Source: an uncultured Clostridiaceae bacterium (GTDB lineage: Bacteria > Bacillota > Clostridia > TANB77 > CAG-508). Taken from it: a stretch of DNA of 64,000 nucleotides. Made by a program: the position numbers and the translations under genes. Location of the stretch: positions 1 to 64,000 of the forward strand of contig CAKNOI010000001.1 in assembly GCA_930990125.1 (NCBI GenBank), given 5' to 3'. Below, piece by piece: positions 1-64,000 of the stretch (positions are counted from its first letter, which is position 1; the number at the start of each line of letters is the position of its first letter). Below the pieces are notes generated by a model. The model was given only the letters and a program-made list of their open reading frames with translations. It was not told the origin of the DNA and searched no databases.

Positions 1-301
1 TATTATTATGATAATATGTTATTGGCTTTGCAACAGATTCTCCTACTGCTTTTAACCCTGCAAAATGAATAACAGATTCAATGTTGTTTTCTTTAAAAAC
101 AGTGTCTAATTTTTCTTCATCTAACAAATCTAATTCATAAAATTTAATTTCTTTTCCTATTATTGTTTTTAGTTTTTCTAACACATCTGGTTTGCTGTTT
201 ACAAAATTATCAACAACAACTACTTCTTCTCCTTTTTTTACTAATTCTACAACAGTGTGGCTTCCAATATATCCAGTTCCACCAGTAATTAAAATAGCCA
301 T
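1..301 (-). CDS. galE: UDP-glucose 4-epimerase, N-terminal part (cut by window edge)
   Basis: Only the first ~100 codons are in the window; the gene runs off position 1. The translation begins MAILITGGTGYIGSH, the Rossmann nucleotide-binding glycine motif (GxxGxxG) of extended short-chain dehydrogenases. It is followed by VVVVDNF and later by an HFAGLKAVGES segment typical of GalE. The family interconverts UDP-glucose and UDP-galactose with bound NAD and supplies sugars for cell-surface glycans, which fits the glycan genes further right. The start is ATG at 301 with a GGAGG about 7 bases upstream. Other UDP-sugar epimerases are possible because the substrate-binding half is missing. Confidence 0.9.
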   Translation of the reverse strand, partial: MAILITGGTGYIGSHTVVELVKKGEEVVVVDNFVNSKPDVLEKLKTIIGKEIKFYELDLLDEEKLDTVFKENNIESVIHFAGLKAVGESVAKPITYYHNN

Positions 302-341
302 TTTATTTCCTCCTCTTACTATTTTTATTATTTTTCCCAGA

Positions 342-926
342 TTAAGTATTTTCACCCTTTCTATATAAGTCTTGATAAATTTGATAATCACGTAAAATTT
401 TTCTTACATAATGATTGGTTTCCTTAAACGGAATATTTTCTATGTCTGAGCCATCTTTTTTTATTATTCCACTCTCAATCCATTTTTCTACATTTCCCAT
501 TCCTGCATTATAGGCAGCGAGTGCAATGGGAATACAGTTATCATATGTTTTTAATAGATTGGCAAAGTATTTCGTTCCTGTTTGAATATTAATTTCCGGA
601 TTATAGAGCGATTCTTTTGCAATATAATCATACCCTTCTTGCTCTGCAATTTCTTCTGCTGTATCTGGCAGTAATTGCATTAGTCCAATAGCATTACTAC
701 TAGAAACAACATTTTTTTCAAAATTACTTTCTGCTTTAATAATAGCATAAACTAGTAATGGATCTAGTTCATTTTCTTTTGCATACTTTTCTACATATTC
801 ACTATATTGTAAAGGATATATCTTTTTTAAAATAATATCTTGTACTTTTATAACATAAAACAAAATAAAAAATAGTATTCCTATTGTCAAAAATAGGATG
901 GCTAGCTTTTTTATCATTCTTAACAA
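342..926 (-). CDS. Membrane-anchored lytic transglycosylase (SLT domain)
   Basis: A 194-aa protein with one N-terminal hydrophobic segment (about residues 8-27) and a C-terminal soluble-lytic-transglycosylase domain. Visible motifs are the catalytic Glu in AESNF near residue 66, the GLMQLLPDTA block and the AAYNAG block near residue 140. The family cleaves the MurNAc-GlcNAc bond of peptidoglycan to give 1,6-anhydroMurNAc. The best start is TTG at 926, because AGGAG ends 9 bases upstream; an ATG lies 9 bases downstream but too far from that site. It follows polA by 30 bases, so it is probably co-transcribed with it. Confidence 0.88.
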   Translation of the reverse strand: MLRMIKKLAILFLTIGILFFILFYVIKVQDIILKKIYPLQYSEYVEKYAKENELDPLLVYAIIKAESNFEKNVVSSSNAIGLMQLLPDTAEEIAEQEGYDYIAKESLYNPEINIQTGTKYFANLLKTYDNCIPIALAAYNAGMGNVEKWIESGIIKKDGSDIENIPFKETNHYVRKILRDYQIYQDLYRKGENT

Positions 927-956
927 AATATATCTCTCCTATCTTTTCTTTTGCAA

Positions 957-3707
957 TTATTTAACATCATACCAATTCGTTGCTTCTGATGTCTCTACTT
1001 TTAATGGTATATCTAATTGTACTGCATTTTCCATACATTCTTTTAATACTTTCTTTACTTGTTCTTTTTCTTCTTCTTTTGCCTCAATAAGAAGCTCATC
1101 ATGAATTTGTAAGATAATATTTGCAGAAAGATGTTCTTCTTTTAATCGTCTATAGACTTTTAACATTGCAATTTTCATAATATCTGCGGCAGTTCCTTGT
1201 ATTGGTGTATTCATAGCGGCTCTTGCACCAAATTGTCTTACAATAAAATTATTGGAATTAATTTCTGGAATATATCTTCTACGGTGAAACATGGTTTCTA
1301 CATAGCCTTCATTTTTGGCAACAGTTACAATGTCTTTCATAAACTGCTCAATTCCCTTATATTTTTCTAGGTATTGGTCTATATATTCTCTAGCTTTCTT
1401 TTTTGGCACTCCTATTTGTTCCGATAATCCAAAATCACTAATTCCATAAACAATTCCAAAGTTAACCGCTTTAGCAGCACCTCTTTGGCTTTTGGTTACT
1501 TTTTCTAATGGTACATTAAAAACCTGTGAGGCAACTTGTTTATGAATATCTTCGTCATTTTTAAAAGCTTCTAACATACGTTCGTCCTTTGAAATATGTG
1601 CCAAAACACGAAGCTCTATTTGCGAATAGTCTGCATCAATAAAAACCTTTCCTGGTTCTGCTTTAAATGCCTTTTTTAACTTTTTACCAAAGTCAATTCT
1701 GGTTGGTATATTTTGCAAATTTGGCTCTGTTGATGTAATTCTTCCTGTTGCTGCTACTGTTTGATGGAAATAGGAATGTATTTTATGTGTTGTTTCATTA
1801 ATATATGGTATGAGTCCTTCTACATAAGTAGAATTTAATTTAGTAAGTTGTCGGTATTCTAATATTTTATCAATAACTGGATGTTCCTTTTTCAATTTTT
1901 CTAGTACATCTACATCGGTAGAATATCCTTTTTTTGTCTTTTTATATACCGGAAGTTTTAACTTTTCAAAAAGCACTTCTCCTAGTTGCTTTGTAGAATT
2001 TAAATTAAAGGTTTCTCCGCACATTTCATATATTTCTTCTGTTATTTTATCTATCTTTTTTTGTAATGATTTTCCAAACTTCATTAATTCCTTTTTATCT
2101 ACGTAAATACCACTATATTGCATTTCAGAGAGAATTTCTACCATTGGCATTTCAATGTTTTGAAATAGCTCTAGTCCTTGAATGGTTTCGAGTTTTAACA
2201 TAGTAACATCATACAGCTTAGCAATACAATATACATAAAGTGCATACTTATTTTTTTCTTCTGCCGTTTCTTGCTCTTTTGGAGCAGTGCTAGAAGAGAG
2301 TGCATCAAATAGATTTATTTGATTAGAATCTTTCTCTTCTTCTACTGTTTTTTCTTTGTTAGAAAGTAAATACTCTTTGGTTTCAAACCCTAGATACATA
2401 TCGCTTAATTCTTCTAGATGATACGGAATATTGGTTGGATTTATATCATACGCTGCTATTTCTGCATCATACGCAAATCCCGTTGGTTGTATGCCTAGTT
2501 GTTTTAATAAAATATAATCTGTTGTCTGCTTGTACCCTAATTTCTGAATTTCTTTATCTTCAAAAATAGTAGTAAAATGAGGCATCCATTTTTCTGTTTC
2601 TAACATAGTATAAACCGTATTTTCTTTTGCAAGATATACACTAATTCCTACTATTTTCTTGGCAATAATGTTAGAAGGATTTTTATCTTCCTTGGTGTGA
2701 AAATAATAAAAAATTCGTTTTTCTTGTATAATTTTTTGCTGTAATTGCATTATTTCTGAAGTGCCTTCTAATTCTTGATAAGAAAATAGGTCTGTTACTT
2801 TTTTTTCTTGCTCTGTTTGTGAAATTAAATGAAATCTTTCGATAAAACGATTAAAATTTAATTCCTTAAAAATAGAAAGAACTTTTTCTTCATCCCATGG
2901 TACCACTTTTAAATCGGTTATTCTTTCCTTAATTGGTACCTTTGTATTAATTGTTCCCAAGGTTCTGGATAAATATGCCAAATCTTTATAAGCAATAATG
3001 TTTTGTTTCGCTTTTCCTTTTAAAGTAAAAGTTCCTCTTTCAATAGCACGATAAATGGCATTCATATTTCCATATTCCTGAATAAGCATTAGCGCCGTTT
3101 TTTCTCCAATGCCAGGAACACCGGGTATATTATCGGAGTTATCTCCCATTAATCCTTTTACATCAATAAGTTGTTTTGGCTTTACTCCATAAATTTCTTC
3201 TACTTTATTGCTATCAAAATCTTCTATTTCTGTTTTTCCTACTTTTGTTCTCGGAATACGTATGGTAATATGATTACTTGCTAGTTGAAAAGTATCTCTA
3301 TCTCCTGAAAGAATAGTTACCTCTAATCCTTTTTTCTCTGCTCTTTTTGCCAATGTTCCTAAAATATCATCTGCCTCATATCCTTCTTTTTCAATAATGG
3401 TAATATGCATGGCTTTTAATATTTCTTTCAAAATAGGCATTTGGCTTGCAAGTTCATTTGGCATTCCTTTTCTGGTTGCCTTGTATCCTTCATACATTTT
3501 ATGTCTTGCAGTAGGAGCTGAAAGATCAAAAGCAACGGCAATATATTCTGGATTTAAGTCTTCTATTATTTTAAAGAAGACTGCCAAGAAACCATATACA
3601 GCATTGGTATAGGTTCCATCTTTTGTAATTAGCATTTTATTTCCCATAATACCATAAAAAGCTCTGTTTAAAATGCTATTTCCATCAATTAAGACTAATC
3701 TACTCAA
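957..3707 (-). CDS. polA: DNA polymerase I
   Basis: A 916-aa family A polymerase. The N-terminal ~290 residues form the 5'-3' exonuclease (LVLIDGNSILNRAFYG, GDRDTFQL, GDNSDNIPGVPGIGEKTA). The middle region looks like a 3'-5' exonuclease fold, but I could not find the usual DxE acidic motif, so proofreading is probably lost as in B. subtilis PolA. The polymerase domain carries motif A (DYSQIELR, near residue 694), motif B (RGAAKAVNFGIVYG) and motif C (HDELLIE, near 871). The start is a TTG at 3707 with GGGAGG 9 bases upstream; an ATG at 3773 lies upstream of the probable -10 (3751-3756) and is unlikely. No in-frame CGG codon was found. The role is Okazaki fragment maturation and repair. Confidence 0.97.
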   Translation of the reverse strand: MSRLVLIDGNSILNRAFYGIMGNKMLITKDGTYTNAVYGFLAVFFKIIEDLNPEYIAVAFDLSAPTARHKMYEGYKATRKGMPNELASQMPILKEILKAMHITIIEKEGYEADDILGTLAKRAEKKGLEVTILSGDRDTFQLASNHITIRIPRTKVGKTEIEDFDSNKVEEIYGVKPKQLIDVKGLMGDNSDNIPGVPGIGEKTALMLIQEYGNMNAIYRAIERGTFTLKGKAKQNIIAYKDLAYLSRTLGTINTKVPIKERITDLKVVPWDEEKVLSIFKELNFNRFIERFHLISQTEQEKKVTDLFSYQELEGTSEIMQLQQKIIQEKRIFYYFHTKEDKNPSNIIAKKIVGISVYLAKENTVYTMLETEKWMPHFTTIFEDKEIQKLGYKQTTDYILLKQLGIQPTGFAYDAEIAAYDINPTNIPYHLEELSDMYLGFETKEYLLSNKEKTVEEEKDSNQINLFDALSSSTAPKEQETAEEKNKYALYVYCIAKLYDVTMLKLETIQGLELFQNIEMPMVEILSEMQYSGIYVDKKELMKFGKSLQKKIDKITEEIYEMCGETFNLNSTKQLGEVLFEKLKLPVYKKTKKGYSTDVDVLEKLKKEHPVIDKILEYRQLTKLNSTYVEGLIPYINETTHKIHSYFHQTVAATGRITSTEPNLQNIPTRIDFGKKLKKAFKAEPGKVFIDADYSQIELRVLAHISKDERMLEAFKNDEDIHKQVASQVFNVPLEKVTKSQRGAAKAVNFGIVYGISDFGLSEQIGVPKKKAREYIDQYLEKYKGIEQFMKDIVTVAKNEGYVETMFHRRRYIPEINSNNFIVRQFGARAAMNTPIQGTAADIMKIAMLKVYRRLKEEHLSANIILQIHDELLIEAKEEEKEQVKKVLKECMENAVQLDIPLKVETSEATNWYDVK

Positions 3708-3796
3708 AACCGTTTTCCTCCCATTTATTTTGGATTTCAAAATTGTATTTATTGTATCACATTTCTTAAACAAAATACTATCACTTTTGTAAAATA

Positions 3797-4939
3797 TTAA
3801 GATTTTTTTATGCTATCTATATCTAATATAGCATCTAATTTATTGTATTGCACCGTTAAAAACCCATCTATTTTTTGGAAAACTCGTAGTCTGCCTATCA
3901 AATAGAAAATTCCTTTACGTATTACTTCTATTCCAATACACAAAATGAAAAGAAGGAAAGAAATTCCTAAAGTAACTCCTACTAAGCTCCACACATTCCA
4001 AGTTGCATACTGTCTACCATTAATAATATTCCACAAAAAGTCTGTAACAATAGGATTTGAGTGAATTAAATATACTGCAAATAAAAGTGGTCTAAAATAT
4101 AAAATTGTTTCTTTTGCTATTTTGTTTTTAATATTTATGTTTATAAAAAATAAAAATAAAGAAACAGAAGCGATAAAGCAGAAAATAGAATTATAAGAAA
4201 ATGCACGATTTGCAAATATCGCTGTTAAAGAACTCTGTCCGCGTATTGGATCTAATTGGTAAAAATTAATTACCTGAATCATCATAAATAAAACAAACAA
4301 TACGAAATAAATCCACTTACGTTTGCTTGCTTTGATACTATCTGTTTTATACATACGAATATAGGCAGCTACTAAATATAAAAATATAGCATATACAATA
4401 CTTAATCCACTTGTTGCATCAAAAATAGTATTGATAGGAAAGATAGTAGCACAAATGCAATTTGCCACCAATAAAATTCCTAATAATACTTGATATTGCT
4501 TTTGTGTTATCTTATGAATAATTAAATTGAGAAATGGAAAAAGAAAATACAATAATATATATGCACTTACAAACCAATAACTACCTGAAAGAACAGGAAA
4601 GATAGAATTTATCCATTTCTCGGTAGATAATGAAATCCCTAGAATCGTAAATAAAACAAGGAATAATAAAGAGTAAAACAAGGTTACTCCCCATATCTTT
4701 AATATTTTTTTGCAACGAAATCTAGATTTGCATAAAAAGTAGCCACTAATTAAAAAATAACATGGAACAGCAAGCATACAAACTGCATTTATGATTAACA
4801 TTGCTATATAATTACTACTACCTTCGGCTGTAATATCTATTAATTTGTTATATCCTACAAAGTGAATGCACACTATTAGAAACATTCCTATTATTTTTAA
4901 TAAATCTAAACTAACATTTCTTTTTTCTCTTTTTTCCAT
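3797..4939 (-). CDS. Acyltransferase 3 family membrane protein
   Basis: A 380-aa polytopic protein with about ten hydrophobic segments. The N-terminus has the family signature: SLDLLKIIGMFLIVCIHF contains the conserved histidine of the first membrane helix. Acyltransferase-3 (OafA/WecH-like) enzymes move acetyl or other acyl groups onto cell-surface sugars or lipids. It is only 2 bases downstream of the next polytopic gene (4942-6297), so the pair is probably translated from one message. Surface glycan O-acylation is an inference from family and neighbours; the acceptor is unknown. Confidence 0.8.
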   Translation of the reverse strand: MEKREKRNVSLDLLKIIGMFLIVCIHFVGYNKLIDITAEGSSNYIAMLIINAVCMLAVPCYFLISGYFLCKSRFRCKKILKIWGVTLFYSLLFLVLFTILGISLSTEKWINSIFPVLSGSYWFVSAYILLYFLFPFLNLIIHKITQKQYQVLLGILLVANCICATIFPINTIFDATSGLSIVYAIFLYLVAAYIRMYKTDSIKASKRKWIYFVLFVLFMMIQVINFYQLDPIRGQSSLTAIFANRAFSYNSIFCFIASVSLFLFFININIKNKIAKETILYFRPLLFAVYLIHSNPIVTDFLWNIINGRQYATWNVWSLVGVTLGISFLLFILCIGIEVIRKGIFYLIGRLRVFQKIDGFLTVQYNKLDAILDIDSIKKS

Positions 4940-4941
4940 AT

Positions 4942-6297
4942 TTATGTTCCTTCTTTTTTTCTATCCATTCCTACTATTTTTACTATTATGATAAGAAATG
5001 CAAAAACCATGATGCAGAAAATACGATATACAAAAAATGCATGCCAGAATGAATGATTTTTTAGAAAAACAATCCACACTATTGGTAATATAAAAATAAT
5101 ACAATATGGCATTATCTGTACTAATTTTCCTTTGTTTTTCCATGGTTTATTTTTAATAATTCCATAAATAGCAACTAATAGTCCAAGTATTAAAATTATT
5201 ATTGGATTAGAAACATTCCAAAACTCTAAATTTCTTTTTATGGTATCCCATATAGAATAATTTTGAAAGCTTTCTGTTTCTCCTCCTACCATTCTATAAA
5301 TTACCTGTTCTACTGCTTTTTTTATAATATCACGTTGGTACAGTATATCTACTAAAACCCATTTAGATACCCATAATAGTAAATAACCTATTCCCCAGCT
5401 AGCCAAAATTTTCAAACATAATATAAGTTCTTCTTTCCATGACATATCTCTTTCCTGTTGTTTTTGTAAGAAAACGATAATAAAAGGTATTGCTAACGTT
5501 ACAATAGGATTTGTTAGTAAATCTAAAAAACTAGTAATTCCTCCAATTATAAAAAAGAAAATAGGAATAGACATCTTTTCTTTTTTTCTTAGTAATAAAA
5601 TAATACATGCCACTACTGCAATATAATAACAGGTAATTTCATTTAAAGACGAACTAGCAATTGGTATATAGGTAGATAATAACATAATGATAAATGCCAT
5701 ACTAGTAAAAAAGTTGATTTTTTTCATAATAAGATAACTACACCATAACACTAATAACAAGAAACATACTGTAGATAGCACTCGTATCGTTCCATAGGAA
5801 AATAGTACTAATAATGGTTTTAAGAAAATTAGATACCCATGCCAATATCTTGCATATTCAAAAGCTTCATCTATCTCTCCATTTACTGTTAATTCTAATT
5901 GTTGGTTTAACGGATACGACCCATATTGAGAATCTGATGGTATTATTTTTCCCTCATCTTCATAAATAACCCTAGTTTTGCCTGGGACATAATTTCTTTT
6001 AGCTGTCATAAAAGAATAGATGGGGTCACTACTATCTATCGAATAAGCTGTGTTTAGCATTAACTCATCTGTATAGATAAATAACTGTTCTGTCTTATTC
6101 TTTAATGGAATAAACTGTCTTTCTCCGATGGTATTAAGATACTTTACCGATTCTTGTATATTTTCTTTTAACATATTGGAAGGGATAAGACTTGTTATGG
6201 TAAGTAATAAGAAAAAGCTAGCAAGCATTACCATAAATATTCCCACATACTGCCTAAGGCTATTTATTATTTTCTTTTGTCTATTTTTAGATTTCAT
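4942..6297 (-). CDS. Polytopic membrane protein, probable surface-polysaccharide role
   Basis: A 451-aa protein with an N-terminal membrane segment, an extracellular-type loop of ~110 residues (about 50-160) and roughly ten further hydrophobic helices. I do not recognise a catalytic motif. The topology resembles the multi-membrane proteins (GtrC/Wzy-like) in glycan assembly clusters. A CAGGAG site 7 bases before the ATG supports the start. Upstream, the operon was originally continuous with queH; a rhuM fragment now sits between them. Function is not established. Confidence 0.6.
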   Translation of the reverse strand: MKSKNRQKKIINSLRQYVGIFMVMLASFFLLLTITSLIPSNMLKENIQESVKYLNTIGERQFIPLKNKTEQLFIYTDELMLNTAYSIDSSDPIYSFMTAKRNYVPGKTRVIYEDEGKIIPSDSQYGSYPLNQQLELTVNGEIDEAFEYARYWHGYLIFLKPLLVLFSYGTIRVLSTVCFLLLVLWCSYLIMKKINFFTSMAFIIMLLSTYIPIASSSLNEITCYYIAVVACIILLLRKKEKMSIPIFFFIIGGITSFLDLLTNPIVTLAIPFIIVFLQKQQERDMSWKEELILCLKILASWGIGYLLLWVSKWVLVDILYQRDIIKKAVEQVIYRMVGGETESFQNYSIWDTIKRNLEFWNVSNPIIILILGLLVAIYGIIKNKPWKNKGKLVQIMPYCIIFILPIVWIVFLKNHSFWHAFFVYRIFCIMVFAFLIIIVKIVGMDRKKEGT

Positions 6298-6317
6298 TTT
6301 TTTCTCCTGTTCTTCTT

Positions 6318-6359
6318 CTATTTTTTGTTTTCTTCCTTTTCTGAAGGTTCTTCTAGTAA
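6318..6359 (-). pseudogene. Displaced 3' end of queH
   Basis: Just past the rhuM stop, one frame reads LLEEPSEKEENKK then TAG, an acidic/basic tail that looks like a genuine protein C-terminus. The 13-bp sequence before it (TAAATTATATCTT on the + strand) also occurs at the end of the queH reading frame. Removing one copy plus the sequence between gives queH ending RYN-LLEEPSEKEENKK. I infer this is the original queH tail, cut off by insertion of the rhuM fragment. Confidence 0.55.
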
Positions 6360-6982
6360 ATTATATCTTTATAATGAAGTTTATTTTGAACACTAGTAAA
6401 AAATCTAATTGTTGCTTTTGCAGTTTTATCATAATCTATTGAAGTTGCATATATATCAGTAATTTTTTGAAAGAATTTTCTTTCTGACATTCTTATTTCT
6501 CTTATTCGTTCTAATTGTTCTTCAAAATATTTTTCTGTTAAAATAGAACCTCCATTTTTTAGACGTTCATCATCCATTACCCAGCCTTTTATGGTGTAAT
6601 CTTTTACAATTTGATTTGCCCACTTTCTAAACTGCACAGCTCTTTCATTATTCACTTTAAAACCAACAGCTATTATCATTTGCAAATTATAATGAGCAAC
6701 ATTTCTTGAAACTTCTCTGTTGCCTTCTTTTTGAACTATTAGGAAATTCCTAATAGTTGAATTTTTTTCAAGTTCATTATCTTTATATATATTTGAAATG
6801 TGTTCATTTATTGTTGCCACATTTACTCCATATAAAGTTGCAAGCATTTTTTGAGTTAGCCATATATTTTCATCTTCATATCTAACTTCCATTGATTCTG
6901 GATTGTCTCCTATTGCTGCCACATAAGTTAAATATTCAGCCGCACTGGAACGAATTGTAATTTCATTTCTCTTTTTACTCAT
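6353..6982 (-). pseudogene. RhuM-family protein, C-terminally truncated
   Basis: A 209-aa protein matching the N-terminal part of the RhuM virulence-protein family. Recognisable pieces are ENIWLTQKMLATLYGV, the HISNIYKDNEL block, NLQMIIAVGFKVN, VKDYTIKGWVMDDERLKN and the ATSIDYD segment. Full RhuM proteins run to about 330 aa; here the frame stops soon after NKLHY, so the last third is missing. A GGAG site precedes the ATG, so the fragment could still be translated. RhuM proteins are usually carried by mobile or genomic-island DNA; their biochemical role is unknown. The fragment lies within a 13-bp direct repeat inside the 3' end of queH. Confidence 0.75.
6357..6369. repeat. Direct repeat, copy 1 (rhuM insertion boundary)
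   Basis: TAAATTATATCTT, identical to 7005-7017. It overlaps the end of the rhuM fragment. Confidence 0.7.
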
Positions 6983-7004
6983 GCAATATCCCTTTCTCTC
7001 CTTA
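6357..7004. mobile_element. Inserted rhuM segment flanked by a 13-bp direct repeat
   Basis: TAAATTATATCTT occurs at 6357-6369 and again at 7005-7017. One copy overlaps the last codons of the rhuM fragment and the other the last codons of the queH frame. Removing 6357-7004 joins queH to the tail encoded at 6318-6359. This is the footprint of a single insertion with target duplication, or of recombination between short repeats. No transposase or integrase is present in the segment. Confidence 0.55.
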
Positions 7005-7581
7005 TAAATTATATCTTGTTAATAGCATATTATTTCTATCCTTTTGAATTTGTTTAGCATACCTATCTTCCTCTGAAAAAATACATCCACAGTATTTTTG
7101 CCTATATAGTCCTAATTCTTTTGCTTTTTCTTGTCCTTTGCGAAATCCTACTCGGAAATCTCTATCTAAAAAGGTTAGTCCATAGTAGTTTGCAATTTCC
7201 TTTCCTGCTTCAATAATTGCTTCATGGTTTTGGTATGGGCTTACAAGCAGTGTGGTTGTAATATGGTCATAGCCATGTTCTTTCGCATACTTTGCTGTTT
7301 GTTCTAAACGAACACGATAGCAATAATTGGTACATCTATGTTCTAAATCTCCTATTACATTTTTGCAAAAAGATTGCAATCCATATTCTTCTTCAAAAAT
7401 AGCTGTTATTCCGTACAGATGGTGCATATTCTTTTAGAGTATCTCTTCTTAGTTTATACTCTGTATATGGATGAATGTTTGGGTTATACCAATATAAGGT
7501 TGGTTCTATTTTTTCTTCTCTTAATGCCTCGATGCAATAAATACTACATGGTGCACAACAAGTATGCATTAATAACTTCAT
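7002..7581 (-). pseudogene. queH: Epoxyqueuosine reductase QueH, split by a +1 frame change at a CGG codon
   Basis: Two overlapping frames together encode one QueH (DUF208) protein of ~192 aa. The first part gives MHTCCAPCSIY (the CC pair near the N-terminus), TLYWYNPNIHPYTEY and LKEYAPSV. The second gives GITAIFEEEYGL, the CYRVRLEQTA and TTTLLVSPYQNHE blocks and the C-terminal YRQKYCGCIFSEED cysteines. The family reduces epoxyqueuosine to queuosine in tRNA using an iron-sulfur/metal Cys cluster. The frames join at codons TCT GTA CGG AAT; skipping the C (base 7413, G on the + strand) yields SV-GI and a total length divisible by three. The start overlaps the upstream stop as ATGA. It may be recoded (see findings) or a true pseudogene; the displaced 3' tail argues for decay. 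Confidence 0.85.
7005..7017. repeat. Direct repeat, copy 2 (rhuM insertion boundary)
   Basis: TAAATTATATCTT, identical to 6357-6369. It overlaps the final codons of the queH frame (RYNL). Confidence 0.7.
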
Positions 7582-10157
7582 TTCTTTCTACTTCCTTTCT
7601 TTTCTATTCCACATAGGATTATTGTAATAATAAAAGCTACTATACTAATACTAATTCCTATGGTAAATCCTTCTGGGGTAAAGGTTAATGTTATCTGGTG
7701 TGTTCCTTCTGGAATAGGAACTCCTAAAAATGCTCCTGCTACTGCTTCTATTTCTTGCGTGTTTCCATCTATTTGTGCCTTCCAGCCTTTATCATAGCTA
7801 ATTGGTAAGAAAAGGTATCCCGCTTCTTTACTAGAAATGGTTCCTGCTATCCCTCTTACTCCTATTTCTTGTAAAGATAGCACCTCTGTTTCACTGGCTT
7901 TTTTGATTGTTTGTGTAATCTTAGCATCATCAGAAGCGTATACATAAACTTCTTTGCTATTTGGTGTTACCTCTATCGAAAAAGCATATGTTTCTTCTGG
8001 TTTTAAATGTACAATTTGTTGTATACCATTTTCCTCTGAATCTATTCTATGGTAATTTTGAAAACAAGGAACTCCCTCTTTGTACAGTTGCCAAATCGCA
8101 TCTCCATATAAATAAAGCGTAGTTTCTTTTTTAGCTGTAACAGTATAATTTATTTCTTCTAATTCTCCTTTTTGTTTTGAAGAACGCTTTGTTGTTACTA
8201 GTTCATTTTCTTTATTTATATTAGCAAAATATTCTTCCTCTGGTCCTATATTAGAAAGCAGTTCATTTTGTATTTCAAATGCATTTTTATTACTTACAGT
8301 TACATTCTTTCTTAAGTATGTTCCGAATGGTAAAAGATTGTTATTTTCGTAAAGATAATACGTATCCCCTATGGTATCTATAAGAGTAAATCCATACTTT
8401 TCTTGTTTTTCTTTTGTAAGATAATAGTATACTCTTGCTAGTGAATAATTAAAATAAGTGCCACTGTTAGAAGTCATCCATAATTGTATGTTTTTATGTA
8501 TGTTATATCCTAAGTTTGACATACTTTGAATCACATTTCTATTTCTACTAGAAGTAAAATAACCAATGCTACTATATCCATATCGTAAAGAAAGATTTTC
8601 TCTTGTGTCTTCTTCTACAGCAATTCTATCTGTTACTTTATTTTTTACATTAGGTAAAATTGTTTTTAAAGCTGTATCCTGCTCTTGATATTCTTGTATT
8701 GTCTTTGTTCCACCTAAAAAATCCTTTGTTCCATAGATTCCTATCATGCTATCTAGTAGTATGCAAATTAATAAAAGCCCATAGGTTACCTTTTGGTTTT
8801 TAGTAGCTGTTATTGTATACAAAAGAAGAACGCCAAACAGTAATACACTAATAGCAGATACTATTACTTCCCAATCTTTTATTCCCATATAAGCCACCAA
8901 AAAGTCTGAATAGTTTGCCAGTAGAAATTCTAGTAAAATAATTCCTAATAGAAAAAGTGTACTAAGAAGCACATGTATTTTTTTAATACCTTTTCTTTCC
9001 TGATATGCACGTGCTGCCATAGATACCATAACAAAACTAGTAATAAAGGAATAACGATATGCAAAGCCATTAGGAACACTCATAGCATACCAAAGTTTAT
9101 CTAAGAAAGGACTAACTACCGGTAGTAGTAGGAATAATAATAAGATGGTATATACTACTTTTTCTTTTTTTGTAATACGTGCATTTGCATAGTAAATAGG
9201 TAAAAGTAGCAGAGTTAATGTCCCGCAGAATAAATGTCCTATTCTATCGCTTGCTCCATGGCTATAGGTGTTATAAAAAATATTGGTAAATAAACTAAGT
9301 TTTGAAAAGTCTATTTGCAAAAGCGGCGTATTTTGTCCGCTTGTAATATTATCTTGTGATTGTATCAAGCTAGGTAGTAAAACCACTGCAGAAATACCAA
9401 AGGCAAGTATAATTCCTATCAAGAATTTTGCTAGCTGTTTTGCTCCTGTTTTCCAGTATTCTTTTTTCTCTTCTTTTATAGAATGGGCTAATATCCATTT
9501 TGCTATAAAATATAGTCCAGAGAAAAAAGCTACCATAAAACCAGTATAATAATGAATAAGCATGGTAATGGCTAATACTCCTATATACCTTCCTATTTTA
9601 TTAGTAGCAATATAGCGGTCCACCATCATTAACACTAGTGGTAGCATATACATTGCATCTAGCCACATAATATGAAAATACATAGAAACCGCAAAAGCAC
9701 AAAATGTATAAGGAAGTGCAAACAGAATACTCTCTTTTTTTGTGCAGTGAAAAACATGGGTTAAATAAAATGTCATACTACAGGCAATAGCAATGCCTTT
9801 TAATAGTAAAATACATTGAATACAAAGGTACATGTTTTCTTTAGAAAAGAATAAAACAAGCAAATGAAAAGGGCTGACTAAGTAATAGGCAAACGTAGTA
9901 AAAAAGTTATTTCCTAATCCTAAACTCCAAGAAAATAAAATACTTTTTCCTTGTTCTAGGCAATCTTTATAATAACAAAAAAAATTCACATATTGGGTAA
10001 ACATATCGTTTTTTAATATGGTATTTTCGCCAAATGGTACTATTTTAAATAGTACCATTGTGCTAATGCTAATTAGAAGTGTTAATATACTTACTAATGT
10101 ATAACGGCTTTTTATAATAGCCATTATTTTTTCTTTTTTATTTTTCTTTTCTTTCAT
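7578..10157 (-). CDS. YfhO-family membrane glycosyltransferase-like protein
   Basis: An 859-aa protein with about a dozen membrane helices in the first ~480 residues and a large extracellular C-terminal portion (about 490-830), ending in one more helix and a basic GSRKK tail. Length and layout match the bacterial YfhO family (GT-C fold), implicated in glycosylating lipoteichoic acid or other surface polymers. Near the N-terminus FTQYVNFFCYYKDCL and SWSLGLGNNFF resemble the conserved first-loop region. It starts 3 bases after the upstream GT39-like gene, whose stop overlaps this gene's ribosome site. No in-frame CGG was found. The substrate is unknown. Confidence 0.8.
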   Translation of the reverse strand: MKEKKNKKEKIMAIIKSRYTLVSILTLLISISTMVLFKIVPFGENTILKNDMFTQYVNFFCYYKDCLEQGKSILFSWSLGLGNNFFTTFAYYLVSPFHLLVLFFSKENMYLCIQCILLLKGIAIACSMTFYLTHVFHCTKKESILFALPYTFCAFAVSMYFHIMWLDAMYMLPLVLMMVDRYIATNKIGRYIGVLAITMLIHYYTGFMVAFFSGLYFIAKWILAHSIKEEKKEYWKTGAKQLAKFLIGIILAFGISAVVLLPSLIQSQDNITSGQNTPLLQIDFSKLSLFTNIFYNTYSHGASDRIGHLFCGTLTLLLLPIYYANARITKKEKVVYTILLLFLLLPVVSPFLDKLWYAMSVPNGFAYRYSFITSFVMVSMAARAYQERKGIKKIHVLLSTLFLLGIILLEFLLANYSDFLVAYMGIKDWEVIVSAISVLLFGVLLLYTITATKNQKVTYGLLLICILLDSMIGIYGTKDFLGGTKTIQEYQEQDTALKTILPNVKNKVTDRIAVEEDTRENLSLRYGYSSIGYFTSSRNRNVIQSMSNLGYNIHKNIQLWMTSNSGTYFNYSLARVYYYLTKEKQEKYGFTLIDTIGDTYYLYENNNLLPFGTYLRKNVTVSNKNAFEIQNELLSNIGPEEEYFANINKENELVTTKRSSKQKGELEEINYTVTAKKETTLYLYGDAIWQLYKEGVPCFQNYHRIDSEENGIQQIVHLKPEETYAFSIEVTPNSKEVYVYASDDAKITQTIKKASETEVLSLQEIGVRGIAGTISSKEAGYLFLPISYDKGWKAQIDGNTQEIEAVAGAFLGVPIPEGTHQITLTFTPEGFTIGISISIVAFIITIILCGIEKKGSRKK

Positions 10158-10160
10158 TGG

Positions 10161-11840
10161 TTATTCCTCTGCATATCCTATAAAATAGTCTCCTACTTGC
10201 TCTATGGTAAATTGATTATCTTTTAATTCTTGCAACATACTTTCTAATGGGTGTAATAATACATAAACAGTATCTTTGTTGTATTCAGTAATATGATAAA
10301 AAGTGTATTTATCATAGGCATAAATGGTTTGATTACTATCTTTTTTCATCGTTTTCGAAAAATCTTCTGGAGTAATGTTACTAGCTAGTAGGGTATAAAT
10401 ATATGGTTCTTTTTTATAATAACCAGAATTCCAAGTTCGTAATTCGAAATGTATTTTTTTGTTTTGATATTTTTCTTCTTGGTTTACATACTTTGTAATT
10501 TCTGTAATACTATCATCAAAATAAGCATCATAAATTAAATCTGTATTATTTTTAAAGTCGGTAAAATAATACTGTTCAAAAATAGCAAAGTGTACAATAT
10601 ATACCAAAACAGTAGCTAGTAAAAACGATGGCAATTCCTTGGCAAAATAGAAAATACCCAGCATGGTAAAATATAACATTGGTATAAAAATTGCATTGGC
10701 CTTATTTATTTTAGGCTCTGCAATGAGTAACATACAAACATAGGTAGCAATCCACTGAAAGAGCATAATGCTACTAAATTCCATTTGTTTGTTACGAATA
10801 CTTTTTCCTGTTTTTATAACCGCTTCTACTAGTCCAATAATGGCAAAAGGAATAGAGATAATATATAAACTTCCAAATCCTTCTGGAACATTATACATCA
10901 TATCGTCGCCAAAGAATAGGATAATTGGCAAATTAAACCAATTCTTTTGTATATTGTTCCATCCTAGTTCTCCTCCACGATAAATAGGAAGTTCTGGTAT
11001 GCTTACGATAGGAAAGTCTACTTTAGGAAGTATATGGTTATTTAGTAATAACATATACATTAATGGAAGTGCTAATAGAAAAATAGGAATTCCTAAAAGG
11101 ATAACATTTTTCCATGTTATTTTTCGTATCCAAAGTAAATACAAAATAGTAAGACCCAAGAAAATAGGAACAATTACGTAAGATAACACATAAGTGTATA
11201 AGGTAAGACCTATCACAATTCCTGCTCCCACATAGCCAAGCGGTCTTTTTGCTTTACTAAGTGCTAATATCGAAAACACAAGCATAGAAGATAATAAATT
11301 ACAGTCTAGGCCCCACCTTGCTTGCATAATATGCCATGGGCAAGTAGCCATTAAAAAAAGAAGTAACAGGGCCATTTTTGTGTTTTTCCATTTTGTTACT
11401 ACTACATACATTGCTACCATTGCCATAATAGAAATAAAAACAATTGGTAGTCGAACAGACCACGCATTAATACCAAATATTCCTACAAAAGGACTAACAA
11501 GATAGGTACATAAAGCACTTTGCCCTTGTCCAAAATTGGTAAAATACAAAGGGTAGGAATTTCCATATCGATCCGTTCCATATTTCCAAATACAAGAAGC
11601 ATCATACGCCATTCCTGCTTCGTCAATATGTAGTCCTTGAGGAATACTACCTAATCCTATTATCCTTGCCAGAATACCTACTAACAAAATTGTCCCCAAT
11701 ATTATCTTTTTATGTGTTTCTATCCATGTATCTAGTTTTTCTTCTCTTGCTTTCTCCTTGTTTTTTTGCCTAACAAAGAAACCTATTACAATCACAACAA
11801 CCAGTATTAGCATAGAAACAACAGAAACTATTTCTATCAT
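10161..11840 (-). CDS. GT39/ArnT-like membrane glycosyltransferase
   Basis: A 559-aa GT-C type protein with an N-terminal helix (residues 4-24), then an extracellular loop containing GLGSIPQGLHIDEAGMAYD, the Asp-Glu motif typical of PMT/ArnT-superfamily enzymes. About ten more membrane helices and a soluble C-terminal domain (about 430-559) follow. Such enzymes transfer sugars from a lipid-phosphate carrier to an extracytoplasmic acceptor. It is translationally coupled to the YfhO-like gene, suggesting they decorate the same polymer. The acceptor cannot be read from the sequence. Confidence 0.78.
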   Translation of the reverse strand: MIEIVSVVSMLILVVVIVIGFFVRQKNKEKAREEKLDTWIETHKKIILGTILLVGILARIIGLGSIPQGLHIDEAGMAYDASCIWKYGTDRYGNSYPLYFTNFGQGQSALCTYLVSPFVGIFGINAWSVRLPIVFISIMAMVAMYVVVTKWKNTKMALLLLFLMATCPWHIMQARWGLDCNLLSSMLVFSILALSKAKRPLGYVGAGIVIGLTLYTYVLSYVIVPIFLGLTILYLLWIRKITWKNVILLGIPIFLLALPLMYMLLLNNHILPKVDFPIVSIPELPIYRGGELGWNNIQKNWFNLPIILFFGDDMMYNVPEGFGSLYIISIPFAIIGLVEAVIKTGKSIRNKQMEFSSIMLFQWIATYVCMLLIAEPKINKANAIFIPMLYFTMLGIFYFAKELPSFLLATVLVYIVHFAIFEQYYFTDFKNNTDLIYDAYFDDSITEITKYVNQEEKYQNKKIHFELRTWNSGYYKKEPYIYTLLASNITPEDFSKTMKKDSNQTIYAYDKYTFYHITEYNKDTVYVLLHPLESMLQELKDNQFTIEQVGDYFIGYAEE

Positions 11841-11858
11841 TGTTATTACCCCTATTCT

Positions 11859-12866
11859 TTATGATTTATCATACGAATACCCCAAATGATGATACGCATC
11901 TGGAAGTGCAATTCTTCCCCTTGGAGTACGGGAAATAAAGCCAATTTGCATTAAGTACGGCTCGTATACATCTTCTATTGTTTCTAACTCTTCCCCAGTA
12001 CTAGCAGAAAGTGCTTCTATTCCTACCGGTCCTCCATTATATTTTTCTATCATGGTACTAATTAGTCTTCTATCGGTTTCATCTAACCCTAATTCATCAA
12101 TTTCTAGTTTATGAAGCGCAATTTTGGCAATTTCTAAAGTAATGTTTCCATCGGCTAATACTAAAGCATAATCACGTACTCTTTTTAAAATACGATTGGC
12201 AATTCTAGGTGTTCCACGAGAACGCTTTGCTATTTCTTTGGCAGCATCTGGTGCAATACAAATACCTAAAATATTGCTAGAACGATTTACTATTTTTTCT
12301 AGGTCTTCTGGTGAATATAGCTCTAAACGTTCTACAATTCCAAAACGGTCACGAAGCGGAGTAGTTAAAGAACCTGCTTTGGTGGTAGCACCTATTAAAG
12401 TAAATTTTGGTAAATCTAAACGAATGGATCTAGCACTTGGTCCTTTTCCTATAATAATATCTAGTGTATAGTCCTCTAATGCAGGGTATAGTATTTCTTC
12501 TACCGCTTTACTCAGACGATGAATTTCATCAATAAATAGTACGTCAAAAGGAGCTAAATTGGTAAGTAGTGCTGCTAAATCCCCTGGTTTTTCTATAGCA
12601 GGTCCTGATGTAATTTTAATATTGGAATTCATTTCATTAGAAATAATATTAGAAAGGGTTGTTTTTCCAAGTCCTGGAGGTCCATATAGCAAAACATGGT
12701 CCAGTGGTTCCCCTCTTTTTTTTGCCGCTTCTATATATACTTTCATATTTTCTTTTACTTTAGTTTGACCAATATATTCGGATAATGTTTTTGGCCTTAA
12801 TGTATTTTCCAAACGTTCTTCTTGAACATCTTCTAATTCGGGTTTAATAATCTTGTCTTCGTCCAT
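11859..12866 (-). CDS. ruvB: Holliday junction branch-migration ATPase RuvB
   Basis: A 335-aa AAA+ protein with [12 protein letters not shown], Walker [10 protein letters not shown], Walker [11 protein letters not shown], the arginine-finger region [18 protein letters not shown] and the C-terminal winged helix (ISRTPRGR). RuvB rings drive branch migration with RuvA at recombination junctions. I chose ATG at 12866: a TTGCAC-17-TATAAT promoter (12883-12911) lies directly upstream, so the longer frame starting at 12911 would begin before the transcript. The only ribosome site is a modest GGTGAT. ruvA and ruvC are not in the window. Confidence 0.96.
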
Positions 12867-12882
12867 TTTTATCACCGTCTTT

Positions 12883-12911
12883 ATTATATCGATAAAAACT
12901 TGTTTGTGCAA
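12883..12911 (-). promoter_or_regulatory. Promoter of ruvB
   Basis: On the minus strand: TTGCAC, 17 bases, TATAAT. The -10 ends only 16 bases before the chosen ATG, which fixes the ruvB start. Confidence 0.75.
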
Positions 12912-12918
12912 CCTTCTT

Positions 12919-12947
12919 TTGTGTTTTTCTTTATTTTATGTTATAAT
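12919..12947 (+). promoter_or_regulatory. Promoter of the orphan gene at 12991
   Basis: TTGTGT, 17 bases, TATAAT on the + strand, divergent from the ruvB promoter. The two -35 regions lie almost back to back. Confidence 0.65.
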
Positions 12948-12990
12948 AAAAAGGAATATCAATTCTTTTTAGGAAAGGTGGGTGCTTTTG

Positions 12991-13347
12991 ATGTATCGGA
13001 AAGGTTTTGTTTTTGATTCTAGTTTTTTAAGATCCATTAATGACACTTCTTTCGAAAGGTTTGGACGTTATGTATTGGTAAAACCATTTGGAGCAATTAC
13101 TACACACCGAGAACTTGCCATTTACTTTATTGAAAAGTACTTTTCAGCAGCGTATCATATGCCAGAAAACAAAATCACGAACCCAGAGGATTTTATGGTA
13201 TTTGCTTTAAAAGCAGCACAAATTCGTTCACAAAGTACAAATTGCATTTTACTAGCCTTTGATAGTCCACTTGCAAGAGATGTTCGCTGGAGGCAAGAAC
13301 TAGGAATAGCAGACTACAAAGTAATTGTTTATAATGTAGAATTCTAA
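12991..13347 (+). CDS. Unknown 118-aa protein (orphan gene)
   Basis: A small soluble protein (MYRKGFVFDSSFLRS...). I recognise no family. It is mixed alpha/beta by composition, with no membrane segment or Cys cluster. The gene stands alone on the + strand, divergent from ruvB, with its own promoter and a strong terminator right after it. ATG at 12991 is chosen with GGTGG 9 bases upstream; in-frame GTG (12982) and TTG (12988) starts are possible. Codon 3 is CGG, a codon not found in neighbouring core genes. It belongs with the small CGG-using orphan genes at 29122, 33924, 50085 and 51551. Confidence 0.6.
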   Translation: MYRKGFVFDSSFLRSINDTSFERFGRYVLVKPFGAITTHRELAIYFIEKYFSAAYHMPENKITNPEDFMVFALKAAQIRSQSTNCILLAFDSPLARDVRWRQELGIADYKVIVYNVEF

Positions 13348-13363
13348 AACAATTTAGCACACC

Positions 13364-13397
13364 AAAAAGTCTATCTAACAGTTTAGATAGACTTTTT
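13364..13397. terminator. Bidirectional terminator between the orphan gene and rpiA
   Basis: AAAAGTCTATCTAA, short loop, TTTAGATAGACTTTTTT: a strong stem with A-rich left and T-rich right flanks. It can end both convergent transcripts. Confidence 0.85.
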
Positions 13398-13400
13398 TAA

Positions 13401-14099
13401 TTATTCCATAATACTTTCTATATGGTAACCAATAAATAATCCGCTTTCTAGGACACCTGTAATAGATTTTATTTTTTGTTCTAAGGTAGCATCAATAGAA
13501 GAAAAAAATACATCTAAAATAACATTTCCATTTTCGGTAATAACGGGACCGTCTTTTTTTACTGCCAAACGCAAGTCTATTTTAGTTGCTCCTATTTTTT
13601 TTAATTCTTCGGTAACCAAACATATGGCATTTGGGTATACTTCTACTGGTACAGGACATTTGGTTCCTAAAGTTTGTACCACTTTAGACTTATCTGCTAA
13701 AATATAGGTTTTAGTAGATGCCTTTATGTTTAGTTTTTCCTTAAACATGGCAGCTCCTCTTCCTTTTATTAACCAGCCATTTTCGTCTATTTCATCGGTT
13801 CCATCAAAACACCAATCTGGTCTTTTTTCTAATAAAGAAGCGGTTGGTATACAAAGCTTCGCACACAATCTTTTTATTTCGTAAGAAGTAGGAATTGCTA
13901 CTATCTTTAAATTCTCCTGTGCCACTCTTTTTCCTATTTCTATTGCTGTTAAAAAGGAAGTAGAACCAGAGCCAAAACCTATTACCTCTCCATTTTTAGC
14001 AAAACTTGCTACTTTTTTTGCTAGTTTTTCTTTTTCTTCTTTTTGTACAATTTCCTTTCCATAATTTATTTCACCTAATATTTTTTCATTCCATTCCAT
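13401..14099 (-). CDS. rpiA: Ribose-5-phosphate isomerase A
   Basis: A 232-aa RpiA. Motifs are GFGSGSTSFLTAIEIG (phosphate binding), IPTSYEI, CFDGTDEIDENGWLIKGRGAA (with the family's active-site acidic and lysine residues) and ADKSKVV. It interconverts ribose-5-phosphate and ribulose-5-phosphate in the non-oxidative pentose phosphate pathway. ATG at 14099 is preferred because AGGAG lies 8 bases upstream; the in-frame TTG at 14105 is too close to it. It converges on the orphan gene at 12991 and shares its terminator. deoB (52020) feeds the same ribose-5-phosphate pool. Confidence 0.95.
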   Translation of the reverse strand: MEWNEKILGEINYGKEIVQKEEKEKLAKKVASFAKNGEVIGFGSGSTSFLTAIEIGKRVAQENLKIVAIPTSYEIKRLCAKLCIPTASLLEKRPDWCFDGTDEIDENGWLIKGRGAAMFKEKLNIKASTKTYILADKSKVVQTLGTKCPVPVEVYPNAICLVTEELKKIGATKIDLRLAVKKDGPVITENGNVILDVFFSSIDATLEQKIKSITGVLESGLFIGYHIESIME

Positions 14100-14143
14100 A
14101 CACAAATCTCCTTATCTTTCTTTATACTATCTTTTTTTCCATT

Positions 14144-15232
14144 TTAATCTGCAATAAATTCTAGTACTCTTGCCACCAAGTGGTCTGGGTCCGCCGGCTC
14201 TTTTAATTTAAGTGTTGTTATTTCATGAAGATGAATACCATAATTATCTTGTAATACATAATCTTCTCTACCCAAAATGGTTCTTGTTTCCGGTGTTACT
14301 TCTACTAATAAATGAAATTGTACATCATATTCTCCTGTTTCAAACCAAATAAAAGTAACGCCGTCCTTTTCTTCTTTTTTACTAATGCTACCATCCATTT
14401 TTCCTTCTTGTAAAAAACTCTGTTTCATTGTATCTATTGTTTCTTTTGGCACCATGGATATGGTATCTGGAAACATCCAACCATCTTCATAATCTGCTGT
14501 TACCGTTATTTGGTCTCCCACCTTTACATCTGAACTATCTATTGTTTGCATATTTTCTATGTTGGTAATTACCATATCCTCAGTTAATCGTATTTTAGCA
14601 TTTTCTATTGGTTTTTTTCCAAAGTCATTTTCTATATATTCTAAGCCACCTTCTACTGTAATGGTATTTCCTTCTTTTTGGACAATATATCCTTTTAAAT
14701 ACTTTTCCTGCTTAGGAACCTTTACAGAAATGTCCTCTAAAGTAGTTCCTTGGTGGGTAATATAAAAGTGCAAATAATATATATCTGGGTTATAATAACT
14801 ATCCATGGTATAATATAAATGCATATTTTCATACTCTACCTTGCTTACTACATATCTAGAAGCAGTAGCCACAATGCTAGTATTACTATTCCATTTAGAA
14901 GATAAATCCTCCACCTCATAATTAGGAATAGCAAAAGCTGTAATAAAATTATCTACTTCATCTGCAGAATTTAATAGCATTTGATATATTTCCGTATCTT
15001 CACGTTTACTCATTTTATCTTGGTATTCTTGCGGAATAGCAGAAACCGCACTAAAAATAGAATACTCCTCATGTAAGGTTTTAGCTGCATTATCTTCGTT
15101 TTCCTCTACCTCCTGCATCTTCGCTAAAATCTCCTCTTCATCTATCTTCGTCTGAGTTGCCCATATTCCCACAAGAGCAAGAATAAGAGCTAGAATAGCA
15201 CAAATTATCACAATACTATACCATTTTTTCAT
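14144..15232 (-). CDS. Membrane-anchored extracytoplasmic protein, unknown
   Basis: A 362-aa protein with one N-terminal hydrophobic helix (about residues 5-24) and no lipobox Cys, followed by an acidic, soluble, beta-rich domain. I recognise no family. The region near residues 185-260 (KVGDQITVTADYEDG) looks like a small beta-barrel, but this is a guess. The start follows an AGGTGAT site. It lies 45 bases upstream of rpiA and could share its transcript. The accessory cassette begins on its upstream side. Confidence 0.55.
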   Translation of the reverse strand: MKKWYSIVIICAILALILALVGIWATQTKIDEEEILAKMQEVEENEDNAAKTLHEEYSIFSAVSAIPQEYQDKMSKREDTEIYQMLLNSADEVDNFITAFAIPNYEVEDLSSKWNSNTSIVATASRYVVSKVEYENMHLYYTMDSYYNPDIYYLHFYITHQGTTLEDISVKVPKQEKYLKGYIVQKEGNTITVEGGLEYIENDFGKKPIENAKIRLTEDMVITNIENMQTIDSSDVKVGDQITVTADYEDGWMFPDTISMVPKETIDTMKQSFLQEGKMDGSISKKEEKDGVTFIWFETGEYDVQFHLLVEVTPETRTILGREDYVLQDNYGIHLHEITTLKLKEPADPDHLVARVLEFIAD

Positions 15233-15258
15233 ATTTATATCACCTGTGCTTTATCATA

Positions 15259-15762
15259 TCATAAAATATGATTTTTTTCCATCCATTTAAAAAATTTAGG
15301 ATAGTCACCTTTAAATTGTGTCGGGTCTTGTTCAATTAATTTGCTTATTTCCTCTTTTGTCATATAATATATTGCTTGAATACCATCTTTATCATAATTT
15401 AATTCTTTATCATATACCAACTTATACATTTTAGAAAATGCACTCGTATCAATATCGTATGGTTTGAAATAAGCAATTTCTTGTAAAGTAACATTCGTTA
15501 TTCCTAATTCTTCTTCTAATTCTCTATAAGCTGCTTGTTCATAACTTTCACCAGATGCAACATGTCCTCCCACAGAGCAGTCATAACAATTTGGAAATAC
15601 TCTCCTGTTAGCACTTCTTTTAGGCACAATAATTTTATTGTCACTAGTAAATATCATTATGTTAATCACTCTGAAATTTCTCCAGTTATTTTTATAAATA
15701 ATGTCCCTATCTTCCTTTCCTATTACATTGTCATTTTCATCTACTAAATCTAAATATTCCAT
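15259..15762 (-). CDS. NUDIX hydrolase (IPP-isomerase/YfcD-like)
   Basis: A 167-aa NUDIX protein. The Nudix box GHVASGESYEQAAYRELEEE matches GX5EX7REUXEEXGU. The N-terminus (MEYLDLVDENDNVIGKEDR) and length match the subgroup that includes isopentenyl-diphosphate isomerase-like hydrolases, so a diphosphate-containing substrate is expected. It is the first gene, reading left to right, of an AT-rich accessory stretch with a nucleoside phosphorylase, radical SAM enzyme, HIT-like remnant and histidine phosphatase. The substrate is unknown. Confidence 0.85.
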   Translation of the reverse strand: MEYLDLVDENDNVIGKEDRDIIYKNNWRNFRVINIMIFTSDNKIIVPKRSANRRVFPNCYDCSVGGHVASGESYEQAAYRELEEELGITNVTLQEIAYFKPYDIDTSAFSKMYKLVYDKELNYDKDGIQAIYYMTKEEISKLIEQDPTQFKGDYPKFFKWMEKNHIL

Positions 15763-15819
15763 TTCTTTTTATGATTATTTTCTTAATAACCATATCCTCC
15801 CTCCTCTTCTGACCTATAA

Positions 15820-16608
15820 TTATCTATGTGCTTCTAAATTATCATTTTCAATTCTGTGTGCCAATTCTAAAGCAAGTACTGGTATTTTTGTTTTCTCGTT
15901 AAAATTGGATAATTGAGTTATACTTCTTTCTTCCCATTCCACAGAATCTAAATTATCTCCTGCATAATAAAAAGTAAAATAATGTAGTTTTTTATATTTA
16001 CAAATTGCTGCAATTGAAGCTCCTTCCATTTCTACACAAATTGCTCCTTTGTTTTTATACATTTCTATTTTTTCTCTAGTTTCCCTATAAAAAGCATCAA
16101 TTGTCCATGTGGCTCCTTCTGTATAATTAAACTTATATTCCTGCAATATCTTTTTAAATAAGTTAGTATATTTATTATCTAACTCAACATATTCTGAGTC
16201 TGGTAAATAATGGTAACTTGTACCCTCATCTCTATATGCCCTATTAGGAATTATTATTGAACAATCTTCAATATCTCTATCTAAAACCCCACAATTGCCA
16301 AAAATAATAAATGTATCTACGCCATTAACATTTAACTCTTCAATATCCTGACTTATCCAAGGTCCACTGATTCCAGCTATAAATAAAGTTATTTTAACAT
16401 TTTTATATTCTAGTATATAAACTGGACGTTTCTGCATTAATTCGCCAGATTTCGTACATTTGAATTTATTTACAATATCTTTAAATAAATGTTCAGAAAA
16501 AACCCCAATACCTATATGCGGCAATTTAATTTTAGAATCATGTATTCCTTCATTATTCTTTATTCCTTTAGGTTTTATAAATCCTTCTTCGTTACTATAT
16601 AATATCAT
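15820..16608 (-). CDS. Nucleoside phosphorylase superfamily protein
   Basis: A 262-aa protein of the PNP/UDP phosphorylase fold. Visible features are the IFGNCGVLD block, the VEMEGASIAAICKYKK block (the Met-Glu pair that contacts the ribose in this family) and a late YYAGDNLDSVEWEERS segment. Members cleave nucleosides with phosphate or water. The TFDxxYRE-like stretch TIDAFYRE resembles uridine phosphorylases. The gene ends 57 bases before the NUDIX start and is probably co-transcribed with it. Whether it serves salvage or a cassette-specific nucleoside cannot be told. Confidence 0.8.
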   Translation of the reverse strand: MILYSNEEGFIKPKGIKNNEGIHDSKIKLPHIGIGVFSEHLFKDIVNKFKCTKSGELMQKRPVYILEYKNVKITLFIAGISGPWISQDIEELNVNGVDTFIIFGNCGVLDRDIEDCSIIIPNRAYRDEGTSYHYLPDSEYVELDNKYTNLFKKILQEYKFNYTEGATWTIDAFYRETREKIEMYKNKGAICVEMEGASIAAICKYKKLHYFTFYYAGDNLDSVEWEERSITQLSNFNEKTKIPVLALELAHRIENDNLEAHR

Positions 16609-16782
16609 GTGTATTACCTCCTATTAATTACTATTTTATATCAATCATTATATACTATAATTATTAGTTCGTATATAATAAAATACAAAAATGTAAATAT
16701 ATAATTATATTTTTATATCCATTAGTATTTATTTAGAAAAATACTGTCTACAATGAAATGTGATTGAATCTCATATATAGTT

Positions 16783-16837
16783 TAAGTAAAATTGATGGAG
16801 TGTGGAAAATAATTCTACACTCCATCAATTTTACTTA
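16783..16837. repeat. Long near-perfect inverted repeat
   Basis: Two 21-base arms (16783-16803 and 16817-16837) match perfectly. The stem extends further inward with one G-T wobble, leaving a loop of about five bases. It lies in the only gap within the accessory cassette, 3' of the radical SAM gene and 5' of the phosphorylase gene. It lacks a clean T-run, so it is not a textbook terminator. The rest of 16609-16887 is AT-rich and shows no gene. Confidence 0.85.
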
Positions 16838-16887
16838 TGAAAATTAACTATAGGTTTATTCATACATCTCAAATTTTTTATTCAAAT

Positions 16888-17778
16888 TTATAATTTTGAA
16901 TAAAATTCTCTATCCAAATGTGAACAGATTTTGCACCAATCATTTCGGTTAACAATATTGCCAATTATTACATTGTCATTTAAAATATATGAATATTCAG
17001 ACAATGACATATTTTCAAGAGCGGGAATCCATGCATTCCCAGAATTGTCAATTAACATATAAGCGTTTTTTCTGTTGAAAGACGATTTAAACTGTAATTT
17101 GCTAATGTCATTATCGAAAACTTCTAAAACTGCCGATTGAAAATTTAAAAATTCCTTATCAGTAATTTCAAATAGTTCTCTGTTTTTTAATCCATATTTT
17201 CCCAATGGCTCATATTGAAAGATCTGCCATTTGTTGATGTAATCAAGTTTTTTTATTAATTTTGCAAGTTCATAGGCATCTTCCAAATTACCTTTATGTG
17301 CAACAGTATTAATGCAGATATATGCTCCAAATTTATTTAATTCTTCACACACTGTTAATTGTTCATTAACAATATCTACATTTGTTTGTCTGAACCGCCT
17401 AAAAATTTCATTATTTGATCCATCAATCGGTATTCCAATCACATCAACAAGTTCTGCAATTTTTTTTGCGTCCATTTTTCTAATAAGTACACCATTATCG
17501 CTTACTATATCCTTAATAATTGGACTACCAACCGTATCTAACGAAATAGTAAAACCTATTTCTTTGATTTTTTCAAGCAACTCGACAATATCTTCACGAG
17601 TTAGCGGATCTCCCCCACAAAGTGTAATTTTTTTACAGCCAGAATTGTAAACAAATTTTAAAAAGTCAATTAATTCTTTTGTTGGAATTGTTTTTCCTTT
17701 TTCCTCTTCTCGAGAAAAACTATAGCATCCTTTGCAGTGTACGAAACAACTTTGACTAACAAAAATATTCAAATGCAT
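16888..17778 (-). CDS. Radical SAM protein
   Basis: A 296-aa radical SAM enzyme. The cluster motif is CFVHCKGC (Cx3Cx2C), followed by the KITLCGGDPLTRED stretch with the SAM-binding GGDP. Other conserved-looking parts are DTVGSP and GIPIDGSN. Near the C-terminus WCKICSHLD gives two more cysteines that could bind an auxiliary cluster. ATG at 17778 is chosen with GAGGTGAG just upstream; the GTG at 17787 overlaps that site. It contains one in-frame CGG (in IFRRFRQ), unlike core genes, and its composition is very AT-rich, suggesting transfer. It is adjacent to the HIT-like remnant (35 bases). The reaction is unknown. Confidence 0.82.
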   Translation of the reverse strand: MHLNIFVSQSCFVHCKGCYSFSREEEKGKTIPTKELIDFLKFVYNSGCKKITLCGGDPLTREDIVELLEKIKEIGFTISLDTVGSPIIKDIVSDNGVLIRKMDAKKIAELVDVIGIPIDGSNNEIFRRFRQTNVDIVNEQLTVCEELNKFGAYICINTVAHKGNLEDAYELAKLIKKLDYINKWQIFQYEPLGKYGLKNRELFEITDKEFLNFQSAVLEVFDNDISKLQFKSSFNRKNAYMLIDNSGNAWIPALENMSLSEYSYILNDNVIIGNIVNRNDWCKICSHLDREFYSKL

Positions 17779-17813
17779 ACGTCTCACCTCAATTTTGCCA
17801 CAAACGTTAAATT

Positions 17814-18269
17814 CTAATTTGTTAATTTTGCATACAATTCATTGTCCAGTCTTACTAAATCAATTCTTGTAAAATACTTTCTCATCTTTTCATTATATTC
17901 TATAATTTTATTAATTTCTTCTTTGGGTTGAAAACTGCTTAAATAGCCTTTTACATCAAAATCCAATAAATCCGGTGAAGTTGTACCTTCAACAGGAACT
18001 AACCAAAAATGTACATTAACGAATACATCAGATTTCTCATTTGAAAGCAAATGTGCATAGTTTAAACCTAATTCCTTTCTCATTCCTTCCTTGGCCTTCT
18101 TTAGAATAAATGAATACCTGAGAAATGTAACATCATCTAAAAGATCAAATGCTCTGTATGTTTTGTTTAAACCAAAAATATAAAAACCAGGGCATGGATA
18201 TTTAGGATCTGCTCTTACAACAATACCATTATTTTCATTCTTGACTATACGTCTAAAAATTGTTATTAT
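17814..18269 (-). pseudogene. HIT-like protein, 5' end missing
   Basis: An open frame of 151 codons running from just after a TAA at 18270. It reads like the HIT/diadenosine-hydrolase fold: CPGFYIFGLNKTYRAFDLLD, then YAHLLSNEKSDVF and NVHFWLVPV. No ATG, GTG or TTG occurs before the conserved part; the first ATG (18083) lies in the middle of the fold, and only ATT is available earlier. The HxHxHxx triad is degenerate (NVHFW), so catalysis is doubtful. It is either a remnant or uses an unusual start. The promoter side of the divergent phosphatase gene (18306) may have replaced its 5' end. Confidence 0.6.
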
Positions 18270-18305
18270 TTAATAAAATATTTTTGGAAGGGAATTTTAA
18301 TTATT

Positions 18306-19046
18306 ATGTATTATAGATACAGTAACTTAGACATACTAAAAGAAACTAAAACACCTTACCCTTATATAGAGAAATTAAATATTTTACTAATTCGTCATGG
18401 TGAATCTGAAGTAAACGCACTACAAGCTGATTATAAAAGTTTAGGTAAACCATTGACTGAAGATTTAAAAATAGAGGATGCATTGGTCAAATTGACAAGT
18501 GTTGGAATTGAGCAAGCTAACCAGCTAGGTATCTCATTGAAAAATTATATGCAAAAGCAACACATCTCTAATAATGATGTTTTAATACTAGTTTCCCCAT
18601 ATGAACGAGCTAGACAAACTTTTGAAATTGCCAATAAGCATTTGGGATTTACCGAAAGAGCACAAAATATCGTTGTATTAAATTCTTTAATTGAACAATC
18701 TTTTGGCGCCTTTCATATGATTAGTAGAGATGTAAAGAAGGCAGTTTACCCTAAAATATATGAAGAATGTGTTAGAAATTCCATAACATATTTTAGACCC
18801 ACCTTTTTAGGTGAGTCACCATTTGATGTATGCAATAGACTTTGGAGTGCAATTTATTTTATAAAAGATTATACTAGTGAAAATAATATTAAAAATGTAT
18901 TTATTTTTGGTCATGGTAATGCTAATAAGTGTATGCTTATGAATCTTTTAAATTTGCCTCCAGAATTTTACAATGACTTTCCTAAAGCAAATAATTCTTC
19001 TATTATTCATATTAATAAAGGTAAAGTTATTCCTTTTAAGATATAG
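18306..19046 (+). CDS. Histidine phosphatase family protein
   Basis: A 246-aa branch-1 histidine phosphatase. LNILLIRHGESEVNA carries the phospho-accepting His of the RHGE motif; LVSPYERARQT and the late IFGHGNANKCM supply the other conserved Arg and His. Family members dephosphorylate sugars, nucleotides or other small molecules. It is the only + strand gene of the cassette, divergent from the HIT-like frame, and ends in its own terminator. The start follows GGAAGGGA. The substrate is unknown. Confidence 0.85.
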   Translation: MYYRYSNLDILKETKTPYPYIEKLNILLIRHGESEVNALQADYKSLGKPLTEDLKIEDALVKLTSVGIEQANQLGISLKNYMQKQHISNNDVLILVSPYERARQTFEIANKHLGFTERAQNIVVLNSLIEQSFGAFHMISRDVKKAVYPKIYEECVRNSITYFRPTFLGESPFDVCNRLWSAIYFIKDYTSENNIKNVFIFGHGNANKCMLMNLLNLPPEFYNDFPKANNSSIIHINKGKVIPFKI

Positions 19047-19070
19047 AACTATATTACTATAGTTCTTTTA
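19045..19070 (+). terminator. Terminator of the histidine phosphatase gene
   Basis: AGAACTATA, TTAC loop, TATAGTTCT followed by TTTTA, starting at the stop codon. Confidence 0.75.
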
Positions 19071-19097
19071 AATTAGCTCAATTCTTCTCTCTTTCTG

Positions 19098-19658
19098 TTA
19101 AAGATTTTGTTCATGAACCACTTTGCACGGGTTTCCATAGGCAATGGTATTAGGCGGAATGTCTTTGGTTACTATGCTTCCTGCTCCTATGGTTACGTTG
19201 TCTCCTATGGTTACTCCTGGGAGGACTACTACATTTCCTCCTATCCATACATTATTTCCAATAGTAATTGGTTTGGCATATTCTAAACCTTGGTTTCTTA
19301 GCTTTATCTCTTTTGGGTGTCCTGCTGTGTAAAAGCCACAGTTTGGTCCAATAAATACATTATCTCCAAAGGTTACTTTTGCAGCATCTAAAATAACGCT
19401 GTTATGATTCATGTAAAAGTTCTCTCCTATTTCTATTTGGTAGCCATAGTCACAATAAAAATTGGATTCAATTAAAAAGTTTTCTTTGGTCTTTCCTAAA
19501 ATTTGCTTCATTACTTCTTTTCTCTTTTCTTTTTCGGATGGTTGAATAGAGTTATACAAAAAGCATAGATTTTTTGCCTTTTCTCTTTCTTGTATCATTT
19601 CTTGGTTATAATTAGCGTCATAAAGTTCACCGCTATCTCTTTTTTCCTTTTCTGTCAT
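19098..19658 (-). CDS. Maltose/galactoside O-acetyltransferase family protein
   Basis: A 186-aa left-handed beta-helix acetyltransferase of the Maa/LacA group. The N-terminal Mac domain contains GELYDANYNQEM; hexapeptide repeats follow, with catalytic-His block FYTAGHP and the GNNVWIGGNVVVLPGVTIG coils. It moves acetyl from acetyl-CoA to a sugar hydroxyl. Lengths of 180-200 aa are normal for the family. It sits 21 bases downstream of the deacetylase gene and probably shares its transcript, suggesting cell-wall or surface-sugar metabolism, though this family often acts on free sugars. Confidence 0.88.
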   Translation of the reverse strand: MTEKEKRDSGELYDANYNQEMIQEREKAKNLCFLYNSIQPSEKEKRKEVMKQILGKTKENFLIESNFYCDYGYQIEIGENFYMNHNSVILDAAKVTFGDNVFIGPNCGFYTAGHPKEIKLRNQGLEYAKPITIGNNVWIGGNVVVLPGVTIGDNVTIGAGSIVTKDIPPNTIAYGNPCKVVHEQNL

Positions 19659-19679
19659 TTTCTCTTCCTTCCTTTCATT

Positions 19680-21128
19680 TTAATTGGCAACATGATGGGT
19701 TACCATTGGTGTAGACATCGTAATTTTTTCAAAAGAGTATCCATTTTGTCTTCCATAGTCAATAATATCTGCTATAGCATCTAGAGTATAGGTATTACCT
19801 GCTTTGTCGTGCATTAATACTACATTGGCTCTATTTTTTCTTAAAGCCGTTGTTACATTTTGAAATACACCTTCTTTTGATGTAGTGTCTCCTGCATCTC
19901 CTGAGCTTACATTCCAGTCAAAATAATGATAACCTTTTCCTACCACTAATCTTGTAAGTCTTGTCATAATTCCTGGGTTAAAGGAACTAACCTCATTAGA
20001 GCTACCACCTGGGAATCTAGTAAGATACGTATTAATACCAGTGGTAGCATATATTTTTTGTCGCATACTTTCTATGTTTTCCATATAGGCTTCTTCAGAA
20101 GCATAAATTTTTTGATAATCATGAGAATAACCATGAATAGCAATACTATGTCCTTCATTTACAATGCGTTTTACTAAGTATTCTTTGCTTGTATCATAAT
20201 TTAAAATAAAAAACGTTGCTTTTACATTTTTTTGTTGTAAGACATCTAATAATTTTGGTGTAATATCTTTACTAGGGCCATCATCAAAAGTTAAATAAAT
20301 AGTACCGGAAGTACCCGCATTGGTATTTCCGGTATCGGATGTTTGCCTAGAAAGTACCGTTACGGTAAGCGATTTTTCTGCTGTATTTCCACTTTTATCG
20401 GTTACACGATAGGTAATAACATAATCTCCTGGTGTAGAAGTATCTACTTCTCCTCTTGTTTGAATTTGTTTACTTAAATCCCCATCTATTTCATCGGTTG
20501 CTGTCGCACCTTTATCTTCAAATTTTTCGCCTTGTCGTAGCATAATAATATCAGATTCACTATTTAAGGTAATAACAGGAGGCACATCATCTATTCGCTG
20601 TACTGTTCTTTCTACTATTGTTTGGTTACCAGATGTATCTATACAGCTATAACGGTAAGTATCTTGCATTGTATTTACTGGAATTTTTTGAACAGTTACT
20701 TTGCTAGTAAGGTCTCCGTCATAGTTATCGGTTGCTGTAAAACCTGGTTCTTCATATGTTACTGTATAGGATTGCTTAATAAAATCTCCACCATTTAGTA
20801 CGATTTGTGGTCCTGTTGTGTCTACCACTTCATAAGTTTGGGTATAGGTTTCTTTCCAAAACAGATATTGAAACTCATATTGTACCTCGTACAATCCTAA
20901 TTTAGAAGTATCTATTCCCTTTATTACTCTAACGGAATTGGAAATATCTTTTCCATGGTACATTACCTTTGGTATTTCATACTGTACCTCTGTATTTACT
21001 TCTACTGATACAGGTCCTTCTGAAAACACTACCTTTGGTTTTTGTAAAAAATAAAATGCTACTACCCCTAATATAACCAAAAACACTAAAAGAATTACTA
21101 CAATTAATACAATCTCTTTTCTTTTCAT
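19680..21128 (-). CDS. Membrane-anchored polysaccharide deacetylase with Ig-like domains
   Basis: A 482-aa protein: N-terminal membrane helix (about residues 6-28), two or three DUF5011-type Ig-like repeats (for example DNYDGDLTSKVTV and DEIDGDLSKQIQTRG), a short linker, then a NodB deacetylase domain from about residue 275. Motifs: TFDDGPS, the metal-binding HGYSH, FPGGSS, DWNVSSGD and the VLMHD block. These enzymes N-deacetylate peptidoglycan GlcNAc or other chitin-like sugars outside the cell. Its promoter is at 21152-21180. The divergent M23 peptidase gene also acts on the wall. Confidence 0.9.
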   Translation of the reverse strand: MKRKEIVLIVVILLVFLVILGVVAFYFLQKPKVVFSEGPVSVEVNTEVQYEIPKVMYHGKDISNSVRVIKGIDTSKLGLYEVQYEFQYLFWKETYTQTYEVVDTTGPQIVLNGGDFIKQSYTVTYEEPGFTATDNYDGDLTSKVTVQKIPVNTMQDTYRYSCIDTSGNQTIVERTVQRIDDVPPVITLNSESDIIMLRQGEKFEDKGATATDEIDGDLSKQIQTRGEVDTSTPGDYVITYRVTDKSGNTAEKSLTVTVLSRQTSDTGNTNAGTSGTIYLTFDDGPSKDITPKLLDVLQQKNVKATFFILNYDTSKEYLVKRIVNEGHSIAIHGYSHDYQKIYASEEAYMENIESMRQKIYATTGINTYLTRFPGGSSNEVSSFNPGIMTRLTRLVVGKGYHYFDWNVSSGDAGDTTSKEGVFQNVTTALRKNRANVVLMHDKAGNTYTLDAIADIIDYGRQNGYSFEKITMSTPMVTHHVAN

Positions 21129-21151
21129 CTTTCGACACCTTTTTTTATTTT

Positions 21152-21180
21152 ATTGTATCATGTTTTTTAAGTTTCGTCAT
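21152..21180 (-). promoter_or_regulatory. Promoter of the polysaccharide deacetylase gene
   Basis: ATGACG, 17 bases, TACAAT with an extended TGA before the -10, on the minus strand. Confidence 0.6.
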
Positions 21181-21238
21181 TGTTTTTTTAATATTTTTTT
21201 CCTTAGCACATATATTTACCATAAAGGGGGAAACTAGT

Positions 21239-22285
21239 TTGTTTATTAAAAGCTTTCGTATTCGTAAACCACAACTTATTTTACTCATTCTTGCTATTTT
21301 TATTATTGTTGTATTCCTTAGCACTTTGATTGGTAGTTACTTTATTTCACTTGCTACCGATGAAGAGGAAAAAGAGTATATTAAGTGGGTAGATTTTACC
21401 CCTACTGCTTCTGTTTTAGAAAAGCTTACTAAACTTGATATTGAGTCACATGAGAAAGAAGCGGATTTACAATACGATTGGATTGAATTACTTGCCTATC
21501 TTGCTAGTTTATATGGTGGAAATTTTAAAAGTTACCGTGAAAAAGATTTGGAAGATTTACTATCTAAGCTGCAATCTGGTCAGACAATGGAAGAACTTAC
21601 TAAAGACAAAAAGAATTACTCTTATTATTTAGAGGCTTACCAAGCTGTTTTAAGTGGATTTATTGGGAACTATGCCATAGAAACCGTACAAGAAAACGGA
21701 GAAAAAAGTTATGAAGAAAGATATGGGTTAAAAGCATTTTTGCCAATTGCTAAAAATTATTCTTTTAGCCACTATGATGACTTTGGAAATGCTCGTTCCT
21801 ATGGGTTTAATAGAAAACATTTAGGAAATGATTTAATGGGTAGTATTGGAACTCCTATTATTGCGGTAGAATCTGGTATAGTAGAAGCGGCAGGTTGGAA
21901 CCAATATGGCGGATGGAGGATTGGTATTCGTAGTTTTGATAAAAAACGATATTACTATTATGCTCATTTGCGAAAAGACCATCCTTTTGCCCAAGATATA
22001 GAAGAAGGAAAAATAGTAAAAGCCGGAGATGTCATTGGCTATTTAGGAATGACTGGTTACAGTACCAAAGAAAATGTAAATAACATTAACGTACCACACC
22101 TTCACTTTGGAATGCAACTTATTTTTGATGAGTCCCAAAAAGAAGGAAATAATGAAATTTGGATTGATGTGTATTCTATTATAGAATTTTTAAAGAAAAA
22201 CCGTTCTGAAGTATATCTAGAAGATACTAGTACTAAAGAATATGCAAGAAAATACGACATTATGCTACCTGAGATGCCAGAATAA
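21239..22285 (+). CDS. Membrane-anchored M23 (LytM-type) endopeptidase
   Basis: A 348-aa protein with an N-terminal membrane helix (about residues 13-34), a helical linker region and a C-terminal peptidase M23 domain. The zinc ligands are visible: HLGNDLMG (HxxxD), YYAHL and PHLHFGMQL (HxH). It cleaves peptide cross-links in peptidoglycan. The start is TTG at 21239, 8 bases after a GGGGG ribosome site; no ATG is suitably placed. It is divergent from the deacetylase gene. A SpoIIQ-like role is possible but unproven. Confidence 0.87.
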   Translation: MFIKSFRIRKPQLILLILAIFIIVVFLSTLIGSYFISLATDEEEKEYIKWVDFTPTASVLEKLTKLDIESHEKEADLQYDWIELLAYLASLYGGNFKSYREKDLEDLLSKLQSGQTMEELTKDKKNYSYYLEAYQAVLSGFIGNYAIETVQENGEKSYEERYGLKAFLPIAKNYSFSHYDDFGNARSYGFNRKHLGNDLMGSIGTPIIAVESGIVEAAGWNQYGGWRIGIRSFDKKRYYYYAHLRKDHPFAQDIEEGKIVKAGDVIGYLGMTGYSTKENVNNINVPHLHFGMQLIFDESQKEGNNEIWIDVYSIIEFLKKNRSEVYLEDTSTKEYARKYDIMLPEMPE

Positions 22286-22312
22286 GAAAAGTAGCTTTAC
22301 TATAAGAAAAGA

Positions 22313-22346
22313 AAAAAGCATTGCTTTCATAAACAATGCCTTTTTC
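22313..22346. terminator. Terminator between the M23 gene and ppdK
   Basis: AAAAAAGCATTG, loop, CAATGCCTTTTT between convergent genes; it can work in both directions. Confidence 0.7.
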
Positions 22347-22356
22347 CTTTTTCCCT

Positions 22357-24984
22357 TTATGCTCTTGGATTTTTAATTGCAGCTTGTGCAGCAGCAAGTC
22401 TTGCGATTGGAACTCTAAATGGTGAGCAAGATACATAAGTTAATCCAATATTATGGCAGAACTCAACTGTTGGTGGGTTTCCTCCATGCTCTCCACAAAT
22501 TCCAAGTTTAATATCTGGTCTTGTTTGTTTTCCTAAATCTACTGCCATTTTTACTAATTTACCAACACCTACTTGGTCTAATTTAGCAAATGGGTCAGAT
22601 TCATAAATCTTTTTATCATAGTAGTCATTTAAGAATTTACCAGCATCATCACGGCTAAATCCAAATGTCATTTGAGTTAAATCGTTTGTTCCAAAAGAGA
22701 AGAACTCAGCTTCTTTTGCAATTTCATCTGCTGTTAGGGCAGCTCTTGGTATTTCAATCATAGTACCAACATGGTATTCTAATTTTACACCAGCTTCTTT
22801 GATGATTTCATCTGCTACGCGAACAACAATGTCTTTTACATATTTTAATTCTTTTACTTCTCCAACAAGTGGAATCATAATTTCTGGAACAACATTCATT
22901 CCTTCTTTGTTTACATTAATAGCAGCTTCAATAATTGCTCTTGTTTGCATTTCTGCAATTTCTGGATAAGTTACATCTAGACGGCATCCACGATGTCCCA
23001 TCATTGGGTTAAATTCGTGTAATCCTTCTACAATGGTTTTTAATTCTTCAAAAGACATTCCCATTTCTTTTGCTAATGCTCTAATATCTTCATCTTCATG
23101 AGGAACAAACTCATGTAATGGTGGATCTAAGAAACGAATGGTTACTGGGTATCCTTTCATAGTTCTATATAGTTCTTCAAAGTCTCCTCTTTGCATTGGA
23201 AGAATTTTTGCTAAAGCTTTTGCTCTTTGTTCTGGTGTTTTAGAAACAATCATTTCACGAATAGCAGCAATTCTATCTGGTGCAAAGAACATATGCTCTG
23301 TTCTACATAATCCAATACCTTCTGCTCCAAAATCATATGCTTGTTTTGCATCTCTTGGAGTATCTGCATTGGTTCTTACTTTTAATTGTCTGTATTGGTC
23401 AGCCCATCCCATTAAAGTAGCAAAGTTACCTGTTACAGCAGCTTCTACTGTAGGGATTTTTTCTCCGTATACATTTCCGGTAGAACCATCAAGAGAAATA
23501 TATTCTCCTTCTTTCACTTTTCTACCATCTGGTAATACAAAATATTTTTCTTCTTCATTAACAACAATGTCACCACATCCAGCAACACAGCATGTACCCA
23601 TACCACGAGCAACAACTGCTGCATGAGATGTCATTCCACCTCTTACTGTTAAAATACCTTTGCAGGCAACCATACCTTCAATATCTTCTGGTGAAGTTTC
23701 TAGTCTTACTAATACTAGTTCTTTTTCTCCTGCTTTGTGAAGTTCTACTGCTCTTTCTGCAGTAAATACTACTTTACCAGTAGCAGCTCCTGGAGATGCA
23801 GCTAAACCTTTTGCTACTACTTTAGCAGCTTTTAGTGCAGTTTGGTCAAAGTTTGGATGTAATAATTGGTCTAATTGGTTTGGCTCTACTCTTAGTACAG
23901 CTTCTTTTTCTGTAATCATTCCTTCTTTTACTAAATCCACTGCAATTTGTAATGCTGCATTAGCTGTTCTTTTTCCATTTCTTGTTTGTAAGAAATATAG
24001 TTTTCCAGCTTCTATAGTAAATTCCATATCTTGCATATCTCTAAAGTGTTTTTCTAGTTTATTAGCATACATTACAAAATCTTCGTATGCTTTTGGATTT
24101 ACTTGTTTTAATGTATCAATATGTTGTGGTGTTCTAATTCCAGCAACAACGTCTTCTCCTTGTGCATTCATTAAATATTCACCAAAGATTTTGTTTTCAC
24201 CTGTTGCAGGGTTTCTTGTGAAGGCAACACCTGTTCCACAATCATCTCCCATGTTTCCGAAAACCATTTGTTGTACGTTTACAGCAGTTCCCCAATCACT
24301 TGGAATATCGTTTAATCTTCTGTAAGTAATAGCTCTTGCATTATTCCAAGAACGGAATACGGCTTTTACAGCTTCCATTAATTGTAGTTTCGCATCTGTA
24401 GGAAATTCTTCATTTTTTTGTTCTTTGTAGATTCCTTTAAAGATTTCTACTAATTCTTTTAAATCTTCTGCTGTAAGTTCTGTATCTAATTTTACTCCTC
24501 TTTTTTCTTTCATTTCATCAATAGCGTTTTCAAATAATGGTTTTGGTATTTCCATTACAACATCGCTAAACATTTGAATAAATCTACGGTAACTATCATA
24601 AGCAAATCTTTCATTCTTAGAAGCAATATATTCTGCAACTTCTGGGGTCATACCTAAATTTAATACAGTATCCATCATACCTGGCATAGACGCTCTTGCA
24701 CCAGAACGTACAGAAACTAGTAACGGATTTGTTTTATCTCCTAATTTTTTACCAGTCATCTCTTCTAATTTTGCAAGAGATTCCATAATCTGGTCTTCAA
24801 TTTCTTTAGAAATTGTTTCTCCGTCTTCATAATATTTTGTACAAGCCTCTGTTGTAACGGTGAAACCTTGTGGAATTGGAAGTCCTAGGGATGTCATTTC
24901 TGCTAAGTTAGCTCCTTTACCACCTAATAGTTCACGCATATCCTTGTTACCTTCACTAAAAAGGTATACATACTTATGACTCAT
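22357..24984 (-). CDS. ppdK: Pyruvate, phosphate dikinase
   Basis: An 875-aa PPDK. The N-terminal ATP-grasp domain starts LGGKGANLAEMTSLGLP. The swivelling phosphohistidine domain carries GGMTSHAAVVARGMG (catalytic His near 453). The C-terminal PEP/pyruvate barrel has TNDLTQMTFGFSRDD and CGEHGGNP (active Cys near 833). It interconverts ATP + Pi + pyruvate with AMP + PPi + PEP; in anaerobic Clostridia it usually runs in a PPi-linked glycolysis. AGGAGG precedes the ATG by 6 bases. A TTTGCA-18-TATAAT promoter (25035-25064) lies upstream. No in-frame CGG was found. Confidence 0.97.
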   Translation of the reverse strand: MSHKYVYLFSEGNKDMRELLGGKGANLAEMTSLGLPIPQGFTVTTEACTKYYEDGETISKEIEDQIMESLAKLEEMTGKKLGDKTNPLLVSVRSGARASMPGMMDTVLNLGMTPEVAEYIASKNERFAYDSYRRFIQMFSDVVMEIPKPLFENAIDEMKEKRGVKLDTELTAEDLKELVEIFKGIYKEQKNEEFPTDAKLQLMEAVKAVFRSWNNARAITYRRLNDIPSDWGTAVNVQQMVFGNMGDDCGTGVAFTRNPATGENKIFGEYLMNAQGEDVVAGIRTPQHIDTLKQVNPKAYEDFVMYANKLEKHFRDMQDMEFTIEAGKLYFLQTRNGKRTANAALQIAVDLVKEGMITEKEAVLRVEPNQLDQLLHPNFDQTALKAAKVVAKGLAASPGAATGKVVFTAERAVELHKAGEKELVLVRLETSPEDIEGMVACKGILTVRGGMTSHAAVVARGMGTCCVAGCGDIVVNEEEKYFVLPDGRKVKEGEYISLDGSTGNVYGEKIPTVEAAVTGNFATLMGWADQYRQLKVRTNADTPRDAKQAYDFGAEGIGLCRTEHMFFAPDRIAAIREMIVSKTPEQRAKALAKILPMQRGDFEELYRTMKGYPVTIRFLDPPLHEFVPHEDEDIRALAKEMGMSFEELKTIVEGLHEFNPMMGHRGCRLDVTYPEIAEMQTRAIIEAAINVNKEGMNVVPEIMIPLVGEVKELKYVKDIVVRVADEIIKEAGVKLEYHVGTMIEIPRAALTADEIAKEAEFFSFGTNDLTQMTFGFSRDDAGKFLNDYYDKKIYESDPFAKLDQVGVGKLVKMAVDLGKQTRPDIKLGICGEHGGNPPTVEFCHNIGLTYVSCSPFRVPIARLAAAQAAIKNPRA

Positions 24985-25034
24985 AAAAAACCTCCTTGAA
25001 TTTTTGTTTTTTGCTTTTCTAAGCTCACGTCCTC

Positions 25035-25064
25035 ATTATATATCACATCTTTTAGAATTGCAAA
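25035..25064 (-). promoter_or_regulatory. Promoter of ppdK
   Basis: TTTGCA, 18 bases, TATAAT on the minus strand, between glyS and ppdK. Confidence 0.55.
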
Positions 25065-25111
25065 CTTTTTTGGAAAATTTGTCCAAATTTCTATTCTTAT
25101 CTATTGGTATA

Positions 25112-26494
25112 TTAAAATTTAACTTTTTCTGCTAACCAATTTGGTAATTCTGCTATTTTTACTCTTACTTGCTCCATGGTATCTCTATCACGAATGGTAA
25201 CAGATTCATCTTCTAAGGTATCAAAATCTATCGTAACGCAATATGGTGTTCCAATTTCGTCTTCTCTACGATAACGTTTTCCAATACTTCCTGCTTCATC
25301 GTAATCGCACATAAAGTCTTTTGTTAACATAGTATATACTTCTTCTGCTTTTTCTGATAATTTTTTAGAAAGGGGAAGTACGGCTACCTTATATGGTGCT
25401 AAGAAAGGATGTAAATGTAAAACGGTTCTTACATCTCCTTCTCCTACCTCTTCTTCCTCATATGCATTGCAAAGGAAAGCAAGTGCAACACGGTCGCATC
25501 CTAAAGATGGTTCTACACAATATGGTACAAATTTTTCTCCTGTTTCTTGGTCTAAGTAGTTAAAGTCTTCTTTTGAATGATTCATATGTTGGGTTAAATC
25601 GTAATTTGTTCTATTAGCAATTCCCCAAAGCTCTCCCCAGCCAAATGGGAATAAAAATTCTATATCGGTTGTTCCTTTGCTATAAAAACTTAATTCTTCT
25701 TTACTGTGGTCACGAAGTCTCATGTTTTCTTCTTTCATACCTAAGCTTAAAAGCCAATTTTTACAGAATGTTCTCCAATATTCAAACCATTCCATGTCTG
25801 TTCCTGGTTTACAGAAAAATTCTAGTTCCATTTGCTCAAATTCACGAGTACGGAAAGTAAAGTTACCTGGTGTAATTTCGTTACGGAAAGATTTACCTAT
25901 TTGTGCAATTCCCATTGGAAGTTTTCTTCTGGTGGTTCTTAGTACATTTTTAAAGTTAACAAAAATACCTTGTGCCGTTTCTGGTCTTAAATATAACTCT
26001 GCTGAACTATCTTCGGTAACGCCTTGAAATGTTTTAAACATCAAATTAAATTTACGAATACCTGTAAAATTTTCTTTTCCACAGTTTGGACAAGCAATAT
26101 GATGTTCTTGCATATAGGCAATCATTTTTTCATCTGGCCATCCATCTACTACTTCTTCACAATGATGCTCATGCATCCATTCTTCTATTAGTTTATCAGC
26201 TCTGTGTCTTGTTTTACACTCTTTACAGTCAATTAAAGGATCGCTAAATCCGCCTACGTGACCAGAAGCCATCCATGTTTCTGGGTTCATTAAAATAGCA
26301 GCATCTAATCCTACATTATATTTACTTTCTTGTACAAATTTTTTCATCCAAGCCTTTTTTACGTTATTTTTAAATTCTGCACCCAAAGGACCATAATCCC
26401 AAGTGTTGGCTAATCCTCCGTAAATTTCAGACCCAGGATAAATATATCCTCTTGCCTTACATAAGTTTACAATTTTGTCCATTGACTCTACCAT
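25112..26494 (-). CDS. glyS: Glycyl-tRNA synthetase, single-chain type
   Basis: A 460-aa class II synthetase of the alpha2 (eukaryote-like/GlyQS single-chain) type. Class II motifs are visible: [14 protein letters not shown] (motif 2 region), [25 protein letters not shown] and [14 protein letters not shown] (motif 3). The C-terminal anticodon-binding domain begins near residue 350 ([13 protein letters not shown]). Zinc-ligand-like CKECKTRH and CPNCGKENF pairs lie in the insertion. It is preceded by AGGAGG 7 bases before the ATG and by a T-box leader, so expression should rise when uncharged tRNA-Gly accumulates. Confidence 0.97.
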
Positions 26495-26520
26495 AAAGTT
26501 ACCTCCTTAAAAAATATATC

Positions 26521-26735
26521 AAAAAAACTTCCGCCACCTAGCATACGCTAGGGACGAAAGTTTAATTTCCGCGGTTCCACCCTATTTGATACTACCTTCT
26601 GGTACTATCCTCTTTTTTTATCTTGCTCCAAAGTTCCCCATATATATCCCTATTGTTAGCTTTCACCTTACCTAACTCTCTTTTAAATAGTCTTTTATAC
26701 TTTTTCTTTATCTACGCAATTTTTCCTGATGTGCT
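26521..26735 (-). promoter_or_regulatory. T-box leader (glyS)
   Basis: On the minus strand the T-box sequence AGGGTGGAACCGCG lies at 26570-26583. It is followed by a terminator stem (CTTTCGTC...CCTAGC, GTAT loop, GCTAGG...GGCGGAAG) ending in a run of seven T at about 26521-26527. The upstream part of the leader (about 26600-26735) would hold stem I and the glycine specifier, which I did not assign. Uncharged tRNA-Gly pairing with the T-box would disrupt the terminator. Confidence 0.93.
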
Positions 26736-26737
26736 TT

Positions 26738-26766
26738 ATTGTATCAGTATTTTAACCACAAGTCAA
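26738..26766 (-). promoter_or_regulatory. Promoter of glyS
   Basis: TTGACT, 17 bases, TACAAT with an extended TGA, immediately upstream of the T-box leader. Confidence 0.85.
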
Positions 26767-26785
26767 TACATTTATGCAAGAAATT

Positions 26786-27778
26786 TTATCTTCCCTCTCC
26801 ACCAAGTGTTTCCATTTTTGTAGAATTATATTTTTGCTTGTTTGCTTTTTCTAAGTATCGTTTTATCTTTTTGACACTTTCTTGTTCTTTTCGTGTCAAT
26901 TTTTTCTCTTCTACATTACTTAAAATGATAATAGCTTTTTCATATTCTTTTGCACATATACAGTCTCTAACGGACGCTAGTATCTCTTTTTTAGACTTTT
27001 TTATAGGTATCGCTTGACTTTCTATTTTGCCCTTATTTTCTAAACATAACATATCTTTATGCACAGCTCCATCAGATTTTCCCAATTGTTGTGCAATTTC
27101 TGATTGTGTATAACCTGCGTTTACAAGAGCTAATACTTTTTCCTGCGCTGGTGTTATTTCTGCTCTTTTGGGCTTTTCGGGAAGAATTCCTTTTTGGCGT
27201 AATTGCGTAGCACACATTTGTACTTTATATGCAGAATATCCCAATTCTACTGCTATTTCTTTTAACATTTTTCCTTGTTCTACTAATTTTTTTACTTGTT
27301 GTTGAAAAGGAGTAAGCGTATTACGTTTTTTATATGTAATCTTTTTTATATCCTCTTTTGCAATAATGCCCTCTTTTATTAAAAAAATTTCTATCTGACT
27401 TACTGTTTCACCAGAATAACCTGTTTCTTTTACTATTTCAGCTCTTGTATATTGTTTCTTTATTAAATCTTTTACTAAGTTTACTTTTTCTTCTTCTCCA
27501 AATAAAGCTTCTGCTTCTCTAGGGGTAGATAATCCTTTTGGTTCTAGCTCTTCCTTTTTTGGTTTAGCCCCTTGTTTTTTAAATTTATCCCAAATCATAT
27601 CTATGGTTATTACTGCATCCCCTGTTACTTCTATTACTTCTTCTCTTCCTAATCCTGCTTGGAATAATTCTTCAATTTGTTTTATCTTATTTTGATATTT
27701 CTCTTGCCTTGATTCTTTCCTTTTCTGTTCTTTTATACTGTGCCATTGAATTGTCTCATTTCCATACTCTATCTCCAT
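26786..27778 (-). CDS. Tandem helix-turn-helix protein (four HTH modules)
   Basis: A 330-aa basic protein with at least four repeated ~40-residue modules of HTH shape, for example YTRAEIVKETGYSGETVSQI, MLKEIAVELGYSAYKVQM and YTQSEIAQQLGKSDGAVHKD, each ending in a hydrophobic-Gly-Ile type turn (KEGII, QKGIL, NKGKI). The C-terminal ~60 residues (KEYEKAIIILSNVEEKKL) form a helical pair shared with the next gene. I recognise no named family. It directly follows its paralogue (27785-28606) by 6 bases. Likely DNA binding through several HTH units; the target is unknown. Confidence 0.7.
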   Translation of the reverse strand: MEIEYGNETIQWHSIKEQKRKESRQEKYQNKIKQIEELFQAGLGREEVIEVTGDAVITIDMIWDKFKKQGAKPKKEELEPKGLSTPREAEALFGEEEKVNLVKDLIKKQYTRAEIVKETGYSGETVSQIEIFLIKEGIIAKEDIKKITYKKRNTLTPFQQQVKKLVEQGKMLKEIAVELGYSAYKVQMCATQLRQKGILPEKPKRAEITPAQEKVLALVNAGYTQSEIAQQLGKSDGAVHKDMLCLENKGKIESQAIPIKKSKKEILASVRDCICAKEYEKAIIILSNVEEKKLTRKEQESVKKIKRYLEKANKQKYNSTKMETLGGEGR

Positions 27779-27784
27779 TTTGTA

Positions 27785-28606
27785 TCACTCTCTTTCTGCC
27801 TTTTCGCTATTTTTTCGTATTTTTCCTACTAGTAATTGTTCCATTTTCCCTATGTTCTGTCTTTGCTCTTCTGTAAGTTCCTCTTCTTCTATACTTTGTA
27901 ATAGTAGCAAAGCTTTTTCATATTTTTTTTCGTGTAAAGATTGCTTGCATAATGCTATTTTTTCTCTTCTCCTTGTTGTTTCACTAGATACCCTATTTTT
28001 ATGTGTTTTGGGAACAGTTTCTACTATTTTTTTAGGTATTCTATCACTAGGTTTAATATCTTCCTTTTGTAATACTCCTTTATTTGTCATGGATTGTATC
28101 AAACGTGCTACTCTTCCATATTCTATATTTAATTCTTCAGCAATCTCTCTTCTGCTATATTGTTTTTCTGCCAATGCTTTTATTTGATCTTTTAGCTTTT
28201 GAAAAGCTTCTTTTCTTTCTTCTATGATTCTTTTTTCTTCCTCTGAAAAAGTAGCTGTTTGTTTTTTTCTTTCTGTTCCGGTTAAAAAACCTTTTAGTTC
28301 CATCTGATGTATGGCATAATATACTTTAGCATATGTAAATCCTAATGCACTTGCTATTTGTTTATTGTTATATCCTTTTGCAATATATTCTTTTATTGTT
28401 AATTCCAAAGGAGTAGGCTCTACTGCTGGCTCTTCTATTTTTTCTTTTATTGCTAATATTCCTTCTTCTTGTGCTCTTTCTAGTACCATTAGAATAAAAA
28501 TGGTAGAATAGCCGGTTTCTTTTTCTATTTGTACTACGGAATGTTTTTTCTTAAATAGGCTTATTATTTGTTCTTCTTGTTTTTGTTCTAATTCGTTATT
28601 CTCCAT
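27785..28606 (-). CDS. Tandem helix-turn-helix protein (three HTH modules), paralogue of 26786-27778
   Basis: A 273-aa protein with three HTH-like modules (for example SVVQIEKETGYSTIFILM, YNNKQIASALGFTYAKVYYA and YSRREIAEELNIEYGRVARL), a basic linker and the same C-terminal helical unit as its neighbour (KKYEKALLLLQSIEEEEL). The pair arose by duplication. The promoter at 28666-28694 overlaps the terminator of the preceding DUF1294 gene. The function is unknown; several HTH units in series suggest binding to long or repeated DNA sites. Confidence 0.7.
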   Translation of the reverse strand: MENNELEQKQEEQIISLFKKKHSVVQIEKETGYSTIFILMVLERAQEEGILAIKEKIEEPAVEPTPLELTIKEYIAKGYNNKQIASALGFTYAKVYYAIHQMELKGFLTGTERKKQTATFSEEEKRIIEERKEAFQKLKDQIKALAEKQYSRREIAEELNIEYGRVARLIQSMTNKGVLQKEDIKPSDRIPKKIVETVPKTHKNRVSSETTRRREKIALCKQSLHEKKYEKALLLLQSIEEEELTEEQRQNIGKMEQLLVGKIRKNSEKAERE

Positions 28607-28665
28607 TTTCCTTTCCTCCTTCTTTTTCTATTTTTAGTTATTTTTGCTTTGTAAGTTATGTAAAC

Positions 28666-28694
28666 ATTGTATCAAAAAAACGCAGAATAGTCAA
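28666..28694 (-). promoter_or_regulatory. Promoter of the tandem-HTH pair, nested in a terminator
   Basis: TTGACT, 17 bases, TACAAT (extended TGA) on the minus strand. The -35 lies in the loop of the upstream terminator hairpin, and the spacer contains its 3' arm and T-run. Confidence 0.8.
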
Positions 28695-28722
28695 TATTTT
28701 ATACATTCACCATTCTACGTTT
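28673..28722 (-). terminator. Terminator of the DUF1294 gene
   Basis: On the minus strand AAACGTAGAATGG pairs with CTATTCTGCGTTT (two G-U pairs), followed by seven T. It overlaps the promoter of the next operon. Confidence 0.75.
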
Positions 28723-28727
28723 GTTAC

Positions 28728-29036
28728 TTATAAAGAATACAATGTTATCAATCCCCAAATAAGTAAAATTGCTTCTACTATAGTAATAGTAGGGAAACCA
28801 ATATAAAACTTAGGTTTTTGTGTTTTATGTCTAAATTGGTACATTCCTATGGTGCCTCCCATTCCTCCTCCTAATAATACCAAAGTAAATAAGGCATGTT
28901 CACTAATTCTCCATTTACCTTTTTTCGCCTTTCGCTTATCTAGCCACATTGCCAAAAAAGTTATTACATTAATACCTACTAAGTATATGAAAACATGAGG
29001 GATACTAAAAATTTCTTTTATTGCTTCGTACTGCAT
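28728..29036 (-). CDS. DUF1294 family small membrane protein
   Basis: A 102-aa protein with three hydrophobic segments. The family signature DKRKAKKGKWRISEHALF and GGGMGGTIGMYQFRHKTQKPKF is clear. Members (YsdA-like) are small membrane proteins of unknown role, often with a cold-shock domain partner, which is absent here. ATG at 29036 has AGGTGG 5 bases upstream; the GTG at 29045 overlaps that site. Confidence 0.85.
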   Translation of the reverse strand: MQYEAIKEIFSIPHVFIYLVGINVITFLAMWLDKRKAKKGKWRISEHALFTLVLLGGGMGGTIGMYQFRHKTQKPKFYIGFPTITIVEAILLIWGLITLYSL

Positions 29037-29051
29037 TTTTACCACCTTTTC

Positions 29052-29080
29052 TTTACATTTTACATAATATATGTTATACT
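29052..29080 (+). promoter_or_regulatory. Promoter of the zinc-ribbon orphan
   Basis: TTTACA, 17 bases, TATACT on the + strand, about 40 bases before the ATG at 29122. Confidence 0.65.
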
Positions 29081-29121
29081 AATAATTGTCCTAAGACTTT
29101 ATTTTACAGAGGAGGAATAAC

Positions 29122-29370
29122 ATGTCTAACGAATATGAAGAAATGTTATTGTCGTTTCATTTAATCAGCTCTTGCCCTATGGATTGTGGACCTACTTATG
29201 AGGTAACCGGAAAGGATTTATTTCCTTACCGCTATATGAAACCCAATGGTGAATTGGGCGATATCCGGATAGGATATCGGTGTCCGCATTGCGGCGAGAT
29301 AATACAGTGCGCTGTATCAGATGATTTAGCTATCTATCTTACCAGCAAGAAAACTGTTCTGTGTATCTAA
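29122..29370 (+). CDS. Small zinc-ribbon-like protein (orphan gene)
   Basis: An 82-aa protein with two Cys pairs, CPMDC near residue 19 and CPHCGE near 54, the second a typical zinc-ribbon knuckle. No family is recognised. The gene stands alone on the + strand with its own promoter, a GAGGAGG site and a strong terminator. Its codons (two CGG, plus CGC, CCG, GGC, CTG) differ from those of the neighbouring core genes, which suggests a different origin. The Arg before CPHCG fits CGG being read as Arg here. Confidence 0.65.
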   Translation: MSNEYEEMLLSFHLISSCPMDCGPTYEVTGKDLFPYRYMKPNGELGDIRIGYRCPHCGEIIQCAVSDDLAIYLTSKKTVLCI

Positions 29371-29395
29371 AAAAGAAACTAACTCCTTAGGACGG

Positions 29396-29426
29396 CAAGC
29401 GTAGCAAATGCTACGCTTGTTTTTTG
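29396..29426 (+). terminator. Terminator of the zinc-ribbon orphan
   Basis: CAAGCGTAGCA, AA, TGCTACGCTTG followed by TTTTTT. It also lies at the 3' end of convergent polC. Confidence 0.92.
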
Positions 29427-29427
29427 C

Positions 29428-32400
29428 TTAAGCAAATAAACTCATTTGATTGCTTTGTGTCATGCCTTTTAAGCATCCAAATTTATCTAATAATTCTAGT
29501 ACCGATTTTCCTGCTTTAGAGCGTATTTTTAAATCATCAATAGACATAAATTTTCCATCTTTTTTTGCTTCATCAATACTTTCTGCAGCAACCGTACCCA
29601 GTCCTGGAATACTATTTAATGGAGGCCTTATTCCATCCGCTTCCATTTTAAATTTAGTAGCATGAGACTTATATAAATCTATTGGTAAAAAGGTAAGACC
29701 TCTTTCGTACATTTCTAATACAATTTCTAAAACAGAGTACATATCTTTATCTTTAGCTGTTGCACTATTTCCTTGTAACTCGATTTCTTTCATTTTATTT
29801 TTTACTTTTTCTTTACCAAAAGCCATACATTCACTATCAAAGCCATCTGCACGAATAGAAAAATAGGCTGTATAATAAGCCTTTGGAATATGTACTTTAA
29901 ACCAAGCAATACGAAATGCCATTGTTACATAGGCTGCTGCGTGTGCTTTTGGGAACATGTATTTAATTTTTTTACAAGATGCAATATACCAATCTGGCAC
30001 ATTATGTTCTATCATCATTTGCTCTTGTTCTGGTTTTAGTCCTTTTCCTTTACGTACCGATTCCATTATTTTAAATGCAGGGTTTGGTGGTAATCCTTTT
30101 TTAATAAGATAAATCATAATATCATCTCTGGTACAAATAGCTTCGTCTAGTTTTATGGTTCCTTCTTGAATTAAGGTTTGTGCATTATTAAGCCATACAT
30201 CCGTACCATGAGAAAGTCCAGAAATTCTTAAAAGCTCTTCAAAAGTAGTTGGTCTGGTATCTACTAACATTCCTCTTACAAACTTTGTTCCAAACTCTGG
30301 AACTCCAAATGTACCTACTTCAGAATGTATTTGCTCTGGTGTTACCCCCAGTGCTTTTGTAGAACTAAAAATAGACATGGTTTCTTTATCATCTAGTGGT
30401 ATTTTAGTAGGGTCAATTCCGGTTAAGTCTTGTAGCATACGAATCATGGTAGGATCATCATGACCTAGAATATCAAGTTTTAGCAGGTTTTTATCAATAG
30501 AGTGGTAATCAAAATGGGTGGTAATAATATCAGAGTTTGGATCATCTGCTGGATGTTGTACTGGGCAGAACTCATAAATTTCTCTTCCCTTTGGTACAAC
30601 AATAATTCCACCAGGGTGTTGACCTGTTGTTCTTTTTACACCGGTACATCCTACTGCAAGTCTTGATACTTCTGCACTACTTACTGGTATATGCCTTTCT
30701 TCGTAATATTTTTTTACATAACCAAATGCAGTTTTGTCTGCTATAGTACCTACGGTTCCTGCTTTAAATGTAGTACCTTTGCCAAAAATTACTTCTGTAT
30801 ATCTATGTGCTTTTGCTTGATACTCTCCAGAAAAGTTTAAGTCAATATCTGGCTCTTTATCTCCGTTAAATCCCAAGAATGTTTCAAAAGGAATATCCAT
30901 ACCGTCTTTTGCTAAGTCGTGTCCGCATTTAGGACATTTTTTATCTGGTAAGTCAAATCCATTTTTGTACCCATAGTCGGTAAAGTCAGAATACTTACAA
31001 TTTGGACAACGGTAATGTGGTTGAAGCGAGTTAACTTCTGTAATACCTGTCATATTTGCCACAAAAGAGGAACCTACAGAACCTCTGGAACCTACTAGGT
31101 AGCCATCTTCATTGGATTTCCATACTAGTTTTTGTGCAATAATATACATTACCGAGAACCCATTTTTTATAATAGATTCTAGTTCTTTGTTTAGTCTGGT
31201 TTGTACAATCTCTGGTAGTGGGTCTCCATATAATTCTTTTGCTCTTTTCATGGCAATTTCTTCTATCATTTTTTCGCAACCTGGTATATGTGGAGGGCAT
31301 TTTTCTGGAGAGATTGGACTAATGTTTTCGCACATGTCTGCTATTTTATTGGTGTTGGTTACTACTACTTCATAGCATTTGTCTGGTCCTAGGTAAGAAA
31401 ACTCTTGTAACATTTCCTCTGTTGTCCTTAAGTATAATGGTGCTTGCTGGTCGGCATCTTCAAAGCCTTGTCCTGCCATTAAAATTCTTCTGTAAATTTC
31501 GTCTTGCGGATCTAAAAAGTGCACATCACAAGTTGCTACTACTAATTTATTTAATTTATCACCTAATGCTACAATTTTGCGGTTAATATCTTTTAGTGCT
31601 TCTTCATCTGGAACTGTTCCATCACGTACCATAAACATGTTATTTCCTATTGGCTGAATTTCTAAGTAATCATAATCTTTGGCAATTTCTTCTATCTCCT
31701 CATCAGACTTACCTGCTACAATAGCACGGTAAAGCTCCCCTGCCTCACAAGCACTTCCTAATATTAAGCCTTCGGAATATTTTTTATATAAGGATTTTAA
31801 GATTCTAGGTTTTTTGTAAAAATAATCTAAATGAGAAAAAGACACTAGTTTATATAAATTTTTTAGTCCTATATAATCTTTGGCTAGAATAATTGCATGG
31901 TAACTTGGTAGTTTTTTATAAGCATCTTTTTCGTTTCCAAAACTGGTATTAATCTGTGCTATTTTCTTTATTCCTTTTTCTTTTAACATGGAAAGCATTA
32001 CATTAAATACTTTTACAGTAGTATCTACATCATCTAAAGCACGGTGTGCCACTTCTACTTTTATTCCTAAATTTTCTGCAATAATGCCTAATTTGTATTT
32101 TTTATAATCTGGAAATAGCTCTTTAGCTAAACGTAGCGTATCTATATAGGTATTATCTAATTCTAAGCCAAGCTCTTTGGCATTGTATTTTAAAAATCCA
32201 ATATCAAAATCCGCATTATGTGCTACCAAAACACTATCTCCAATAAACTCTAATACTTTTGGTAATACCTCATCAATAGTCTCTGCATCTTTAACCATAT
32301 CGTCTGTAATATGGGTTACCTCTACTACTTTTTCTGGAATTGGTTTTTCTGGATTTACAAAGCAGGAAAATTCGTCTATTACTTTACCATCTTTTACTTT

Positions 32401-33798
32401 CATAATACCTACTTCTGTTATTTTTTCCGTACGGAAGGAAAGTCCTGTTGTTTCTAGGTCTAGCACACAATACGTAGTGTCTAAATCTTGCTCTTTTGGA
32501 AAAGAAACCGATGGGTTTTTATCTGGTACCAAATATGCCTCTACTCCATAAATCACTTTCATGTCTTTGTTTTCTCTTCCAAGAAGTTTATAAGCATCTG
32601 GAAAAGCTTGTACCACTCCATGGTCTGTAATAGCAATCGATTTCATGCCCCATTTCATGGCACGTTTAATTAAATCTTTTGCACTACTTACTGCATCCAT
32701 TTGGCTCATTTGGGTATGCATATGAAGTTCTACTCTTTTTACATCGGATAAGTCTTGTCTTACCACCTTTTTTCTACCTGCTGTTTCTACAATAACATTG
32801 GCAATAACACCAAGCTCTTTTGCAAAAGGGTCATATTGTGCTGTTCCACTTATTTTGAGTCCTTTGGCATTTGTAATTCTATCCATTACGGTTTTTACTT
32901 TTTCTGCCTCGACAAATGCTTTACAAGTAATGGTACTACTTCCATCGTACAAGTCAAACATTACCAATGTTTTTCCGTTTTTTAATTCTCTAGAATCGGT
33001 ATGTACTACTTCTCCATCTAGGCAAACTTTTCCACTATCTACCGATAAATCAGAGACTTTTACAAGTTCTTCTTTAATATTTGGGTTTCTTCCTAAAATT
33101 AATGGTGTTACCTCTTCTTCTTTTGCTTCTTCTGCTACTGAGTTTGCTTCTTTTGGCACGGTATTTGCATGTTTTTCTGTAGCTTTATCTGTTTTACCTT
33201 CATTGGATTTTGCCTCTTCTGCAGATACCACCCAATCCTTTTGTGCAAGCTGAGCAGCAAGTTTTTCTGCAAAAATAGCGTGTTCTTCGCATAATTTTTT
33301 ATATTCTTCTTCTGAATTATCTAAATACTCTACTTTATATTTTTTACAATAAATATTGGTTATGGTGTCTTCTAGTATTTTGTCAAATCCTCGTAACATT
33401 AATATTTCTGCGCCTTTTAGTTTTAAATGTACTAAAATTTTATTTTCTTGTAAGGTAATGGTACTATTTTTTAAAATTGCCTTTGTTAATGGGTACTTAT
33501 GTGACATATATTCAATAATATCTTCCCACTCTTTAGGAATAATAGAATCATCCCATTTTTCTATATCTTGATAATGAATTACAATACTAATATATTTAAT
33601 CTGAAACCTATTTTCTAAATACGTTTCAAAAGAAAGCAAATCTTTTACCAAAATACTAGAACAAGAAAGAATAAATATTTGCAATTTATCTTCTTTTTTA
33701 AACAACTTTATTCCTTGTACAACTGCATCTTTTAAGTTAGATGAAGTTGTAAAATCATTAAATACATTTTGAACGGTTTTATCTGTATTTTCTGCCAT
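29428..33798 (-). CDS. polC: DNA polymerase III alpha subunit, PolC type
   Basis: A 1456-aa replicative polymerase with built-in proofreading. In order: N-terminal domain, OB fold (about 245-325, KVCLDGEVVHTDSRELKNGK), PHP domain (VELHMHTQMS near 357, AITDHGV) interrupted by the DEDD exonuclease (LDLETTGLSF near 447, LVAHNADFDIGFL), then the C-family palm (PDIDLNFSG near 985) and zinc-finger-like CPNCKYSD/CPKCGHD pairs. It ends QMSLFA, a sliding-clamp-binding QxxLF tail. AGGGGG precedes the ATG. All four 'ccg' in-frame possibilities fail: no CGG codon in the gene. PolC is the leading-strand enzyme of low-GC Gram-positives. Confidence 0.98.
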   Translation of the reverse strand: MAENTDKTVQNVFNDFTTSSNLKDAVVQGIKLFKKEDKLQIFILSCSSILVKDLLSFETYLENRFQIKYISIVIHYQDIEKWDDSIIPKEWEDIIEYMSHKYPLTKAILKNSTITLQENKILVHLKLKGAEILMLRGFDKILEDTITNIYCKKYKVEYLDNSEEEYKKLCEEHAIFAEKLAAQLAQKDWVVSAEEAKSNEGKTDKATEKHANTVPKEANSVAEEAKEEEVTPLILGRNPNIKEELVKVSDLSVDSGKVCLDGEVVHTDSRELKNGKTLVMFDLYDGSSTITCKAFVEAEKVKTVMDRITNAKGLKISGTAQYDPFAKELGVIANVIVETAGRKKVVRQDLSDVKRVELHMHTQMSQMDAVSSAKDLIKRAMKWGMKSIAITDHGVVQAFPDAYKLLGRENKDMKVIYGVEAYLVPDKNPSVSFPKEQDLDTTYCVLDLETTGLSFRTEKITEVGIMKVKDGKVIDEFSCFVNPEKPIPEKVVEVTHITDDMVKDAETIDEVLPKVLEFIGDSVLVAHNADFDIGFLKYNAKELGLELDNTYIDTLRLAKELFPDYKKYKLGIIAENLGIKVEVAHRALDDVDTTVKVFNVMLSMLKEKGIKKIAQINTSFGNEKDAYKKLPSYHAIILAKDYIGLKNLYKLVSFSHLDYFYKKPRILKSLYKKYSEGLILGSACEAGELYRAIVAGKSDEEIEEIAKDYDYLEIQPIGNNMFMVRDGTVPDEEALKDINRKIVALGDKLNKLVVATCDVHFLDPQDEIYRRILMAGQGFEDADQQAPLYLRTTEEMLQEFSYLGPDKCYEVVVTNTNKIADMCENISPISPEKCPPHIPGCEKMIEEIAMKRAKELYGDPLPEIVQTRLNKELESIIKNGFSVMYIIAQKLVWKSNEDGYLVGSRGSVGSSFVANMTGITEVNSLQPHYRCPNCKYSDFTDYGYKNGFDLPDKKCPKCGHDLAKDGMDIPFETFLGFNGDKEPDIDLNFSGEYQAKAHRYTEVIFGKGTTFKAGTVGTIADKTAFGYVKKYYEERHIPVSSAEVSRLAVGCTGVKRTTGQHPGGIIVVPKGREIYEFCPVQHPADDPNSDIITTHFDYHSIDKNLLKLDILGHDDPTMIRMLQDLTGIDPTKIPLDDKETMSIFSSTKALGVTPEQIHSEVGTFGVPEFGTKFVRGMLVDTRPTTFEELLRISGLSHGTDVWLNNAQTLIQEGTIKLDEAICTRDDIMIYLIKKGLPPNPAFKIMESVRKGKGLKPEQEQMMIEHNVPDWYIASCKKIKYMFPKAHAAAYVTMAFRIAWFKVHIPKAYYTAYFSIRADGFDSECMAFGKEKVKNKMKEIELQGNSATAKDKDMYSVLEIVLEMYERGLTFLPIDLYKSHATKFKMEADGIRPPLNSIPGLGTVAAESIDEAKKDGKFMSIDDLKIRSKAGKSVLELLDKFGCLKGMTQSNQMSLFA

Positions 33799-33846
33799 TT
33801 TTATTTGCCCCCTAAAGAAAACAACTTTTGCTTATTATCTTATCAC

Positions 33847-33884
33847 AAAAAAAGATTCTTGGGAACACCCAAAAATCTTTTTTT
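33847..33884. terminator. Hairpin with A- and T-runs upstream of polC
   Basis: AAAAAAAGATTCTTGGG, loop, CCCAAAAATCTTTTTTT (one mismatch). It can end transcription from the Cys-cluster gene before polC or from the opposite direction. Confidence 0.7.
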
Positions 33885-33885
33885 A

Positions 33886-33914
33886 AAAAAGAAAGCAGTA
33901 GATAACTGCTTCCT
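33886..33914 (-). terminator. Terminator of the Cys-cluster gene
   Basis: On the minus strand GAAGCAG, loop, CTGCTTTC followed by TTTTTT, just after the stop at 33924. Confidence 0.75.
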
Positions 33915-33923
33915 TTTTCTCTT

Positions 33924-34637
33924 TTACACAATGAATCCATAGTTTCTTAGATTTTCCATTAAGAAGACTAACTCCCTTTCTTCTGCCGAAATCATTCCAA
34001 CAGACATTTGTTTCGTATAGATTTGGCGTATCAAGGCATCTGCTTGTTCTTGCATTACCTTTTGTACTGTTTTGCCTGTAAAATGACTTACCAAAGCCTT
34101 TAATGTTTTTTGATGCTTATACCATAACGTTTCCAAAATGCTGTCTGTTACAATGGGATGGCAGGATAAATTTCCATTTTCATATCCAGGAATACACATA
34201 ATTCCCAAAGAAGGTCTATCTTCTATCGAAAAAGGACAACCATTGGGAGTCCATAAGCGACAAGCTCTTTTCGTGGATAAAAAATCAACAATGGGTCTTC
34301 CCTCATTCCTTGTTCTTACATATAGAAGAATTTTAACATGCTTCTCGTAAAAAACTGGCTGTGAAATAATGGATATATACCCCTTTTCCAATTTCGTTTT
34401 TAAACCATTAAAGCTCAAATCCTGAAAATCCATGGGTAAATAGGAACAACCATTATGCTTGCAACAGGACCCTCCACACTCGGCACAAAGGCTTTTGTTC
34501 TGTAATGGCATTAATTTTTGGATTATCTCGGCCTTTGTTAGTGCATTTTTTCCAACAAACACTTCTTCACGGTTTAATTCCTCTCTTATCTCTTGGTACC
34601 GCTTGTTTTCAAAAATACTTTCTTTTTTGGAATTCAT
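33924..34637 (-). CDS. YkgJ-like Cys-cluster protein
   Basis: A 237-aa protein with a Cys cluster CAECGGSCCKHNGC (near residues 55-68) and later cysteines in RACRLW, NGCPF, IMCIPG and LSCHP. This spacing matches the YkgJ/FliB-like family that binds zinc or an iron-sulfur cluster. The function is not known. It has its own TTGACT-17-TACAAT promoter (34719-34747) and terminator, and one in-frame CGG read as Arg (NKRYQE), so it groups with the orphan genes of the window. Confidence 0.7.
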   Translation of the reverse strand: MNSKKESIFENKRYQEIREELNREEVFVGKNALTKAEIIQKLMPLQNKSLCAECGGSCCKHNGCSYLPMDFQDLSFNGLKTKLEKGYISIISQPVFYEKHVKILLYVRTRNEGRPIVDFLSTKRACRLWTPNGCPFSIEDRPSLGIMCIPGYENGNLSCHPIVTDSILETLWYKHQKTLKALVSHFTGKTVQKVMQEQADALIRQIYTKQMSVGMISAEERELVFLMENLRNYGFIV

Positions 34638-34718
34638 TTCATTTACACTCCTTAAAATATTACATTTTCTCTAATGTATTTTCTATGTAAAAGAGACTTC
34701 ATACAAAAGAGTATTTAT

Positions 34719-34747
34719 ATTGTACCAAATTTTCGTCCAAAAGTCAA
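34719..34747 (-). promoter_or_regulatory. Promoter of the Cys-cluster gene
   Basis: TTGACT, 17 bases, TACAAT on the minus strand. Confidence 0.75.
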
Positions 34748-34766
34748 TTTATGTAAATCTGCAAAA

Positions 34767-34844
34767 CAAAAGGGACGGGGGTTTTTGGCAGAAAGATGTT
34801 TTTTTATTAAAATCTCTGCCAAAATTCCCCGTCCCTTTTGTTTT
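34767..34844. terminator. Long G-rich hairpin terminator
   Basis: Arms of about 26 bases (AAAAGGGACGGGG with TTTTGGCAGA, and their complements) around a T/A loop, with flanking A- and T-runs. It begins just past the stop of the AI-2E family gene and should terminate it. The GC-rich GGGACGGGG core is unusual for this AT-rich genome. Confidence 0.85.
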
Positions 34845-35951
34845 TTAATCTAATTCAAAGAAGGTTTTGAGTACTCCTTTTTGTATCATTTCGCGGAATA
34901 TGTTTTTGATGATAATTAAAATAATTGGTCCTAATAGTAGTCCTAGTACTCCTATTAGTTTAAATCCTGTGTACATACCAAATAGTGTGAGGATTGGGTG
35001 TAATCCCATTTGTTTGCTTACTACTTTTGGTTCTGCTAGGTTTTTGATAATTGCCCAAATGCCCCATAGTACCATAATAGCAATAGCAAGTGGTACGTTT
35101 CCGGTAAGAAGGGACCAAATTGCCCATGGTATCATTACAGCCCCTGCTCCAAAGAGTGGGAGTAAGTCTACAAAGCCTATAAATATTGCCATGGTTACTG
35201 GGTATCCTACATTAATACCAAATAGATTGATGAGTGTAAGACCTATTAACATGAGTACAAAACATCCCAAAGAAAGTTTTGCTTCTGCTTTTATATAGTT
35301 CCAAGATACACTAAAGGTTTCTTTTACAATAACATTTACATGTTCTAACCATTTTTTAGGTATTTGTCTTTGAATTTGTTTTATAACGTAGTCTCTATCC
35401 ATACAAGTAAAAATGATAGCAAGTATGGTAATAAAGGTATAGGTTATCGTACTTGGAACAGCAGATGCTGTATTTACTAGGCTTGTTAGTACTTCTGTTA
35501 CTAATACTTTAACCGTATTTAAAATGCCATCTAATGAATTTTGCACTAAACTTACAACCTCAGCCGGGATTTGTAGCTTGCCTTCTTGCAAGTCAGATAT
35601 TAGCCCCATTGCCCATGTGTAGGTGTCTCCAAAATATACATTTAAGTTAGCAAGTAGACTAGTGGACTCGGAAATTGCTTTAGAAATTACGAGTGTTAAT
35701 ACTCCTCCTAATAGCACTACAATTAAAATAAGTGTTACAATGCTTGCCATACCTCTTTTCCATTTCCATTTTTTCATAAAGAAACGAATAATTGGTTCTA
35801 GCAATGTAGCAATAAATAGTGCAATTAAAAATGGTAGGTAAAAAATTGCTACTTTATAGGCTACAAAGATACCAAGCAAAATTCCTGCTAGAATAAGTAT
35901 CTTTATTCCTATTTTTTTATAATATTTTATTTTTTCATTTTCTTGTTCCAT
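34845..35951 (-). CDS. AI-2E family transporter
   Basis: A 368-aa protein with the layout of the AI-2E/TqsA family (PF01594-type): helices at residues 15-60, a paired helix near 65-90, a soluble segment, and a C-terminal block of helices with the family's PKVVSKQMGLHPILTLFGMYTG region. Members export autoinducer-2 or act as ion or small-molecule carriers; in Firmicutes (YtvI-like) the substrate is usually unknown. It lies 14 bases downstream of the CtpE-like ATPase gene and is probably in its operon. Confidence 0.88.
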   Translation of the reverse strand: MEQENEKIKYYKKIGIKILILAGILLGIFVAYKVAIFYLPFLIALFIATLLEPIIRFFMKKWKWKRGMASIVTLILIVVLLGGVLTLVISKAISESTSLLANLNVYFGDTYTWAMGLISDLQEGKLQIPAEVVSLVQNSLDGILNTVKVLVTEVLTSLVNTASAVPSTITYTFITILAIIFTCMDRDYVIKQIQRQIPKKWLEHVNVIVKETFSVSWNYIKAEAKLSLGCFVLMLIGLTLINLFGINVGYPVTMAIFIGFVDLLPLFGAGAVMIPWAIWSLLTGNVPLAIAIMVLWGIWAIIKNLAEPKVVSKQMGLHPILTLFGMYTGFKLIGVLGLLLGPIILIIIKNIFREMIQKGVLKTFFELD

Positions 35952-35965
35952 CGTTTTCTCCCTTT

Positions 35966-38308
35966 TTAACTTTCTATTTTAAACACTTTTCTGGCAATAC
36001 TATGAAATACAAGAAAGAGCCCTATTCCTGTTACAGCAAGTAATGCTACGAACAAGTATATTTTATCTACTAACACAATAGAAAACCAATCATCTAATAG
36101 TAAAATGCCTCCTAAAAATAGGATAACCATAGAAGTGAATAACGAAAATCGTAATACATTAAATGGTAGGCATAACTTAAATAGTAGAGTAAGACCAATG
36201 ATTGCTGTAGAGATAACACATAATGTAGAATATACTTCTACAGAAAGATGGTATTTTTCTGTTAATAATACAATAAGGAGTATATTTACAATAACTGCTA
36301 AAGCGGTTGGAATCGCTTTACTAATAATGGTTTTTAGGAAATCTCCTTTTACTCTATCTTTGTTTGGCTGTAGTGCTAGAATAAAGGATGGGATTCCTAT
36401 GGTTACAATACTAATTAAGCTAAGCTGTATTGGCATAAATGGATACGCTTGTTCCAAAAATACAAATAGGATAGCAAGCACAGTAGCATAAATGGTTTTT
36501 ACTAAGAAAAGTGTTGCAGAGCGTCCTATATTATTGATGGTTCTTCTTCCTTCTGCCACGACATCTGGCATTGCTTTAAAGTCAGAGTCTAGTAATACCA
36601 GTTGTGCTACATTACGGCTCGCATCGCTTCCACTTGCGACAGCAATGCTACAATCGGCTTCTTTTAAGGCTAATACATCGTTTACTCCATCTCCTGTCAT
36701 GGCCACGGTGTGTCCTTTTTCTTTTAATGCCATGATAATTTTCTTTTTTTGGATAGGAGTTACTCTACCAAAAACCGTATATTTAGAAACCGCTTCTAAA
36801 ATTTGCGCATCTGTGCTAAGTACTGTAGCATCTATGTAGTTATCTGCATGTTCTACACCCGCCTCCATTGCAATTTGCGAAACGGTAATAGGGTTATCGC
36901 CAGAAATAATTTTTATTTCTACACCTTGTTCTTTAAAATATTCTAATGTTTCTTTAGTATCTTTTCGTATTTTATCTCCTATTAGTACAAAGCCTAGTAC
37001 TTCTATCGTACTTGGTAATTCTTTGTCTAAAAAGGTTTCTTTGGAAAATCCAAGTACCAATACACGATACTTTTGAATCGCTTCTTTTAGCTTGTCCTCA
37101 TAGTTTTTTACCTTTTCTTTTAAAACCACTTCTGGTGCACCTAATAGATAGGAGCCTTTTTCTGAAAAAGTAATTCCAGACCATTTTTTGGCAGAAGAAA
37201 ACGGAACTCTTTTGGTTACTTGCCACGCTGTTTTTGCCTCATACTTTTCTCGAATAGCTGTCATGGTAGAATTGTTATCTTCTGATGCCGTAGCAAAGGC
37301 ACCTAATATATTTTCCATTTCTCTGGAGGTGGTAGATACAGGAACAATATCTACTACTTCCATTTTTCCTTCTGTAATGGTACCTGTTTTATCTAAACAA
37401 AGGACATCTACTCTTGCCAAGTTTTCGATACAGTATAATTCTTGTACTAGTACTTTTTTCTTAGAAAGCCTAATAACACTTACCGCAAGCACGGTACTGG
37501 TAAGTAAGACCAGTCCTTCTGGAATCATACCAATAATAGCAGCAACCGTGTTTACCACAGCGTGTCTGTAATCATTTCCTTCTAACCCTAGTTGATTGAA
37601 AAAGAGTAACAATCCCACAGGAATAATGGCAATCGATACTACCTTAATAATTTTATTAAGAGATGTCATAATTTCAGACTTGCATTTTTTAATATACTTT
37701 GCTTCTTTAGAAATTGTTGCTGTATAGTTTTCTTCTCCAATGTGTTCTACTTTGCCAATTGCCTTGCCAGATACAATAAAACTACCAGAAAGTAGCATAT
37801 CTCCTTTACGTTTTAAAACAGTGTCAGATTCTCCTGTAATATAGGATTCGTCTACTTCTACCTCTCCTGTACCTATCTTACAATCTGTTACCACTTGGTT
37901 TCCTGCATGAAATTCTAATATATCGTCTAATACAATATCATTAATACCTATTTCTTTTCTTTTTCCGGAGCGGATGGCTGTTACTTTTGTACTAGCAATA
38001 ACAGAAAGTTTATCCACTACTCTTTTGGAATGTATTTCTTGAATAATACTAATACAAGTATTACAAATTACCACACCTAAAAAGAATAGATTTTTATAAG
38101 ATTGTACACTAAGTACCGCAAGTGCTAGTAATACATTTAATAGATTAAATATGGTAAGTATGTTGCTTGCAATAATTGTTTTGATGCTTTTGGTTGGTAC
38201 AGAAGTATCTTTGTTGACAAGGTTATTTTGTATTCTTTCTTGTACTTGTTCTTCTGTTAATCCTGTTTCCCAATGAATGGTATCTTTTTTCTCTTCTTCT
38301 TTTTGCAT
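35966..38308 (-). CDS. P-type cation ATPase, CtpE-like
   Basis: A 780-aa P-type ATPase. The actuator domain has ESYITGESD; the M4 motif is GMIPEGLVLLTS (PEGL); phosphorylation site LCLDKTGTITEG (Asp near 306); hinge MTGDGVNDVLALK. The VLVQELYCIENLARVDVLCLDK stretch matches the CtpE/YoaB-like group, linked to Ca2+ transport in actinobacteria. Start ATG at 38308 is set by AGGAG 9 bases upstream; the longer frame to 38365 begins inside the promoter. No in-frame CGG was found. Ion specificity is inferred only. Confidence 0.88.
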   Translation of the reverse strand: MQKEEEKKDTIHWETGLTEEQVQERIQNNLVNKDTSVPTKSIKTIIASNILTIFNLLNVLLALAVLSVQSYKNLFFLGVVICNTCISIIQEIHSKRVVDKLSVIASTKVTAIRSGKRKEIGINDIVLDDILEFHAGNQVVTDCKIGTGEVEVDESYITGESDTVLKRKGDMLLSGSFIVSGKAIGKVEHIGEENYTATISKEAKYIKKCKSEIMTSLNKIIKVVSIAIIPVGLLLFFNQLGLEGNDYRHAVVNTVAAIIGMIPEGLVLLTSTVLAVSVIRLSKKKVLVQELYCIENLARVDVLCLDKTGTITEGKMEVVDIVPVSTTSREMENILGAFATASEDNNSTMTAIREKYEAKTAWQVTKRVPFSSAKKWSGITFSEKGSYLLGAPEVVLKEKVKNYEDKLKEAIQKYRVLVLGFSKETFLDKELPSTIEVLGFVLIGDKIRKDTKETLEYFKEQGVEIKIISGDNPITVSQIAMEAGVEHADNYIDATVLSTDAQILEAVSKYTVFGRVTPIQKKKIIMALKEKGHTVAMTGDGVNDVLALKEADCSIAVASGSDASRNVAQLVLLDSDFKAMPDVVAEGRRTINNIGRSATLFLVKTIYATVLAILFVFLEQAYPFMPIQLSLISIVTIGIPSFILALQPNKDRVKGDFLKTIISKAIPTALAVIVNILLIVLLTEKYHLSVEVYSTLCVISTAIIGLTLLFKLCLPFNVLRFSLFTSMVILFLGGILLLDDWFSIVLVDKIYLFVALLAVTGIGLFLVFHSIARKVFKIES

Positions 38309-38336
38309 ATCTTTTCTCTCCTTTGTAATCTTACCT

Positions 38337-38365
38337 ATTATACCACGCATTGGACAAGATAACAA
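38337..38365 (-). promoter_or_regulatory. Promoter of the CtpE-like ATPase operon
   Basis: TTGTTA, 17 bases, TATAAT on the minus strand, about 30 bases before the chosen ATG. Confidence 0.7.
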
Positions 38366-38386
38366 TTTAGAAATTATTAAGATTGG

Positions 38387-39851
38387 CTATTCCACTGGTG
38401 CATAATCATCGGTTAAATACTGTTTGGTAGAATTTGTAATATCTCTTTGGTTTGCCAGTAAATTTTGATATTGTTCTATTTTTTTTAAGGCCACCTCTTC
38501 TTTTTTACTACCTACTAAAATGAGGTTTTGTTTGGTATCCTCTGCAATAGATGGTGCTACTTGATACACCAATACACTTGGAAATACTTTTTTATATGTT
38601 TCGTACTCCATTAAGAAAAATTCCGAATCTTTTCCTGTAAAAGAGCCTAATACATTGGTAATTACCACACCATCTTCTGTTAAACAATTTTTCATTTTAT
38701 TCACTGCTTCTATGGTAGTAAGCTCAAACGGTACGCTTAGTCCTTTAAATGCATCTACAAAAATGGCGTCATATTTTTTGTTACATGCATTTAAATAGGT
38801 TCTTCCATCTTGATGATAAATTCCGTAGTCTTGGACTATCTTGCAATCCAAAATATTCTTTGGCAAGCTTAGTCATTTGGGAATCAATTTCTACTACATC
38901 CATCGTTTTTTCTGGGTATTTATCTAAATAGTGCCTAGGATACGTGTAGGCTGCTCCCCCAATTAATAAAGTATGGTTTGCCTCTTTGTTAAAACATTCA
39001 AATAAATCGTAATATTCTAGGTACTTTGCTCCCATTTGTTTGGTTTCTTCATCTATGTAAGATTCTAAGCCGGTATCTACTTGTAGCATTTGATAACTTT
39101 TGCCATTAATTTCTTGCCTTGTTACCCATATTCTACTATATTCGGAATCGGTATCTAAAATAATATCTGGATTTTCTAAAGTAAACAAATAATTTCCTGC
39201 AAAGAAAAAGCCTAACATACAAAGAAGTAAAACAAAAACGGCTATACAATACTTTCTTGTTTTTTCTTCGTAAATAAAAATGGCAAGTAAAAATAAAAGA
39301 ATACTAAGTGATAAAATAATACTTTTTACTCCCATATTCGGTATTAGTACAAAACCAGATAAAAAGGTTCCTACAATACTACCTAAAGTAGAAAAGGCAG
39401 ACAAATTTCCAGAAACTTTACCAATGTTTTCTTTGCTAGCTTCTTTTAAGCGAATAGCATATGGCGAAATAGTTGCTAACAAAAAGCTTGGAATAGCAAA
39501 TACAAGCAAACTACATAAAATTGCTACAATACCTAAATTTGGAATAAGAAGTGCAAGTTTTTTTACCACACTTACTTCTAATAACGGAATAATACTAGTA
39601 AAAAGAGCAGATAGTAAAATAATATTGGATAGTAAATTTCGTTTTGGGTTTTTATCTGCTAGCTTTCCTCCATACCAGTAACCTAAACTCATGCTAATAA
39701 GAATTACTCCAATAATGCTTGTCCAAATAATATTAGAACTTCCTACATAAGGAGAAAGTACCCTGGCAGCAATAAGTTCTAATACCATAATGGCTGCTCC
39801 ACATACAAATACAATACATTCTAACATATATTTTTCTATTTTCTGTTTCAA
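38387..39851 (-). pseudogene. MFS-like/spermidine-synthase fusion protein, split by a +1 frame change at a CGG codon
   Basis: Two overlapping frames form one ~487-aa protein. Residues 1-225 hold about seven membrane helices with the fused-synthase signature GAAIMVLELIAARVLSPYVG. The rest is a spermidine-synthase/methyltransferase domain (LLIGGAAYTYPRHYL, DVVEIDSQMTKLAKEYFG, then HQDGRTYL and DAIFVDAFKG). The frames meet at AGA CTA CGG AAT, and skipping the C (38825, G on the + strand) gives RL-GIYHQDGR with total length divisible by three. That is the same context as in queH and mgtA here. No true polyamine activity is shown for such fusions. It may be recoded, mutated or mis-sequenced. Confidence 0.8.
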
Positions 39852-39875
39852 ACATGCATCCCTTCTTTCTATTTG

Positions 39876-40715
39876 TTACTCTTGTGTAGTAATATCGATA
39901 CTGCCTACTCCACCTTCTATACGTAATCTTGTTTTACCTGTTCCATAGGTTGTTTTATCGGCACAATCGCTTCCATTAAAACGGATTGCTCCTAGTCCTG
40001 TTTGGGTGTATATACTATAGTCATCTTGGCTATTTTGTAGGGCAATATCTACTTTTCCAACACCACATTCTACACTATTATTTCCTTCTAATCTGCCGGC
40101 AAATTCAAATTTACCAATTCCTGTTTCTAAGTTCATGTTAGCTAGCTTTGCATTGTTTATGGTGATTTTTCCAGCTCCTCCTTGTATTTCTGCCCTTTGT
40201 GCCTCTATACTTTCTATTTCTATATTTCCAGCACCTAAGTCTAGTTCTATTTGCTGTGTCACCAAATTATCTATTTTAGCATTCCCTGCGCCCATTTCTA
40301 ATTCTACCTTATTTAGCTTTGTACCTTTTGGTATGGTAATAACAATATTAGAAACAATATCGGACATGCCAATCAAGTTAAATTTATCTTCTTTAATATG
40401 TAAGGTGTTTCCTCTTTGCTTTGCAGAAAAAGTATTGGTAAGATTGGTTCCTTCTACCTTAAATTCTGTTCCCTCTATTATGGTAAGATTGGAAATAGCA
40501 ATATCCATAGTAAGGTTTTCTACATCAGCAAACTCTTCGGAATACTGGGCTTCGTCTTCTACTTGTATTTCTGTGGTTGTTTGTGTGCCATCCCAAAGCA
40601 TTCCCAAGTCTGCCACTCCCAATACTACACTTACAATACTAGAAATAATAACAAAAGCTAAAAAGAATCCAAAAGCCATAGCAATGTATTTTATCATTTT
40701 TTGAAATCCACTCAT
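39876..40715 (-). CDS. DUF4097 family beta-strand repeat protein
   Basis: A 279-aa protein with an N-terminal membrane helix (about residues 10-33) and a C-terminal beta-solenoid of short repeats, such as NAKIDNLVTQQIELDLGAG then NIEIESIEAQRAEIQGGAG. This matches the DUF4097/adhesin-like beta-repeat family. Such proteins often sit with LiaF, PspC or two-component genes of the envelope-stress response. Its start overlaps the stop of the LiaF-like gene (ATGA), so the two are translationally coupled. Confidence 0.82.
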   Translation of the reverse strand: MSGFQKMIKYIAMAFGFFLAFVIISSIVSVVLGVADLGMLWDGTQTTTEIQVEDEAQYSEEFADVENLTMDIAISNLTIIEGTEFKVEGTNLTNTFSAKQRGNTLHIKEDKFNLIGMSDIVSNIVITIPKGTKLNKVELEMGAGNAKIDNLVTQQIELDLGAGNIEIESIEAQRAEIQGGAGKITINNAKLANMNLETGIGKFEFAGRLEGNNSVECGVGKVDIALQNSQDDYSIYTQTGLGAIRFNGSDCADKTTYGTGKTRLRIEGGVGSIDITTQE

Positions 40716-41389
40716 TTAATGGTAACACCTCCAAATAAGCAGAAGGAATTCACATAAATGGTAGGTACCTTTTCTGCATTAGGGCGTATGGTTTTGTTGC
40801 TTACACCACCAAAAATAGGAGTAGATTTTACTTCTACTGCTATGTTGTTTGGTACAAAAATAGTAATTCCACCAAAAATAGCACTACAATTTACTATAGA
40901 TTCTTCTGGAAAAATAGCTGTGGTAAGGTTTAAATCAACACTACCAAATACTGCTGTTGCATTAGCTCCTTTAAATTCTGTATTTTGCAAATTAATATTT
41001 TGCGCAGAAAAAGTAGCACAATATTCTGGTAAATCATCTTTGTTCATGCTTTTTATTTTTTGATTTAATTTATTATGAATCCTATCTCCAAAAATAAAAC
41101 TAATACCTATTATAATTAAAATAGCTGGCAAGAGTAGTTTTGCTATAATAGCAAAAGAGATGACATTATTACTTACTAATAATAAAACAATACCAATAAT
41201 AAGTCCTACTAAATCCCATGTTTTGTTTACATCTTTAAATAGTCCAATAAAACATGGAATAATAATAAATAAAGTCCACCAACCATGAAAAAATAAGTTA
41301 ATATGGGTAATACCTAATGCATTCAGAGCCCAAATAATACCCACTACAATAAAAACAATTCCCCATAATACATTTCCAATTTTTTTCAT
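40712..41389 (-). CDS. LiaF-like membrane protein
   Basis: A 225-aa protein with four N-terminal membrane helices (residues 5-100) and a C-terminal soluble beta domain of the LiaF/YvqF type (for example GSVDLNLTTAIF, NCSAIFGGITIFVP, CLFGGVTIK). In Bacilli LiaF holds the LiaSR system off until the cell wall is stressed. No histidine kinase or regulator gene is adjacent here, so control may be different. Confidence 0.82.
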   Translation of the reverse strand: MKKIGNVLWGIVFIVVGIIWALNALGITHINLFFHGWWTLFIIIPCFIGLFKDVNKTWDLVGLIIGIVLLLVSNNVISFAIIAKLLLPAILIIIGISFIFGDRIHNKLNQKIKSMNKDDLPEYCATFSAQNINLQNTEFKGANATAVFGSVDLNLTTAIFPEESIVNCSAIFGGITIFVPNNIAVEVKSTPIFGGVSNKTIRPNAEKVPTIYVNSFCLFGGVTIK

Positions 41390-41431
41390 TTTTCTTTCCT
41401 CATTTCTTTTTTGTTTTAAAAAATCTTTTTC

Positions 41432-41938
41432 TTATCTACTATAGCTAGAAGCCTTTGGTGGGGTTTTTCCTTTTAATACTTTATGATAATAGTCATACGT
41501 TAAGGCAGGTTTATTATTTAACACACTTGCCTCTTGTGCTTCTAGTACAAACAAAATATGGCTAGAGCAATCTATTTCTTGCAATATATTACATTCTATA
41601 TAAGATACTGCACTTTCGGTAATAATAGGAATACCATTTTCTCCTGTAATATACATGGTATCTTCTAATTTGTTGTAATCTCTTCCTGTTCGAAAACCAA
41701 ATTTTCCAATTAATAAAAACTCGGTATCTTGTGCTAATACTGCAATATTTACCTTTTTTGATTTTTGCATTAGCTCTGTTGTATAATTTTCTTTATTTAC
41801 TGCTACTGTAAGCTTTGGTTTGTCCTCTGCTGTAATTTGACAAACCGTGTTAACAACACATCCTGAAAAGTTTTCCTCATATTTAGAAGTGATAATATAC
41901 ACTCCATAAGATAAAGGAAAAAAAGCGTTTTTATCCAT
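41432..41938 (-). CDS. Flavin reductase-like (flavoredoxin) protein
   Basis: A 168-aa FMN-binding split-barrel protein of the flavin reductase/DIM6-NTAB family. The N-terminal LSYGVYIITSKYEENFSGCVVNTVCQIT block and KPALTYDYYHKVLKGKTPPKA tail are typical of clostridial flavoredoxin-like proteins. They bind FMN and pass electrons between pyridine nucleotides and acceptors. ATG at 41938 follows AGAGGTG by six bases; a GTG at 41947 overlaps that site. Confidence 0.85.
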   Translation of the reverse strand: MDKNAFFPLSYGVYIITSKYEENFSGCVVNTVCQITAEDKPKLTVAVNKENYTTELMQKSKKVNIAVLAQDTEFLLIGKFGFRTGRDYNKLEDTMYITGENGIPIITESAVSYIECNILQEIDCSSHILFVLEAQEASVLNNKPALTYDYYHKVLKGKTPPKASSYSR

Positions 41939-42036
41939 TTTCTTCACCTCTCTTTTTTATGCTTTTTATTGTATCATAAGATAGAAAAAATTAATATATC
42001 TTTCCTAAAATTACTTAAGAAATTGGTAAAATATGT

Positions 42037-42981
42037 CTACTTTTGTGTCACTCTACGTTTTAATACTCCTATCCCTATCACCATACAAACCAACGATAAA
42101 AGTATAATAACAGGCATTGCTAGATACTGTACGGTTTCTCCTTGTTCTAGACCACCAATAAAATTCATAATATGTGTTTGTGGAAACAGCATACTAAGTA
42201 GTCCAGTTACCGAATTATGTTTTACTTCCAATAATGCACCAGATAATAAAGTTCCTATCATAATAATCATACTAGCTACTAAACTGCCACTTTCTTCTGT
42301 TTTTGCTACCGATGCAATAAAAAAATTAAAACTAGTAGCAAAAAACGATAGTACAAAAATAGCCAGTAAGAGATTTACGTTACTTATGCCACTTGCAAAT
42401 AAAAACGTATTAGCACCTAAAGATAAAATGGCTGTTGGGAAAAACGAAATAGAAAACACCACTAAGAAATGGCTACAGGCATAAGTGGTAAAAGATATGC
42501 GTGTACTTAAAATTCTGGTCTCCACTCCTCCACGTTCTTCATAATAAAACTTAAACAACATAGAATTAAACAGTAAGATAAAAAGACTAATAAATCCCAC
42601 AAAACTAGTTACTTTCCCTCTGCTAGGTGCAGGAAAAGCCTGTAATTTGCCATCTAACACTTGTGATAGTGTTTCTACAGATTCTTGGTTTTTAATGGTA
42701 TCTATGGTATAACTTCCATCTTTTTGAAAAGTAACAATAGCATCATATTTGCCTTCTACCAATTCCGAAAACGGTGGCGCTTTATCTAAAACAATGGCTT
42801 GTATTTCCTCTATCACAATAGGTTCTTTTCTTCCCACAACCACAATCTTTGTTTTGGAAGTAGTAGGGAAAGCAAAGAAAATAGCAGAAAAAAGAACAAC
42901 AGGAATAATAAGCAAACTAATAAAAAAATACAGTTTGTTTTTCCAAATACGGTACAGTATCATTTGTATCATCGCCTTCAT
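42037..42981 (-). CDS. ABC-2 type transporter permease
   Basis: A 314-aa permease: one N-terminal helix, a ~150-residue extracellular segment and a C-terminal block of five helices, the ABC2_membrane_3 pattern. It forms an operon with a second permease (14 bases upstream) and the ATPase at 43740. The trio is a typical drug, bacteriocin or polymer exporter. The substrate is unknown. Confidence 0.85.
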   Translation of the reverse strand: MKAMIQMILYRIWKNKLYFFISLLIIPVVLFSAIFFAFPTTSKTKIVVVGRKEPIVIEEIQAIVLDKAPPFSELVEGKYDAIVTFQKDGSYTIDTIKNQESVETLSQVLDGKLQAFPAPSRGKVTSFVGFISLFILLFNSMLFKFYYEERGGVETRILSTRISFTTYACSHFLVVFSISFFPTAILSLGANTFLFASGISNVNLLLAIFVLSFFATSFNFFIASVAKTEESGSLVASMIIMIGTLLSGALLEVKHNSVTGLLSMLFPQTHIMNFIGGLEQGETVQYLAMPVIILLSLVCMVIGIGVLKRRVTQK

Positions 42982-42995
42982 GCTTTTCCTCCTTT

Positions 42996-43727
42996 TTAAG
43001 AAATCACCTTATACTTTTTGTGAATAATACCAACACAAATTCCACCTAATAACATGGTAATTACTACAATTCCTAGATACCCTTGTATACTTTGGTCATA
43101 AATAATTTGAAAGATTGTATTTAATAACCATTTTAGTGGAATTGCATTCGAAATACTATCCGCCCAAGTTCCTAAATTGGAAATAGGAAAAAAGATGCCA
43201 GAAAAGATGGCTAATGTGTTTAACACCGCTCCTATTATTTTATTGGTTAAATCTTGATTCTGAATAATAGTACAAATAGCTCCTCCAAAGCTAATGGTAA
43301 AAAATAATAACACCAGATATAGCAAAAGTACAAGCCAAAAATACACTCCGCTTCCAAATGACACCAAATGAATGCCCTGTAATACCAAAATATCAAGGAT
43401 AAAAAATCCTGCTGTAAAAAGATAAGTAGCTAATAACTTTGAACCATAAATTTGTACTTTAGATACTGGTGCATAGGCAATTCTCTCATTGCCCTTTTGC
43501 AATCTTTTTTCCATAAACGTAATAGGCGTTATGGTAGAAGCAGCAAGGACAATGTAGTACATCATAGCAATTCCGTAAAAATCATAAGAAGATACCATTT
43601 CTCCATATTGACTAGAAAACAAAAAGCCAAATAACAGAGTAAGAGCCAAAGGATAAATAGAACAAAACAAAATGGTAACAGGATTGCTAAATAAATTTTT
43701 GATATCTTGTTTGATTAATACACGCAT
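42996..43727 (-). CDS. ABC-2 type transporter permease
   Basis: A 243-aa permease with six predicted helices and a short N-terminus. It carries the ABC2 pattern with a conserved-looking EKRLQKGNERIAYAPVSK cytoplasmic loop. It lies between the ATPase gene (12 bases) and the second permease (14 bases). It contains TAC GGA ATT in frame (Tyr-Gly-Ile), the same bases as the recoding-like sites but in a normal reading phase. Confidence 0.87.
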   Translation of the reverse strand: MRVLIKQDIKNLFSNPVTILFCSIYPLALTLLFGFLFSSQYGEMVSSYDFYGIAMMYYIVLAASTITPITFMEKRLQKGNERIAYAPVSKVQIYGSKLLATYLFTAGFFILDILVLQGIHLVSFGSGVYFWLVLLLYLVLLFFTISFGGAICTIIQNQDLTNKIIGAVLNTLAIFSGIFFPISNLGTWADSISNAIPLKWLLNTIFQIIYDQSIQGYLGIVVITMLLGGICVGIIHKKYKVIS

Positions 43728-43739
43728 GTTTCCTTTCTC

Positions 43740-44681
43740 CTAATCTCTTAATTTTTTTCCGGTCAAATCTAAAAACACCATTTCTAAATTTCCTTTTTCG
43801 GTTGTCATATCCTGAATTTGATTTCCTTTTTCTAATAGTTTTGATAAAATTTTATTCAAATTATCTGCTTTTTTATCGGTTTCTATTTTAATTCGTTTTT
43901 TTACTTTGTCTGTTGTAATTTGTCTTACTCCTGGTATGTCATATAGGTATAAAAAATCCTCTATTGGCTTTTCTAAGGTAATACAATACAAGTTTATGTT
44001 GTTATAATCTTCTAGTAATTCTTCTATTGTTCCTTCTGCTATTTTTTGCCCTTTATCCATAATGACTACTCTATCTGCAATTTGCTCTATTTCTTCCATA
44101 TAATGCGTTGTATAAATTACAGTAGTGCCTTGGTTTCGTAATGTTTGTATAGCATCCAAAATACGATTTCTAGATTGTGGGTCTATTCCTACTGTTGGTT
44201 CATCTAAAATAAGTAATTTCGGATGATGTGCAATTGCACATGCAATATTTAACCTTCTTTTCATTCCACCAGAATAGGTTTTGGGTTTCTCATTTTTTCT
44301 TTCTTCTAGCCCTACAAACTCTAGTGCTTCCTTTACCCTTTCCTCTAAGGTATTTCCGGTTAGTCCATAAAGAGAAGCAAAAAACTTTACATTTTGATAA
44401 GCAGAAATTTCTTCATAAAAAGCAATATCTTGTGGCACAATTCCCAAATTTGCTTTTACTTGTTTACTATTTTTTCGTACATCTTTACCTAAAAAATAAA
44501 TTTCTCCACTGTTATACGAAAGTAATCCAGACAAAATGGTAATTGTTGTACTCTTTCCAGCTCCATTGGGTCCCAGTAACCCCAAAATTTCTCCTGTATA
44601 AACATCAAAACTTAGGTTATTTACCGCCAAATTATTTCCATAGCTTTTGGATAGGTTTTTCACCTCTAATAATGTTTCCAT
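43740..44681 (-). CDS. ABC transporter ATP-binding protein
   Basis: A 313-aa ATPase: Walker A GPNGAGKST, Q-loop VPQDIAFYEE, signature YSGGMKRRL, Walker B LLILDEPTVGID and H-loop TTHYME. The C-terminal ~85 residues form a DUF4162-like extension seen in DrrA/CcmA-type exporters. It is first in the three-gene exporter operon and divergent from the mgtA-like gene. Confidence 0.95.
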   Translation of the reverse strand: METLLEVKNLSKSYGNNLAVNNLSFDVYTGEILGLLGPNGAGKSTTITILSGLLSYNSGEIYFLGKDVRKNSKQVKANLGIVPQDIAFYEEISAYQNVKFFASLYGLTGNTLEERVKEALEFVGLEERKNEKPKTYSGGMKRRLNIACAIAHHPKLLILDEPTVGIDPQSRNRILDAIQTLRNQGTTVIYTTHYMEEIEQIADRVVIMDKGQKIAEGTIEELLEDYNNINLYCITLEKPIEDFLYLYDIPGVRQITTDKVKKRIKIETDKKADNLNKILSKLLEKGNQIQDMTTEKGNLEMVFLDLTGKKLRD

Positions 44682-44822
44682 TCACTCAACCTCTCTTTTG
44701 CAAGTACTATATCATGTATTCTGGTACTTCGCAATCTATTCTATACAAGAAGATTACATAAACACCTGAAAAATATAGTGTTTCATCGCTTATTAAGATT
44801 TTTTTAATTTTTTATGATGTTT

Positions 44823-44853
44823 TTGTTTATTTTTTTTAAATTATTGGTATAAT
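44823..44853 (+). promoter_or_regulatory. Possible promoter of the mgtA-like gene
   Basis: TTGTTT, 19 bases, TATAAT. The -10 is perfect but the spacer is long. I saw no recognisable magnesium riboswitch in 44700-44888. Confidence 0.45.
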
Positions 44854-44888
44854 GTATAAGATAAAAATATAGAAACGGAGATGTTGTT

Positions 44889-47493
44889 ATGGCAATACCA
44901 GAAGAAGTAAACATTGAAAAAAGTTATGGCAAAGAATGTCTGCTACCCAAAGAAGAGTTTATAAAGCAGTATTCTATTCAAGAAAATGGACTTACCACCG
45001 CCCAAGCACAAGAACGATTACAAAAAATAGGGCTTAACGAAATTAGTCAAGCCAAGCCCAAGAAATGGTATCACTATTTTTTAGAGAGCCTTTTTAGCCC
45101 TTTTAATAGTATTTTGCTAGGAATTGTTGCTGTTTTATTATATACCGATGTCTATTTGCCCGAAGACCCAAGTTTTGCCAATATTGTTGTAATACTTGTT
45201 TTAGTTATTACTAGCACATTGTTAGAATTTTTTGAAGAATATCGTTCTAACAAAGCAGCAGAAAAATTAAAAGAATTGGTAGCAACCACTACCACTGTTT
45301 TAAGAGACGGAAAAGAAGTACAAATTCCTATGAAAGAAGTAACGGTAGGCGATGTTGTGCTTTTATCTGCTGGTAGTATGATTCCTGCAGACCTTAGAGT
45401 ATTAGAAGCAAAAGATTTGTATGTTGGACAATCCACTTTAACAGGAGAATCCGATGCGGTACGTAAAAACGTTCAGTCCGAATTAAGTAGCGACCAGTTA
45501 AATTCTCTTTCGGATTTAGATACCATTTGTTTTATGGGAACCAATGTCATTAGTGGTTCTGCTAAAGCGGTTGTTATAAAAATAGCAGATGACACCTATT
45601 TTGGTAAAGTAGCACATACTTTAAACCAAGGTAAGCCAAAATCCGCTTTTCAACAAGGAATTGAAAGTATTAGTAAACTTCTTATTCGTTTTATGCTAGT
45701 ACTTACCCCTATTGTATTTTTATTAAACGCATGGAAACATAGCTCTGTAACCGCATTTACTTTTGCAGTTGCTATTGCTATATGTATTACTCCACTTTTA
45801 CTTCCGGTTATCTTATCTTCCAGCCTTTCTAAAGGTGCTGTCAAAATGTCTAAAAAGAAAACCATTGTAAAAAAGTTGGATTCTATCCAAAACTTTGGAG
45901 CGATGAATATTCTTTGTACTGATAAAACAGGAACTTTAACAGAAGACAAAATTGTGTTAGAAAAATACATGGATATTTATGGAAACGAAAATTTACGTGT
46001 TTTAAAACATGCTTTTTTAAATGCCTACTTCCAGACAGGACTAAGAGGAAATATTGACGAAGCAGTAGTAGCAAGAGCTTTAAAACAAGATATGGAAGAA
46101 TATACAAAACAATACACCTTAGTAGACGAAATCCCTTTTGATTTTTCACGTAGACGTTTGTCTGTTGTGGTATCCGATGGTACAAAAAAGCAATTAATTA
46201 CCAAAGGTGCAGTAGAAGAAATTTTAGACATTTGCACCATGGCAGATGATAATGGTACCGTAGTTTCACTTACCAGTTCTTTAAAAGAAAATATTAAAAA
46301 AATATCCAAAAAGCTAAATATGGATGGCTTACGTGTGATTGCTGTTTGCCAAAAAAATAATATTCCAGACTTGCATCATTTTACCGTAGAAGATGAAAAA
46401 AACATGGTTCTTCTTGGATTTATAGGATTTTTGGACCCACCAAAAGAAACTGCAAAGTCTTCTATCGAGAAATTAAATAAAGCACGGAATACGTGTTGTT
46501 GTATTAACTGGCGACAATGCCGAAATAACCAAATGTATTTGTGGTAAAGTAGGAATCCATTCTCGCCGTATTGTAAGTGGAAGTCAAATAGAAAAACTAT
46601 CCGACCTTGCTGTAATTCGTCTGCTACAACGTACCAATATTTTTGTAAAGCTTTCTCCTATTCAAAAAGCTAGAATTGTTCGATTATTAAAACAAGCTGG
46701 AAACGTAGTTGGTTACATGGGTGATGGAATAAACGATAGTCCCCCTCTTACTAACTCTGATGTTGGAATATCTGTAGACACAGCAGTAGATATTGCAAAA
46801 GAATCTGCGGATATTATCTTATTAGAAAAAGATTTACATGTTTTACTAGATGGTGTAACAGAAGGTAGAAAAACATATGGAAATTTGATGAAATATATTA
46901 AAATGGCAACCAGTTTTAATTTTGGAGAGGTGGTATCTGTTATTATTGCTAGCGTATTTTTACCGTTCTTACCAGAAACTCCAATTCAACTACTTGTAGA
47001 AGGTCTTCTTTACGATTTTGGTCAATTAACATTGCCATTTGATAATGTAGACCCAGAGTATTTGGAAAAGCCAAGACAGTTTAGTTTAAAAAGTATTAAA
47101 AACTTTATGCTGTTTATGGGTCCACTAAGTTCCTTTTTTGATATTATTGTGTTCTTAAGCTTATGGTTTATTTTCCATTTACGAGAAGCAGCCCTTTTCC
47201 AAACCGTATGGTTTTCTTACAGTATTGTTTCTAACTTGCTAGGAATGCATATTATTAGAACAGCACACATTCCTTTTGTACAAAGCAACGCACATAAAGT
47301 GGTATACTTTTCTTCTATTTTGCTAAGTATTGTTGGTGTACTTGTACCTTATACTTGGCTAGGAGAAATGATAGGACTTGTTCCAATTCCTTTTGAATAT
47401 TTATCTATTATCGTTATTGTACCTATTTTATACTGTATTGTTGCTATTTTTGCTAAAAAAATATATATTAAAAAATATGGTGAATGGATTTAA
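44889..47493 (+). pseudogene. mgtA: MgtA-like Mg2+ P-type ATPase, split by a +1 frame change at a CGG codon
   Basis: Two frames join into an ~867-aa type IIIB P-type ATPase: TGESDAV in the actuator domain, the M4 segment ITPLLLPVILSSSLSKGA (MgtA-type), phosphorylation site CTDKTGTLTED (Asp near 344), then after the join VVVLTGDNAEITK, GYMGDGINDSPPL and the C-terminal helices with the DFGQLTLPFD segment. The family imports Mg2+. The first frame would stop at 46547. The join is AAA GCA CGG AAT; skipping C at 46485 gives KAGIRVVVLTGDN, where Gly is normal for the family. It has the same context as queH and the spermidine-synthase fusion. Recoding, mutation or sequence error are all possible. Confidence 0.85.
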
Positions 47494-47495
47494 AA

Positions 47496-47528
47496 AGAAG
47501 AGGCTTTGCAACACCTCTTCTTCTATTT
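47496..47528. terminator. Terminator between two convergent P-type ATPase genes
   Basis: AAGAAGAGG, ten-base loop, CCTCTTCTT then CTATTTTT. It suits the + strand mgtA-like transcript. Confidence 0.7.
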
Positions 47529-47537
47529 TTATTTCTT

Positions 47538-49874
47538 TTATTCTTTTATTTTCATGTCTTTTGTTATATTTTCTATTAGTATTTTTAGTCCTGTAACAAT
47601 AATATATCCTAATACTAAAACTCCTATTAAAATAGCAAGTCCATCGGAATCAATTGCTGGTAATTGTAATATATTTTGGAATAAATATACTGCCATAAAA
47701 TAGCCAATTGCTGTTGTCGTACATAAAAAGGTACTTAGTTTATTAAATGGTCTACATGCTTCTATTACTGCAAAAGTACTAACTCCACCAATGGTTAAAT
47801 ATTGAATGGTCATTAGTGTACCTTCTGTTAAGCCTAGTCCCTGTCTTGCAAAAGTTAGTATGATAATACTAATAATAATGGTTAACGCATATGGCATTGC
47901 ATTTTTGATAACCGTCTGCAAAAATTTTCCTTCGATTGGTTTGTCGTTGGACTGAAAAGATAGGAAAAAGGATGTATATCCTTCTATTACCAAATCGATT
48001 AGTGTAATTTGTATTGGGATAAATGGGAAAGTTGTATTGGTAATAATATTAAATAAGGATAATAGCATAGAATAAATTGTCTTTATAAAGAAAATTCTTG
48101 CTACATTGGTAATATTATTTACTACTCTTCTACCTTCCATCAAAACATCTTTTAAAACACTAAAATCGGAATTTAATAATACAATTTGGGATACTTGTCT
48201 TGCTACATCACTTGCTTCTGGTAATGTGATACTACAATCTGCCTGTTTTAAGGCAATAACATCATTAACACCATCCCCTGTCATAGCAACAGTTCTTCCT
48301 CTTTCTTGTAATGCTTGCACTAGTAAACTTTTTTGATGTGGTAACACTCTTGCAAAAATGCTATATTTATCAACAATACTTTTAATTTCTTCGTCACTCG
48401 TTATGGTAGATAAGTCAATATAGGACTGGTAATCTTCTAACCCTGCTTTTTTTGCAATACTAGAAACCGTATATGGATTATCTCCAGAGATAATCTTAAT
48501 ATCTACTTGTTGCTGTTTAAAAAATCCTAGCATTTCTTTTGCATTTTTTCTTAAAGGATCATCTAACTCAATAAAGGCAATAACATCTAATCTAGGTAAA
48601 CCATTTTCATGTACGGTTTCTTCGGTGTGTGCCATACATAAAATACGTTTTCCTTCTTTTTGTGCTTGTACAATATCTTGTGGCACCTCAATTCCTGCTT
48701 TTTCTGTTAATCTTTCTGGTGCACCAATTACAATAGAACCAAGTTTTTTAAATGTAATAGAACTCCATTTTCTTTCTGAAGAAAAGGACACTCTGTCTAC
48801 TACTGGAAATACTAAATCCCCTTTAAAGTAATCTTTTAATGCTTCAAAAGTAGCATTATTATCTTCCATAGCATTTACAAATGCTGTCATGGCTTCTTCT
48901 ATGGTAACAGGGATTACTTCTTTATTATATGGATAAATGGTATCTACTCGCATTCTTCCTTCTGTAATAGTTCCTGTTTTATCTAAGCATAAAGTATCCA
49001 CATGGGCAAGTGTTTCTACACTGTAAAGGTCTTGTACTAGCACTTTTTTACGAGCTAGTTTAATAACACCTGTTGCTAAAGAAATGGTAATAAGTAGCAT
49101 TAATCCTTTAGGAAGCATTCCTAATAGTGCTGCTGCTGTACTTACAACTGCCCCTTTTATCTCCATTTGTCTAAAGACAAATGCTTGTACAAATAGTAAA
49201 ATACCTACTGGAATAATAACAAAACTGGTAAAGTTAGTTACTTTTTTCATAGAGTTTACAAGTTCAGATTCCGCCCTTTTATACTTTTGGGTTTCACTTG
49301 TAATGTGAGCAGCAAAATTATCTTTTCCTACTTTTTCTACTTGTGAATAACATTTTCCACTAACCACATAGCTACCAGATAATAACTTATCTCCTGCTTT
49401 TTTTAGAATGGTATCTGATTCTCCTGTAAGAAGAGATTCATTTACTTCTATTTCTCCTTCTAGCACTACAGAATCTGCTACAATTTGATTTCCCATTGCT
49501 AAAACAATAACATCATCTAAAACAATTTGCTCTACTGCTATTTCTTTTTCTTTTCCATCTCGAATAACAGTAGCCTTACTTTCCTTTAACACAGAAAGTT
49601 TACGCACCATATTACGAGCATGAATTTCTTGGTAAATTCCCACTGCTACGTTTACAACAATAATAGCCATATACGCTAAATTAGAATACGCACCTACCAA
49701 AATAAGTGCAATAGCAATTAGTACGTTAAACAAATTAAATAAGGTAAATACATTATCACGGATAATTTCCCAATTACTTCGTGTTTTATCGGTATCGGTA
49801 ATATTTACCATACCTTTTTCTATCCTATTTTCTACCTGTTTTTCTGTTAACCCTACTATTTTTTCTTTTTCCAT
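47538..49874 (-). CDS. P-type cation ATPase, CtpE-like with Lys in the M4 motif
   Basis: A 778-aa P-type ATPase related to 35966-38308: ESLLTGESD, LCLDKTGTITEG (Asp near 299), MTGDGVNDVIALK. The M4 motif reads GMLPKGLMLL where the relative has GMIPEGLVLL, so the ion-coordinating Glu is replaced by Lys, which should change specificity or coupling. ATG at 49874 follows AAGGAAAGG by eight bases; the longer start at 49907 lacks a site. It converges on the mgtA-like gene. Confidence 0.87.
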   Translation of the reverse strand: MEKEKIVGLTEKQVENRIEKGMVNITDTDKTRSNWEIIRDNVFTLFNLFNVLIAIALILVGAYSNLAYMAIIVVNVAVGIYQEIHARNMVRKLSVLKESKATVIRDGKEKEIAVEQIVLDDVIVLAMGNQIVADSVVLEGEIEVNESLLTGESDTILKKAGDKLLSGSYVVSGKCYSQVEKVGKDNFAAHITSETQKYKRAESELVNSMKKVTNFTSFVIIPVGILLFVQAFVFRQMEIKGAVVSTAAALLGMLPKGLMLLITISLATGVIKLARKKVLVQDLYSVETLAHVDTLCLDKTGTITEGRMRVDTIYPYNKEVIPVTIEEAMTAFVNAMEDNNATFEALKDYFKGDLVFPVVDRVSFSSERKWSSITFKKLGSIVIGAPERLTEKAGIEVPQDIVQAQKEGKRILCMAHTEETVHENGLPRLDVIAFIELDDPLRKNAKEMLGFFKQQQVDIKIISGDNPYTVSSIAKKAGLEDYQSYIDLSTITSDEEIKSIVDKYSIFARVLPHQKSLLVQALQERGRTVAMTGDGVNDVIALKQADCSITLPEASDVARQVSQIVLLNSDFSVLKDVLMEGRRVVNNITNVARIFFIKTIYSMLLSLFNIITNTTFPFIPIQITLIDLVIEGYTSFFLSFQSNDKPIEGKFLQTVIKNAMPYALTIIISIIILTFARQGLGLTEGTLMTIQYLTIGGVSTFAVIEACRPFNKLSTFLCTTTAIGYFMAVYLFQNILQLPAIDSDGLAILIGVLVLGYIIVTGLKILIENITKDMKIKE

Positions 49875-50026
49875 TTCTTTTTCCTTTCCTTCGATTTTTA
49901 ATTTCACGCTTCCTATTGTATACTAAGTAATAGGTTATTGCAATATATTATTATAATTTTTACATTTTTCACTTTAAATAAAGTTACAATATCCGTTGTT
50001 TATTTTTTTACTTTCCAAGCAAAGCA

Positions 50027-50052
50027 AAAGAAGCCCTAACGAAGGGCTTCTT
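50027..50052. terminator. Hairpin after the TGA-interrupted gene
   Basis: AAAAGAAGCCC, short loop, GGGCTTCTTTT: perfect 11-base arms with short T-runs. Probably ends the minus-strand gene at 50085. Confidence 0.65.
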
Positions 50053-50084
50053 TTGTCAGAAAAGTAATTAGACATATAAAGCTT

Positions 50085-50492
50085 TTACTGCCTCGTTTTA
50101 CTCAGAAAGGCTATCCTTCCAAAGTCTTCTAATAAAATAGAAGGACCTGTGGAGAATATTATTTCTAAGTTTTCTTCCCCGTCTGGTCGAATCATTGCAT
50201 ATCCTACAATTGTTTTTTTGACTACTTCCCGTTTTCTAGTAACAAACAAACAGGAACCAATCTTTGGAAGTTTTTCTAATGCGTTTTGGGCAGTTTCTTT
50301 TGTTGCAAAAAATAGCTTGTTTTTCTTTCGCATAGGAAATGTGCGATATGGTTTGAGTGTGTCATTTACGACCACAGCAACCCTTACTGGGTTTATATCC
50401 ACAATCCGTGCTTCTGATACTCAAGCTTCACCTTTGATAGAATTTATCACGTAAATTCTATCTCCTACTTGTAATGTTTCGTTACCTTTCAT
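50085..50492 (-). pseudogene. Unknown gene with one in-frame TGA
   Basis: A 136-codon frame starting at ATG 50492 (AGGAGG 7 bases upstream) reads MKGNETLQVGDRIYVINS, then IKGEA, then TGA at 50421-50423, then VSEARIVDINPVRVAVVV and on to the end. The sequence on both sides is protein-like and in the same frame. A perfect TTGACA-17-TATAAT promoter lies upstream. TGA serves as a normal stop elsewhere in the window, so this is a nonsense mutation, a readthrough site, or a Trp/Cys codon mis-sequenced. A GTG at 50402 could restart translation without the first 30 residues. No family is recognised. It contains an in-frame CGG read as Arg. Confidence 0.6.
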
Positions 50493-50561
50493 TTTTCTTC
50501 CTCCTATGTATGGCTTAGGATTTTTTCTACACAATCGCCTATTACGACTGTTTACATAACA

Positions 50562-50590
50562 ATTATAGCACATTTACTTATTCGTGTCAA
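50562..50590 (-). promoter_or_regulatory. Consensus promoter of the TGA-interrupted gene
   Basis: TTGACA, 17 bases, TATAAT: perfect consensus, about 70 bases before the ATG. Confidence 0.85.
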
Positions 50591-50609
50591 AATACATATT
50601 ATTTGATTA

Positions 50610-51095
50610 TTAATTTGCTAAACCTAATATCCATACCATCAATGCTCCCACTATAAAAGGTGAAAAATTTAGAATAATTATAGGCAATCCTCTAAAAACA
50701 TAATAATGATATTCTTCATTTGTAAATACCTTTCTAGGATTATCTTCATAATATAAATGTAAAATTCTTCTAGTATATATTCCAGTAAACATGGCACTAT
50801 ATGTATGTTTTTCGCCATTGATTTCGTACTCATACTTTCCTCTACAAGTATTCTTTTCTCTATCTACATAACTACTGATTAATGTCGCATTGATAATATG
50901 GTTATTGTCTATTGCTTTTTTTACTTTCTTATCTAATTTTTGTGATGGATCAAATTTATCGTCTATTTTAAATTTAACTCTAACTACAATTGTAAGTATA
51001 ACAACAGCAAAAACCAACAGCCATTTTCCCCATATAATTGGGTTATCCGAAAAGATTTGTGTTAATCCTTCTTGAAGCATTGCAATATCATTCAT
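50610..51095 (-). CDS. DUF3592-like membrane protein
   Basis: A 161-aa protein with a helix near the N-terminus (about 21-40), a soluble central part (about 55-130, including CRGKYEYEINGEKHTYSAMF) and a C-terminal helix (about 135-158). The central beta part resembles DUF3592 proteins, which are small membrane proteins of unknown role. No operon partner is close. Confidence 0.5.
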   Translation of the reverse strand: MNDIAMLQEGLTQIFSDNPIIWGKWLLVFAVVILTIVVRVKFKIDDKFDPSQKLDKKVKKAIDNNHIINATLISSYVDREKNTCRGKYEYEINGEKHTYSAMFTGIYTRRILHLYYEDNPRKVFTNEEYHYYVFRGLPIIILNFSPFIVGALMVWILGLAN

Positions 51096-51248
51096 CTTTT
51101 TACCTCCGCCATTGCAATTTATATCCTTTATTGAAATAGTATCACATTATTAACATTTTTTAACTCTGCCATTACTCTGCCAGCTTGTATTTTTTATTTG
51201 GTGTTTTTTCAGTATTTCCAACACTTTCAATAGTTCTATTATTACTTT

Positions 51249-51291
51249 TGAAAAAGAAGAAATTGGGAAATGGAACCCCTAATTTCTTCTA
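51249..51291 (-). terminator. Terminator of tRNA-Leu
   Basis: On the minus strand AGAAGAAATTAGGGG, loop, CCCAATTTCTTCT followed by TTTTT. Confidence 0.75.
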
Positions 51292-51313
51292 ATACATTGC
51301 TTGCTTTTAACTT

Positions 51314-51402
51314 TTTGGTGCAGGTGGTGGGGGTCGAACCCACACGAATGTTACTTCGCAGGATTTTGAGTCCTGTGCGTCTGCCAATTCCGCCACACCT
51401 GC
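51314..51402 (-). tRNA. tRNA-Leu(CAA)
   Basis: An 89-nt cloverleaf starting GCAGGTG and ending CACCTGCA with encoded CCA. The anticodon stem is CAGGA/TCCTG with loop CTCAAAA, giving anticodon CAA, which reads UUG. A long variable arm as expected for tRNA-Leu and the GTTCGA T-loop are present. The promoter (51420-51448) and terminator flank it. Confidence 0.95.
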
Positions 51403-51419
51403 ATGTGTTTTACTTGTTT

Positions 51420-51448
51420 ATCTTATCATATATTTTTATACTTGTCTA
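51420..51448 (-). promoter_or_regulatory. Promoter of tRNA-Leu
   Basis: TAGACA, 17 bases, TAAGAT with an extended TGA on the minus strand. Confidence 0.65.
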
Positions 51449-51550
51449 GTGTATACTTGCATTTTTTTCAGTTTTGTGGTTTAATAGATATACTTCCTTT
51501 GTTTACGGAATACCTTACCAACTTTTATTAAGTTTTAAGGAGGAATGAGA

Positions 51551-51967
51551 ATGGGATTCAACGAACTTGGGACCTGTCCTTTCCAAAATTTAGATTTTAT
51601 CAAATGTCGGTTAGGAGAAAAACTATCCCCTTCGTTTATTGCTGTATGTGATAAACTTGGAGGAGAAATACTCGCTAACATGGTCTATGAAGAAGGCCAG
51701 TTTGAACGTATTGAAGATTCACTGGCTGTGAAGGTATTTTGCCAAACAGAAAACCTGAATCTACATGTAGCAGATACCGTATATCGGTTATTGCAACAAA
51801 TCTACGTCGATACCGGTCTTCAAAGGAAGAAAAATAAGATCCTCATGAGTGATCGAAAACTGCCATTAGACTTTTCTGGTAAGTCGTATACTTTCCGTGA
51901 AGAGGGATATGTGGTAGAGGTTGGTCTTATTGGTAATCATGTAGGCATCCACTTCCATCAGTACTAA
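51551..51967 (+). CDS. Unknown 138-aa protein (orphan gene)
   Basis: A soluble protein (MGFNELGTCPFQNLDFIKC...), rich in mixed charged and hydrophobic residues, with a His-rich C-terminus (HVGIHFHQY). No family is recognised. ATG at 51551 is chosen because AGGAGG ends 7 bases upstream; the ATG at 51545 is only one base from it. Two in-frame CGG codons and GC-richer codon use set it apart from the core genes. It stands alone with its own terminator, like 12991 and 29122. Confidence 0.6.
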   Translation: MGFNELGTCPFQNLDFIKCRLGEKLSPSFIAVCDKLGGEILANMVYEEGQFERIEDSLAVKVFCQTENLNLHVADTVYRLLQQIYVDTGLQRKKNKILMSDRKLPLDFSGKSYTFREEGYVVEVGLIGNHVGIHFHQY

Positions 51968-51977
51968 ATGACAAAAA

Positions 51978-52009
51978 AGCAGCTCCCATGGTAAGGGGGA
52001 GCTGTTTTT
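51978..52009 (+). terminator. Terminator of the orphan gene at 51551
   Basis: CAGCTCCC, nine-base loop, GGGAGCTG followed by six T; convergent with deoB. Confidence 0.9.
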
Positions 52010-52019
52010 TCTTGTTTTC

Positions 52020-53198
52020 TTATTGTATTTCTTGTAAAAAGCTTGTTCCCCATGGCAAGGTGGGTAAACCAAAATATTCTAGTACAGTTGCTGAAATATC
52101 GGCATACGTTTTTCTTACTCCTAGCTCTACACCTTGTTTTAACCCTTTTCCATATACTAAAATTGGTGTATATTCTCTAGAATGGTCTGTACTTGGGGTG
52201 CTTGGGTCGTTTCCATGGTCTGCTGTAATAATAAGGATGTCATCTTGCAACAGTTCTTGCATGATTTTTGGTAATTGTACATCAAAGTATTCTAATGCTT
52301 TTTGATACCCTACTATATCATTACGATGTCCGTATAACATATCAAAATCTACTAAATTGGTGAAGATAAGTCCTTCGGTAGGATTTTTTATTTCTTCTAT
52401 GGTTTTGTAAATTCCATCGCTATTACCTTCTGTATGAATCGCTTTGGTAATTCCTCTTCCTCCAAAAAGGTCTTCTATTTTTCCTATGGCAATTACTTGC
52501 TTGCCGTTTTCTTGTAAAACATCTAACATAGTTCTTCCAAATGTAGAAGCTTCATAATCTCTTCTGTGATAAGTTCTTACAAAATTGTTTTTGTTATCCC
52601 CTACAAATGGTCTTGCAATAATAGTTCCTATGTTATATTCTGGCTTATCTGCAAGTTTTCTTGCAATATGGCACCAGTGGTATAGGGTTTCTACTGGCAC
52701 AATATTTTCATGTGCGGCTATTTGAAATACACTATCCGCTGAAGTATAAATTATAGGATAACCTGTTTTTAGATGTTCTTCCCCATATTGTTTTAATAAT
52801 TCGGTACCAGAACCTCTTACATTTCCTATAATTCCTGTTACGCCTGTTTCTTTTTTAAATTCCTCTATCAATTCGGTTGGAAATCCATTTGGATAAGTGG
52901 TAAAAGGCTTTTCTTTTACATAACCAGAAATCTCCCAATGCCCTACAGGACTATTTTTTCCTGCACAAATTTCTTGTGCCTTTCCAAAGCACCCCATTAC
53001 CTTTTCTTCTTTTTCTTCTATTCCTATTTCTGGTATATTATACAAACCCAATTTTTTCAAATTTGGTAATTGTAACGATGTATTTTCGTAAATTCCTTTT
53101 AACGTATTACTTCCCACATCTCCATACGTAGAAGCATCTGGAAGTTCTCCTACACCAAAGCCATCTAGCACCATAATAATAACTCTTTTTTTCTCCAT
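52020..53198 (-). CDS. deoB: Phosphopentomutase
   Basis: A 392-aa alkaline-phosphatase-superfamily enzyme. MVLDGFGVGELPDASTYGDVGSNTL is the metal-binding N-terminus with the Thr nucleophile region; later blocks are SADSVFQIAAHE, the NLVDFDMLYGHRND segment and IITADHGNDPSTPSTDHSRE with the remaining Mn ligands. It interconverts ribose-1-phosphate and ribose-5-phosphate in nucleoside salvage, linking nucleoside phosphorylase products to the pentose phosphate pathway (rpiA at 13401). It is 12 bases downstream of the 755-aa gene. Confidence 0.96.
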   Translation of the reverse strand: MEKKRVIIMVLDGFGVGELPDASTYGDVGSNTLKGIYENTSLQLPNLKKLGLYNIPEIGIEEKEEKVMGCFGKAQEICAGKNSPVGHWEISGYVKEKPFTTYPNGFPTELIEEFKKETGVTGIIGNVRGSGTELLKQYGEEHLKTGYPIIYTSADSVFQIAAHENIVPVETLYHWCHIARKLADKPEYNIGTIIARPFVGDNKNNFVRTYHRRDYEASTFGRTMLDVLQENGKQVIAIGKIEDLFGGRGITKAIHTEGNSDGIYKTIEEIKNPTEGLIFTNLVDFDMLYGHRNDIVGYQKALEYFDVQLPKIMQELLQDDILIITADHGNDPSTPSTDHSREYTPILVYGKGLKQGVELGVRKTYADISATVLEYFGLPTLPWGTSFLQEIQ

Positions 53199-53210
53199 GT
53201 TTTTTTCCTC

Positions 53211-55478
53211 CTAATGTACATTATATTCATATACATTTATTTTTTTATTAAGAATAGTATTATCCTTTTGCACGCAGTTCATACGGAAACTATCTTGTTT
53301 TACTTCTTCTAGTTCAAATTTACTCATATCTACTAGCACATCTTCTGCTACATCCATTCCCAATGGCAATGTTTGATTTACATTATCATAAAAAGTACTA
53401 TTGGTAAAAAAGAGTAGTGGCATTCCCTCTTCTATATTTAATCGGTACAAATTTAATTCTTTATCTAGCTCTTTTTCTAGTGCTTTTTCTGGTGTTAAAT
53501 GAAAAATACAATAATCCATATTGGTAACATCTTCTTCTGGTGAACCTGCTTTATATAAAGATAAAGGATAAGGAGTTGTTACTTTTTCGTATGCTTTTTG
53601 CAAATTATATAGCACTTGTTTTAATACTTCTTTGTATTGTTCTTCTTCTATTTTTTCGTGGATGCCTAAAATAGAATAGATATTCTTTTCCACTTCTCTA
53701 TGTTTTTTGTTTGCCAGTATTTTTATTTTTCTTTTATCTTCTGACATGCCTCCAAAGATGTCTATATCAACAATTTCCGCATTCTTTTTTGCTTTTTTAA
53801 ATTCTTCTAAAATTGTTTGAAAACAATGTAAAACAATTTCTTGTTCTTGTTTTGTTTGTGCAGGTTTTCGCAATGCATTTAATGCTTTTAAGGTTTCTGT
53901 TTTGGTAACAAAAATAGAATCTAGTTCTTCCTTTGATAGTTTTCTTCGTTGTTTGTCATCCATCTTTTTGGCTAGTGTTTCCATATCTTCTTCGTATTCA
54001 AACACCTTTTTTAGAGTATGTAAAGGCTGCTCTTCCCCTCTTTTTTCTCCCGGATTTAGTCCTAAGTCATTATCTTTGTTTGCAAATTTCCAGAATTCAA
54101 AAATACTTTTTTTATGGTTTTCTATTTCTTCCAAATATGTTTCTGCATTTTCTATTTTCTTTTCCATCATTTCTATTTTCTTTTCTTGTGCCTCTACATC
54201 TAGTCTTAAGTTCTTGTATTCTAATACCTTTTCTTCTAACTGTTTACATATTGTAACTAAATCTTCTAAGGTATATGCCTCTTTTTGCGTAAATTCTACC
54301 TCTACCTTCACTTGCTCTTCTTTTTTTCTTTTTTGTAATTTTTCTAGTACATCGTCTTTCTTTTTTCTGCCAGATTTGAAAAAGTATTTTACTTTTCCAA
54401 AGAAGCTCTTACGACAATCTAAATATGTAGTTATTTGTTTTTCTTTACTTAGATATTCTAAATCACGCATAGCAGAAATTTCTTTCAATTTTGACAATTT
54501 ACGTGTAAATTCTACAATATCCTTTGAAGTTGTTACTATCTTTTTGTATATATTCTCGGTTTGTTCTTTTAAAAATTCTGGAAGCAGACTATAGGTTAAT
54601 TTTTTATCTTGGAAATAAAAGTCCAGTCCTCCATAATTATTTATCTTTGCATGAAAAGAAAACTCATTTGCCACTTCTGTTTGTAAAATAAATAGTGCTT
54701 TTATTAGTTTATATTCTTCTACTGCTTTTTCTCTGGAAGTGAACTTGATGTTATAAATACTTTTAATTTTTTCATAAATAACCGTATCTCCTACAATTTG
54801 TAAGCTCATTACTCCTTTTTTGTCATATACCTCATAAATTTGTGGCCAGTCGTTGGTAAAGAGCCATAAGTAGTTTTCTAAATCTACAATTTCGGATTTT
54901 CTTAAGAACTCTGCAGAATATCCTACATAGCTAATTGGTACAAAAATTTTTGTCTTTCTTTTTTTGTTCTCTAATTGCTTTTTTAATAAATAAAACAAGC
55001 AGGCATATTGCTCCTCTTTTTCAGGTACTAACATAAAGTAAGTATCGGTCGCTTCGGCGTAAAAAATCTGCCACTCATAATGATGTGGAAATTTTACCTC
55101 CAAAGGAATTTTTTCTTGTAATTCTTTTTGTTCTTCTTCTATTCCCTCTATTTCTGCTATGGATACTTGTTTCAGCATATTTAAAAATCGTGTATGCTTT
55201 TCTATTCCCTCTTCTGTATCTGGAACAAGATAGGTAGCAATAGGACTTGCTAATTTATATCGTTCTCTTAGTTCCTCTGTTCTATCTGTTGGGCTAATAA
55301 ATATTTTTATATCTTCTATTGGAATATAACGATATACCCTATATTTTTTTTCGTCATAGGTATTCCCTACATGAAACCCGAGTGGGTCATATTGGGTTAA
55401 AAAGGATGGGATATTTTCTAAATCTAATCCTATATATTCTAACTTTTTTTCTATATCTTCTTTTTTTATTCTGGCCAT
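53211..55478 (-). CDS. Large coiled-coil protein of unknown function
   Basis: A 755-aa cytoplasmic-type protein with no signal peptide. The N-terminal ~330 residues are mixed alpha/beta. A long highly charged helical region (about 385-560, including runs such as LEEKVLEYKNLRLDVEAQEK and KIEMMEKKIENAETYLEEIE) should form coiled coil. The C-terminal ~190 residues are mixed again. I recognise no catalytic motif. Its promoter is at 55512-55540, and it is co-directional with deoB, 12 bases away. Confidence 0.6.
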   Translation of the reverse strand: MARIKKEDIEKKLEYIGLDLENIPSFLTQYDPLGFHVGNTYDEKKYRVYRYIPIEDIKIFISPTDRTEELRERYKLASPIATYLVPDTEEGIEKHTRFLNMLKQVSIAEIEGIEEEQKELQEKIPLEVKFPHHYEWQIFYAEATDTYFMLVPEKEEQYACLFYLLKKQLENKKRKTKIFVPISYVGYSAEFLRKSEIVDLENYLWLFTNDWPQIYEVYDKKGVMSLQIVGDTVIYEKIKSIYNIKFTSREKAVEEYKLIKALFILQTEVANEFSFHAKINNYGGLDFYFQDKKLTYSLLPEFLKEQTENIYKKIVTTSKDIVEFTRKLSKLKEISAMRDLEYLSKEKQITTYLDCRKSFFGKVKYFFKSGRKKKDDVLEKLQKRKKEEQVKVEVEFTQKEAYTLEDLVTICKQLEEKVLEYKNLRLDVEAQEKKIEMMEKKIENAETYLEEIENHKKSIFEFWKFANKDNDLGLNPGEKRGEEQPLHTLKKVFEYEEDMETLAKKMDDKQRRKLSKEELDSIFVTKTETLKALNALRKPAQTKQEQEIVLHCFQTILEEFKKAKKNAEIVDIDIFGGMSEDKRKIKILANKKHREVEKNIYSILGIHEKIEEEQYKEVLKQVLYNLQKAYEKVTTPYPLSLYKAGSPEEDVTNMDYCIFHLTPEKALEKELDKELNLYRLNIEEGMPLLFFTNSTFYDNVNQTLPLGMDVAEDVLVDMSKFELEEVKQDSFRMNCVQKDNTILNKKINVYEYNVH

Positions 55479-55511
55479 AGTTTCCTCCTGTTTCTTCTGT
55501 AGTACTTTACT

Positions 55512-55540
55512 AGTATATCACACTGTGCTTTTGCTTACAA
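55512..55540 (-). promoter_or_regulatory. Promoter of the 755-aa gene/deoB
   Basis: TTGTAA, 17 bases, TATACT with an extended TGA on the minus strand. Confidence 0.6.
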
Positions 55541-55580
55541 GAAAAGAAGGAAAATCTTTTTTAAGAATTTCCTTCTTTTT
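55541..55580 (-). terminator. Terminator of thrS
   Basis: On the minus strand AAAGAAGGAAA, A/T loop, TTTCCTTCTTTT, just after the thrS stop. Confidence 0.75.
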
Positions 55581-55588
55581 CTACCTCT

Positions 55589-57499
55589 CTATTTTCCAAA
55601 GCTTTCTACTTCTTTTTGTACTTTTTCTACAAATTCTTGTAAGGACATTGCACCAATATCTCCATCTTCTCTTGAGCGAACTCCTACAGTTTTGGCTTCT
55701 ATTTCTTTTTCTCCTAATACTAACATATAAGGAACTTTTTGTAGTTGTGCTTCACGAATTTTGTAGCCTATTTTTTCTTGTCTATCATCTAATTCGGTAC
55801 GAATTCCTAATTTTTCTAACTGCTCTTGTACTTGTTTTGCATATTCTACATGGCTATCTGCAATTGGTAATATTTCTACTTGTACTGGTGCAAGCCAAGT
55901 TGGGAATGCTCCTGCGTAGTGCTCTGTAATAATTCCTATAAATCTTTCTATACTTCCAAAAATAACACGGTGTAACATAACTGGTCTATGTTTTTCTCCA
56001 TCTTGACCAATGTAGGTTAAATCAAATCTTTCTGGCATTTGGAAATCTAACTGGATGGTTCCACATTGCCAAGTTCTTCCGATACAATCTTTTAAGTGGA
56101 AGTCAATCTTTGGTCCGTAGAATGCTCCATCGCCTTCGTTTACTTCATATGGCATGTTTTGGGATTCTAGGGCATGTCTTAAGGCATTGGTTGCAAGTTC
56201 CCATTGTTCATCAGAACCCATAGAGTCTTCTGGTCTGGTAGATAATTCTACATGATAATCAAATCCAAAAATACCGTATACATAGTTAATTAATTTCATT
56301 AAACGTACAATTTCAGATTCAATTTGTTCTGGTAAGCAGAAAATATGTGCATCATCTTGCGTAAAGCATCTTACACGGAATAATCCGTTAAGTTCTCCAG
56401 ATTTTTCATGACGATGTACTAAACCAAGTTCTCCAGAACGAATTGGTAAATCACGGTAAGAATGCATTTTTCTTTTATATACAAGCATTCCACCTGGGCA
56501 GTTCATTGGTTTTAATGCATAATCATTTTCATCAATTTTCGTTGTATACATATTGTCTTTGTAATGGTCCCAGTGTCCAGAACGATGCCATAATTCTTCG
56601 TTTAAAATCATTGGAGTTTTTATTTCTTCGTAACCATTTTCACGATGTACTTTTCTCCAAAAATCTTCTAGTACATTTCTTAAAATCATACCCTTTGGTA
56701 AAAAGAATGGGAAACCTGGTCCTTCTGGTGCTATCATAAATAGGTCTAATTCTTTTCCTAGTTTTTTGTGGTCTCTTTTCTTTGCTTCTTCTAACATTGC
56801 CAAATATTCGTCTAACTGGCTTTGTTTTGGGAAAGAAATAGCATAAATTCTTTGTAGCATTTTATTTTTTTCGTTTCCTCTCCAATATGCTCCAGAAGAA
56901 GATAATAGTTTTACAATTTTTACTTTTCCTGTACTCATTAGGTGTGGACCTGCACATAAATCTACAAAGTCACCTTGCTCATAAAAAGAAATTTCTTCTC
57001 CTTCTGGTAATTCTTCTATTAGTTCTACCTTATATGGCTCGTCTTTTTCTTTCATAAAAGCAATGGCTTCTTTTCTTGGAAGAGTAAATCTTTTAATTTC
57101 TAAATCCTCTTTTATAATTTTTTTCATTTCTGCTTCTATTTTTTCAAAGTCTTCTTCAGAGAAAGTAGAATCTGTGTCAAAATCATAGTAAAATCCATTG
57201 TTGATAGAAGGTCCGATTGTTAATTTTACATTTGGATATAGTCTTTTAATAGCTTGTGCCATAATATGAGAACTTGTATGCCAATAGGCTTTTTTACCCT
57301 CTAAGCTATTATCAAATGTTAAAATTTCTAATTTGCAATCTTTTTCTACTGTAAATCTTAAATCTACTACTTCGCCATCTACTAAAGCACAAGTAGCATT
57401 TCTTGCCAATCCTTCGCTTAAGCTTTTTGCAATTTCTAATACAGAAGCACCTTTTTGTACTTCTACTTTTGAACCATCTTTTAGTTCTACTTGTAACAT
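55589..57499 (-). CDS. thrS: Threonyl-tRNA synthetase
   Basis: A 636-aa class II synthetase. In order: TGS domain (residues 1-62), editing domain with HxxxH (YWHTSSHIMAQA) and the CAGPHL Cys region, class II catalytic core (MNCPGGMLVYK, RSGELGLVHRHEKSGEL, MLHRVIFGSIERFIG) and the anticodon-binding domain from ~540. It charges tRNA-Thr and edits Ser-tRNA-Thr. It is preceded by a T-box leader, so it should be induced by uncharged tRNA-Thr. No in-frame CGG was found. Confidence 0.98.
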   Translation of the reverse strand: MLQVELKDGSKVEVQKGASVLEIAKSLSEGLARNATCALVDGEVVDLRFTVEKDCKLEILTFDNSLEGKKAYWHTSSHIMAQAIKRLYPNVKLTIGPSINNGFYYDFDTDSTFSEEDFEKIEAEMKKIIKEDLEIKRFTLPRKEAIAFMKEKDEPYKVELIEELPEGEEISFYEQGDFVDLCAGPHLMSTGKVKIVKLLSSSGAYWRGNEKNKMLQRIYAISFPKQSQLDEYLAMLEEAKKRDHKKLGKELDLFMIAPEGPGFPFFLPKGMILRNVLEDFWRKVHRENGYEEIKTPMILNEELWHRSGHWDHYKDNMYTTKIDENDYALKPMNCPGGMLVYKRKMHSYRDLPIRSGELGLVHRHEKSGELNGLFRVRCFTQDDAHIFCLPEQIESEIVRLMKLINYVYGIFGFDYHVELSTRPEDSMGSDEQWELATNALRHALESQNMPYEVNEGDGAFYGPKIDFHLKDCIGRTWQCGTIQLDFQMPERFDLTYIGQDGEKHRPVMLHRVIFGSIERFIGIITEHYAGAFPTWLAPVQVEILPIADSHVEYAKQVQEQLEKLGIRTELDDRQEKIGYKIREAQLQKVPYMLVLGEKEIEAKTVGVRSREDGDIGAMSLQEFVEKVQKEVESFGK

Positions 57500-57526
57500 A
57501 AAAAAACCTCCTTTTTATCTATAGGA

Positions 57527-57765
57527 GATAAAAAATACCCCTATAGATACTTTTAAATATCTATAGGGGTAAGAAATATATTCTCACGGTTCCACCCTAA
57601 ATTTCACTTCATTAAAGATGATAACGAATCTTACACGCTATCGTTTTGCGATAGAACAATAGAGGTAGTTTTTCAAATACGTTTTTCCAGACTAGCTTTC
57701 AGCCGGTGACTAATCCTCTCTTTTGAAAACCTTTATTTTACTTTGTCTCTATATCGTTTCTGTTT
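57527..57765 (-). promoter_or_regulatory. T-box leader (thrS)
   Basis: The T-box sequence AGGGTGGAACCGTG lies at 57585-57598 on the minus strand. It is followed by a terminator stem ACCCCTATAGATA, loop, TATCTATAGGGGT with a run of T (about 57527-57571). The upstream 57600-57765 holds the stem I region; I did not assign the Thr specifier. Confidence 0.93.
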
Positions 57766-57768
57766 ATT

Positions 57769-57797
57769 ATCTTAACTCTTTTTAATTCATTTGTCAA
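57769..57797 (-). promoter_or_regulatory. Promoter of thrS
   Basis: TTGACA, 17 bases, TAAGAT on the minus strand; the -35 overlaps the 3' end of the upstream hydrolase gene. Confidence 0.8.
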
Positions 57798-58732
57798 GAG
57801 GGAATTTTTGGAATTCTATTATTTCTTTCTTTGCAATTCTCCGCAATAAAATTCCATATTTCTTCTGCTAGTCTTTCTTCTTTTTCGCTATAGCTATGAT
57901 CAGCGCCTGGGATGTAGGCTATATCTTGTTTTTTATTTTGTAGTTTTTGTTTTAGATTGTTTATCAAGTCTTCTGCTGGCTGAGAGATTAGTTCTCCTGT
58001 GTCTCCCCAACGCATAAAGAGTGGACATTCTACGGCATTTAATTCTGGGAAGTTATAGTCTGTTTCGCTATATCTTGCAAAGTCTATTTGACTATTTTCT
58101 TTACTATATCGTAAAAATGCTTTAGCACTTATTGGGTGTATAAAGGCATCTTGTGGCATGAAGTCTGTTTCTTTTCCATTTGCGATTAGGTTTTTTGCAT
58201 GTTCTAGCATTACTTTATATTTTTTATCTCCTAATCCCAATACTAGCATATTTGGAATGTCTACTAGAGATAATAGGATAATGCCTTTTATATGGCTTAG
58301 TAAGTCTGTTTCTTGTTTTTCCTTTAGTTTGGTGTACGTATAGAGTACTTTGGTAGCTCCTAAGCTATGTCCTTGTAAATAGATGTTTGTATATCCTAAG
58401 TGAAGCATTTGTATCATAGCTCCTTTTACATCATGATAGGATTCTAATACATCTTCAAAACTTGTTCCTCCTAAAAGATGTTCTGTTTCTCCATCTTGTT
58501 TTTCTCTTTTTAAATACTTCATTAGTTCACTGCCTCTATTATTAAAGCCAAAGAAAGCCACATCTTTTTGCGTCATTTTTTTGGCAATTACTTGTTCACG
58601 ATACTTAAAACAGTTACTACTCATACCATGAAGAGCAATAACAACAGTATTGGTTTTATTTTCTGGCAGGTGTAACAATCCATTTAATGGCACACCATCT
58701 GTTGCTTGAAAATCTATTCTTTTTAGTTTCAT
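57794..58732 (-). CDS. Alpha/beta hydrolase
   Basis: A 312-aa hydrolase: oxyanion region ALHGMSSN, nucleophile elbow LQGHSLGATK (Ser near 118), catalytic acid in RWGDTGEL and catalytic His in PGADHSYSE. Similar enzymes hydrolyse esters or peptides; the FGFNNRGS block resembles the DUF1749/UbiH-like serine hydrolases. The substrate is not known. Its promoter (58768-58796) is TTGACA-17-TACAAT. Confidence 0.8.
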   Translation of the reverse strand: MKLKRIDFQATDGVPLNGLLHLPENKTNTVVIALHGMSSNCFKYREQVIAKKMTQKDVAFFGFNNRGSELMKYLKREKQDGETEHLLGGTSFEDVLESYHDVKGAMIQMLHLGYTNIYLQGHSLGATKVLYTYTKLKEKQETDLLSHIKGIILLSLVDIPNMLVLGLGDKKYKVMLEHAKNLIANGKETDFMPQDAFIHPISAKAFLRYSKENSQIDFARYSETDYNFPELNAVECPLFMRWGDTGELISQPAEDLINNLKQKLQNKKQDIAYIPGADHSYSEKEERLAEEIWNFIAENCKERNNRIPKIPS

Positions 58733-58767
58733 TCTTTTTCCTCTTTTCTTGTTTTTCTTTTTTGGTT

Positions 58768-58796
58768 ATTGTATCGTTTCTTGTACTAAGTGTCAA
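58768..58796 (-). promoter_or_regulatory. Promoter of the hydrolase gene
   Basis: TTGACA, 17 bases, TACAAT with an extended TGA, on the minus strand. Confidence 0.85.
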
Positions 58797-58853
58797 GCAC
58801 ATTTATCATTTTTGGCATATCCTTCTTTTCAGCTTTTTTCACCTCTTTATCAC

Positions 58854-58904
58854 GAAATCAAGATTTTTATTTTCAATATTTTACACAAAATCAAGATTTT
58901 ATTT
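58854..58904. repeat. Two short direct repeats in a gene-free gap
   Basis: AAATCAAGATTTT occurs twice, about 35 bases apart, between the hydrolase gene and the dockerin-protein terminator. No gene is seen in 58733-58963 apart from the promoter and terminator there. Confidence 0.5.
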
Positions 58905-58912
58905 CTATTCTA

Positions 58913-58949
58913 CAAAAAAGTATGCAAAAAATGACTTTTGCATACTTTC
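58913..58949 (-). terminator. Terminator of the dockerin/LRR gene
   Basis: AGTATGCAAAA, AATGA loop, TTTTGCATACT with a T-run on the minus strand. Confidence 0.85.
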
Positions 58950-58963
58950 TGATTTTTATCTAT

Positions 58964-61471
58964 TTAGTTTATTTCGTACTTTCCAAGTTTTGCTTTTATA
59001 ATAGCTAGGGCATCGGATGAATTTGGCTCTCCGCCTTTTTTTCTAGTGTTTTCTGTTATTCTTGCCGCTTCTAATTGCAAACTGGTTGGTATTTTTACCT
59101 TTCCGGTTCTGTTTTTTATAATCATTAAGGCATCTTTTGCAGATGGGTTTCCGCTTCCGGTTACATCTCCATAAATTAAAGCTACATATTCGTTTACTAA
59201 TTTTCCTTCTTTGTTGTATATTTGAATCGTTGCTCCTGTAAATAGATTATCTCCGGCTTGTAATTGTTTTGTTCCATCAAATGCTTTTGCTGTATAACCA
59301 GATTGCAGAGTATTACTTGATAATGCTTTTGATACTTCTAATTCTTTTACATTAAATCCAGTAAGTGCAACCAAACCATTATAATTGTCACCATATACTT
59401 CTTTTGGCTCTAGTGTACCTTCTTTAAAGTATACATTTTCCGTTTCTTGTAATTGTACTAATTTTGCTTCTCCTGCTAAATATAAAGCCCAAATGCTTCC
59501 ATCTTCTCTTAGGATAATGGTTCTGTCTGTATAATTTCTGTTGCTAAACTCCGCTAATCTTTGATAATCTGTAACATGAGTTAAAATTTCTTTTCCTCCT
59601 AAAGTTAAGACATTATTGGTATCTAGTTTTAAAGAACTTCCTTCTAACTTGTAGTCTGCTTTTTCTCCATTGTATATATATCTATAGACACCATCTTTAT
59701 CTACATAAATAGAATGATGTACCACATAATCTGCATTTTCTGCTTTTTTTATTGGTTCTGCATCCGAATAAACTTCCCATAATATTCCGGATGTATCTAC
59801 TACATAGTTATAACTTGCTGATACAATTGGGAAATTGCATACCAATTCATTTTTTACCGTATAGGTTTTTCCATCTGTTTTTACTAGGAAAGAACCTACT
59901 ATTTTTTCTACATTGCCAGCCACCGTTTTCCAAGTACCATCTGGTTGTATTTCTACATAAGTACCGTCGTTTTTTAAATATCCATTTTGATAAATATCTT
60001 TTGCATCGTTAAGTACAGAAGTTACACCATTAAAGGTATATTCTAGGCTACCATCTTTCTTAAGTAGTAGAGAATACGGAAATCCGTTGGTTTCGTCTGT
60101 ATAAACAACATTATATACTGCTTTTTTTACATTGGTTGCTACTTTTTCTGCTTTTTCATCACTAGCATAAATCTTCCATAGTTCTCCATTTGCTTTTAAT
60201 ACAGTTTGTCCATCTACAAAAGTGCTTCCCATTTCTGTTCCTAAAGCTTGGTCTGCTGAAATTCCATTTACTTTTATTTTAAAAGTTTTTGTAATACTTG
60301 AATCACTTTTTAATGTTGCAGTAATAGTTGCTTCTCCTATTTTGTTAGCATTAAAATATCCTCCGTCACTTGCTTGGGTATCCCCTGCTACTATAGTTAC
60401 TACATCATTGTTAGACTGAAAAGTAAATAAATTAGAAAGTTCTACTGGGAAATCTTTAAAATAGGTTCTTACTCTACCAGATTCTCCTAAATAGGCATTC
60501 ACATCTTTAAAAGTAATATTTTTGTATTGGTCTGCACCTGTTAAAGTAAGATCACTCATACTAAGATACTCTAAATTTTTTAATGTTGTTAATACATTTA
60601 TATTATTTACTTTTTCCCCATAAAGGACAACAGAAGTAATAGAATCTTTATTCTTTAAAAAGTCTAAATTTACTTCTTCTTGACTGCGGATCTCTACAAA
60701 TTGAAGATTCTTTGCATTAGCTAAATAAGAATAGTCGCCTAATCCATTGGTAATGGATACATTAAAATCAGATAATTGTTGTAGTTTACCAAGCTCGGAT
60801 GCATTTTGTACGATGATATTGTAAAGATCAATGTCTGTTAAATTGGATAGTTTACTAATCTTTGTTATATCTACTGTTGCTTTTGTTTGTACATTTACTC
60901 CTCCACCTGCTAACTGTAAACTAGTTAGGTTGGTTAATGTGGATAAAACATCTAGATTTTTAGGAAGTATATCATTCCCATAAATAGATAATGCTGTTAG
61001 TGTAGGAATATCTCGTAATACCTCATAATTGATAGTAACATTATCTGTTTTACCACCAGAAATATTCACTCTATTTACATTCTTAATGGTTTTTAAGAAT
61101 GATAAGTCTACACTTGTTATCTCTTTTTCTAATTCAAGAGAAACAAATACATCTTTTAAGTCTAATTTGCTAAAATCAAATTGTTTACCTGTATAACGAA
61201 TATTAATAGATTGCAAATTTTTTGCGTCTTCTAGTCCTTCAATACTTTCTACCTCTGGCGAAATAGAAACATAACTTACATTTTCTAGTTCTTCTTTGGT
61301 AACAATTCCATCAAGGTTGCTATCCGCACTAAGCCTAATAGAATCTGCTAATGCGCTATCTTTTATGTTTATTTCGCCTTCCGCAGCTAGTGTAATACTT
61401 GGCATGATAACAGGAACTAGTAACAAGATAATCATAAGTACACTAATCATTTTCTTATCTATACTAGACAT
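58964..61471 (-). CDS. Secreted leucine-rich-repeat protein with dockerin-like C-terminus
   Basis: An 835-aa exported protein. Signal peptide at residues 1-28 (cut after ITLAA). An EF-hand-like start is followed by leucine-rich repeats to about 350 (for example LTSLQLAGGGVNV and SDFNVSITNGLGDY). A Big_2-like Ig domain lies at about 350-400, then a long stretch of repeats with a W/Y-K-DG pattern (LLKKDGSLEYT, YVEIQPDGTWKTV). The C-terminal ~140 residues end in a dockerin pair: GDVTGSGNPSAKDALMIIKN and EPNSSDALAIIKAKLG. Dockerins bind cohesin domains, and a cohesin protein is encoded next to it. No in-frame CGG was found. No LPXTG-type motif, so attachment should be through cohesin. Confidence 0.85.
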   Translation of the reverse strand: MSSIDKKMISVLMIILLLVPVIMPSITLAAEGEINIKDSALADSIRLSADSNLDGIVTKEELENVSYVSISPEVESIEGLEDAKNLQSINIRYTGKQFDFSKLDLKDVFVSLELEKEITSVDLSFLKTIKNVNRVNISGGKTDNVTINYEVLRDIPTLTALSIYGNDILPKNLDVLSTLTNLTSLQLAGGGVNVQTKATVDITKISKLSNLTDIDLYNIIVQNASELGKLQQLSDFNVSITNGLGDYSYLANAKNLQFVEIRSQEEVNLDFLKNKDSITSVVLYGEKVNNINVLTTLKNLEYLSMSDLTLTGADQYKNITFKDVNAYLGESGRVRTYFKDFPVELSNLFTFQSNNDVVTIVAGDTQASDGGYFNANKIGEATITATLKSDSSITKTFKIKVNGISADQALGTEMGSTFVDGQTVLKANGELWKIYASDEKAEKVATNVKKAVYNVVYTDETNGFPYSLLLKKDGSLEYTFNGVTSVLNDAKDIYQNGYLKNDGTYVEIQPDGTWKTVAGNVEKIVGSFLVKTDGKTYTVKNELVCNFPIVSASYNYVVDTSGILWEVYSDAEPIKKAENADYVVHHSIYVDKDGVYRYIYNGEKADYKLEGSSLKLDTNNVLTLGGKEILTHVTDYQRLAEFSNRNYTDRTIILREDGSIWALYLAGEAKLVQLQETENVYFKEGTLEPKEVYGDNYNGLVALTGFNVKELEVSKALSSNTLQSGYTAKAFDGTKQLQAGDNLFTGATIQIYNKEGKLVNEYVALIYGDVTGSGNPSAKDALMIIKNRTGKVKIPTSLQLEAARITENTRKKGGEPNSSDALAIIKAKLGKYEIN

Positions 61472-61532
61472 AAATACTCCTCCTTATTTTCTTTATGTTT
61501 CCTACTTTTTCTATAGTAGGATTTTTCTTTTT

Positions 61533-61570
61533 TAAAAAACTCTACTGTTTTAAACAATAGAGTTTTGTTT
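61533..61570 (-). terminator. Terminator of the sortase-cohesin operon
   Basis: On the minus strand AAAACTCTATTGTTT pairs with AAACAGTAGAGTTTT, followed by TT. One mismatch. Confidence 0.75.
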
Positions 61571-61590
61571 TGTCGAAATTTTTTCACTTT

Positions 61591-62295
61591 TTATTTTCTT
61601 TTTGCTCTAATTATGCATGCTCCTAAAGTGATTACAGCTACTGCTACTAATCCATAGATTACATAGCTTACAACATTTACTCCTGCTTGTGGAATTTTGG
61701 TTGGTTTGTTAGTGTTTGTTGTTGGTTTTTCTGTATTTGCTGGTTTTTGTGTATTTTGTGCTGGTTTCTCGGTGTTTGTCTCTGGCTTTTCTGTGTTGGT
61801 GCTTGGTTTTTCTGTATTTGTTTCTGGTTTTTCTTCTTCAGCAGTTCCTATTTTTAGGGTTGCTTTTCCATAAGTATAGTCTTCTGGTGATTCTACATTT
61901 TCATCTGCTAAAATTGCTTCTGCTGTTGTGAAGGTTGCATCTCCATTTGCTTTTGCTTTAAAAGTATAGGTAATGCTATTTTTTCCTTGTCCATTCATAG
62001 AAAACCAAGAAATTTGTACTACTCCGTCTGCTATTCTATCGGTTGCTATGTAATCTTCTGACATAGAAGAAGATACATATTCTACTTTGTTTTTGTCAAA
62101 TCCTAATTCTAGGTCTATTGCTTCCATTTTGTCTTTCCAGCTTACGGTTACGGTTACTTCGTCTCCTACTTTTACTTGTGATTTGCTTACAGATACATTT
62201 AATTTTGCTGTTTTTTCTGTAATTGCTGCATTACTTACTGTTGCCATAGCTAATACTATGACCAATACTGTCATGATACTAATGATTTTTTTCAT
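61591..62295 (-). CDS. Sortase-anchored cohesin-domain protein
   Basis: A 234-aa protein: signal peptide (1-23), a single cohesin-like domain (about 30-150: AKLNVSVSKSQVKVGDEVTV, LELGFDKNKVEYVSS), a Thr/Pro/Lys linker of repeated TEKPxTN units (about 155-198) and a C-terminal sorting signal: IPQAG, hydrophobic helix and RAKRK. Sortases cleave such signals and attach the protein to the cell wall. Cohesins bind dockerins, so this is probably the cell-surface receptor for the dockerin proteins on either side. It is 18 bases downstream of the sortase gene. IPQAG departs from classical LPXTG. Confidence 0.85.
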   Translation of the reverse strand: MKKIISIMTVLVIVLAMATVSNAAITEKTAKLNVSVSKSQVKVGDEVTVTVSWKDKMEAIDLELGFDKNKVEYVSSSMSEDYIATDRIADGVVQISWFSMNGQGKNSITYTFKAKANGDATFTTAEAILADENVESPEDYTYGKATLKIGTAEEEKPETNTEKPSTNTEKPETNTEKPAQNTQKPANTEKPTTNTNKPTKIPQAGVNVVSYVIYGLVAVAVITLGACIIRAKRK

Positions 62296-62313
62296 TGTTT
62301 TTCCTCCTAAATT

Positions 62314-62949
62314 TTAATTTTGTTCTATATATTCTTGGGCTTTTACGATTAATCTTTGCATGCCTCCAACTGTGCAAGTAATTAAGGTTACTTCTCTTTT
62401 GCCAGGCAAAGAATCTTCAATACATTCCATTTCATCTGGGTTTACTACATAGATATTAAATACTTCATAAGTACAAATGCTTCCATCTTTTGCTGTAATA
62501 GTAAAAGTATCACCTATTTCTAATTCTTTTAACCTTTTAAAAAGATTTTTATAGTTATGTCCTATAATGCTAAAATTTCCTGCTTGATGTAGTTCTTGTC
62601 CCCAAAATCTAGTTACTGCTAAATTCAGACTTTCGTCTGTTGTTTCCTCTAAAATATATTGTTCCACATTAATTTTAGGTATTTCTATTTTTCCTAGGAC
62701 AGCATAACCTCCTATGGTATCTGGCATTGTTACATCTACTTTTTTTAGAACAGATAAACTTGGTCTTTTGTCTTCTACCACAACAGGCTCTGCAATAATA
62801 CTATTGTTATCTAAGCTTGCTGTGCCTTTGGGCATAGCTCCATAAATACTTACTGCACCAATAGCAAGTATCAATACTACTAAGATAATAATACTTATTA
62901 TAACTTTCCAGTGACCTTCTTGTCTTGCATGTTTTCCTGCCATGTACAA
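62314..62949 (-). CDS. Sortase
   Basis: A 211-aa sortase with an N-terminal membrane helix (about 16-38). Catalytic residues: His in IIGHNY (near 130), Cys in TLITCTVGG (near 190) and Arg in MQRLIVKA. The GKIEIPKINVEQ start of the core is typical. Class is uncertain; the partner's IPQAG signal suggests a class D-like enzyme. TTG at 62949 sits 6 bases after AGGAGG; ATG at 62943 is the alternative. Co-transcribed with the cohesin protein, its probable substrate. Confidence 0.9.
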   Translation of the reverse strand: MYMAGKHARQEGHWKVIISIIILVVLILAIGAVSIYGAMPKGTASLDNNSIIAEPVVVEDKRPSLSVLKKVDVTMPDTIGGYAVLGKIEIPKINVEQYILEETTDESLNLAVTRFWGQELHQAGNFSIIGHNYKNLFKRLKELEIGDTFTITAKDGSICTYEVFNIYVVNPDEMECIEDSLPGKREVTLITCTVGGMQRLIVKAQEYIEQN

Positions 62950-62977
62950 AGATTTCCTCCTTTTTACCCAATGAATC

Positions 62978-63032
62978 TTTTATCGTATAGGAAGGGTTTT
63001 CTTAAGCATAGGAACCCTCCTATACGGTAAAA
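62978..63032 (-). terminator. Terminator of the second dockerin gene
   Basis: On the minus strand TTTTACCGTATAGGAGGG pairs with CCCTTCCTATACGATAAAA across a loop; wobbles and one bulge. It separates this gene from the sortase operon. Confidence 0.75.
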
Positions 63033-63035
63033 ACA

Positions 63036-64000
63036 CTATCCTTCAATGGTATATTTACCAAGTTTTGCTTTTATAATTGCTAACGCATCAGATGAATTTG
63101 GAACACCACCTGTTTTTCTAGTGTTTTCTGTTACTCTTGCTGCTTCTAATTGTAAATTGGTTGGTATTTCTAATTTTCCTGTTTTATTTTTAATAATCAT
63201 TAACGCATCTTTTGCAGATGGAATACCTGTTCCCGTTACATCTCCGTAAATTAATGCTACATACTCGTTTACTACTTTTCCTTCTTTATTGTATATTTTA
63301 ACAATAGCTCCTGTAAAGAGTTTATCATTAGACTTTAATTCTTCTTTACCATCATAAGCTTTTGCTGTATATCCAGATTGAAGATTATTATTTGCTAATG
63401 CTTTAGATACCTCTAAATTATTAGTGTCAAATCCGGTAAGAGCCAATTTTGTATTCATAGAATCTCCGTATACTTCTTTTGTTTTTAATGTATTTTCTTT
63501 AAAGTATACATTCTCAGTTTCTTCTAGTTTTACAAGTGCTCCTTCTCCATCTAAGGTTAAAGTCCAGATACTACCATCTTCTCTTAAGATTACGTTTCTT
63601 ACAAGTGCTCCTGTATTATATTCTATTAAATATTGAAAATCAACAACATTTGTTAATATTTCCTTTTCTCCAAGGTATAATTTTCCGTCTAATGCTAGTT
63701 TTAAATCTTCTGATCTTTTCTTTTGCTCTAATTCTTTTCCAGATTGTATTACTCTATATGTCCCATCTTTATCTACATAAGAATCTCCAGCAGCAAAGTG
63801 GTCAAATCCATCCCTTAATTTAATTGGATTTTTTGCATCTGTTATATTCCAAATTGTACCAGATTCATCTACAACATACTCATAGCTTGCAGCTATAATT
63901 GGGAAATCACATATTAATTTATTATTAATAGAATATGTTTTTCCATCTGTTTTTACTAAGTATGAACCTACTATTTTTTCTACATTTGTTGCAACAGGAT
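63036..64000 (-). CDS. Dockerin-like secreted protein, paralogue (5' part outside window)
   Basis: The frame is open to the window edge; only the C-terminal ~320 residues are visible. They match 58964-61471 closely: NVEKIVGSY, the DESGTIW-type repeats, GFDTNNLEVSKALANNNLQS, and the dockerin pair GDVTGTGIPSAKDALMIIKN and VPNSSDALAIIKAKLG. The ATG at 63458 is internal. As with its paralogue, it should be secreted and bind the neighbouring cohesin protein. The duplicate copies suggest the locus expands by tandem duplication. Confidence 0.85.
   Translation of the reverse strand, partial: PVATNVEKIVGSYLVKTDGKTYSINNKLICDFPIIAASYEYVVDESGTIWNITDAKNPIKLRDGFDHFAAGDSYVDKDGTYRVIQSGKELEQKKRSEDLKLALDGKLYLGEKEILTNVVDFQYLIEYNTGALVRNVILREDGSIWTLTLDGEGALVKLEETENVYFKENTLKTKEVYGDSMNTKLALTGFDTNNLEVSKALANNNLQSGYTAKAYDGKEELKSNDKLFTGAIVKIYNKEGKVVNEYVALIYGDVTGTGIPSAKDALMIIKNKTGKLEIPTNLQLEAARVTENTRKTGGVPNSSDALAIIKAKLGKYTIEG

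Follow-up and report, generated by a model that had tools for sequence, protein, structure and literature searches.

The window, that is, the whole stretch of 64,000 nucleotides that was analysed, lies on contig C1 of a draft genome of 1.38 Mb (53 contigs, 97.9% complete). At its end, between positions 58964 and 64000, we confirmed four open reading frames on the minus strand in the order given in a preliminary description of this DNA, the last of which runs off the window. They are transcribed in the order LRR_B, sortase, single-cohesin protein, LRR_A, and the features are as follows.

58917..58950, minus strand: intrinsic-terminator-like hairpin AAAGTATGCAAAAGTCATTTTTTGCATACTTTTTT with a T-run, some 15 nt past the stop codon of LRR_A (scan and sequence)
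58964..61471, minus strand: LRR_A, a secreted protein of 835 aa (ORF, AF2, Foldseek, dockerin profile)
58967..59173, minus strand: dockerin module of LRR_A, YGDVTGSGNPSAKDALMIIKNRTGK...RITENTRKKGGEPNSSDALAIIKAKLGK, with two near-symmetric repeats (alignments)
61591..62295, minus strand: single-cohesin anchor protein, 234 aa (PF00963, AF2, Foldseek, sequence profile)
61681..61695, minus strand: sorting pentapeptide IPQAG, residues 201-205 of the anchor protein, followed by a hydrophobic stretch and RAKRK
62314..62949, minus strand: sortase, 211 aa (PF04203 at 89.7 bits and catalytic residues)
63036..64000, minus strand: LRR_B, LRR-beta-dockerin protein, 3' part in the window; the whole gene (828 aa) corresponds to 63036-65522 in window numbering, or L011:5037-7523

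Upstream of LRR_B, past the end of the window, we found a gene for a Wzy_C-type membrane protein (564 aa) and then one for a secreted transglutaminase-Big_2 protein with an internal dockerin. Together these make six collinear genes with intergenic gaps of 119, 18, 86, 2 and 72 nt, and AGGAGG-like sites precede most of the starts. The hairpin after LRR_A is the probable end of the operon, the total number of terminators in the scan being that expected by chance (5 vs 4.9). A promoter scan of the operon was near background (67 vs 60 by chance) and was dropped as evidence. The system had been described as compact; the sortase, the cohesin and the two LRR genes are indeed adjacent, but they do not form a self-contained 5-kb unit, as they belong to a six-gene operon in a genome with four cohesins and nine dockerins.

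The anchor protein consists of a signal peptide, a cohesin domain (about residues 30-150), a linker rich in Thr, Pro and Asn (about 150-198), the sorting signal, a C-terminal hydrophobic helix and the basic tail RAKRK. In the Pfam search the match to PF00963 was marginal (25.9 bits, gathering cut-off 24.1) and tied with BatD, PF13584 (26.0 bits), both being barely over the cut-off. Because of this tie, a structure model was made by AF2 with 22 family sequences. The model showed a nine-stranded jelly-roll, strands 8 and 9 of which flank a short helix, and its pLDDT was mostly above 85 over the domain. When it was compared with the PDB by Foldseek, 26 of the first 27 matches were cohesins, among them 2jh2, 2w1n, 2xdh, 5lxv, ScaC and, lower down, ScaE of R. 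flavefaciens. The best match was the cohesin of C. perfringens NagJ (E 3.5e-9, TM 0.74 over the target), and in a profile search of PDB sequences cohesins also came first, with the NagJ cohesin at E 1e-11. The fold thus spoke against a BatD identity. That the protein is some other Ig-like adhesin or spacer, BatD- or DUF11-like, which lies next to dockerins by coincidence, has the tied Pfam scores in its favour, but it is hardly credible in the face of the Foldseek and PDB-profile matches and of the co-localisation of cohesin and dockerin genes in relatives described below. The small single-cohesin protein of the preliminary description, for which another Ig-like fold had been named as the refuting outcome, is therefore real.

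In its layout, with a signal peptide, one cohesin and, at the C-terminus, a sorting signal, a hydrophobic helix and a basic tail, the protein resembles ScaE. Its pentapeptide is IPQAG instead of LPXTG, which bears out the earlier remark on a non-classical sorting signal. The pattern [FLIM]PQ[TA]G occurs at three places in this genome: as IPQAG in the window cohesin only, as IPQTG on contig C44, and once inside a pheT-like gene. The adjoining frame is a sortase, as had been claimed, with His131 in GHN (codon starting at 62559), Cys192 in TLITC (62376) and Arg199; translation may start at TTG 62949, which is preceded by AGGAGG, or at ATG 62943. The sortase fell short of the NCBIfam cut-offs for classes C (69.9 of 160 bits), D (44.7 of 165), E (44.2 of 160) and F (24.8 of 166). 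In a tree it grouped with the sortases beside QAG cohesins of genomes G040 and G140 (support 99/100), and this clade was separate from the sortases beside LPxTG cohesins. We propose that the cohesin protein is exported and would be covalently fixed to peptidoglycan by the neighbouring sortase, which would recognise IPQAG and not LPxTG, so as to provide a socket on the cell wall. Counting against this pairing with IPQAG, the G140 protein carries YTQAG. The operon offers a sortase with an unusual PQAG signal.

The two LRR proteins are paralogues (57% identity). LRR_A is composed of a signal peptide, an internalin-like LRR region (about residues 40-330), an Ig-like or beta domain with many short hairpins (about 340-680), an X-like beta module (about 700-765) and the dockerin (767-832). 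Its AF2 model had a mean pLDDT of 79, and the best Foldseek matches were internalins A, B, F and H. The LRR-beta proteins probably serve in binding or adhesion; the ground for calling them adhesins is the internalin-like fold of the model. The observation that no carbohydrate-active domain is visible holds for both LRR_A and LRR_B.

The C-terminal tails of these proteins had been called dockerin-like. On PF00404 the LRR_A tail reached 13.7 bits, below the cut-off of 22.9, and the best stretch of LRR_B was an N-terminal EF-like loop and not the tail. With a profile built from the dockerins of the genome itself, the LRR_A tail was found at E 2.2e-28 (LRR_A being one row of that profile) and the LRR_B tail, which was not a row, at E 2.4e-26, so the claim is borne out by this profile though LRR_A misses the Pfam cut-off. 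PDB dockerins were also matched by profile, weakly (E 1.5e-4). In the alignments neither tail had two canonical 12-residue loops DxNxDGxxxxxD; the calcium loops are degenerate, the first reading DVTGSGNPSAKD and the second, which has four inserted residues and lacks the usual ligands, being non-canonical. Both tails have the duplicated helix repeat homologous to that of true dockerins, the helix motifs DALMIIKNRTGK and DALAIIKAKLGK being near-symmetric in the alignment, and the AF2 model placed helices in the LRR_A tail at 778-788, 797-812 and 818-828. By profile, both tails are clear homologues of the canonical dockerins of the genome.

It could still be argued that the tails have degenerated and no longer bind a cohesin, so that the window cohesin would be left only to the dockerin of the transglutaminase or to others, and the LRR proteins would be released or held by other means. 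The degenerate loops and the missed cut-off would fit such a loss, and the dockerins of LRR proteins in R. flavefaciens failed to bind any cohesin tested there (PMC5301203), which is our main ground for caution. We nevertheless regard it as unlikely, since conservation of the tails is 85% between the two LRR proteins, 74% with G040 and 58% with G140, and highest in the helix motifs; LRR genes accompany the cohesin in three genera; and in homologues an SLH anchor occupies the position of the dockerin.

This last point came from the Wzy_C gene. Of the 390 genomes sampled from the family, 6 had a strong full-length homologue of the Wzy_C protein, which ruled out Wzy_C as a universal partner. In each of the six, the gene next to Wzy_C shares the beta domain of LRR_A and LRR_B (best blastp E per protein from 2e-12 to 5e-125); in G140 it is the next gene but one, past the cohesin. 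The beta-domain protein carries a dockerin in G000, in G140 and, encoded by a gene broken into two frames, in G040; the cluster of each of these three genomes contains a cohesin and a sortase. Elsewhere it carries three SLH domains (G376), a different repeat (G028) or fn3 (G119). As SLH or other repeats occupy the dockerin position in these homologues, the dockerin seems to take the place of a surface anchor on the beta-domain proteins, and in this module swap dockerin and SLH are seen as interchangeable anchors on homologous proteins. The link to Wzy_C suggests that these surface proteins may be glycosylated.

The further dockerins that had been asked for were sought, together with the other modules, by profile searches of the whole genome. 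The dockerin profile recovered exactly nine modules: those of LRR_A and LRR_B; two in transglutaminases, on contigs C1 and C16; two on C11, in a glucosaminidase and an amidase; two on C12, in Ig-like giants; and one fragment lying at the end of C1. The transglutaminase of the operon passed PF00404 (27.5 bits) and its triad C558/H595/D610 is intact. Four cohesins were found, in four separate proteins, and a multi-cohesin scaffoldin was not among them: the IPQAG protein on C1, an LPKTG protein on C19 with a sortase and a glucosaminidase adjoining, an LPKTG protein on C12, and a protein at the end of C1 with a membrane helix and cadherin-like repeats. When the ends of C19 and C1 were compared for joining, no sequence overlap was seen. 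There were eight sortase matches in the genome. Gene neighbourhood was the only guide to which dockerins each of the four cohesins may take up.

The glucosaminidases, in which the glutamate of QEVG is invariant, are similar to SagB and to AtlE-type enzymes of peptidoglycan, and none of the nine dockerin proteins had a GH, PL, CE or CBM domain for plant polysaccharides. A reduced cellulosome or amylosome-like complex, in which the LRR and Ig proteins would bind polysaccharide and recruit glycan-degrading enzymes, is therefore highly improbable: it shares its module classes with cellulosomes, and the C12 set adjoins a gene that we read as cyclic-glucan-synthase/GH94-like, yet plant-glycan domains are missing from the nine proteins, the glucosaminidase and the amidase target peptidoglycan, and the cohesin proteins of this genome are single-cohesin proteins only.

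We then looked at relatives. The family may be Clostridia-like, perhaps in the GTDB order TANB77, to judge by its small genomes and by open reading frames that we read as sporulation genes, SigK-like in L092 and SpoIIIAA-like in L013. PF00963 matched in 329 of the 390 sampled family genomes, from 38 of 39 genera, and also in another family of the order (f5); the window dockerin module matched in 237 of the 390. By a fixed rule we went down the list of dockerin matches and took 20 that started at 10,000 or later, allowing one per genome and passing over those already examined; 9.5 kb of flanking DNA on either side was included. Control stretches came from these genomes as well; 18 were usable and two lay on contigs that were too short. 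A cohesin lay within 10 kb of the dockerin gene in 19 of the 20 relatives and in none of the 18 controls, and a sortase was near in 16 and none, respectively. Thirteen of the 20 share one operon, encoding an LPxTG cohesin, a sortase, a glucosaminidase-SH3-Big_2-dockerin protein and a membrane cohesin, the sample following one dockerin type because the query picks the nearest relatives. The commonest sampled operon of the family thus carries a cell-wall enzyme, not cellulases.

The operon type of the window is rarer than this four-gene operon; it recurs in two other genera, in G040 (IPQAG) and G140 (YTQAG), each time with an LRR-dockerin protein, a cohesin with the respective signal, a sortase and Wzy_C. 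Papain-like peptidases bear a similar dockerin type in G021 and G050, where membrane and LPxTG cohesins lie next to them. A scan of 84,980 species genomes for the dockerin module of LRR_A gave one weak relative, UBA7004, in which the dockerin was present and no cohesin was found in the stretch examined. The suggestion of adhesins rather than cellulases as cargo was therefore right in part: there are no cellulases, but the cargo also includes transglutaminase, peptidoglycan amidase and glucosaminidase and, in relatives, papain-like peptidase.

The cohesin-dockerin plug-and-socket scheme is best known from cellulose-digesting cellulosomes, and to our knowledge research on this pairing has been almost confined to its role as cellulosome glue. 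We found no earlier account of the present system in the open-access literature. Taken as a whole, the locus is likely to be a non-cellulosomal cohesin-dockerin display operon, with the sortase-fixed IPQAG cohesin as the socket for dockerin proteins. LRR_A, LRR_B and the upstream transglutaminase protein would be secreted proteins that themselves lack an anchor, and by their similar dockerins they most likely plug into the window cohesin, which would hold them at the surface. Since the two repeats of the dockerin are near-symmetric, it could probably be bound in two alternative orientations. The likely role of the transglutaminase-like enzyme is to modify surface proteins or peptides or to cross-link them.

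The nearest working model for the window operon is the ScaE/group-4 system of R. flavefaciens, where ScaE, a sortase-anchored protein with one cohesin, binds the group-4 dockerins, which are symmetric and for which a dual-binding mode was shown (PMC5301203). In that bacterium symmetric dockerins are found on a peptidase and on transglutaminases, the group 4b dockerins of the latter sharing one operon with an LRR protein (PMC2930009). ScaE differs in that it anchors a full cellulosome by LPXTG, whereas the window system has IPQAG, a sortase next door, no cellulosome and a genome of 1.4 Mb. The NagJ cohesin of C. perfringens (GH84C; 2jh2/2w1n/2o4e/2ozn) is nearest by fold and by sequence profile and is also non-cellulosomal, but it is a module of a secreted glycosidase, while that of the window is a stand-alone wall anchor. 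The Limousia mucinolysome (PMC12997984) is likewise a gut cohesin-dockerin complex outside the field of cellulose breakdown, and one of its cohesin proteins, cSca5, is LPxTG-anchored; it has multi-cohesin scaffoldins and mucin-degrading enzymes, none of which were found in this genome. As in our parallel sets and the family-wide operon, peptidoglycan hydrolases are borne on dockerins in the proposed "lyticome" (PMC6403190 and work that it cites); there they are reported within cellulosome producers, whereas here they belong to a conserved operon of an uncultured family and to a genome without a cellulosome.

Since the parallel sets of the same genome carry peptidoglycan hydrolases and Ig-like giants, the cohesin-dockerin pairing is probably a general means of surface attachment in this organism. 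We tentatively extend this, with a confidence slightly short of even, to Clostridia-like bacteria with small genomes, namely the large uncultured family and one or more sister families: several cohesin-dockerin pairs would work in parallel, each with its own anchor and often a sortase to itself, as the general way to fix proteins at the surface (wall hydrolases, transglutaminases, peptidases and proteins of the LRR and Ig kinds), independently of polysaccharide degradation, and the Wzy_C ligase-like protein of the operon may glycosylate the displayed proteins. Such sets offer natural, probably orthogonal, cohesin-dockerin pairs. For R. flavefaciens, group-4 dockerins were suggested to help structure the cell surface (PMC2930009). 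A 1.4-Mb genome with four cohesins, nine dockerins and no plant-glycan enzyme among the dockerin proteins, together with the recurrent four-gene operon, makes that suggestion testable.

The window-end operon also encodes a Wzy_C ligase-like membrane protein, and in all six genomes with a strong Wzy_C homologue, surface proteins carrying the beta domain either adjoin its gene or lie one gene away. The protein is a candidate O-glycan transferase that would act on the displayed proteins.

L011:7526-9220 (window-equivalent 65525-67219), gene for the Wzy_C ligase-like protein

The family-wide four-gene operon (LPxTG cohesin, sortase, glucosaminidase-dockerin, membrane cohesin) is seemingly divided between two contig ends of the source genome, with the break inside the glucosaminidase-dockerin gene (EYQI / VIYGDV).

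L017:11900-12087, operon piece at the C19 end
L013:5643-5912, minus strand, operon piece at the C1 end

On C19 the frame of this gene meets a stop codon 44 nt short of the contig end, and no sequence overlap was found when the two ends were compared; the interruption may stem from the assembly or from insertion of a repeat or mobile element.

On C12 (L015:11972-17334), an element that encodes a serine recombinase and an AbiEi/AbiEii-like pair seems to interrupt a cyclic-glucan-synthase/GH94-like gene by insertion: the final portion of the gene is found again beyond the element, and the two junctions read QYTHV.. and QYTHA...

At about 74 kb on C1, a sortase gene broken into two overlapping frames (L011:15958-16552) adjoins a small LPNTG protein, and a related genome, G040, has a sortase split in like manner (L091:1527-2163). 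On C2, two very large surface proteins are neighbours (L158:6689-11779, ending in an LPPTG signal, and L158:11795-16000), next to another sortase.

In relatives, cohesin and dockerin are also combined in single, adaptor-scaffoldin-like chains, and several relatives have giant open frames of 4,200-6,400 aa containing cohesin matches.

L103:8109-11573, dockerin and cohesin protein
L117:14787-18470, dockerin and cohesin protein
G342:C10:17913-18557, dockerin and cohesin protein
G164:C4:65932-66588, dockerin and cohesin protein
G385:C22, G165:C4, G206:C6 and others, giant frames with cohesin matches
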